A stretch of DNA of 25,371 nt from a virus. This document shows positions 1 to 25,371 of this stretch, piece by piece (position 1 is the stretch's first letter; the number at the start of each line of letters is the position of its first letter). The notes beneath the pieces were generated by a model. The model was not told the origin of the DNA and did not search any database. It saw nothing but the letters and a program-made list of their open reading frames with translations. The position numbers and the translations under genes are program-made. The stretch lies in IMG/VR virus record IMGVR_UViG_3300029319_000456, positions 1-25,371 of that record. One strand, 5' to 3'.

Positions 1-566
1 CCTAAAAATATATCAAAGGCCATGTTTATTCTGTATCTATCAGAGTTGTTGATTTCAACCTCGTGAGGCACCCATGCAGGCCATAATAACAAGTTACCAT
101 TTTTTGGTGGATAACTCACAGTTCTTACAAAAGGTGATTTTGGATTACAGTCTGATAATAGATTTATCGGATTGTGAAATACTAGATCACCTGTCCCCTC
201 TGCATCTATATAATACAGACCAACAAAAGAAAACTCTTTATGTGCATGGACTACGTTTTTAGACTTTGGATCATTTACGTTTGTCCAAGTTGCCATAGTG
301 ATTTTTTCATCTTTTACTTTTTTGTAGTCTGGATCTATATCCTTGTAGTAATCAATAGCAGTTCTTGTCAAAATAAGAACTTCTTTTTCTAACCAATCCA
401 TTTCATATTTTGCACTAGAACGCCAACACTTTTTATTACCACTTGGTATGTAACCGACATTGTTATCTTTCGCAGATAAAATCTGATTCTTCAAATCTTG
501 TTTTTGTTCCTCAGTTCCTACATTTTTTACAAAAAGATGTGAACTGAATAAATTAATATTTTTCAT
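1..566 (-). CDS. 2OG-Fe(II) oxygenase-like protein, C-terminus cut by window edge
   Basis: The ATG at 566 opens a frame that reads without a stop to the window edge, giving 188 residues. The protein looks like the phage 2OG-Fe(II) oxygenase group: a His-x-His at residues 107-109 is followed by a FSFVGLYYID strand, and a distal block contains PAWVPHEVEIN (His168), then Arg177/Arg179 and NMAFDI. These are the usual places of the metal ligands and the 2-oxoglutarate-binding Arg in this fold. The start has a GGAGAGACA ribosome site and overlaps the previous gene by 14 bases. A strong promoter lies at 587-615, so it can be transcribed on its own. The substrate is unknown. In T4-like marine phages such proteins are common and have not been assigned a target. 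The true C-terminus lies outside the window. Confidence 0.8.
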   Translation of the reverse strand, partial: MKNINLFSSHLFVKNVGTEEQKQDLKNQILSAKDNNVGYIPSGNKKCWRSSAKYEMDWLEKEVLILTRTAIDYYKDIDPDYKKVKDEKITMATWTNVNDPKSKNVVHAHKEFSFVGLYYIDAEGTGDLVFHNPINLLSDCNPKSPFVRTVSYPPKNGNLLLWPAWVPHEVEINNSDRYRINMAFDIFL

Positions 567-1014
567 TGTCTCTCCAAGTCTTTCTCATTGTAATATAAAC
601 AGGGTCTTTTGTCAAGGTATTTCTGTAGTATCTGAATATCTTTGCAGACTGTGCTTTCTTACTTGTGAGTGCATCAGGCTCTTGTGGTTTTACAGTGCCG
701 TCTGGATTATATTTATTACCATCTTTGTGATTTGCATAACGTCTTGCTCTGGTAAATCCCATTTCTAAAAACTTACGACACATATCCATACCGACAAAAT
801 CAGATTTATCTTTGTAGTCATTGTACATACTATAGATTGTCTTTGCACTTTCCTCTGCGATTTTTGGTGTTTTAAATCTCCAGTGTTTGCAAATGTCATC
901 TGTGTATGGACGAACTAAAAGAACACCTTGTTCTCCACGGCCAATCCTATATCTGGAATCATTTGGTTCAAACAAAGTGTTTTTATAATCTAAACTGTAA
1001 TCAAATTCAATCAT
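553..1014 (-). CDS. DUF4385 family protein
   Basis: This 153-residue protein matches what I know of DUF4385: FDYSLDYK at the start, then YRIGRGEQGVLLVRPY, HWRFKTPKIAEESA, DFVGMDMCRKFLEMGFTRAR and RYANHKDGNKY. The family occurs in bacteria and in many T4-like marine phages, and its biochemical role is unknown. The basic, aromatic-rich central part could suggest nucleic-acid contact, but that is a guess. The start at 1014 overlaps the stop of the upstream coiled-coil gene by 8 bases, so translation is probably coupled. The 3' end contains a promoter for the next gene. Confidence 0.85.
   Translation of the reverse strand: MIEFDYSLDYKNTLFEPNDSRYRIGRGEQGVLLVRPYTDDICKHWRFKTPKIAEESAKTIYSMYNDYKDKSDFVGMDMCRKFLEMGFTRARRYANHKDGNKYNPDGTVKPQEPDALTSKKAQSAKIFRYYRNTLTKDPVYITMRKTWRDNEKY
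587..615 (-). promoter_or_regulatory. sigma70-type promoter (TTGACA-17-TACAAT)
   Basis: The minus strand has TTGACA at 615-610 and TACAAT at 592-587, separated by exactly 17 bases. It lies inside the 3' end of the DUF4385 gene, about 20 bases before the oxygenase start at 566. Because it has the same perfect -35 and spacer as five other sites in the window, it is unlikely to be chance. Confidence 0.75.
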
Positions 1015-1240
1015 TTTTCTTATTATCCAAAAGCATTATTTTATCACGTTTTTCATCAAGTGACAAGACTCTTTCTTGTTCTATCATATCAATAATCAAA
1101 GTGGTAATATCAACTTCTTTGGTTAATATAGAAATCTTTTTTTGTAGTTGTTCAAGTGTTTCTTTGTAAAAGTCAATCTCTTGTTGTTTGCGAAGTCTTT
1201 GCTCTATCAAGTCTGAAAGAGACACTACATTATCTGACAT
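1007..1240 (-). CDS. small coiled-coil protein, unknown function
   Basis: This is a 77-residue charged protein. Residues 10-55 have a strong heptad-like pattern (LIEQRLRKQQEIDFYKETL, then LQKKISILTKEVDI), so a coiled coil or helical hairpin is likely. The start has GGGAG nine bases upstream, within the tail of the SleB-type gene. It overlaps the DUF4385 start by 8 bases. I do not recognise a family. Short coiled-coil proteins of this kind are frequent in T4-like phages. Confidence 0.65.
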   Translation of the reverse strand: MSDNVVSLSDLIEQRLRKQQEIDFYKETLEQLQKKISILTKEVDITTLIIDMIEQERVLSLDEKRDKIMLLDNKKND

Positions 1241-1243
1241 GAG

Positions 1244-1786
1244 TTATTTCTCCCAACGATAAAAAATATGATCTCCTATTTCTGTGGTTTTAGTTTTAGT
1301 CTTTTTCCATTCTGGGGATACATAGTCTGCATGGTAGTGTGTTGCACCATCTGTAATATCTAGTAGGTTAACACCATCTGTTAAAATCATTTCTGAAAAC
1401 ATTTTTATTTTTTCATATAGTTTTTCATCAGCCTTTGAAACTACATCTGCTTTACCATCACAATACCACGAAAATTGACATCTATGTTTTAGTGGATAGA
1501 ACTCACCATTCTGTTTCCAAGATTCTCGTGTTGGGCCTTGTTTAACAACCTCGCACACTGTATTGGGAAATCGTTTATCCTTTACACGATTTAGTGTTAC
1601 AGATGCAACCGCACTCCAACCAGCAGTCCCTTGGTTTCTTGCTTCAAAATAGATATTATCTGCCATGCAAGATATCTCTTCTTGTTGTTGTTTTACCAAC
1701 ATATCTGGTTTAACCACAGGAACATCAGCAACACTTGGTGTTGTTGCAATTCCCATGAGAACCAACATCTCTTGTAAACTAATCAT
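1244..1786 (-). CDS. SleB-type cell-wall hydrolase (Hydrolase_2), probable endolysin
   Basis: This 180-residue protein carries the Hydrolase_2/SleB signature. MADNIYFEARNQG at residues 41-53 includes the presumed catalytic Glu48. It is followed by AVASVTLNRV, a RFPNTVCEVVKQG block, CQFSWYCDGK, and a C-terminal GATHYHADYVSPEW segment typical of the fold. The family cleaves peptidoglycan glycan strands as lytic transglycosylases or muramidases. The N-terminal 35 residues (ISLQEMLVLMGIA) are mildly hydrophobic and could act as a weak export or anchor signal. The start at 1786 has AGAGGA upstream and overlaps the previous gene by 8 bases. It is the only recognisable peptidoglycan-degrading enzyme in the window and so the best endolysin candidate. 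Confidence 0.87.
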   Translation of the reverse strand: MISLQEMLVLMGIATTPSVADVPVVKPDMLVKQQQEEISCMADNIYFEARNQGTAGWSAVASVTLNRVKDKRFPNTVCEVVKQGPTRESWKQNGEFYPLKHRCQFSWYCDGKADVVSKADEKLYEKIKMFSEMILTDGVNLLDITDGATHYHADYVSPEWKKTKTKTTEIGDHIFYRWEK

Positions 1787-2189
1787 TCTTATATTCCTCT
1801 AATAAAATCTCTTGTAGATGATATGCTTCTATTTCCCAAGGCAAATCATAATAGTCTATACTGATATGACTTTCACCCTTCCACCTTTGTTCAAGAGCAC
1901 TGATATCTTTCAACTCACCTTTTAAGTATTGTTTCACATGAACCAACTCATGTAGGATGCAAGTAATAAAATCATCACCCTTTTGTTTTTTGTCAATCTC
2001 AATATGACAAGCTCTTCTATCTATAGGCATACACCAACCATTGACCTCACCCTCTATGTTGACAAGATCAATCTCAATATTAAAAGACTTGAATCTACTG
2101 AAATATTTTTCGCAGAACCACCAAGCAACGTCCTCTACAAGAGCACGTTGTTTCTTAGTTCCACCATTGACAAAGACATACTTGGTCAT
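1779..2189 (-). CDS. zincin-like metallopeptidase-domain protein (HELVH)
   Basis: The protein has 136 residues from the ATG at 2189. The motif CILHELVHVKQYLKGEL includes a zincin HExxH, and a downstream acidic/aromatic block PWEIEAYHLQ could supply the third zinc ligand (Glu). This pattern recurs in small phage proteins related in outline to SprT or IrrE-like metallopeptidases, but I cannot assign a family. A TTG five codons upstream (2204) is possible, but the ATG overlaps the preceding stop as TAATG, a junction used repeatedly in this window. The substrate is unknown. It sits directly upstream of the SleB-type gene with an 8-base overlap. Confidence 0.7.
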   Translation of the reverse strand: MTKYVFVNGGTKKQRALVEDVAWWFCEKYFSRFKSFNIEIDLVNIEGEVNGWCMPIDRRACHIEIDKKQKGDDFITCILHELVHVKQYLKGELKDISALEQRWKGESHISIDYYDLPWEIEAYHLQEILLEEYKND

Positions 2190-2383
2190 TATTTTTTTAC
2201 CCAAGTTTCATGGTTTACACCACTCCACTGATAACCATGATATTGTTTGTAAACTTCATATGCCTGAAGTACTTTGATTGTTTCATCGTTCCTATCGTCT
2301 AACCACTGAACAAGTTCTTCTGTAGTCATGCCATAGAACTTTGCACGTTTCTTCAAAATAGTCATTGCACCTTTAATACGCAT
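2189..2383 (-). CDS. small hypothetical protein
   Basis: This 64-residue protein is preceded by a strong ribosome site (AGAGGTGA, four bases before the ATG). It is basic at the N-terminus, with an MTTEELVQWLDDRND helix and an aromatic tail (YKQYHGYQWSGV). No known domain is visible. It overlaps both neighbours: by 11 bases the 42-residue ORF upstream, and by one base (TAATG) the metallopeptidase-like gene. The good ribosome site and position in the operon support it as a real gene. Confidence 0.65.
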   Translation of the reverse strand: MRIKGAMTILKKRAKFYGMTTEELVQWLDDRNDETIKVLQAYEVYKQYHGYQWSGVNHETWVKK

Positions 2384-2501
2384 AATTCACCTCTAAGTAC
2401 TTTGTCCACGCAAGAGCAGTGGCTTCCTTTATAGTGTAACCGATTTCTACGAGATCGTTAGTCACTTCTTCAATCCACATTTTTGCTTCTTGTTCAGTCA
2501 T
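2373..2501 (-). CDS. 42-residue helical protein, first gene after the 2560 promoter
   Basis: The ATG at 2501 gives 42 residues beginning MTEQEAKMWIEEVTNDLVEI and ending NYAY. A purine-rich AAAGAGAGAAACA precedes the start. It is the first reading frame downstream of the strong promoter at 2532-2560, about 25 bases after the expected transcription start, and its 3' end overlaps the next gene. The composition (acidic, helical, balanced codons) looks coding. The function is unknown. Confidence 0.6.
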   Translation of the reverse strand: MTEQEAKMWIEEVTNDLVEIGYTIKEATALAWTKYLEVNYAY

Positions 2502-2531
2502 TGTTTCTCTCTTTCTATTAACGATACATAT

Positions 2532-2560
2532 ACTATAACAAGAAAGGGGGGTCTTGTCAA
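2532..2560 (-). promoter_or_regulatory. sigma70-type promoter (TTGACA-17-TATAGT) with -35 in a terminator loop
   Basis: TTGACA lies at 2560-2555 and TATAGT at 2537-2532 on the minus strand, with a 17-base spacer. It reads into the 2501 gene and the downstream hydrolase operon. The -35 hexamer occupies the loop of the hairpin at 2543-2569. Confidence 0.85.
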
Positions 2561-2569
2561 CCCCCCTTT
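2543..2569 (-). terminator. intrinsic terminator hairpin overlapping a promoter
   Basis: The minus strand reads AAAGGGGGG, a nine-base loop TTGACAAGA, then CCCCCCTTT followed by CTTGTT. This is a perfect nine-pair stem with a T-rich tail. It would end transcripts arriving from the 2700-3372 genes. The plus strand also has a T-rich tail (TTTTATT), but no plus-strand gene needs it. Confidence 0.75.
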
Positions 2570-2699
2570 TATTCCCAACAATTACAACGATTTATCAAGT
2601 CACATTTCTCATCATAAAAACGAATCGTTGCGAATCGTGGGAAAGTGATTCGGTGGCTTTTGATGATGAGAGAGAGAGGTGCCAACCGAATCAAACTGT
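2570..2699 (-). other. non-coding stretch with hairpin (2647-2692) and CGAATCGT repeats
   Basis: This 130-base stretch has no convincing reading frame. GCCAACCGAATC at 2681-2692 and GATTCGGTGGC at 2647-2657 form an 11-pair stem with a single bulged base. The loop, read on the minus strand, is CU-rich (CCTCTCTCTCTC). Two CGAATCGT direct repeats follow at 2621-2640. It lies between the stop of the 35-residue gene and the terminator, so it would be the 3' untranslated end of that transcript. Confidence 0.5.
2621..2640. repeat. direct repeat CGAATCGTTG / CGAATCGTGG, candidate operator
   Basis: Two 10-base copies lie head to tail on the plus strand, differing at one base. Exactly 60 bases separate them from the TTGACA box at 2555-2560. 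The same core repeat is found at the same distance from the promoter at 3402-3430, which suggests a protein-binding site serving both. Confidence 0.55.
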
Positions 2700-2807
2700 T
2701 TAATCCATACAACCTTTCATCAATCCCTCTGTCGTACATGGATCTTCTATGTATCCAACAATCATTATACAGGCAATGATAACCAATATCGGAACTATGT
2801 TATTCAT
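2700..2807 (-). CDS. 35-residue small membrane protein
   Basis: The ATG at 2807 overlaps the stop of the upstream gene (TAATG) and has GGTGGAG seven bases before it. The product starts MNNIVPILVIIACIMIVGYI, essentially one membrane helix, and ends in a short tail with two Cys (EDPCTTEGLMKGCMD). The tail, outside or in the periplasm, could form a disulfide. The function is unknown. The ribosome site, coupling and single clean helix favour a real gene. Confidence 0.6.
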   Translation of the reverse strand: MNNIVPILVIIACIMIVGYIEDPCTTEGLMKGCMD

Positions 2808-2998
2808 TAACGAACTCCACCAATAGGACAGACAGTCTTTATGATATCGAAAGGTTTGTCTGCAAGAAAGATCTGACACTGAAAACCAGTTTTCTTTGCA
2901 ATCTTGATTGCCTTTTCTAGTGTGTCAGTCGCACCACAAGTATAACCAAAACTAGTGAGGAACACTTCGTACTTAACATTTGGTGCTTTTGGTATCAT
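2807..2998 (-). CDS. small hypothetical protein
   Basis: This is 63 residues from the ATG at 2998, which has AGGAG at a good distance; an in-frame TTG at 3004 is too close to that site. The sequence alternates beta and helix (KYEVFLTSFGYTCGATDTLE, AIKIAKKTG, FQCQIFLADK) and has three Cys. I recall similar short proteins in T4-like marine phages without a known role. It is downstream of the 3372 gene with an 11-base gap. Confidence 0.65.
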   Translation of the reverse strand: MIPKAPNVKYEVFLTSFGYTCGATDTLEKAIKIAKKTGFQCQIFLADKPFDIIKTVCPIGGVR

Positions 2999-3009
2999 AA
3001 ACAAATCTC

Positions 3010-3372
3010 CTATTTCAAATACTCAGGGCCAGTCCAAGCAATACGGAAACCACCCTCTAAAACATTACCACGAGCGGCATTACGAGCAGGAGCATTAAAT
3101 CCTGCAGCCTTCAACAAGTCACCTTTTTTGAACTTCTTGTCGGTATCGACCGCAACAACAAATCCCCAAACTTGTCCACCTTCTTTTTGCAAAATCTTTG
3201 CATATTTTGGGCCAGTCTTAACTACCCAACCCTCTGCAAACTCTTTGTTCATTTTAACACGAACTTCGGTATCTGCTGGCATCCACTGACCATAATCATA
3301 GATTGCAGCATCAATCATGTTCTGAATACCATCTTCTAAATTATCAAACTGTTTCTGGATCTGAATAGTCAT
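3010..3372 (-). CDS. conserved marine-phage protein, unknown function
   Basis: The protein has 120 residues from the ATG at 3372, preceded by GAGAAAGAGAG. The upstream in-frame TTG at 3390 lies inside that purine tract and is not preferred. The N-terminal half is helical (LEDGIQNMIDAAIYDYGQW). The C-terminal half is beta-rich, with KYAKILQKEGGQVWGFVVAV, KFKKGDLLKAAGF and NAARGNVLEGGF, a pattern I recall from many T4-like marine phages. No enzymatic motif is visible. A strong promoter at 3402-3430 gives it its own transcript. Confidence 0.75.
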   Translation of the reverse strand: MTIQIQKQFDNLEDGIQNMIDAAIYDYGQWMPADTEVRVKMNKEFAEGWVVKTGPKYAKILQKEGGQVWGFVVAVDTDKKFKKGDLLKAAGFNAPARNAARGNVLEGGFRIAWTGPEYLK

Positions 3373-3401
3373 TTTTTCTCTCTTTCTCAATGTTACTACT
3401 C

Positions 3402-3430
3402 ATATTACCAGATGATTTACTATATGTCAA
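3402..3430 (-). promoter_or_regulatory. sigma70-type promoter (TTGACA-17-TAATAT)
   Basis: TTGACA lies at 3430-3425 and TAATAT at 3407-3402 on the minus strand, with a 17-base spacer. It is placed about 30 bases before the start at 3372. It shares the 60-base-upstream repeat arrangement with the promoter at 2532-2560. Confidence 0.85.
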
Positions 3431-3490
3431 CCCCATATCCAAAACATTGTTTTCACTAGACTTTTCAAACCCATCTTTTTGGGATTTTTG

Positions 3491-3518
3491 CGAATCGTGC
3501 GAATCGTGAGAATCACTG
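3491..3518. repeat. direct repeat CGAATCGTG x2 plus AGAATCACT, candidate operator
   Basis: Two exact nine-base copies abut on the plus strand, followed by a diverged third unit. The first copy starts exactly 60 bases beyond the edge of the TTGACA box at 3425-3430. A similar double repeat stands at the same distance from the 2560 promoter. Confidence 0.55.
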
Positions 3519-3585
3519 GGGTTTCCAGACCATGTTTGTGACCTTCGTCTATTTGAGAACACAGACCTCTGGATAGGTGTTACCC

Positions 3586-4095
3586 TCATGCGTCTGCAAC
3601 CAATCCACTAGCAGAACGACTTGCCTGTGGATATACGTCTGGTTCTGGTATCATAAAGTTATCATCCCAACCAAATGCTTCCTTTACCACAGCTGCAGAT
3701 AATCCTTTATAGACTTGATGCAACTTTTTATCTTTCGCATTGACAAGAAGTTTTGCCTCACTTTCGTGCAATCCCTCTAACATCTGAAAGAACATATTTT
3801 CTTTCTGATGTTGTTTAGTCACGTTATCACCACCCTCGATAAATCTCCACAGTTTTTTTGCCTCTTGTGCCAACACAGTATGTTCTGTACCAGCAGGAGC
3901 TTCATTCGGTGTATAAGGAACATCCCCAGAGGGGAATACCCATTTCTTTGTTGGATCAAATGCAGCCTTGAGTAACATCCTCAATGAGTCTGTATTGTGT
4001 TCTCTAAGAATTGCAACTTTTTGTGATTTAGTTTTTGCTTTGTGTACCTTATCTAATACTTCAGAAAAAAGTAAAACGTAAGTTTGTTCTGCCAT
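3586..4095 (-). CDS. DUF6433-like conserved phage protein
   Basis: This 169-residue protein fits a family I recall as DUF6433 in T4-like marine phages: a SEVLDKVHKAKTKSQKVAIL start, then WVFPSGDVPYTPNEAPAGTE, a MFFQMLEGLHESEAKLLVNA helix, and YKGLSAAVVKEAFGW. The function is not known. The helical, DNA-metabolism-neighbour context next to RNase H suggests a replication or transcription accessory role, but this is inference. The start has AGGAG and lies two bases past the RNase H stop region. Confidence 0.8.
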   Translation of the reverse strand: MAEQTYVLLFSEVLDKVHKAKTKSQKVAILREHNTDSLRMLLKAAFDPTKKWVFPSGDVPYTPNEAPAGTEHTVLAQEAKKLWRFIEGGDNVTKQHQKENMFFQMLEGLHESEAKLLVNAKDKKLHQVYKGLSAAVVKEAFGWDDNFMIPEPDVYPQASRSASGLVADA

Positions 4096-4096
4096 T

Positions 4097-4939
4097 TTAA
4101 AAGTCTCCTATTGATTCTGTAAGTTCTTTCAACCTTGATTGAATAAAATAGTTTAATAATTTACTTCTGTCACCACAAGATGCCTCGGAAAACTCTACCA
4201 TGATTTCTTTTTCAAGATCCTCTGGCACGTTATCCAAGTTGATAAGTTTATCATTTCTCTGATAGTTTCTTTTGACTTCATCTTGTAAATCATCTATGTG
4301 CATATTCAACCAAGTTTCAATTTTTTTTCGTCCTAAAGGCCTTTGTCTTAATCCATCGACAAATGTGTTGTCAGGCGATAGAACATTCGGAACTCCATCA
4401 CTCGTATCACCTTTAAGTATGTGTTCCTTTATATAGGTGATTGGATCATGTCCATTTACATACTTCTTGAGTATGGGGCTGTACTGTTGCACGTTAGGAT
4501 ATTTTTGTAACTGAATAAAATCTTTATCACCAGATATAATCATAATCTTTTCATCTTGGAAATGTTTACACAATGTTGCAATAACATCATCTGCCTCTGC
4601 ACCATAGACCTCAACATATTTGTATGGTAAGTTATTTTTAAATTCTTCTTTGATTTTATTTAAACAACCAAATATGGAATCCCAATCTTTACCATCATTT
4701 TCTCTTCCTTTTTTACGTCCAGCTTTATAATTAGGAAAATAATCTCTACGCCACTGTCTTATGGAATCATAAGTTAAAACAATCTCACCAAACTCCTTAT
4801 AAAAATCACTTCTATACATACGAATAGAATTGAGTATCATGTGTCTTACCATTCTCTCATCTACTGTATTACTTTTTGTCATATTCAAATTCATCATTAA
4901 ACTTGCCAATGAGATTTGATTCATATCCATGATAATCAT
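4097..4939 (-). CDS. rnh: RNase H / 5'-3' exonuclease, T4 Rnh-like (FEN superfamily)
   Basis: This 280-residue protein follows the T4 RNase H plan, which removes RNA primers and adjacent DNA from Okazaki fragments. Acidic metal ligands are visible: Asp5 in MIIMDMNQ, Asp58 in LTYDSIRQWRR, Glu115-Ala-Asp117-Asp118 in YGAEADDVIATL, Asp138/Asp140 in ISGDKDFIQL, and Asp178/Asp181 in KGDTSDGVPN. The YFPNYKAGRKK stretch corresponds to the substrate-binding bridge region. The start at 4939 overlaps the oxygenase stop as ATGA, so the two are translationally coupled. Length is close to T4 Rnh (about 305 residues). Together with the primase in the window it serves lagging-strand synthesis. Confidence 0.92.
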   Translation of the reverse strand: MIIMDMNQISLASLMMNLNMTKSNTVDERMVRHMILNSIRMYRSDFYKEFGEIVLTYDSIRQWRRDYFPNYKAGRKKGRENDGKDWDSIFGCLNKIKEEFKNNLPYKYVEVYGAEADDVIATLCKHFQDEKIMIISGDKDFIQLQKYPNVQQYSPILKKYVNGHDPITYIKEHILKGDTSDGVPNVLSPDNTFVDGLRQRPLGRKKIETWLNMHIDDLQDEVKRNYQRNDKLINLDNVPEDLEKEIMVEFSEASCGDRSKLLNYFIQSRLKELTESIGDF

Positions 4940-5652
4940 TTATTCACACTGTTCCTTGCTTCTAATTGTGCATCTGTCATGTAGTATGCATTGAAACTCA
5001 TACTGCGTCTTTCACCATCACAGTAAAATGGATAAACACTATGTTTCAACCAAGATGGAAATACTAACATCATACCCACTTTTGGTTTGAACATGAGTGT
5101 ATCACTTCTCATATCACAAGGCTCTCCGTAACTAAATTCAATTAAACCACTAGCAGGATAATGATCTTTTGTCTCTTTATCAAAATGGTTCTCCATGTCC
5201 TCTGGTAATTTTAGATAACAAACACCACTAAAGTTACCACTGTGTTTGTGCCATGGATTGTATTCATGTTTGTATTGACTTACGATCCAAGATTGTGCAA
5301 GGTGAATATTATCAGTGGTTGGATTACCATGTCCACCATTTTTGTACCACTCATATGCCCGACTATTCGCAATCATATTTTGAAGATAACCTAAACAAGC
5401 CTTCTTAATAATATCTGCCATATAGTTTCTGTCATCTTCTTCTGCTACTGGTATTCTAACTTCTTTAGAAACCTTACCCACAAGATTATCAGAAAAATCA
5501 AACTTCTTTGACAAACCATCATCAGGCAAAACCGCATCACCAGATGTGTTTATGATATCAATAAATCTCTGTGGAACTTGGTATTCTAAAATAGTTGGGC
5601 TGAAAGGAGTGCGAATAACTACTTCACGCCTCCACTGTTCTGCATCAATCAT
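4936..5652 (-). CDS. 2OG-Fe(II) oxygenase superfamily protein
   Basis: The protein has 238 residues from the ATG at 5652, which has AAGGA eight bases upstream and overlaps the preceding stop; the longer frame to 5670 has no support. The C-terminal half shows the phage 2OG-oxygenase pattern: HKHSGNFSGVCYLKLP (His135, His137), a beta segment around GLIEFSYG, then LVFPSWLKHSVYPF (His204) and GERRSMSFNAYYM, with Arg215/216 as the likely 2-oxoglutarate-binding residue. The substrate is unknown; nucleobase or protein hydroxylation are options. It is distinct from, but similar in plan to, the partial oxygenase at 1-566. Confidence 0.85.
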   Translation of the reverse strand: MIDAEQWRREVVIRTPFSPTILEYQVPQRFIDIINTSGDAVLPDDGLSKKFDFSDNLVGKVSKEVRIPVAEEDDRNYMADIIKKACLGYLQNMIANSRAYEWYKNGGHGNPTTDNIHLAQSWIVSQYKHEYNPWHKHSGNFSGVCYLKLPEDMENHFDKETKDHYPASGLIEFSYGEPCDMRSDTLMFKPKVGMMLVFPSWLKHSVYPFYCDGERRSMSFNAYYMTDAQLEARNSVNK

Positions 5653-6052
5653 CGTCTTTTTCCTTCTCAATTTCGTTTTGTATTTTTATAAACTGAATTA
5701 ATTTATCCACTGCCTCTGCATCAAATGAGGCATATACATCCTCTGTTTTTTCTGTTCTTAGTTTCATTACAGATTCTATTAACTCTTTCATTTCATGTTT
5801 ATAACCTAGATGTCTGAATAATATAGTTCTCACTACCTCATTTAGAAATCCAATCTCTCTACAAAAATCGTCCTCTTTGATATCTACACCATTTTCGGCA
5901 AGACCATGTATCAAAGGTATCATAACATTCTCTGCGACATCATCTATAAAAACCATGTCTTGAGTCACTTTTGCTGTTTGCACCTTTGATACTTTCTTTG
6001 CCCTTTTCCAAGGCCCTTTGATTACATTCCCTTTGGAGTTATCGTCTGCCAT
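5645..6052 (-). CDS. conserved phage protein, unknown function
   Basis: This 135-residue protein has a basic N-terminus (KGNVIKGPWKRAKKVSKVQ) followed by a helical body (VAENVMIPLIHGLAENGVDI, EIGFLNEVVRTILFRHLGY) and a charged tail. Similar proteins are common in T4-like cyanophages and pelagiphages, near replication genes, with no known role. GGGGAG precedes the start. It overlaps the upstream gene by 31 bases and the oxygenase by 8, so the three are one translational unit. Confidence 0.75.
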   Translation of the reverse strand: MADDNSKGNVIKGPWKRAKKVSKVQTAKVTQDMVFIDDVAENVMIPLIHGLAENGVDIKEDDFCREIGFLNEVVRTILFRHLGYKHEMKELIESVMKLRTEKTEDVYASFDAEAVDKLIQFIKIQNEIEKEKDDD

Positions 6053-6456
6053 TTTATTTTTTTCTCCCCATAGGCACCATAATAGTCATCACAATAGTCC
6101 CCATGTTTTAGATAATGTTTTAGATGTCTTATATATCCTTCTGCACTATGATACTTTGCCTTTGCACCTTTGACATCTTTTCGCATTTCGTATCTCAAAG
6201 TGGACATCAAATCTTTCTGGGACTTGATCCAACTCTTAACATTTTTTGCAGATAACACATGGTCATCATCTAGTGCGAGAACAGAATGATGTATTGATTC
6301 ATTCTTTGCTGGTTTCCTTGCAGCACGAGCCTTCGCAAGACGTTCTGCTGCAGCAACCTTTTGTTCTGGTGTCATGGGTTTCCTTTTCTTTTTAGGTTTA
6401 GGTTGAACCCATCCATCATTAGTAGTTGTTGATGCCACTATTTTTTTTCTACTCAT
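6022..6456 (-). CDS. conserved basic phage protein, unknown function
   Basis: This 144-residue, Lys/Arg-rich protein begins with a disordered basic tail (KPKKKRKPMTPEQKVAAAER, LAKARAARK), then has a SIHHSVLALDDDHVLSAKNV segment and a helical part ending in a His/Tyr-rich tail (GDYCDDYYGAYGEKK). It is a recurring T4-like marine phage protein without an assigned function. The basic tail suggests nucleic-acid or ribosome contact; the immediately upstream gene is bS21. It overlaps that gene by 8 bases. Confidence 0.75.
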   Translation of the reverse strand: MSRKKIVASTTTNDGWVQPKPKKKRKPMTPEQKVAAAERLAKARAARKPAKNESIHHSVLALDDDHVLSAKNVKSWIKSQKDLMSTLRYEMRKDVKGAKAKYHSAEGYIRHLKHYLKHGDYCDDYYGAYGEKKIKWQTITPKGM

Positions 6457-6670
6457 TAGGCCATTGTCCTTGTTCCTTGAGTTTATCCACTTTCTTCAAC
6501 CACCTTCTTCTACCAGCAGCTCGTTGAAGTCTCTTTTTTTCACCTTTACTTCTAAAGGCAGTTCGTTCTCTCAGTTCGTTGAAGACACCCTCAGTTTGCA
6601 TACGTTTCTTTAGAACTCGCAATGCACCATTGAGGTCATCTCCACGAACTGTTACTTTTAATCCAGACAA
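6449..6670 (-). CDS. rpsU: phage-encoded ribosomal protein bS21
   Basis: The protein aligns by eye with bS21: VTVRGDDLNGALRVLKKRM near the start, then EGVFNELRERTAFRSKGEKK and a basic tail QRAAGRRRWLKK. bS21 sits on the 30S platform and helps initiation. I place the start at a TTG (6670), giving 73 residues, the usual bS21 length: AGGA lies six bases before it, and it starts ten bases after the lipoprotein stop. An ATG at 6694 has no ribosome site, and a frame to 6751 would overlap the lipoprotein gene by 71 bases. Phage bS21 could replace the host copy and bias translation. It is known in pelagiphages, whose role for it is still inferred. Confidence 0.85.
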   Translation of the reverse strand: MSGLKVTVRGDDLNGALRVLKKRMQTEGVFNELRERTAFRSKGEKKRLQRAAGRRRWLKKVDKLKEQGQWPNE

Positions 6671-6680
6671 AGTTTTTCCT

Positions 6681-7355
6681 CTATTCTGCCGCATCAACAA
6701 CTTTGTTGATTTCAGTTTCAATGTTTGACATTGATAAAGCCTGATCTTCATCTTTTGATGCGTCTACTTCATTTTGAAGTTCTTTCCATGCGTTAGTAGA
6801 ACGAATCTTACCATAGACCATACGATCTTTCATCATACGGTTCATAATAATCTTACGAGCCTCATCCTCTGAATACTCAAGTAAAACATATGCACGAAAC
6901 TGTGTTCCTGTTGGATATATCTCCATCTCTTTTGGATTGTAACCAGCAACATCAACTGATGCAATCACATTCTTTGTGACCTTCTCAACCTCTGACATTG
7001 TGGTTGCAGACACATCATCATCTGTACCAAGTCGTGTTACAAATGTTTTCATCATTGCATCCAACTTACCATTGATACGATCTGCAAGAGTGTATTTTGC
7101 GTTGAGTGTCGCCATGTCAATAGACAATTGCAAGTCTGGTGACTGTGCAGTACCAACACTATAAATTGACTTTTCGTCAGTTGGTAATGTTGTGAACCAA
7201 GATGGAACTGTCTTAGCTGCAGCCTCTACCTTTTCTTGTTTATACTCAACAGATGAGGTATTTAACATCTGTGTCGCATCTGGATTTTTAGAACAAGCAC
7301 CAAGTGCAAGAACACTTCCTAATACTCCAACAGTTACATAATTTAGATTATTCAT
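6681..7355 (-). CDS. LPP20-like lipoprotein
   Basis: This 224-residue protein has a lipoprotein signal: a short hydrophobic stretch with the lipobox LALGAC, Cys21 being the lipidated residue. The mature part resembles the LPP20 family (PSWF near residue 52, YSVGTAQSPDLQLSIDMATL, then AKYTLADRI), followed by a region with AYVLLEYSEDEARKIIMNRM. It should be anchored in the outer or inner membrane facing the periplasm. Similar genes occur in other marine T4-like phages. The role is unknown; exclusion or envelope stabilisation are speculation. Its start overlaps the 44-residue gene by one base (TAATG). Confidence 0.8.
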   Translation of the reverse strand: MNNLNYVTVGVLGSVLALGACSKNPDATQMLNTSSVEYKQEKVEAAAKTVPSWFTTLPTDEKSIYSVGTAQSPDLQLSIDMATLNAKYTLADRINGKLDAMMKTFVTRLGTDDDVSATTMSEVEKVTKNVIASVDVAGYNPKEMEIYPTGTQFRAYVLLEYSEDEARKIIMNRMMKDRMVYGKIRSTNAWKELQNEVDASKDEDQALSMSNIETEINKVVDAAE

Positions 7356-7489
7356 TATTTCAAGCCCTCCAAGACTTCTATAGATTTATCTACTCCACCA
7401 GAATCAACAAATAAGTCTAACATCTCTGGCATGATGTTATACTCCACTAAACATACTCCAATAATAATTCCTATTGCTACTTTGAACAA
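7355..7489 (-). CDS. 44-residue membrane-anchored small protein (TTG start)
   Basis: A TTG at 7489 preceded by GGAGG at five bases opens a 44-residue frame ending in TAATG at the lipoprotein start. The first 15 residues (MFKVAIGIIIGVCLV) form a membrane helix, followed by an acidic tail (EYNIMPEMLDLFVDSGGVDK). It is the first gene after the promoter at 7513-7541. No other frame fits the 147-base gap. The function is unknown; pairing with the lipoprotein is suggested by coupling. Confidence 0.6.
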   Translation of the reverse strand: MFKVAIGIIIGVCLVEYNIMPEMLDLFVDSGGVDKSIEVLEGLK

Positions 7490-7503
7490 TTATGCCTCCA
7501 CAT

Positions 7504-7794
7504 TTAACTACCACTATACAACAAACTTAGTATTCTGTCAAGTCTATTTTCATTAGAAGTGTAATGATTTATATAATCATATGTACTAACCACTGGTGGC
7601 CGTTTGTACTTGACTTGATCTGTTACTGTTGGTTCTAACACCAGAATAGGTTTAGACCCTTTACAAACATATTCTGTTTTGGATGACAAAATTTGTCCAG
7701 CATCATCGAGTGTTACTGTTTTTTCATATTTACAATCTTGTGCGTATGCATTTAACGAAAATAATAATGCACAACTAAGAACTAAATATTTCAT
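7504..7794 (-). CDS. small exported protein
   Basis: The 96-residue product starts with a clear signal peptide (MKYLVLSCALLFSLNAYAQ, cut after AYA). The mature part is about 77 residues with two Cys (one in AQDCKYEKTV, one in EYVCKGSK) likely to form a disulfide in the periplasm. No family is recognised. The start overlaps the previous stop by four bases (ATGA). Its last 40 bases contain a promoter for the next transcript. Confidence 0.7.
   Translation of the reverse strand: MKYLVLSCALLFSLNAYAQDCKYEKTVTLDDAGQILSSKTEYVCKGSKPILVLEPTVTDQVKYKRPPVVSTYDYINHYTSNENRLDRILSLLYSGS
7513..7541 (-). promoter_or_regulatory. sigma70-type promoter (TTGACA-17-TATAGT)
   Basis: TTGACA lies at 7541-7536 and TATAGT at 7518-7513 on the minus strand, with a 17-base spacer. 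It lies within the 3' end of the exported-protein gene. It would drive the small membrane protein, the lipoprotein and bS21. Confidence 0.85.
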
Positions 7795-7997
7795 ACATAG
7801 TCACTCCAGAACTCACCCCAGAGTTCTTCTACAAATTCTAGTTGTTCATTTGCAGACATATGTGCAATATCATTCCAACACTTATCTCTTGTAAGTGCCA
7901 TGTGAAGTTCTGTGATATGTTCACAACCACCAATCCTAAGATTTACTGAATTGATAAACTGTTCTTCACAGTCCATTACATAACTTGACATTCCCAT
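7791..7997 (-). CDS. small hypothetical acidic protein
   Basis: This 68-residue acidic protein has three Cys (CEEQF, GGCEHITELHMAL, RDKCWNDIA) and a Trp-rich tail (VEELWGEFWSDYV). No domain is recognised. The start at 7997 has AAAGAGG at a good distance and is the first gene after the promoter at 8026-8054. The gene ends in an ATGA overlap with the exported-protein gene. Confidence 0.65.
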   Translation of the reverse strand: MGMSSYVMDCEEQFINSVNLRIGGCEHITELHMALTRDKCWNDIAHMSANEQLEFVEELWGEFWSDYV

Positions 7998-8025
7998 AAT
8001 ATACCTCTTTCTCTATTGTATATAC

Positions 8026-8054
8026 ATCCTACCACGATTCGGAAATGATGTCAA
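8026..8054 (-). promoter_or_regulatory. sigma70-type promoter (TTGACA-17-TAGGAT)
   Basis: TTGACA lies at 8054-8049 and TAGGAT at 8031-8026, with a 17-base spacer. The spacer holds CGAATCGTGG, the same core as the repeats near the promoters at 2560 and 3430 but on the other strand. The -35 box contains the TGA stop of the nuclease gene. Confidence 0.65.
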
Positions 8055-8386
8055 GTGTTTTTGTGCAGATTAATAAAATAATCTGCATCCACTACGACCA
8101 AAGGTTTGTGATTGTTTCTTTTGATAAAGACCACTGGCTCATACTTACCAGAGTTTTCTGTTGCCTGTTTGTATGATTCCCAGAGATTTATTTTTTCTTG
8201 ATTTTTACATTCGATTGAATATGGAAAGGTTTCTCGTGCAGCTCTTGCCATGATAAGATCTTCACCACCAGCACCCATAGAACGACTCTCTATGTCCTCT
8301 GGGTGAATGTCCAACACCTCAATGAGTTTATCACGAACCCATTGTTGGAATCTCCTACCTTTTGCTTTCGCCGATTGTGTTTTCAT
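8051..8386 (-). CDS. small PD-(D/E)xK-like nuclease
   Basis: The protein has 111 residues from the ATG at 8386; the frame extends to 8434 but that part overlaps the Cys-rich gene. The start is basic (KTQSAKAKGRRFQQWVRDKL). A likely active site follows: SRSMGAGGEDLIMARAARE with a conserved Asp, and FPYSIECKNQEKINLW with the Glu-x-Lys. This is the outline of a PD-(D/E)xK resolvase or endonuclease fold, and similar proteins occur in cyanophages. The DNA substrate is unknown. A nine-pair inverted repeat lies just before its stop. Confidence 0.72.
   Translation of the reverse strand: MKTQSAKAKGRRFQQWVRDKLIEVLDIHPEDIESRSMGAGGEDLIMARAARETFPYSIECKNQEKINLWESYKQATENSGKYEPVVFIKRNNHKPLVVVDADYFINLHKNT
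8064..8087 (-). repeat. perfect inverted repeat near the nuclease stop
   Basis: TGCAGATTA and TAATCTGCA flank a six-base spacer. The RNA hairpin would cover codons for DADYFINLHK of the nuclease and end ten bases before its stop. No T-run follows, so it is not a standard terminator. Confidence 0.45.
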
Positions 8387-8486
8387 TATCTGCCGTTCTT
8401 CCACAATCACAAACATCGCATCCACACCGACCACACTCTCCAGCTAAACAGTGACACTCGTGACCACATGATTCGCAACTATTCAT
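8355..8486 (-). CDS. Cys-rich 43-residue protein, probable zinc-binding
   Basis: The ATG at 8486 (an adjacent ATG at 8489 is also possible) follows GGAGTACG. The 43 residues include nine Cys and two His within positions 4-28: CESCGHECHC, then GECGRCGC and DVCDCG. This density suggests binding of one or two zinc ions. The N-terminus overlaps the zinc-ribbon gene by eight bases, and the C-terminus overlaps the nuclease start by 32. No family is recognised. Confidence 0.65.
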   Translation of the reverse strand: MNSCESCGHECHCLAGECGRCGCDVCDCGRTADNENTIGESKR

Positions 8487-8640
8487 CATCGTACTCCTCG
8501 TCATATCCGACTTCATCTTCCATGTCATCATCTAATGCATCACCACAAAATGGACAATGCCATACACTATATAGTCGTTTGTCCATATTGTGTTTTATGG
8601 AAAATTCTGCTTCACATGACAGGCACACAATTAATTTCAT
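8479..8640 (-). CDS. zinc-ribbon mini-protein
   Basis: The 53-residue frame from the ATG at 8640 overlaps the reductase stop by four bases (ATGA). Two CxxC pairs (Cys6/Cys9 in VCLSC, Cys29/Cys32 in HCPFC) are separated by 19 residues, a classic zinc ribbon, followed by a strongly acidic tail (DDDMEDEVGYDEEYDDE). Similar short proteins occur in T4-like marine phages. The acidic tail suggests interaction with a basic protein, or DNA mimicry, as a guess. Confidence 0.7.
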   Translation of the reverse strand: MKLIVCLSCEAEFSIKHNMDKRLYSVWHCPFCGDALDDDMEDEVGYDEEYDDE

Positions 8641-10553
8641 TGAATTTCACAAGCCCCTGCAACACAAGCAAGTTCTTGTGAACCAACTGTCATGTCCATA
8701 GATTCATATTCTGAGAGTTTACTCCAATCAACCTGTTTAGGCATCTTGTTCAATAAAAACTTATATTCTTTCTCATCACAATCTTGATAAGGTGCTTGTT
8801 GATATGTGTGTTCACTAAATGGTAAGAATGACACTCCAGACATCCAGTCAAAGTTTTTGTAAACCCATGAACCAACTTCCATCCACTCACTTTCTTTCAC
8901 AGAAATAGTCACAGATGGTTTGTGTTCACACCAATGTTTTTGATAGGTCAACCACAACTCCAACTGTTCAACAGCAGACATATCTGTTCTAAATACTGCA
9001 CCTCTATCTACTTTCATAGGGAATGAAAATACAGATGTGTTTGATGGATTCATTACATCATCCTCAACTGGAAAACCAATATCAGTCATCATCTTTGTCA
9101 GTGGATCTTTCTTATCACCACGAACAGTGCGAATATAATATGGATTGTGTCGTGCATGAATACCAGAGGCTGCATCTACAAGTTGTGATACTGTGCCAGA
9201 TGGTTTTACACAAGTGACCGCAGCAGATTGTGGGATACCCAACTTCTCTGCCCAGATTTTGTTTGTCTTGACTGCCTCTTCTCTCAAGTCATCAAGCAAC
9301 CCACTAAGATTTTTCTCTTTACCATTAGTCAAACAACAGTCCATGATACCAGTGAGTGAGACACCAAGTAGTCTTTCCTCTGCACAATTTTTTCTCCACA
9401 TTGCAGATACATATTTGAAGTTTGTAAGTGTAGATTGGAATGTCCCAAGGATGGTTGCAAGTCTTACTTTTTCCATAAGAGACTCTTTAGTATCTGAAGG
9501 TCTTACCACTACCTCTGAAAGATTACAAAACTCTCTATCTCGTAATATGATCTCTGAACAAGGATTCGTACCGAACTCATGTTCTGTATCTCTACGACCA
9601 TTCTTTGCAGCCATGCTCACTGCACTTGCACGATTGAAGATACCTCTTTCACCAGACTTGGAATCGTAAAGTGCTTTCCACTCATCCATGAAGATACCCA
9701 TGTCTGGTTTTTCTGTATAACAAGCAGAGTTGTTTGCAAGTGCTCGTTGTGGATTATCATTCCACCACTGACCCGCCTTTGCGTGTCTCATACGGTCATC
9801 AGAGAGGTTTGAGAGACTTATGAGAGCACTTCGTCTTACACCCCCTACTACGACTACCTCTGCTATCTTACAAACAATATCGTGACACTCAACAGAGGAT
9901 AGTTTTCTACCATTCGCACCTTTGAATACATTCACTGTAAAATTAAATAAATTTTCTAGTGGTGCAGGCCCAGATGCACGACCACCAAAAGTTTTAAGTG
10001 GTGCCCCTGCTGGTCTTACTTTTGATAGATCCCATTTTGGTATCTGTCCAATGTATAACATACCAACGAGTTCTTTGAACGCCTTTGCCCAACCTAATTT
10101 ACTGTCTGCAACTGTAATAACAGTATCAGACAAAAAGAACTCTTCTGCGACAACTGGTAGTTCAGCAATGTGTTGTCTTTCAACCGAAAAACCGACACCA
10201 GTTCCATTCATCAAAATGTATAGTATTTCATCAAATGATTGAATACGATTTATTGCAACATAAGAACAATTGTAACCAGCAATGTTTTCTCTTTTCAATG
10301 CATCACCAGCAGTCATCAAACATCTCATGGAAGGCATAACCTTCGTGGCCAAGACTGCGTTTTCTAGTTCTTTTCTATCTTTGTCTTCTAACTCATAACC
10401 AGTCATATCTTTTAGATGTTCTTTGAAGAAGTTAAAATATCTTCCTACTGTTTCGTTCCAAGTTTCTCTACGACCCTCTTTGGGCAACCATCTGGAGTAT
10501 CTTGATAGGTGAATAAATTCTTGATATGATGTTGGTAAAAAGTTATTAGGCAT
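8637..10553 (-). CDS. nrdJ: adenosylcobalamin-dependent (class II) ribonucleotide reductase
   Basis: The 638-residue protein reduces ribonucleotides to deoxyribonucleotides using vitamin B12, supplying DNA precursors. Matches to the monomeric class II type are AGYNCSY (Cys96), the NPCSEI motif (Asn330, Cys332, Glu334), FCNLSEV (Cys343) and the C-terminal CVAGAC (Cys630/Cys635). The spacing of Cys332 to Cys343 equals that of Cys408 to Cys419 in the Lactobacillus leichmannii enzyme, and the C-terminal C-x4-C pair mirrors Cys731/Cys736. GTGVGFSVERQ is also typical. It is shorter than that enzyme (739 residues). No partner subunit is needed. It overlaps the primase by 8 bases and has TGGAG before the ATG. 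The host must supply cobalamin. Confidence 0.93.
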   Translation of the reverse strand: MPNNFLPTSYQEFIHLSRYSRWLPKEGRRETWNETVGRYFNFFKEHLKDMTGYELEDKDRKELENAVLATKVMPSMRCLMTAGDALKRENIAGYNCSYVAINRIQSFDEILYILMNGTGVGFSVERQHIAELPVVAEEFFLSDTVITVADSKLGWAKAFKELVGMLYIGQIPKWDLSKVRPAGAPLKTFGGRASGPAPLENLFNFTVNVFKGANGRKLSSVECHDIVCKIAEVVVVGGVRRSALISLSNLSDDRMRHAKAGQWWNDNPQRALANNSACYTEKPDMGIFMDEWKALYDSKSGERGIFNRASAVSMAAKNGRRDTEHEFGTNPCSEIILRDREFCNLSEVVVRPSDTKESLMEKVRLATILGTFQSTLTNFKYVSAMWRKNCAEERLLGVSLTGIMDCCLTNGKEKNLSGLLDDLREEAVKTNKIWAEKLGIPQSAAVTCVKPSGTVSQLVDAASGIHARHNPYYIRTVRGDKKDPLTKMMTDIGFPVEDDVMNPSNTSVFSFPMKVDRGAVFRTDMSAVEQLELWLTYQKHWCEHKPSVTISVKESEWMEVGSWVYKNFDWMSGVSFLPFSEHTYQQAPYQDCDEKEYKFLLNKMPKQVDWSKLSEYESMDMTVGSQELACVAGACEIQ

Positions 10554-11544
10554 TGATTTTTCTCCATGTTGCGAACTTTATCTTGGCCATATTACCTTGA
10601 TAAGTATTGTTCTTTATTATTGTTTGTACTTCGTCTTTAGTTCTTCCAGATAGGATCATGTCATTTATATCTTTTTCTTTTACATCATCTGGCCATAATA
10701 CCACGTTGTAACCTTTGTCTATAATTTGTTCCATCTGTATCAAAATTTCTTTGTTTCTTCTTTCATTGTCAAAAACAATTGTCGTGTTTTCTTTTGGCAT
10801 ATCCTTCGCAAAATTTGATGAACCAGCAACAGCAAGACAGTTATCTAAAAACAAACTATCTATCGGCCCTTCCACCACATAGATAGGTTTAGATTTGTCT
10901 ACTCTATTAAGTCCGTATATTTTATTTCGGTCTGGATCAAGTTTAAAAGTAATATACTTTGGTTGTTCATTGCCAAATGACCTTCCTTGAAAACAAAACA
11001 AGTTATTATTCTCATCAAAGAATGGTATAACCAATCTAGGATGATCCCCCACAAGTGAGGGAAACTTATTTGGTATAACTGTATTCACCCACTTGTAAAA
11101 CTTTGGGGCAAAAAACAATTCATAGTGAAACTTCGTAGGTATCTTTCTGCTCTCAATAAACTTTTTCACTGGGTGATCATGTTGTAGTGATGATACTTTT
11201 TTGAGAGATTTGAGAGGTGAAGTTCCTTTCATAAAATTAGGTTGAGAGAACTTACCAATGTCCATTGGTTCGTCACTCTTTTTGTACTTTTCAAATATAT
11301 AGTCATTCCAAATCTTTGAGTCTACAAACTTTAGTAGGTTTGCAAAACTTTTTCCAACCCCACAGTTATGACACTTATATATAAGATTCGATTCTTTACG
11401 AAATACAAATCCACGAGCTTTACTCTGGGACTTTTGGGAATCACCACAATAAGGACAACGAAAGTTCCAAAGAAAATCGTTTGTTTTCTTAAATCGTGAA
11501 AGTTGTGATGATATTAGATTTAGATACTTTTGTTCAATATACAT
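10546..11544 (-). CDS. DNA primase, T4 gp61-like
   Basis: The 332-residue protein has a zinc finger (Cys30, Cys33, Cys58, Cys61: FRCPYCGDSQ and YKCHNCGVG), then a TOPRIM-type catalytic core: VVEGPIDSLFLDN (Glu225, Asp229), IVFDNERRNKE (Asp259) and LWPDDVKEKDIND. It makes RNA primers for lagging-strand synthesis with the phage helicase, not seen here. The start at 11544 lies only seven bases after the -10 box of its promoter, so the message may be leaderless or nearly so. It is followed by the reductase with an 8-base overlap. Confidence 0.9.
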   Translation of the reverse strand: MYIEQKYLNLISSQLSRFKKTNDFLWNFRCPYCGDSQKSQSKARGFVFRKESNLIYKCHNCGVGKSFANLLKFVDSKIWNDYIFEKYKKSDEPMDIGKFSQPNFMKGTSPLKSLKKVSSLQHDHPVKKFIESRKIPTKFHYELFFAPKFYKWVNTVIPNKFPSLVGDHPRLVIPFFDENNNLFCFQGRSFGNEQPKYITFKLDPDRNKIYGLNRVDKSKPIYVVEGPIDSLFLDNCLAVAGSSNFAKDMPKENTTIVFDNERRNKEILIQMEQIIDKGYNVVLWPDDVKEKDINDMILSGRTKDEVQTIIKNNTYQGNMAKIKFATWRKINA

Positions 11545-11551
11545 AAGACAG

Positions 11552-11580
11552 ATGATACACTAATAAACGTGTGTTGTCAA
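11552..11580 (-). promoter_or_regulatory. sigma70-type promoter (TTGACA-17-TATCAT)
   Basis: TTGACA lies at 11580-11575 and TATCAT at 11557-11552 on the minus strand, with a 17-base spacer. It would start transcription at about 11544-11546, at the primase ATG. The -35 box contains the TGA stop of the upstream gene (11577). It starts the block of replication genes. Confidence 0.82.
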
Positions 11581-11987
11581 GATAATATGAGAAATTTTTG
11601 TATGATGAAACCTACTACGATTGACCCACCGATAATCAACCATCTCCACTTTTCTAACACACCAACTCTGCCTGCCAACTCATTTCTAAGTTGTTGCATT
11701 TGTAGTGCCTGTTCTTTATGTTGTTCAGTAATCATATCGGTGAGTTCTTTGTAGTTTGTTGTGATACGAGAATGTAACTCTTTTATGTCTGTGGTGAACT
11801 CTGCATTTGCCCTTGCAGCAGCCTCCTCTTGGTTTGCAATCTTTTCTTCATGCACGGCAAGCATACGATTTACACAACTAGACACATCCGTAATCTTCTC
11901 AATCGCAACGTCTAGTCGTGAGAAAATTATTTTTATATCTGACACCTCTTTTTTAAGAAGTGCAACTTCTGTGTTTATATCTTGCAT
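11577..11987 (-). CDS. coiled-coil protein with C-terminal membrane anchor
   Basis: This 136-residue protein has a long helical, heptad-like region (LLKKEVSDIKIIFSRLDVAI through QALQMQQLRNELAGRVG) and ends in one membrane helix after LEKWRWLIIGGSIVVGFII. The coil-then-anchor layout resembles the XhlA type of phage membrane proteins that act with holins, but similar sequences in marine T4-like phages have no proven function. AAGGA precedes the ATG. A late promoter lies at 12006-12013. Confidence 0.7.
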   Translation of the reverse strand: MQDINTEVALLKKEVSDIKIIFSRLDVAIEKITDVSSCVNRMLAVHEEKIANQEEAAARANAEFTTDIKELHSRITTNYKELTDMITEQHKEQALQMQQLRNELAGRVGVLEKWRWLIIGGSIVVGFIIQKFLILS

Positions 11988-12005
11988 TATTTTTTCCTTA
12001 CCTAA

Positions 12006-12013
12006 TATTTATG
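12006..12013 (-). promoter_or_regulatory. T4-type late promoter variant (CATAAATA)
   Basis: CATAAATA lies in the short gap between the 12016 and 11987 genes. It differs from the T4 late consensus TATAAATA by one base. It lies 19 bases before the coil-anchor start. Confidence 0.5.
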
Positions 12014-12015
12014 TA

Positions 12016-12531
12016 TCATCTATTTGCTAGAGGATTGTCCAATGCTCTTTGTAATTGTTTTTCCATATCTGCCTCAAGATTTTGAATCTTCGTTTCTAAG
12101 ATATCACGAGTTGCAGTGTTTTCACGAATCAATAAATCTTTTTGAGCCACATACTGGTTTAACAAATCCTGACGTTTTACTTCAAATCGTTCCTCAGCAT
12201 CATCAATCGTAATACGAACATCATCCTCGACACCATTGATGTCATCCTCAACTTTATCAACAATGCGTTCCAAACGAACTATATCATCTCTTAGTCCGTT
12301 TTTAATATCACGAGAATATTCAAGTGCTTCATCTAATTTTGTTTCAAGCACAGCATTTTTAGCTGCGATCTCATCTGTGTCGATGTTTGCAATAATTTCT
12401 TTCATGTTCATGTAGTCTTTGTAAAACTCAAAGCCTGCCCATAGTCCACCACCAAGTGTTCCTATTAGTGGTAAAACGAGTAGGAGTTTAGAACCCCCTA
12501 CTTTGATTCCACCATATTCTATCTCTGCCAT
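12016..12531 (-). CDS. membrane-anchored coiled-coil protein
   Basis: The 171-residue protein has a short cytoplasmic head (MAEIEYGGIKVGGSK), one membrane helix at about residues 15-33 (LLLVLPLIGTLGGGLWAGF), and then a long charged coiled coil to the end (about residues 60-165). The pattern is shared by many T4-like marine phages. The function is unknown; a spanin-like or holin-accessory role is possible. The ribosome site AGGAG is good. It lies 11 bases after the stop of the Cys-repeat gene. Confidence 0.72.
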   Translation of the reverse strand: MAEIEYGGIKVGGSKLLLVLPLIGTLGGGLWAGFEFYKDYMNMKEIIANIDTDEIAAKNAVLETKLDEALEYSRDIKNGLRDDIVRLERIVDKVEDDINGVEDDVRITIDDAEERFEVKRQDLLNQYVAQKDLLIRENTATRDILETKIQNLEADMEKQLQRALDNPLANR

Positions 12532-12542
12532 TTCTCTCTCTC

Positions 12543-14147
12543 CTAGTTAAAATTATATTGTAAATCCTCCATTGCACCAAAGTTAGGATCATTCAAAAAC
12601 CATCTTGCAAAAGCATGATCAACTGTTGGTTTTGGTGGATAAAAATTATTATCCAAATTTTCTTTATCTGCATAATCAAATCCTGGCACATATGAAATCA
12701 ACGCAAGTAGTTGACGTTGTATTATCATATTCTGTTCCAGATTTACTTCTCTCTCAAGTTTTTTTGTAAGTTCTATTGCTTTCATAGCAAGTAGTAGTTT
12801 TATCTTCTCATTCCTTGTTTTTGGTTTTGGTGCATCCTTCTTGTTATCTGAATTTGCACTTTCCTTTAACTCTGCAAGTTCTTTCTCAATATCATCCTCT
12901 TGTGCCATATTACCATCACCAAGTGTTGCATCATCACTGGACGTACCAGCCTCATTTTCTAGTGCAGCAATCTCTTTTTCAATGTCATCTTCCATCTGTA
13001 ACTGTTCACCCTCAATACTATCATCAACCTCTTGAAATCCACTACCATCTTCTACCTCTACGACCTCTACCACTTGTTGCTCTGGTACATCAACTTCACC
13101 ACCTGTGTCACCACCTGTGCCTGTAAAGTCTAACTCTGCAACCACTGGAACATCTGGTTCAGATAGTATCTCCTCAACTGGGTCAACTGTACCCAAACTC
13201 GCAATCTCTGGGTCAAGGTAGTTTGGACAAGATTGGTCATACTGACTATCTAACTCACACTGTTGATCAAAGTATGCCTGTTGATATCCTGTGCATTGTA
13301 CATCATACAAAGGGTCATATAAACATCTGTCTGCAAGATATGCTGCGGCATAGCCAGGACAGGTAGGATCGTACAAAGGATTTGCAGTGCATAGTTGTGT
13401 GAAATTTGCAGCCGCATAGCCTGGACAAGTAGGGTCAAACAGTGGGTTCTGTGTGCATTGTTGATTGAATAATGCAGTTGCATATCCTTGACACTGTGGA
13501 TCATACAAAGGATTGTTGTGACATGGGTTTGCAGAAAATGTCAATTTAAGTTCAGATGCCTGCACGTTGAACTCTGGCCCATAGTGTCCTTGCCAGGCTG
13601 CACTATCACTACCTTGTGCAGACACGATAATATCTGAAAAAAAAGATGGTGGTAAAAATGGATCTACGAATGTTTCAGAACCACTATGATATGACCAATT
13701 ATGTTGATAACTAAAGTCATACTGATATGACGCATAAATGTTACCATTAGAATCGTAAACGTCTACGTTTATGAAAAAATCATCTGTGCCTGGTTGGTTT
13801 CCATATAGATTAGCATTACCATTTTTAACTCTCCACCTATATGTGAATCCGTTAACTTGAACTCCAGCCTGTGTTAATGCTTGATTGATTGCAATGGTTG
13901 TACTAACAATATTTGAACCACTACTCCAAACAAATCCAGTATCACTAGGCAGTGCATTTGGATCAGGGCCACCAAAACCATGCCACATACCAACACCATA
14001 TTGTCCAGACCAGTTTGAAGCATTAGGTTCTAATAAGTCACCAGTGGTTGATCCTGTGGCAGTATTTACTTGTGCGTTAGAGAAGGAGCAGTAAGAGTGC
14101 GAGAGAAAGACCACCAGCAGCAACTGCTGCATTACGTTTCTGAACAT
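12543..14147 (-). CDS. exported protein with five Cys-pair 22-residue repeats
   Basis: The 534-residue product begins with a signal peptide (hydrophobic core around LLLVVFLS, likely cut near SNAQ at 26). Residues about 30-205 form a beta-rich domain with Gly/Trp motifs (SGQYGVGMWHGFGG). Residues 209-318 hold five 22-residue repeats with Cys pairs ten residues apart (C..NPLYDP.CPGYAAA). Residues 320-420 are acidic and Pro/Glu-rich with two near-copies of DDIEKEIAALENEA, and residues 430-534 are helical. The repeats and signal suggest an extracytoplasmic disulfide-stabilised protein. Similar repeats occur in cyanophages, with unknown function; surface adhesion is one guess. The start at 14147 overlaps the upstream gene by 71 bases. 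Confidence 0.75.
   Translation of the reverse strand: MFRNVMQQLLLVVFLSHSYCSFSNAQVNTATGSTTGDLLEPNASNWSGQYGVGMWHGFGGPDPNALPSDTGFVWSSGSNIVSTTIAINQALTQAGVQVNGFTYRWRVKNGNANLYGNQPGTDDFFINVDVYDSNGNIYASYQYDFSYQHNWSYHSGSETFVDPFLPPSFFSDIIVSAQGSDSAAWQGHYGPEFNVQASELKLTFSANPCHNNPLYDPQCQGYATALFNQQCTQNPLFDPTCPGYAAANFTQLCTANPLYDPTCPGYAAAYLADRCLYDPLYDVQCTGYQQAYFDQQCELDSQYDQSCPNYLDPEIASLGTVDPVEEILSEPDVPVVAELDFTGTGGDTGGEVDVPEQQVVEVVEVEDGSGFQEVDDSIEGEQLQMEDDIEKEIAALENEAGTSSDDATLGDGNMAQEDDIEKELAELKESANSDNKKDAPKPKTRNEKIKLLLAMKAIELTKKLEREVNLEQNMIIQRQLLALISYVPGFDYADKENLDNNFYPPKPTVDHAFARWFLNDPNFGAMEDLQYNFN
13194..13523 (-). repeat. five tandem 66-base (22-residue) Cys repeats
   Basis: Conserved Cys start each unit at residues 209, 231, 253, 275 and 297 of the host protein, exactly 22 residues apart. 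The second Cys falls ten residues later in each. The middle three units are nearly identical around NPLYDPTCPGYAAA. The first and fifth have diverged. Confidence 0.9.
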
Positions 14148-14622
14148 CTTCTTTTGTCTCCATTTCTTTTACAACTGGTATTCTGTGTGGATTTGCTTTC
14201 CACTCATCAGTCGCCTGATCACCAATCTTTCCAAGAAACGGGCAAGGTGTCCCTGCCATTTCCATTGCATCATATACTCTACGATCCTGACACAGAACTG
14301 ATACTGCGGCAACTTTCATACCCATATCATATAATGTCTTTGAGATTTTTAGACGTTCACAGTTTTCATCTCTCACCATCTCTCCTGTGGAGACACCAAG
14401 AATTTGTGTCTGAACTGCACCAGATACCCCTGCCATACAAAGATCAGAGGTTGACGAACCAACACTTGGTGAGATTGCAGATGGTGGTGGACTAATTACA
14501 ACTGTCCTACCCTCTGTCTCAACCTCACTTGTTGATTTCGTAGTTGTATCTACAACTGTTTGTGAATATGCCGTTGATACTGTAGACAACACAATAAGAA
14601 CGGCGAACATAAATTTGTTCAT
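14077..14622 (-). CDS. conserved exported phage protein with C-terminal hydrophobic tail
   Basis: This 181-residue protein (ATG at 14622, GGAG upstream) has a signal peptide (MNKFMFAVLIVLSTVSTAYS), a Thr/Ser-rich stretch, then a conserved block: SSTSDLCMAGVSGAVQTQIL, RDENCERLKISKTLYDMGMK, SVLCQDRRVYDAMEMAGTPC. It ends in a hydrophobic tail (GGLSLALLLLLL). Three other Cys flank the conserved block. Homologues of the block are common in marine T4-like phages and have no known role. The 71-base overlap with the next gene is unusually long. Confidence 0.75.
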   Translation of the reverse strand: MNKFMFAVLIVLSTVSTAYSQTVVDTTTKSTSEVETEGRTVVISPPPSAISPSVGSSTSDLCMAGVSGAVQTQILGVSTGEMVRDENCERLKISKTLYDMGMKVAAVSVLCQDRRVYDAMEMAGTPCPFLGKIGDQATDEWKANPHRIPVVKEMETKEDVQKRNAAVAAGGLSLALLLLLL

Positions 14623-14648
14623 TTTATCTCCGACCATAGTTCTATTAG

Positions 14649-14656
14649 TATTTATA
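14649..14656 (-). promoter_or_regulatory. T4-type late promoter (TATAAATA)
   Basis: TATAAATA lies in the gap upstream of the start at 14622. It exactly matches the T4 late -10-like element read by a gp55-type sigma factor. A TTGACA at about 14667-14662 lacks a good -10 partner. Confidence 0.65.
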
Positions 14657-14692
14657 TGATGTCAAAATTTTGATATAATTATATATTTGACG

Positions 14693-14959
14693 TTATCTAC
14701 CGTCATCTGTATGACGATCTTCTAGATGATGCAATCTTCGTTCCAATTCGTCAATCTTTTTTGCGACTTTTGGATATTTTGTTTTCCACGCAATATCTTC
14801 TTTATCTAGAATATCAATACCATATCTTTCTTGAGCCCAGTTTGCAATGTCCTCAAACTTCTTATAACCCCAGATACCGACCTTAGTATCTTTTATCCAT
14901 CTTGCTGATGCTGCACCTAATAGACTGCCTGCAATATTACTAACGACCCAAAACCACAT
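14693..14959 (-). CDS. small protein with N-terminal membrane segment
   Basis: This 88-residue protein starts with a hydrophobic stretch (MWFWVVSNIAGSLLGAASAR) that is one membrane segment or a signal anchor, then has a globular part (GYKKFEDIANWAQERYGIDI) and a C-terminal helix with heptads (IDELERRLHHLEDRHTDD). No family is recognised. It follows the DUF1353 gene by eight bases. Confidence 0.65.
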   Translation of the reverse strand: MWFWVVSNIAGSLLGAASARWIKDTKVGIWGYKKFEDIANWAQERYGIDILDKEDIAWKTKYPKVAKKIDELERRLHHLEDRHTDDGR

Positions 14960-14967
14960 TTGTTTAC

Positions 14968-15474
14968 CTATACTTCTCTTTTTGCACTACTATTGATTGC
15001 CCAACGACCAAACATTCTGACTGCGTAGTATGCCGCATATTTCTTCCATGCTGGGACTGGTGGTTCAGAGGCGTGCATACCCTCTAAGAAAACATCATCT
15101 GCAATCTTACGATATGCTTCTCTTTCTCTCTTAGTTGCAGGCCCGTCCTCTGCTGCAGCAGATTCATTCACAACCTTATACTGTGTATTAATCTTTTCAT
15201 ATAGAATGTCATGCACAACAGCAGCTCTTGCAACATCAAATGGTGCGATAAATGCCCAACAACCTCTAGGCACAGATGCCATATCTGTTATGTAATCTTT
15301 TGGTACGGTGATGACATATTGTTTCTTAATTCTTTCTACCGAAACTCCACAATGTCTTAACATCTTTGATTGTTCTTCTGTGACCTTATCTGAATGAAAC
15401 TTCAAGTCCTCTAGTAACGTCCAGTTTCTAGGTGGATTGAAAGTTGCTTTCATCAGTGAATTAAATCTTGCCAT
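14968..15474 (-). CDS. DUF1353 family protein
   Basis: The ATG at 15474 has GGGGAG seven bases upstream, giving 168 residues; the longer frame to 15513 overlaps the upstream gene without a ribosome site. The motif DMASVPRGCWAFIAPFD followed by ARAAVVHDILYE is the DUF1353 signature. The family is small, found in phages and proteobacteria, of unknown function; the conserved Asp/His/Asp suggest a metal-binding or hydrolase-like site. It is next to the spanin-like pair, so a lysis or tail role is possible. Confidence 0.82.
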   Translation of the reverse strand: MARFNSLMKATFNPPRNWTLLEDLKFHSDKVTEEQSKMLRHCGVSVERIKKQYVITVPKDYITDMASVPRGCWAFIAPFDVARAAVVHDILYEKINTQYKVVNESAAAEDGPATKREREAYRKIADDVFLEGMHASEPPVPAWKKYAAYYAVRMFGRWAINSSAKREV

Positions 15475-15475
15475 C

Positions 15476-15856
15476 TCAGTTCTCCCCGACAGGTATCTTG
15501 GTACTCTCGTCATCTTTCACCGCCTTTTCATAATAGATGATTATATCTTTCTGTTGTTGTATATATCTTTTTATTTCTTCTATACCAACTGCTAAATTTT
15601 TAAATGTCACTGGGTCAAGAGCATAAACAAGGAATTGTCCTTGATTATTTTTCATTTCCTCAATAACTTCTTGCACGTTTGCTTCAGTAATAACCTTAAC
15701 TTTTAGTTCATCAAACTCCACTGGTCTTGGTCTTGGTACAACAGCAATCGTAGGTTTAACAATTCTGTCAACTGTCACCACCTCTTTCTCTGGTTTCCAA
15801 GAGCAACTACTTAGTAGAATCACTAAGGGTGCCAAATATATTACTGACTTCTTCAT
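15476..15856 (-). CDS. lipoprotein, o-spanin-like
   Basis: The 126-residue product has a lipoprotein signal MKKSVIYLAPLVILLSSCSW with Cys18 as the lipid site (LLSSC lipobox), then a Pro-rich stretch (VVPRPRPVEF) and a beta/helical part ending in a C-terminal coil (EEIKRYIQQQKDIIIYYEK). Its 5' end overlaps the preceding membrane coiled-coil gene by 50 bases. Spanin pairs are typically an inner-membrane coil and an outer-membrane lipoprotein, often with overlapping genes. The sequence resembles lipoproteins of cyanophages. Confidence 0.68.
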   Translation of the reverse strand: MKKSVIYLAPLVILLSSCSWKPEKEVVTVDRIVKPTIAVVPRPRPVEFDELKVKVITEANVQEVIEEMKNNQGQFLVYALDPVTFKNLAVGIEEIKRYIQQQKDIIIYYEKAVKDDESTKIPVGEN

Positions 15857-16181
15857 TTATTTTCTTTTCCATAACTTTAGGGTCTTTGATACTATCTGCA
15901 ACTAAATTACCCTCTGCTAGTTTGTCTCTAATTTTTGTATTTTCTTTTTCCACAGCAGCAAGTTTTATGTTGAGTTCATTTGATAACTCAATCTGTTTTT
16001 GCATATTATTTTGTAACTCTTCAATCACAGCATCCTTACTGTCAAGAGCAACTTCTAATTTTGCATTATTCTCTCGTAACACAGCCATACGTTGCATAGT
16101 ATCATTGTAAATATAATACGCACCATATCCTATACCACCAAGAATGAATAGAATGAAAATTAGAATGTATACTCTTGCCAT
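15807..16181 (-). CDS. membrane coiled-coil protein, i-spanin-like
   Basis: This 124-residue protein has one N-terminal membrane helix (residues 4-25, VYILIFILFILGGIGYGAYY) and a long coiled coil (residues 30-105: MAVLRENNAKLEVALDSK, LQNNMQKQIELSNELNIKL). This is the i-spanin layout: an N-in anchor with a periplasmic coil. The 50-base overlap with the following lipoprotein gene supports the pairing. Spanins fuse the membranes in the last step of Gram-negative lysis. Alternative: a generic membrane-coil protein. Confidence 0.68.
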   Translation of the reverse strand: MARVYILIFILFILGGIGYGAYYIYNDTMQRMAVLRENNAKLEVALDSKDAVIEELQNNMQKQIELSNELNIKLAAVEKENTKIRDKLAEGNLVADSIKDPKVMEKKINEEVSNIFGTLSDSTK

Positions 16182-16189
16182 AACCTCAC

Positions 16190-16411
16190 CTACATACCAG
16201 AATCAATTCCCAACCATGCACTAAATCCAAATACTTCCATCAACATGAAAGTGAATAACATGATCATGATTCCCCACATAATTAATTTACCATTAAAGTT
16301 CGATGCTGATAATTTAATTGCAAGTATTTCATTACCGAAAAATCTTAACATCAACTCAAATTCGTTGTGATCGTCTTTCACAACGACACCATTTTTCTTT
16401 TCCTCAGCCAT
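16190..16411 (-). CDS. small membrane protein (holin candidate)
   Basis: This 73-residue protein has a charged N-terminus (AEEKKNGVVVKDDHNEFELM) followed by one or two hydrophobic stretches (residues 45-70: LIMWGIMIMLFTFMLMEVF). AGGA precedes the ATG. Position next to the spanin-like pair and the 53-residue membrane protein suggests a role in membrane permeabilisation. A holin identity is a guess. Confidence 0.65.
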   Translation of the reverse strand: MAEEKKNGVVVKDDHNEFELMLRFFGNEILAIKLSASNFNGKLIMWGIMIMLFTFMLMEVFGFSAWLGIDSGM

Positions 16412-16425
16412 TATTTTTTCCTAAC

Positions 16426-16587
16426 TTATTCTGATTTCCAAATAGTCCAAACACCCCATGCAATCGCAACACCAGCAGCAATCTTTGCGAGTGGTGCCAT
16501 GAATAGAATCATCAATCCAAGTGCAACACATACTGCACCATCCCATGATGTTCTTTCTTTCATTCTACTTTTAATCCAGTTCATCAT
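16426..16587 (-). CDS. 53-residue membrane protein, missed by length cut-offs
   Basis: The ATG at 16587 (with a second at 16584) follows AAGGAGAG. The 53 residues begin MMNWIKSRMKERTSWDGAVC and contain two hydrophobic segments (CVALGLMILFMA, then AGVAIAWGVWTIW). Near-identical short proteins, with SWDG and AIAWG..TIWKSE motifs, are familiar from T4-like marine phages. The topology fits a small holin-type protein. Confidence 0.72.
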   Translation of the reverse strand: MMNWIKSRMKERTSWDGAVCVALGLMILFMAPLAKIAAGVAIAWGVWTIWKSE

Positions 16588-16598
16588 TTGACTCTCCT

Positions 16599-16898
16599 TT
16601 ACTTATATTTGTCTGACTTCCTTTTAGTTCCGTCAGCTCGTGGTATTAAACCTCTTGCTTTTGCACTTGCAGTTTCCGTAGAACCTAGTTTAGTTCCAGA
16701 CTTTATTTTCTTTTTTAAAACTGCGAGAGATGGTGCCTCTGTCTGCTGATTTTTTCTTGCAGTGTCTTGAGTTCTTGCCCTATCATCTTCTCTGTCATGT
16801 TTTATTTTGAGTCTATCCAACTCTCTTTTCTGTGCAGCATTAGTTTTTGCAACTGCTGTATGACCATCCTCATAATACATTTGTTTGAATGTTTTCAT
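16599..16898 (-). CDS. conserved phage protein with capsid-targeting-like leader
   Basis: The protein has 99 residues from the second of two adjacent ATGs (16898), which lies about six bases after a GGGGGTGG purine tract; the first at 16901 is also possible. The N-terminus MKTFKQMYYEDG resembles the leader of T4 internal proteins with a Glu at position 10. The rest is basic and helical (QKRELDRLKIKHDREDDRAR) and ends in ARGLIPRADGTKRKSDKYK, a tail I recall from many T4-like marine phages. The function is unknown; a packaged, DNA-binding internal protein would fit. Confidence 0.68.
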   Translation of the reverse strand: MKTFKQMYYEDGHTAVAKTNAAQKRELDRLKIKHDREDDRARTQDTARKNQQTEAPSLAVLKKKIKSGTKLGSTETASAKARGLIPRADGTKRKSDKYK

Positions 16899-17734
16899 CA
16901 TCCACCCCCTTTTGCGATCATAATCGCAGCCATGTAATCATTTGCATCTTTTTTGTTTTTGTAAACCTTCTTCAATTCTTTTGCGTGTTTACCCCCTGGC
17001 GTCTTTACTCTTTTACCCTTTACAAACTTATCTGCATAAACACCATAACCACCATCAGGCATCTTTCTAACATCTGCTGCTAAGTATGTTTCACCAGTGT
17101 TCTGTCCGTTACCACCACCAGCACCATTACCATTTCCGTTACCAGCACCATTGCCGTTACCATTACCATTACCAGTTTGACCATTGCCACTCTGACCATT
17201 CGATCCCTGTGCGTTTTGACCACTTTGATTTGACGTATCTTTTGATCTACCAAAGAATGGATATGCGTAAACAAATCCACTTTTAGGAACACACGACCTT
17301 AACTTTTTATCATACTTATAGCCTGGTGGACATTTTGAATCATGCACACTTTCTTTCACTTTACGTTGCTTGGTGATCTTTTTCATCTTCTCAATATATG
17401 CACGATACACTGCTGCCTCTTGTGTTTTACCCATCACCCTCGCACGTTGTTCCATTGCGATTGCTGCCTGTATCTTATGTGCATGAGATTTACCAGAACC
17501 TTCAATTTTTTTCACACTTGCCTTCGCAGTCTTGACATCTTTGAAACCAAGTCCGTGAATAGTTCCTTTTGGATTTTCATCTGTGTATAAATCGGAGTGT
17601 TTGTCAGAACCAGCTGGTTGACCTTTTTTTCTGGGTATTCTGGGATTGTTCTTTGCGTTCAAATCGGCAACAGGTTTCATTACACCGAAACTGTAACCGT
17701 AGGAGTTTTCGTGAAATGTCAAAAAGGTTTTCAT
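16898..17734 (-). CDS. modular phage protein: DUF5872-like domain, CPPGY motif, Gly/Asn linker
   Basis: This is 278 residues from the ATG at 17734. An N-terminal leader-like stretch (MKTFLTFHENSYG) precedes a domain at about residues 19-125 (NPRIPRKKGQPAG, KHSDLYTDENPKGTIHGLGF, HAHKIQAAIAMEQRARVMGK) like a family I recall as DUF5872 in marine phages. A CPPGYKYDKKLRSC motif follows at 135-148, then a Gly/Asn/Gln linker at 169-214, and a C-terminal domain at about 217-277. The parts look like an assembled chain. A structural or internal-head role is inference. Confidence 0.7.
   Translation of the reverse strand: MKTFLTFHENSYGYSFGVMKPVADLNAKNNPRIPRKKGQPAGSDKHSDLYTDENPKGTIHGLGFKDVKTAKASVKKIEGSGKSHAHKIQAAIAMEQRARVMGKTQEAAVYRAYIEKMKKITKQRKVKESVHDSKCPPGYKYDKKLRSCVPKSGFVYAYPFFGRSKDTSNQSGQNAQGSNGQSGNGQTGNGNGNGNGAGNGNGNGAGGGNGQNTGETYLAADVRKMPDGGYGVYADKFVKGKRVKTPGGKHAKELKKVYKNKKDANDYMAAIMIAKGGG
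17093..17230 (-). repeat. low-complexity Gly/Asn/Gln-coding repeat
   Basis: The minus strand has many copies of GGTAAT, GGTAATGGC and related units, encoding a flexible (NG)n(AGNG)n linker. It is an in-frame hexanucleotide-like array and could vary in copy number by slippage. Confidence 0.8.
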
Positions 17735-17741
17735 GGGAAAA

Positions 17742-18260
17742 CTACTTTCCAACCATTTTCATAACTTTGCTCTGAAGAGCCATAAACTGACCTTTAGTTC
17801 CGTTTACCATCTTTTCAAGTTTTTTCTTATTGTCCATATTTACTTTATTATAGACTTGTGTGATTGCAGATGCAGTAAACATATCTACTTTCATAGTGCC
17901 ATCTTTAAACTTCACTGGTTTCATTTGTTTCTTCACCACGATATCTTTTAGGACGTTCATATTGTTTTCTTCAAGGTAAACCTCACGATTGAAGTCCATA
18001 GTATTTTCTTGAACCTTTTGTGAGAGTTTGGATTTTTGTTCTGCTCTTCTTGCCCTTGCTTGTCTTGCAGCATCAAGTTTCTGTCTGTGTTGTCTGTATG
18101 CTTTTGTCCTTGCGTCAAGAAATATTTTTTTCTTCTTCTTTTTCATCATCGCATCTGGAGGCATTGCAACACCACTACCCTGACCAGCAAAGTTGGTGGG
18201 TGCATCTTCCTCAACAGGCTGACCACTATAAGGACTTACTTCTTTCCAACTAATTGTCAT
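17742..18260 (-). CDS. conserved phage protein, unknown function
   Basis: The 172-residue protein begins with a Pro/Gly-rich head (YSGQPVEEDAPTNFAGQGSG, VAMPPDAMMKK), then a Lys-rich block and a long charged helix (TKAYRQHRQKLDAARQARAR). The tail (GTMKVDMFTASAITQVYNKV) is a recognisable conserved block in marine T4-like phages. No function is known. The start at 18260 has GGAGG and overlaps the upstream gene. Confidence 0.75.
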   Translation of the reverse strand: MTISWKEVSPYSGQPVEEDAPTNFAGQGSGVAMPPDAMMKKKKKKIFLDARTKAYRQHRQKLDAARQARARRAEQKSKLSQKVQENTMDFNREVYLEENNMNVLKDIVVKKQMKPVKFKDGTMKVDMFTASAITQVYNKVNMDNKKKLEKMVNGTKGQFMALQSKVMKMVGK

Positions 18261-18867
18261 CTTTAATATCCTCCAAACTTACATATATTTTTTCTTGAGT
18301 CTTGACATGAACAACTGGAAAGATATCAACACCCAAAACAGTATCTATTGGAGCCTCATCTGCAAACGCAATAACCTTGTCACCTTTCTTTGCAGATAAT
18401 TCTTCCTCTTCTTTATTTAGTATATCGTTGACTAGAACATAGTTTCCTTTAGGTAATACCTCACCAAACCCTATGACTTCTTCTGATATCTCATTATCTA
18501 GTTCCATACCTTGTTCTTTGAGATATTTCATAAACTCTTTTTCAAACACATCTGGATCATCAACAGATTCTTTGAACGTATCTTTTAATAAAAAAAGTGC
18601 AGCTGCATAAGTACCAACCTTGGTTCTCAAACCAGGCACTTTTGCAAATATCTTTTTAATATTAAAAACTAATTTATGTAGGATTGTATATGCATTTTTA
18701 AGTTCAGTGGTAGAGAGTTCTACTGCTGGGCGAGTAGATTTTGGTTTTCTTATACGATTACCATTTGCATCAATGATACCCAACTTGAAAGCATCTTGCT
18801 TTTCAAAAGGTGTCGTTAACAACTTTAGAAATCTGTAGGTAACAAATAAATCAATCGCCCTTCCCAT
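18250..18867 (-). CDS. conserved phage protein, unknown function
   Basis: This 205-residue protein starts MGRAIDLFVTYRFLKLLTTP and includes AFKLGIIDANGNRIRKPKS, YTILHKLVFNIKKIFAKVP and a beta-rich C-terminal half (PKGNYVLVNDILNKEEEEL). It is a widespread T4-like marine phage protein of unknown function located among virion genes. AAGGA precedes the start, which overlaps the upstream stop (TAATG). Confidence 0.78.
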   Translation of the reverse strand: MGRAIDLFVTYRFLKLLTTPFEKQDAFKLGIIDANGNRIRKPKSTRPAVELSTTELKNAYTILHKLVFNIKKIFAKVPGLRTKVGTYAAALFLLKDTFKESVDDPDVFEKEFMKYLKEQGMELDNEISEEVIGFGEVLPKGNYVLVNDILNKEEEELSAKKGDKVIAFADEAPIDTVLGVDIFPVVHVKTQEKIYVSLEDIKDDN

Positions 18868-19229
18868 TATAGTTTCCTTAATGTCTCAAAAACTTTTTCG
18901 TCTTTGTTTACGTTTTTTAATTCATCATCTCTTAATATATTTAGATATATTAGAAATGATTTAAGTGCAGGCCAATATTCTGGTTGGATTTTGTATAATA
19001 ACAAAGTAGAACAAGCATCTGCACCAAAGACATTGTTTAATACTATGATGTGATTTAATAATAATCTTTCTTTCAAAACATCGGTATCATAGTATTTTCT
19101 CAAAAGTCGTTTAATATACTTAAACCTTTTAAGATCATCTTCAAATTCTTTTTCACCTTCACAGTGTGGATTGTTGTAATTTCTAATCGCATACATCAAC
19201 ACATTGCTTGGTGTTATTTTTTCATACAT
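18867..19229 (-). CDS. conserved helical phage protein, DUF7207-like
   Basis: The 120-residue all-helical protein has the pattern CEGEKEFEDDLKRFKYIKRL, ERLLLNHIIVLNNVFGADAC and YWPALKSFLIYLNILRDDE, which I associate with a small conserved family in marine T4-like phages (annotated DUF7207, from memory). No enzymatic residues stand out. It couples to the previous gene by TAATG. Confidence 0.75.
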   Translation of the reverse strand: MYEKITPSNVLMYAIRNYNNPHCEGEKEFEDDLKRFKYIKRLLRKYYDTDVLKERLLLNHIIVLNNVFGADACSTLLLYKIQPEYWPALKSFLIYLNILRDDELKNVNKDEKVFETLRKL

Positions 19230-19672
19230 TATGATATACTGGCGTAAACTCTACACGATTGATTTCTAGGCATCATCTCATACTCAATCTTCAAACTTAG
19301 ACCACCTTCCACTTGGTTAGAAATCCCATCATCATTTACAAACTCATCATATGGTGTGTTTTCATCTTTACCAAAACGACCACCGAACAAAGATAGTGGT
19401 AAATCAAATGAACCACTTTGTCCTTCAAATACTGGTGTTGCTGGAAAAGATAAACCAATCTTATTAAGAGTTCCTCTCAATCTATGCACTGCGTGTTCTG
19501 GAACTAGATACTCTGCGTTCCCTATTTGACCAACAACAGCATTTAATCTTCTACGAACTGCTGGGTCACTCAACTGTGCTGTATTGATTTCCAGACTTCC
19601 ACCTAAGTTGTTTGGATGTTCGACAGAATGATATACTGATGCTTCAGATACAAACTTTTTAAATGATTCCAT
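19229..19672 (-). CDS. conserved phage protein with capsid-targeting-like leader
   Basis: The 147-residue product starts MESFKKFVSEASVYHSVEH. The first eleven residues closely parallel the T4 internal-protein leader MKTYQEFIAEA, with Glu10 then Ala11 where T4 prohead protease cuts. The body (GGSLEINTAQLSD, RLNAVVGQIGNAEYL, SGSFDLPLSLFGGRFGKD) is a conserved marine T4-like phage domain of unknown function. AAGGA precedes the start. It lies directly downstream of the 19691 terminator. Confidence 0.75.
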   Translation of the reverse strand: MESFKKFVSEASVYHSVEHPNNLGGSLEINTAQLSDPAVRRRLNAVVGQIGNAEYLVPEHAVHRLRGTLNKIGLSFPATPVFEGQSGSFDLPLSLFGGRFGKDENTPYDEFVNDDGISNQVEGGLSLKIEYEMMPRNQSCRVYASIS

Positions 19673-19690
19673 TATCCCATTCCTTAACTT

Positions 19691-19721
19691 AAAAAGGGGA
19701 GAGAGTTAAGCCCCTCTCCCC
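19691..19721 (-). terminator. intrinsic terminator
   Basis: The minus strand has GGGGAGAG, a ten-base loop, CTCTCCCC and then TTTTT. It stands just after the stop of the 19751 gene and would end the strongly transcribed late message from 20559 or 20537. Confidence 0.88.
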
Positions 19722-19750
19722 TATATTTAGGTATTCGCAATCTACTAAGA

Positions 19751-20221
19751 TTAGGATACGTCAACGATACCCATATCAGTAGCAACTTTGTTAGAAGCAA
19801 GAACTGCCCATGCAGTACCAGTCCACATACAAATCACTGCGTCACCATCGTCAACAAAGTCAATGTTGGCATAACCCAAACGTGACTGTGGGGTCAACTC
19901 TGATGTTCCACCGTCTTGGTCATTCACGATGATCTTGATCTGACCTTGAACAGTTCCGTTTGCGAGAGTTGTTGCGTTAGAACCAGCAGTTTGCAACAGA
20001 GTAACAGCAGTTGATACTGAAATTGCAGTCTGTGTTCCGTCAGAAATATCTTCGATTGAATTTGAAAATCCAATAAATGAAGGAAGGTTGTTAATAAAGT
20101 TAGTGACAGACACCTTCTTATTGATAGGTGTACCTGTTGGATCGTCCACAACGTGGAGCAAATCAGCACCGGCAATACCTGTTGAAAGGTCTGTCAAGGC
20201 GGTAATCTTCTTATCGGCCAT
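19751..20221 (-). CDS. virion structural-type protein
   Basis: The 156-residue protein begins [20 protein letters not shown] and runs through [20 protein letters not shown], a start I recall in phage fibre and virion proteins of T4-like marine phages. The rest is beta-rich with Asp/Gly turns ([35 protein letters not shown]). It is likely a small virion or fibre-type protein. AGGAG precedes the start, and the gene is closed by a strong terminator, which suggests a high-expression transcript. Confidence 0.72.
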
Positions 20222-20281
20222 TTGGCTTCTCCTAGTTTATCTAAACCCACAAAATTATGGGAATGTTACTGTGGGCATTGT

Positions 20282-20509
20282 CTAGATTAATTCTAGTCCC
20301 ACATCACTTTCAGAGCCATCTGGCTCTTTTTCATCATTAAACTCTTTTAAGAAACTTTCGCATTGTTGTCTTGCACCATTAAGTGCGTTCAACATTCCGA
20401 CAGCTTCATTTTTTTGTTGTTCTAAACTCTGTAGTTTTTCGTTCATACTTTTTATGTCAGAATCTAAAACAGTAATTCTTTCTTCTATCATACTTTTAGT
20501 AATAGTCAT
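20282..20509 (-). CDS. small coiled-coil protein
   Basis: This is 75 residues from the ATG at 20509 (AGGTG upstream; a GTG at 20515 is less likely). A coiled-coil helical hairpin spans about residues 8-55 (MIEERITVLDSDIKSMNEKL, QSLEQQKNEAVGMLNALNG), with an acidic tail. It is the first gene after two late promoters and precedes the structural-type gene by 60 bases. The function is unknown; assembly or chaperone duty for the next gene is speculation. Confidence 0.68.
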   Translation of the reverse strand: MTITKSMIEERITVLDSDIKSMNEKLQSLEQQKNEAVGMLNALNGARQQCESFLKEFNDEKEPDGSESDVGLELI

Positions 20510-20536
20510 ATTCACCTCACTTTATACATAATATAT

Positions 20537-20544
20537 TATTTATA
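20537..20544 (-). promoter_or_regulatory. T4-type late promoter (TATAAATA), proximal
   Basis: An exact TATAAATA on the minus strand, 28 bases before the start at 20509. It is the second of two copies in 30 bases. Confidence 0.7.
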
Positions 20545-20558
20545 ACACTTTATACGAG

Positions 20559-20566
20559 TATTTATA
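20559..20566 (-). promoter_or_regulatory. T4-type late promoter (TATAAATA), distal
   Basis: An exact TATAAATA (followed by CTCG) 14 bases upstream of the copy at 20537-20544. It lies in the gap after the 20574 gene. Two tandem copies suggest strong expression of the 20509 and 20221 genes. Confidence 0.7.
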
Positions 20567-20573
20567 AAAAAAA

Positions 20574-21461
20574 TTATGATACAGTCATGGTTGCATCGGC
20601 ATCGGCAGTCAATGTCAGATCTGCAGCCATACCTACACCACCTTCACCAGTTAAGAAACCACCCAAGTCTCTACTTGAACTATCTGTTCCGTCAAGTAGA
20701 ATAAATGAGTCTTGTTCATCAGTATCATCCAATGCAGTCGTTCCACTCTCCATTCTGATTTTATCGTCATCTACAAGTTTCTGAATCGTTCCACTGTTTA
20801 GAGAGATCGAATCATCAGAGTTGATACCCAGTGTATTGTTCGTAACATTTGACGTTCTAGTGTCTTCAGATGCTGGTAGTGAAAATGCCATGATACCTTC
20901 AGACAATACTGAAACACTAGAGTTGAAATCCATAATCGTACCAAAGTTTGAACCTAATGCAGTTGCTTGTTTAAGTTGCAGTTGTGGTGTGCCAGTCACA
21001 TGGATTGGTTCGTTGAAGTAAATGTATGCAGTCACATCCCCAAGTGATGATGATGCAACTCCAGTGAACGTATCTCCATCTGGGAAAAATGCTGTCTTAT
21101 CAGTCGTATTACCCAAAGTGATATGTGTGGGTGTTGGAACGTCAATAGACTTCTGCAAGTTTCTACTGCAAACTAGAACCTCTGGTTGTGCTCCTTTATT
21201 GTCATTTCCAGAATTAGGATTGCCAGGTGTAAACACCCAACCAGATCTATTTGCGATTACCTTCTCTTTTGCGTAATCACTATCTCCATTTGCACGTTCT
21301 GTTAAATATGTTGGTTTAGCTTCAGACTGACTAGCATCGACAGCAATAACTCTGTCCTCTACGTCAACACCATCTGCTGTGCTATCTAGTAGTAGAAATG
21401 CATCATTTTCTGATTCACTTGCACTTTCCAAAACTACATTAAAACTTTTTCCAAAAGGCAT
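20574..21461 (-). CDS. virion structural-type protein with Ig-like/cadherin-like beta domain
   Basis: This 295-residue, Ser/Thr/Asp-rich protein has no signal peptide. A central region (about residues 120-215) includes ITLGNTTDKTAFFPDGDTFT, AYIYFNEPIHVTGTPQLQL and NNTLGINSDDSISLNSGTI. The FNEPIHVTGTPQL pattern is typical of bacterial and phage beta-sandwich repeats in adhesins and virion decorations. Related Leu-rich segments occur at the N-terminus (DAFLLLDSTADGVD) and C-terminus (DSFILLDGTDSSS). AAGGAGAGG precedes the start. Likely a virion surface or fibre protein. Confidence 0.72.
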   Translation of the reverse strand: MPFGKSFNVVLESASESENDAFLLLDSTADGVDVEDRVIAVDASQSEAKPTYLTERANGDSDYAKEKVIANRSGWVFTPGNPNSGNDNKGAQPEVLVCSRNLQKSIDVPTPTHITLGNTTDKTAFFPDGDTFTGVASSSLGDVTAYIYFNEPIHVTGTPQLQLKQATALGSNFGTIMDFNSSVSVLSEGIMAFSLPASEDTRTSNVTNNTLGINSDDSISLNSGTIQKLVDDDKIRMESGTTALDDTDEQDSFILLDGTDSSSRDLGGFLTGEGGVGMAADLTLTADADATMTVS

Positions 21462-21483
21462 TTTCCTCTCCTTATTTTACTAT

Positions 21484-21491
21484 TATTTATA
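21484..21491 (-). promoter_or_regulatory. T4-type late promoter (TATAAATA)
   Basis: An exact TATAAATA placed 23 bases before the 21461 start, immediately after the stop of the HAD gene. Confidence 0.7.
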
Positions 21492-21492
21492 A

Positions 21493-22014
21493 TTATTTAA
21501 AACCTAAACGCTTCAAGTCGTTTATAGTTTTGGGGACTGATGTATGATGTATTCCTATACCACCTTTTGCTTCCCACTCTTTTATGTTTTTAATATAGTC
21601 ATCAATAAGAACATTTGGTTCACCATCACTATCTTTCGCAAATGCTTGTTTCTGATCTCTTCTTACCAAATGTATTTTACTCCTTTTGAAGTCCGTTCTT
21701 TGTAACCACTTCATTTTGCCTGGCCGAGAGTTTGCATCTCGTTTTGAGTAAGCAGAAAGTATGTATGCATCATATCTTATGATGAATGAATACAATCTTT
21801 TTGCCCCAGGCATCCACTCTAGATTTGCCCAAAAGTTTTTCGTATTACTTATCTTATTCCATCTGTCTGCTTTATCTGCCTGAACAAACGAACCACCTAC
21901 CACATGATCTGCGGCTTTCATAAAGTCGCAGAGAACCATGTCCATATCACAATATATGGAAGGCAAGTCCTCTGTTGCGACTTTGGCTTCTAAGACATCT
22001 GAAAAACTTTTCAT
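21493..22014 (-). CDS. HAD-superfamily nucleotidase-like enzyme with leader
   Basis: This 173-residue protein has HAD motif I at residues 20-31 (IYCDMDMVLCDF; nucleophile Asp23, acid/base Asp25), motif II in AYILSAYSKRD, a probable motif III Lys/Arg region around WLQRTDFKRSK, and motif IV VLIDDYIKNIKEWE. The size fits small 5'(3')-deoxyribonucleotidase or phosphatase relatives, which are known in phages. The leader MKSFSDVLEAK resembles T4 capsid-targeting sequences. It would hydrolyse a phosphate ester, the substrate being unknown. It couples to the previous gene by TAATG. Confidence 0.82.
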   Translation of the reverse strand: MKSFSDVLEAKVATEDLPSIYCDMDMVLCDFMKAADHVVGGSFVQADKADRWNKISNTKNFWANLEWMPGAKRLYSFIIRYDAYILSAYSKRDANSRPGKMKWLQRTDFKRSKIHLVRRDQKQAFAKDSDGEPNVLIDDYIKNIKEWEAKGGIGIHHTSVPKTINDLKRLGFK

Positions 22015-22562
22015 TACCTAACATTCTTCTTTCCGACTTTGACTTCTTTCATATCTGGATCAATATTAACTTTCGTCATTGGTTTGCCAGTCATGGTTTT
22101 ATCTTCGTCTTTCTTTTTCTTTTCACTTGGTAGATGTCCACCTTCTGTCTTAAAAGGATTATGACCTTCTCCCATACCCCAGATTTTAGCAAGTGCCTCT
22201 CTCATAGATGCATTTTTCTTTTGCATGGTATCCACTTGTTGTTGCCAATCATCTTGTGACTGGCCAGGAGTTGCATCCAATTTTGCCATTGTATTTTCTG
22301 GTGTACCAATATCATAGTTTTCGTTTTTCTTCTCTTTTGCCTTAATTGCTTTCTGTAGTGCTGGTGGTAATTTTTCTTGTGCCTTAGTTAATTCATCCAC
22401 CTTTTTTTTCTTTGCATCTTTTCTTAACATTGCAAAATCTTTTGCATCAATGTCACCATCTTTATCTTTGTCAAGTTTCTTTTGTCCCCCAACAAGTTTT
22501 TCACCAACAGCCTTACGAATTGATTCCTCAAGACTGCCTTTTTTTGTATCAAAATATGCCAT
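22014..22562 (-). CDS. EF-hand-containing Lys-rich phage protein
   Basis: The 182-residue protein is Lys/Asp-rich. An EF-hand-like calcium loop (DKDKDGDIDAKDF, residues 31-43) is flanked by helical segments. The start MAYFDTKKGSLEESIRKAVG and the tail are recognisable from T4-like marine phages near head genes. Much of the rest appears disordered. A scaffold- or core-type role is plausible because of the location and composition, but it is inference. GAGGAG precedes the start. Confidence 0.72.
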   Translation of the reverse strand: MAYFDTKKGSLEESIRKAVGEKLVGGQKKLDKDKDGDIDAKDFAMLRKDAKKKKVDELTKAQEKLPPALQKAIKAKEKKNENYDIGTPENTMAKLDATPGQSQDDWQQQVDTMQKKNASMREALAKIWGMGEGHNPFKTEGGHLPSEKKKKDEDKTMTGKPMTKVNIDPDMKEVKVGKKNVR

Positions 22563-22592
22563 TTTACTTCTCCTCGTAAGTGTTAGCAGTTG

Positions 22593-24620
22593 TTAATCGT
22601 TTCTGTGAGCATATGCAATACTTGACATATACTCACCCCCTTTTGATCTTGGATACATTTTCATAAATGCCTTTGAATCATTTCTTGAAATGACATCCAT
22701 GACTGCCTCTAGTGCAGCTGTATCTAGATTATAGATAAATTTTCTAAGACCTGTTAAATCTTTTTTCATGTATAATTGTTTTGCCTTTTGAAAATCTTTC
22801 TTGTCAATCCCACCATCTTTAATTATTCTGTCAAATGCCTTTGATGCATTTTCATCAAGTTTAACTTCTTCACCCATGTTCAACAGTCTCGCAATATCTT
22901 TGCCAGGAACATAGTCTGGTAATACCTTCTCTAGTGACTTTCTTGGGTCTAGAGTTTTTTGTGCATCTTTCACGAACTTGTCTGCAAATGCTTTCATCAT
23001 TCTATCTTTTTTCATTGCGTTTGCAATATCGTCAATATAAGATTTCATTCTTTTCATCTTACCCTCATCAAGTTCAACTTCTTCACCTACTATCCTTGGT
23101 AAAGATCTAAATTTGTCTGAGTCTTTAAGAGCTGATCTTGCATCCTTCACATCTTGTTTGTCCACATAAAGTCTACCACTTCTGAAACTTCCAGAAATAC
23201 CAGCATCTTTGAGGACAAGAAGAACCTCTTTCTCGTATCCCTCACCAAGTTCAACTTCTTCTTTAAATGGGCGGTTTACCATCATGTCACCCTTTTTATC
23301 TGACATAGGTTTTTTTAGTTTTACAACCTTACCATCATTTCTTCTTGCCATGTCCTTTGCATCTTTTTCATCAGATGCAAATCCAATAACCAATCCTTTT
23401 TTGTCAACTGCAACATGAGTATATTTCATTCCCTCATCAAGTTCATCTTCAATGTATTCTTTCATTTCCATCTTGTCCATGAACTTTACATGGGCATCAA
23501 TACTCTTGGATTGTCTCTTATGTGCTTCAGATGCTTTCTGTAGTTCACCAACAATCTTTTTCAGATCTGCAAGACCACCAGCACCTTCTGGGCCCTTTGC
23601 ATTTGCCTTAGTCATCATATCCACATGAGCCTGAACTCTCTTAGATTGTGCGAGGTGCATACCAGATGCCTTAACCAACTCACCAACTAGATTTTTAAGG
23701 TCTGGGATATCTCCTGCCTTCTCGTCAAGTTCAATTTCTTCACCACGCAATTTCATTACAGCATCATCTTGTGCCTGTCTTTTTTCTAGATCTGCAATCA
23801 ACTCCTTGATTCTCATTTTTGCAAATCCCCTGCCAGGAGTTTTCTTACCTCTTTCCAAACCCTTCAACATTTTTTGGAGTTGACTTATCTCACCTCTGAT
23901 GTCTGGGCCATATTCAGATTTCTCTTCTAGTTCAACTTCCTCTGTAGTTGGAACTAAGAAATAGTCTCTGAGTTTATTCATACTGTTTGATGACACTGCG
24001 AGTTTGTTAGTCCACCAACTTGGTAGTGAATCTTCTGGGTTCATGGTCTGTAGTTTTGATGTGATCTGCATCGCATCCTCAACCATAGTCTTGCACTGAC
24101 GAATTGCAGATGCGACATCTGTGTGACCATCCTCTTGAATATCAACTTCTTCTTTAGCAACTGCGACCATCTGTTTTGATTTTGCTTTAATTTTAGGTAA
24201 CTCATTTGCCTTTCCGGCGGCCCGCATCGCAGCCACATCTGGAGTTGCTTGAGTATTTGGTGGGCCTTCATTAATCTTTACATCTTTCTTCTGAACTGCA
24301 AGTGTGATTGCCATGACCACTTTTTGATTACCAGAGATCTCAATCTTATCTTTACCTAAATCTTTTACTTTCAGACCTCTTTGTTTTGCAAGATCCATGA
24401 TAGAGTTTTTCAGTCTGTCTCCACCAAATCTGGATAGTGTTGCTTTTGCCTCATCAAGGACTTCTTCATCTTTTTTGCCCTTCTTACCTTTTGCCTTATA
24501 ACCTTGTGCAAACGCAGCCCGTCTTTGTGCATCTGAAGCAAACCCTTCATCTAAGTTCTGTGGTTTCTCAAAGGCCTCAACTTGTTTCATAAGTTCTGCC
24601 ATGTTTGTTGTATTTTTCAT
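22593..24620 (-). CDS. 675-residue modular protein of small domains joined by EEVELDEG-type linkers
   Basis: The protein strings at least eight small helical or alpha/beta domains together. Between them are linkers with L/I-x-E: L23-E25, L55-E57, I116-E118, I161-E163, L231-E233, L298-E300, L394-E396, L458-E460, L517-E519, L588-E590. These resemble T4 prohead protease sites. The domain at 304-338 is repeated at 349-385 (LVGELVKASGMHLAQSKRVQ versus IVGELQKASEAHKRQSKSID). A KYTHVAVDKKGLVIGF domain (from 399) is known from marine phages. It may be a processed internal-head or core protein. AGGATAAGGA precedes the ATG. Confidence 0.72.
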   Translation of the reverse strand: MKNTTNMAELMKQVEAFEKPQNLDEGFASDAQRRAAFAQGYKAKGKKGKKDEEVLDEAKATLSRFGGDRLKNSIMDLAKQRGLKVKDLGKDKIEISGNQKVVMAITLAVQKKDVKINEGPPNTQATPDVAAMRAAGKANELPKIKAKSKQMVAVAKEEVDIQEDGHTDVASAIRQCKTMVEDAMQITSKLQTMNPEDSLPSWWTNKLAVSSNSMNKLRDYFLVPTTEEVELEEKSEYGPDIRGEISQLQKMLKGLERGKKTPGRGFAKMRIKELIADLEKRQAQDDAVMKLRGEEIELDEKAGDIPDLKNLVGELVKASGMHLAQSKRVQAHVDMMTKANAKGPEGAGGLADLKKIVGELQKASEAHKRQSKSIDAHVKFMDKMEMKEYIEDELDEGMKYTHVAVDKKGLVIGFASDEKDAKDMARRNDGKVVKLKKPMSDKKGDMMVNRPFKEEVELGEGYEKEVLLVLKDAGISGSFRSGRLYVDKQDVKDARSALKDSDKFRSLPRIVGEEVELDEGKMKRMKSYIDDIANAMKKDRMMKAFADKFVKDAQKTLDPRKSLEKVLPDYVPGKDIARLLNMGEEVKLDENASKAFDRIIKDGGIDKKDFQKAKQLYMKKDLTGLRKFIYNLDTAALEAVMDVISRNDSKAFMKMYPRSKGGEYMSSIAYAHRND

Positions 24621-24624
24621 TTCC

Positions 24625-25371
24625 TTATCCTTTCATCAAATCTGTGACAGACTTGCCTTTTTCCCAAAATTTACATGACCAGTATCTTGCTTTATATTTT
24701 GGGCCAGGATTATCGCAGTTGTGTCTTGCACGAAAATTTTTTCTTCTTGCTGGATCATCTCGTTTGATCTCCATGTTGGGATCACCAAACTCAACCTTGA
24801 CAACATTACCCTTGTCGTTTTTTACATATACCTTAAACTTTTTTACATCACCCCTTGTAGGGTTATTTAGTTGAACTTTTCTTCCTTGATACTCTGCGGC
24901 TTCAGTTACTTCACCCCATACGTTTTTTAGTTCCACCTGATTAAATTTAAGTAAGGTGTTTTCACCTTTTGCTCTTTTCATCTGTGCTGGTGTGGGTGCT
25001 CCCTTCTCACCCTTCTTTCTCATTCTTTCACCAGAACCTCTTTTGATTCTTTGTCTCTTCTTGTGAATGTTTGCCCACAGACTTTCTTTGATATCAGTTC
25101 TACCAAAACCGAGCTTTGGTTTTCCCTTTATCACAGAGTCAATATGCATTTTCATATAGTCATCTATATCATCTGCAAGTCCAATCTCACCAGCCTTTTT
25201 CATAATTTTATTGTATAAATCGACTGCTTGTTTTTTTTGTTCCTCTGATGCTTCACCAGCATCCATTGCCTCTTTCTCTAACTTATAAAAATCATCTTGC
25301 ATACGAGTGAGTTCCTCTGCACCCTCTACATTTGCATTTGCTTTCATAACCTTCTGTGCAGAACCACACAT
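24625..25371 (-). CDS. modular head-region protein, probably partial at the window edge
   Basis: The frame is open across the window edge; an ATG is the last codon, but the real start may lie outside. The 248 residues include a coiled acidic part, a block DIKESLWANIHKKRQRIKRG then GERMRKKGEKGAPTPAQMKR, and a C-terminal basic domain (YQGRKVQLNNPTRGDVKKFK to CDNPGPKYKARYWSCKFW) that I know from T4-like marine phages, where it can follow a leader ending LTEA. Here a VTEAAEYQGRK junction separates the parts. The protein is probably a head-associated basic protein. The role is not established. Confidence 0.68.
   Translation of the reverse strand: MCGSAQKVMKANANVEGAEELTRMQDDFYKLEKEAMDAGEASEEQKKQAVDLYNKIMKKAGEIGLADDIDDYMKMHIDSVIKGKPKLGFGRTDIKESLWANIHKKRQRIKRGSGERMRKKGEKGAPTPAQMKRAKGENTLLKFNQVELKNVWGEVTEAAEYQGRKVQLNNPTRGDVKKFKVYVKNDKGNVVKVEFGDPNMEIKRDDPARRKNFRARHNCDNPGPKYKARYWSCKFWEKGKSVTDLMKG

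Follow-up and report, generated by a model that had tools for sequence, protein, structure and literature searches.

Paired GATTCGC repeats and a reversed spacer copy point to a previously undescribed gene-control system in T4-like phages

The sequence analyzed here, referred to as the window, is a 25 kb fragment of viral DNA (IMG/VR record IMGVR_UViG_3300029319_000456, positions 1 to 25,371). Its primase, RNase H and other genes assign it to the T4-like phages. For the proteins searched, the nearest isolates are Kyanoviridae infecting Pelagibacter and Methylophilales, with at most 44-49% protein identity. The window also encodes a ribosomal protein S21 (6449-6751, minus strand; Pfam 9.6e-11), which was considered as a host marker and proved uninformative, its best phage match being the Methylophilales phage Melnitz at 45%. 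All of the features described below lie on the minus strand.

One tandem of the element YGATTCGC (2621..2637) consists of two CGATTCG units, at 2637-2631 and 2627-2621, with a 10-bp period. Sixty bases (2620-2561) separate it from the TTGACA box (2560-2555) of a sigma70-type promoter, TTGACA-17-TATAGT with a TG-extended -10 (2532..2560), and this gap ranges from 59 to 61 in close relatives. The -35 box lies, in the window and in relatives, within the loop of an intrinsic terminator (2543..2569; AAAGGGGGG-loop-CCCCCCTTT), the helix of which is 100% paired in relatives, so that the end of one transcription unit overlaps the start of the next. The terminator is in turn part of a conserved structured RNA (2543..2703), located at the 3' end of the p126 unit in the phages of this group and comprising a P1 hairpin with a CU-rich loop, a pseudoknot between that loop and a strand further downstream (8-10 bp, in 18 of the 19 members), a P3 helix and the terminator. 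The window copy has a folding z of -6.5, and a covariance model finds 19 loci (18 distinct sequences) at E < 1e-12, some of them from unrelated queries. Covariation extends to 11 pairs and 32 cells changed on both sides, a level reached by none of 500 shuffles, the alignment being fitted to the structure such that these counts lean towards it. No Rfam family matches the window RNA at its gathering threshold (the best sub-threshold model, sraA, scores 23-33 bits versus 56), and the RNA is absent from five Kyanoviridae isolate records. A role for the CU loop as an anti-Shine-Dalgarno antisense was rejected, as complementarity at the starts of 44 genes (11%, versus a background of 6.5%) was not judged to be above background. 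The 2621 repeats sit in the 5' arm of P3, and relatives of the RNA exist without the tandem. In the clade of the window, then, DNA and RNA constraints overlap in this arm, and its extended P3 pairing may be partly an effect of the tandem itself.

The second tandem (3491..3506) has CGATTCG units at 3506-3500 and 3497-3491, a 9-bp period, and is again separated by 60 bases (3490-3431) from a TTGACA box, at 3430-3425. This box belongs to the sigma70-type promoter TTGACA-17-TAATAT (3402..3430; 17-nt spacer, TG-extended -10) of p126, a gene with a weak match to DUF7717 (3010..3372) and the commonest target of the element. A third, degenerate unit, GATTCT (approximately 3514-3509), lies upstream of the pair, and two A-tracts about 10 bp apart follow the tandem. 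The 3491 repeats fall in frame within the C-terminal codons of a small conserved ORF (MRVTPIQR..., 3344..3589) whose 3' end overlaps the p126 promoter. Over the first 20 codons of this ORF, pS is 0.14-0.82 and pN 0.02-0.31, meaning that amino acid changes are few and silent ones many. The 60-nt intervals in the window also contain coding or RNA sequence under other constraints.

The third site is a single reversed copy, CGAATCG (8035..8041, of the form CGAATCRTG), inside the 17-nt spacer of the promoter TTGACA-17-TAGGAT (8026..8054). That promoter is located upstream of a small acidic gene following RusA (7791..7997), whose family is called VQE here; in related phages, the matching gene is preceded by the tandem form. 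The repeats, the TTGACA promoters, the equal 60-nt spacings and the lone reversed copy CGAATCGTG (8041-8033) are all present as given in a preliminary description of this DNA. With one mismatch or fewer, CGAATCGTG has six matches in the window versus 2.0 expected, a count reached by one of 100 shuffles, and CGATTCG occurs five times versus 0.4 expected. The other strong promoters of the window, at 615, 7541 and 11580, lack GATTCG in the 100 nt upstream of them. Over the whole window, GANTC sites are scarcer than expected (128 versus 182, counting both strands).

The overlap of the repeats with an ORF and an RNA had at first been judged to make the equal spacings a coincidence, a judgement overturned by the recurrence of the tandem in related phages. 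A scan of the full set of viral contigs for tandem YGATTCGC (the unit as defined on the promoter strand) placed 50-72 nt before TTGACA, with the gap free within those limits, returned 79 stretches. The gaps of the 21 non-redundant promoters having a -10 box are 51 (one), 60 (seven), 61 (three), 62 (three), 68 (one), 69 (three), 71 (two) and 72 (one). Thirteen therefore fall at 60-62 nt, six at 69-72 nt and one at 68 nt, and none at 52-59 or 63-67 nt. Matches lacking a -10 box have scattered gaps. The binomial probability is approximately 2e-7 for gaps of 60-62 and 2e-8 for gaps of 60-62 or 69-72, with windows picked after the data were seen, although the 60-62 class had been predicted by the two sites noted earlier. 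When the 50-72 limit is lifted, 60-62 and 69-72 still account for most pairs, and 51, 76, 91 and 92 for one each. Tandem GATTCG pairs in loci that had been fetched for other reasons precede promoters by 60, 60, 60, 61, 61, 62 and 69 nt, and the intervening sequence differs among them. To illustrate, orthologs of the RusA-like gene revealed an unrelated promoter whose TTGACA follows GATTCGCTTGATTCG at exactly 60 nt. The spacing of the tandem to the promoter is, by this comparison of sequences, not a coincidence but helical phasing maintained across unrelated intervening sequence.

The phased signal appears specific to the pair and to its sequence. Promoters with a lone GATTCG show no preferred position, unlike the tandem pairs. 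Of 18 hexamers compared at gaps of 59-72, GATTCG alone is strongly enriched (28 observed versus 6.4 expected, an excess that comes partly from loci fetched by the tandem scan itself), while GAATCG, GACTCG, GAGTCG and 14 others are near expectation or at most about twofold above it. The units are head-to-tail with a period of 8-11 bp, and positions 2-6 and 11-14 after the second unit are A-rich, as in curved DNA. If transcription starts about 35 nt past the first base of the -35 box, the tandem would be centered near -104 or -114. In tblastn searches, 66 of 80 tandem loci have a gene in common with the window, so the arrangement belongs mostly to one phage group; the carriers are uncultured, mostly marine viruses of bacteria. 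A preliminary suggestion had been to search other genomes for such pairs. They are found in viral contigs but in none of 398 Pseudomonadota genomes, and a BLAST search of a phage collection gave no clear match. Likewise, relatives that keep a promoter without the repeats had been named as an argument against a shared regulator. Some such relatives exist (p126 relatives L012-L017), yet elsewhere the arrangement turns up again with its spacing unchanged. The same holds for repeats inside genes, in that one tandem does lie in a conserved ORF but in related phages the tandem sits at 60-61 nt in different surroundings. In L024-L057, L216, L710, L766 and L790, the stretch from the tandem position to the -35 box contains another recurring block, AATCAATGACTTA or its reverse complement AAGTCATTGATT, sometimes within a terminator loop. 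The L216 upstream regions contain inverted pairs (CGAATCG followed by GATTCG) with the proximal copy at approximately 60-63 nt, suggesting that the distal unit may have either orientation.

At least 119 stretches contain the spacer form, TTGACW-N7-CGAATCRTG-N-TA, many with an ORF start shortly downstream, compared with 7 for a spacing altered by 2 nt, a shift that also breaks promoter geometry and so is not by itself proof of specificity for CGAATC. A class degenerate for GANTC was set aside, as the three CGABTC variants total 108 stretches and the three non-GANTC control variants, CGAAVC, at least 120, leaving GANTC specificity unsupported. In a gene-anchored set, CGAATC occurs in 4 of 63 promoter clusters, not above some other hexamers, so that its excess in the spacer is calibrated only in part. 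The form is absent from 228 loci of two control scans, and none of 12 isolated phages contains a match to its core. Use of the spacer form by hosts was likewise considered and set aside, since the 109 matches in a scan of genome contigs, many in Clostridia and Chloroflexi and few in Alphaproteobacteria, read as chance occurrences on strong promoters. A 61.9 kb viral contig (L213/L238) carries four spacer-form CGAATCRTG promoters on one strand and has no match to the window RNA model.

Stronger evidence for the spacer form than the spacing-shift control comes from the identity of the genes that carry it. Among 41 distinct p126 upstream regions, nine have the tandem, five have the spacer form and 19 have a promoter without the element. 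The corresponding tandem and spacer counts are five and four for VQE, three and one for CobT, one and three for CobS, and two and one for a metallopeptidase. In at least five gene families, then, phages differ in which of the two forms they carry, and no promoter in the classified sets has both, the classification being based on loci collected partly by motif scans. A sixth family, of short WEY/WEF proteins, has the spacer form in L018 and the tandem in L783. Both forms also occur in single contigs, at different genes, in the window, L216, L256 and L800, and many orthologous promoters have neither.

These observations suggest, with good though not complete confidence, that a DNA-binding protein reads YGATTCGC and controls a small regulon in a T4-like, mostly marine phage group. 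The units, their GATTCG specificity, the helical phasing and the sharing of gene families between the two forms are legible in the DNA itself. In the first form, the protein would occupy two head-to-tail sites with a period of 8-11 bp, centered at about -104 or -114 on one face of the helix, and the phased A-tracts that often follow the tandem would bend the DNA toward RNA polymerase. In the second, it would occupy a single reversed site flanked by a consensus -35 and an extended -10. The original proposal of one regulator bound at fixed spacing gains from the recurrence of the tandem at unrelated promoters, 60-62 or 69-72 nt ahead of TTGACA. Its extension to both forms is favored by the spacer copy recurring on the same gene families; at least five families with either form make one GATTCG-reading regulator likely, and we infer a single protein. 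The regulator is probably encoded by the phage, an origin favored by the absence of the tandem from the 398 Pseudomonadota genomes. From the upstream site it would act as class I activators do. Position and A-tracts suggest activation, although the near-consensus core makes repression possible. The further proposal of activation from the upstream position and repression from the spacer finds no support; gene families swap forms, which makes one sign for both forms the simpler reading.

In class I activation, CRP-type sites lie at helical steps upstream of the -35 box. The sites described here likewise recur at steps of roughly one turn of the helix, well upstream of a sigma70 promoter, with peaks at 60-62 and 68-72 and nothing between. 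Unlike CRP sites, they are head-to-tail YGATTCGC units with a period of 8-11 bp and no CRP-like palindrome, and the -35 box is a consensus one. T4 middle promoters, in which a MotA box at -30 replaces the -35 box, offer another comparison, namely a regulator of a promoter subset in a T4-like phage. By contrast, all of the promoters considered here have a TTGACA consensus, and their site differs in sequence and lies at about -104 or in the spacer. Regulator-site motifs also cluster in the genomes of alphaproteobacterial phages whose genes are controlled by CtrA (PMC9437464), but the motif here is different, and the same study reports that GcrA-type sites in isolate genomes lack positional asymmetry.

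A repressor could instead bind both forms, occluding polymerase in the spacer and acting from the tandem via looping or contact so as to shut off strong early promoters. The promoters already approach consensus unaided (TTGACA, 17 nt, extended -10), a protein sitting in the spacer would block polymerase, and the same gene families carry both forms. Since a phased site at about -104 or -114 together with A-tracts is more typical of activators, and no second operator for a loop was found, we regard repression as a real but somewhat doubtful possibility.

The host may also be the reader. GcrA is a sigma70 cofactor that acts on CcrM-methylated GANTC through the motif TGATTCG or YGAKTCK (PMC7987155), and GcrA sites both within and away from the core promoter are reported to activate (PMC7987155, PMC3667746). 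CcrM would methylate GANTC, GcrA would activate from methylated YGAKTCK, and the phage genes would be tied to host methylation. The units (YGATTCG, with CGAATCR as the reverse complement) fit the core YGAKTCK as well as GANTC and match the extended GcrA motif, the related isolates include a Pelagibacter phage, and TTGACA-N7-CGAATCR is found in Alphaproteobacteria 21 times versus six for a backward control, about threefold. Unlike GcrA/CcrM promoters, however, the tandem is fixed at 60/70 nt and tolerates T alone at the variable base (not the full K, G or T, nor A or C as read on the other strand), and only GATTCG is positioned there, not GAGTCG or GAATCG. A GcrA gene (PF07750) is found in none of 25 phage records and a CcrM-type gene (PF01555) in one of 20, which is weak evidence given that many records are fragments and that a host copy could serve. 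The tandem is missing from all 398 Pseudomonadota genomes, and another isolate relative infects Methylophilales. This makes control by host GcrA/CcrM unlikely.

It is decidedly improbable that the tandem and the spacer site serve two different proteins and share GATTCG by chance. The forms do differ in orientation, in copy number (two versus one) and in flanks (GATTCGC versus CAYGATTCG), but at least five gene families carry either one, never both at one promoter, and both are present in the same contigs. That the repeats are by-products, as hairpin arms at 2621 (within P3 of a covarying RNA, with gaps of 59-61 in the window clade) and codons of a conserved small protein at 3491, equally spaced by chance, is very improbable, as unrelated promoters lacking this RNA and ORF also have the tandem at 60-62/69-72 nt and the gap histogram, with its empty positions, already contradicts it.

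A literature search for GATTCGC together with phage and direct repeat found no paper, and the paired tag and its spacer copy point to a gene-control system not described before. In a more far-reaching version that is itself unlikely, a phage-encoded regulator of this T4-like, mostly marine group might read GATTCGC, which contains the host CcrM site, in two interchangeable forms, such that expression of its regulon would hang on helical position and possibly on methylation of the infecting DNA. Almost nothing is known of how T4-like phages of uncultured marine bacteria control transcription. With a fixed, phased site and a set of target genes, a regulator can be searched for and tested even when no phage is in culture, and the exchange of upstream tandem and spacer site within the same gene families constitutes a natural experiment in promoter evolution.

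Follow-up and report, generated by a model that had tools for sequence, protein, structure and literature searches.

Modular architecture of a proposed polyprotein gene

Within the window, the stretch of 25,371 nucleotides from virus record IMGVR_UViG_3300029319_000456 that was analysed here, a 675-residue open reading frame with an ATG start occupies positions 22593-24620 on the minus strand. Its compact domains are separated by short linkers with an L/I-x-E motif, which raises the question whether the protein is a precursor that is cut by a T4 gp21-type prohead protease and, if so, what becomes of the pieces. The initial annotation had read it as a polyprotein processed inside the prohead into many small internal peptides. 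The window and its virus record are probably a genome fragment.

The reading frame was verified and encodes a modular protein, the proposed polyprotein. All ten glutamates listed in the initial annotation (25, 57, 118, 163, 233, 300, 396, 460, 519, and 590) occupy P1 of an L/I-x-E motif, and six of them (25, 57, 118, 396, 460, and 519), rather than the five counted before, are followed by Gly or Ala. An eleventh match, IKE at 273, had been passed over, correctly because the model places it with confidence in a helix. The bare count of 11 against 6.7 expected from shuffled sequences (z 1.9) is not significant, so that the number of motifs is by itself no evidence. What exceeds chance in the window protein is the linker form E/D-E-V/I-x-L/I-x-E, the interdomain position, the copies of linker DNA, and the pattern in relatives.

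For a comparison with related proteins, 33 seeds were cut by hand and eye between linkers and turned into profiles, which define about 33 module families. On the minus strand, the N-terminal 25 residues (24546-24620) end in site 1 (NLDE↓G, P1 = 25; the arrow follows P1), the first L/I-x-E, and are proposed as a candidate targeting propeptide, although their resemblance to the T4 capsid targeting sequence (CTS) is only loose. Profile matches and sites then follow in the order M29 (residues 27-52, 24465-24542), site 2 (LDE↓A, P1 = 57, 24450-24458), M22 (residues 60-117, 24270-24443), site 3 (INE↓G, P1 = 118, 24267-24275), site 4 (IQE↓D, P1 = 163, 24132-24140), M11 (residues 165-221, 23958-24128), which also occurs in HTVC008M gp132, site 5 (LEE↓K, P1 = 233, 23922-23930), M28 (residues 235-282, 23775-23918), which includes IKE 273, and site 6 (LDE↓K, P1 = 300, 23721-23729). 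Module M20 is present in two copies (residues 302-336, 23613-23717, and residues 347-381, 23478-23582), which are identical at 18 of 33 residues and have no site between them, in keeping with the duplication noted earlier. The C-terminal half continues with site 7 (LDE↓G, P1 = 396, 23433-23441), M15 (residues 401-450, 23271-23420), site 8 (LGE↓G, P1 = 460, 23241-23249), M19 (residues 462-511, 23088-23237), site 9 (LDE↓G, P1 = 519, 23064-23072), M17 (residues 520-579, 22884-23063), site 10 (LDE↓N, P1 = 590, 22851-22859), and M08 (residues 594-673, 22602-22841), which is C-terminal here and internal in relatives.

No match was obtained when annotated phages were searched by tblastn with the entire window protein. 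Searches of Pfam and PHROGs with the window protein and eight relatives revealed no embedded peptidase and no ParB, ART, RelA/SpoT, or lysozyme domain, and the modules received no usable functional assignment from the same databases, except for DUF5824 in M23 and weak matches.

An AlphaFold2 model of the window protein was built from a 10-row collinear alignment, a 45-row alignment having been dropped since it was misaligned through module replacement. With this shallow alignment the mean pLDDT is 55. Of the 11 L/I-x-E matches, nine lie in segments with pLDDT below 50 and a tenth is two residues outside one, which leaves IKE 273 as the one exception. The nine-of-11 placement is equalled in 12 of 674 circular shifts. 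The commonest polyprotein module, M03, is predicted as a confident small β barrel (pLDDT 88), but fold comparison returned nothing better than middling matches with unrelated proteins, from which no function could be read, and the same comparison with the whole window protein gave nothing convincing. The "small internal peptides" of the initial annotation are better described as small folded domains, most of about 40-120 residues.

Shuffling of modules among relatives

Relatives were reached via metagenomic viral contigs and thereafter through phage Melnitz. The first scan of viral contigs identified 15 relatives, with proteins of 485-889 residues built from the same segments in different numbers and orders, and two further scans with single modules yielded 16 loci and at least 80 loci. 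The isolates in the group are Methylophilales phage Melnitz, Pelagibacter phage HTVC008M, and phage C48C1, all Kyanoviridae; the polyprotein of Melnitz is CDS20 (QZI94753.1). Among the matches listed, the profiles found three or more modules in at least 122 proteins with at least 84 orders. Once near-duplicates were removed, the matches listed comprised at least 91 proteins and 77 orders, along with at least 151 different neighbour pairs and 256 unique joints. Because most of the proteins come from one scan, these counts do not represent independent events.

Some modules are also encoded by genes of their own. In C48C1 this applies to M23 and M26, which are fused in relatives, and in HTVC008M to M26; in the window, a small gene at 17742-18260 on the minus strand encodes a free-standing M02 (residues 67-159, E 1e-19), which is fused into polyproteins elsewhere. 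The comparison of domain order and number that had been suggested as a check shows both to vary widely, while the sites remain at the joints. With dozens of block orders among relatives, the protein looks like swappable cargo packed in the head.

Proposed cleavage motifs at the module joints

An L/I-x-E motif is present in 195 of the 256 unique joints among the matches listed, whereas pieces of equal length from module interiors of the same proteins carry it in 4.0 ± 1.8 of 256 cases (300 draws, largest 12). The control motifs behave differently, with joint versus interior counts of 29 versus 51 for L/I-x-D, 47 versus 120 for L/I-x-K, and 70 versus 64 for A/G-x-E. About a quarter of the joints (61 of 256) lack L/I-x-E, and several of these have V/M-x-E instead. 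Module interiors contain 11 L/I-x-E motifs against 46.8 expected, a depletion that is partly circular because the motif itself guided the eye when seeds were cut; a few internal sites lie in four families (M11, M28, M02, and M15).

A seed-free test was therefore applied. For each position it was asked whether the 18 residues to its left and the 18 to its right are also adjacent in other relatives, using ungapped 18-mers, as a BLAST version of the break test was blurred by gapped extension. The rate of order breaks is 0.41-0.46 around L/I-x-E, 0.02-0.06 at a distance of 20-24 residues, and 0.11 overall. The control motifs L/I-x-D, L/I-x-K, and A/G-x-E have rates of 0.15, 0.07, and 0.10, respectively. 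With cytidylyltransferase fusions excluded, L/I-x-E occurs at 0.66 times the expectation in positions that never break and at 2.32 times in those that often do, an interior depletion milder than the seed-based one. The proposal of a polyprotein with gp21-type sites between modules that are gained and lost passed the computational tests that were run.

Conservation of the positions read by T4 gp21

Among homologous linkers of equal length, 93% retain the P1 Glu and 90% retain L/I at P3. The remaining linker positions range over 62-75%, with 68% for P2, 67% for P4, 70% for P5, and 62% for P1', and other Glu residues reach 79%. The two best-conserved linker positions are those that T4 gp21 reads. 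The joints contain LxE 265 times and LxD 29 times, though the linkers are rich in both acids, and L and I interchange at P3. Processing at the T4 CTS is governed by equivalent positions, and Asp at P1 blocks cutting there (PMC9026906). Loss of the sites from relatives that keep the domains would have spoken against processing; the nearest relative (L002) retains all ten sites, two of them adjoining a module swapped for an unrelated one. In that relative an M06-type module stands in place of M15, and M17 is replaced by an unrelated module.

The isolate Melnitz encodes a gp21-type protease (QZI94933.1) with 38% identity to T4 gp21 (E 5.5e-26), and this protease carries the motif as well; the 25-kb window does not include the capsid genes. 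The same rule is seen in the major capsid protein, where FLTE↓A of T4, which we take to be the exact cut, aligns with FLSE↓A of Melnitz, and S-CREM2 has LLTE↓A. The propeptide of the T4 capsid protein comprises 65 residues, consistent with a cut at this motif (PMC5694885). In the polyproteins, L/I-x-E stands at the place expected for internal proteins processed by gp21.

Linker DNA as a probable recombination seam

The linkers are also conserved as DNA. A 20-base linker seam has five near-copies in the window, all in the polyprotein gene, against 0.01 expected; one exact copy lies at 23065-23084, at site 9. The Leu codon is CTT in 32 of 32 EEVELDE copies (27% in the background), and between unrelated joints the codons of equal residues agree in 75% of cases against 50% expected (Leu, 70% against 21%). 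With a conserved 20-base seam in its DNA, the joint probably serves recombination too.

Such conservation beyond the protein level would suit a linker that is a recombination seam and nothing else, in a multidomain protein that acts uncut. Half of the joints without likeness to the seam (24 of 48) nevertheless carry L/I-x-E, as opposed to 2% of interior pieces, and recombination alone is therefore not sufficient to account for the motif. Nor would a seam of this kind call for the interchange of L and I at P3 or the preference for Glu over Asp at P1, and it leaves the virion locus and the gp22-like tail, both described below, without explanation. We regard this reading as improbable, and the linker is likely to have both roles, as protease site and as recombination seam.

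Links between the polyprotein locus and the phage head

Seven of 82 complete polyproteins, among the matches listed, end in a C-terminal tail similar to that of gp22, for example DNMSAYTAAITKGVK. Among 1766 other reading frames, the same tail was found only in two duplicates of those polyproteins and in gp22 of Melnitz (AMSAYMSAISKNVKRGKV); the C terminus of T4 gp22 is EDIVSVYAKVASRF. The window protein has no such tail. A sequence ATAAATA, presumably a late promoter as in T4, precedes the cluster by about 45 bases in Melnitz and L002 and is found likewise before gp22 and gp23.

Upstream of the polyprotein gene, at 24625-25371 on the minus strand, lies the C-terminal part of a modular cytidylyltransferase/NMNAT-like protein, which is interrupted by the contig end and has 1147 residues in L002. 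The syntenic genes 89, 90, 91 (NMNAT), 92, and 93 of cyanophage S-SCSM1 encode virion proteins according to mass spectrometry (PMC9602691), as do the cytidylyltransferase gene of S-CREM2 and the next two genes (154-156; PMC10665884). In several cyanophages the product of the NMNAT-like neighbour gene is virion-associated and not part of the tail (PMC9602691, PMC10665884). S-SCSM1 gene 92, directly after the NMNAT gene, contains a KEEVELDE↓R linker and module M27 (E 4e-9); several marine contigs have M27 fused to polyproteins. No virion proteome was found in the Melnitz paper.

Several further features of the neighbourhood were recorded. The upstream protein (L002:6553-9996; window 24625-25371) is a second modular polyprotein, with M23, M05, M02, M24, and M26 and the same linkers, and a hydrophobic-x-E↓A/S site stands before M26 in nearly all cases. 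The small protein encoded downstream (22014-22562, minus strand) has an EF-hand-like DxDxDG segment, and segments related to it (M27) are fused to the polyprotein C terminus in L087, L096, L099, L104, and L105. Upstream of the cytidylyltransferase, Melnitz encodes two large conserved proteins without assigned function (CDS15 and CDS16; L017:12203-14528), both of which are kept in HTVC008M and the second in C48C1; CDS15 starts with MQGFKTFLSEA, which is like a targeting sequence. In the window, a 5'-deoxyribonucleotidase-like protein (21493-22014, minus strand) starts with MKSFSDVLEA, and a protein without assigned function (19229-19672, minus strand) with MESFKKFVSEA. These T4-type capsid-targeting starts with V-x-E↓A suggest that the two proteins may be packaged too. 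Farther away, 6681-7355 and 12543-14637 (minus strand) hold a small lipoprotein-like reading frame and proteins with signal-peptide-like starts, with NPLYDPxCPGY repeats in 12543-14147; Melnitz has curli-like secretion genes elsewhere in its genome.

Cargo or scaffold

The gp22-like tail of some members would also fit an additional scaffold or core protein, like gp22, gp67, and gp68, that is shredded by gp21 and whose peptides leave the head, as happens in T4 with the short fragments produced from the core proteins (PMC5694885). Like the polyprotein, gp22 of T4 has many L/I-x-E sites. Its sites, however, number 16 against 5.7 expected, and those of S-CREM2 gp22 15 against 5.0, an excess of about threefold that predicts pieces of about 16 residues; Melnitz gp22 has 11 against 7.0. 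The polyprotein lacks the dense sites for such shredding: its modules would be spared, and if all sites were cut, 93% of the mass would stay in pieces of 40 residues or more, a design that fits the release of folded units rather than destruction. The modules are moreover conserved, folded by prediction (M03), and in some cases separate genes, which makes a scaffold about as doubtful as a pure recombination seam. Slightly less probable still is an uncleaved beads-on-a-string protein, for instance a tail, neck, or cytoplasmic multivalent binder, since acidic flexible linkers alone would yield low-pLDDT joints but would not hold P3 to L/I and P1 to Glu rather than Asp (LxE 265, LxD 29), and since the NMNAT-like neighbour is virion-associated and no tail part in several cyanophages.

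A proposed combinatorial cargo polyprotein

The reading that we favour, with a probability of about 0.72, is that of a cargo polyprotein that is incorporated in the prohead core and cut by the gp21-type protease into folded units, which are kept in the head and probably injected. In a marine T4-like phage from the Melnitz/HTVC008M group, the precursor would be made late and recruited to the prohead core by terminal targeting segments. The gp21-type prohead protease of the phage would then cut after the Glu of the L/I-x-E linkers and release about ten small folded units, which we infer to remain in the head with the DNA and, on the precedent of T4, probably to enter the host with it. As a fixed joint, which is a protease site and at many joints also a short DNA seam, the linker would permit modules to be exchanged in frame between genes and between phages. 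We give somewhat better than an even chance to the view that this phage system is of a categorically new kind, namely a combinatorial cargo polyprotein whose short linker serves both as capsid-protease site and as in-frame DNA joint, and through which effector sets are exchanged.

Parts of this scheme have precedents. The internal proteins IPI-IPIII and Alt of T4 are small packaged proteins freed from a propeptide by the prohead protease after L/I-x-E, and the internal proteins form a highly variable set of which at least IPI counters host restriction. Each of them, however, has its own gene and a single N-terminal propeptide, whereas the present precursor combines about ten units, with a site per joint. 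Gp22 would share with the polyprotein its place in the prohead core and shares with some members the C-terminal tail, but it is shredded. Polyvalent proteins are likewise multidomain, delivered together with DNA, variable in architecture, and proposed to release their domains by proteolysis (Iyer et al. 2017, PMC5512222); they typically contain their own peptidase and known enzyme domains, whereas none was found here and the capsid protease would carry out the release. Head proteins of phiKZ and SPN3US undergo several Glu-specific cuts by a gp21 relative (PMC7411985, PMC10052503, PMC9026906), but those cuts remove long propeptides, whereas here they would separate retained units.

The initial annotation had called such a system undescribed, and text searches for a phage prohead polyprotein indeed gave only papers on polyvalent proteins and on T4- and phiKZ-type heads. 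We know of no other tailed-phage head polyprotein that is cut into several retained products, and if the proposed processing is true, this would be the first. Delivery of many proteins by these marine phages at the onset of infection would then be explained, as would the fast evolution of the delivered set without damage to assembly. Some 33 module families, most of them uncharacterised, would also be marked as proteins that are likely packaged by phages of SAR11 and OM43, very abundant ocean bacteria whose phage infection biology is little known.
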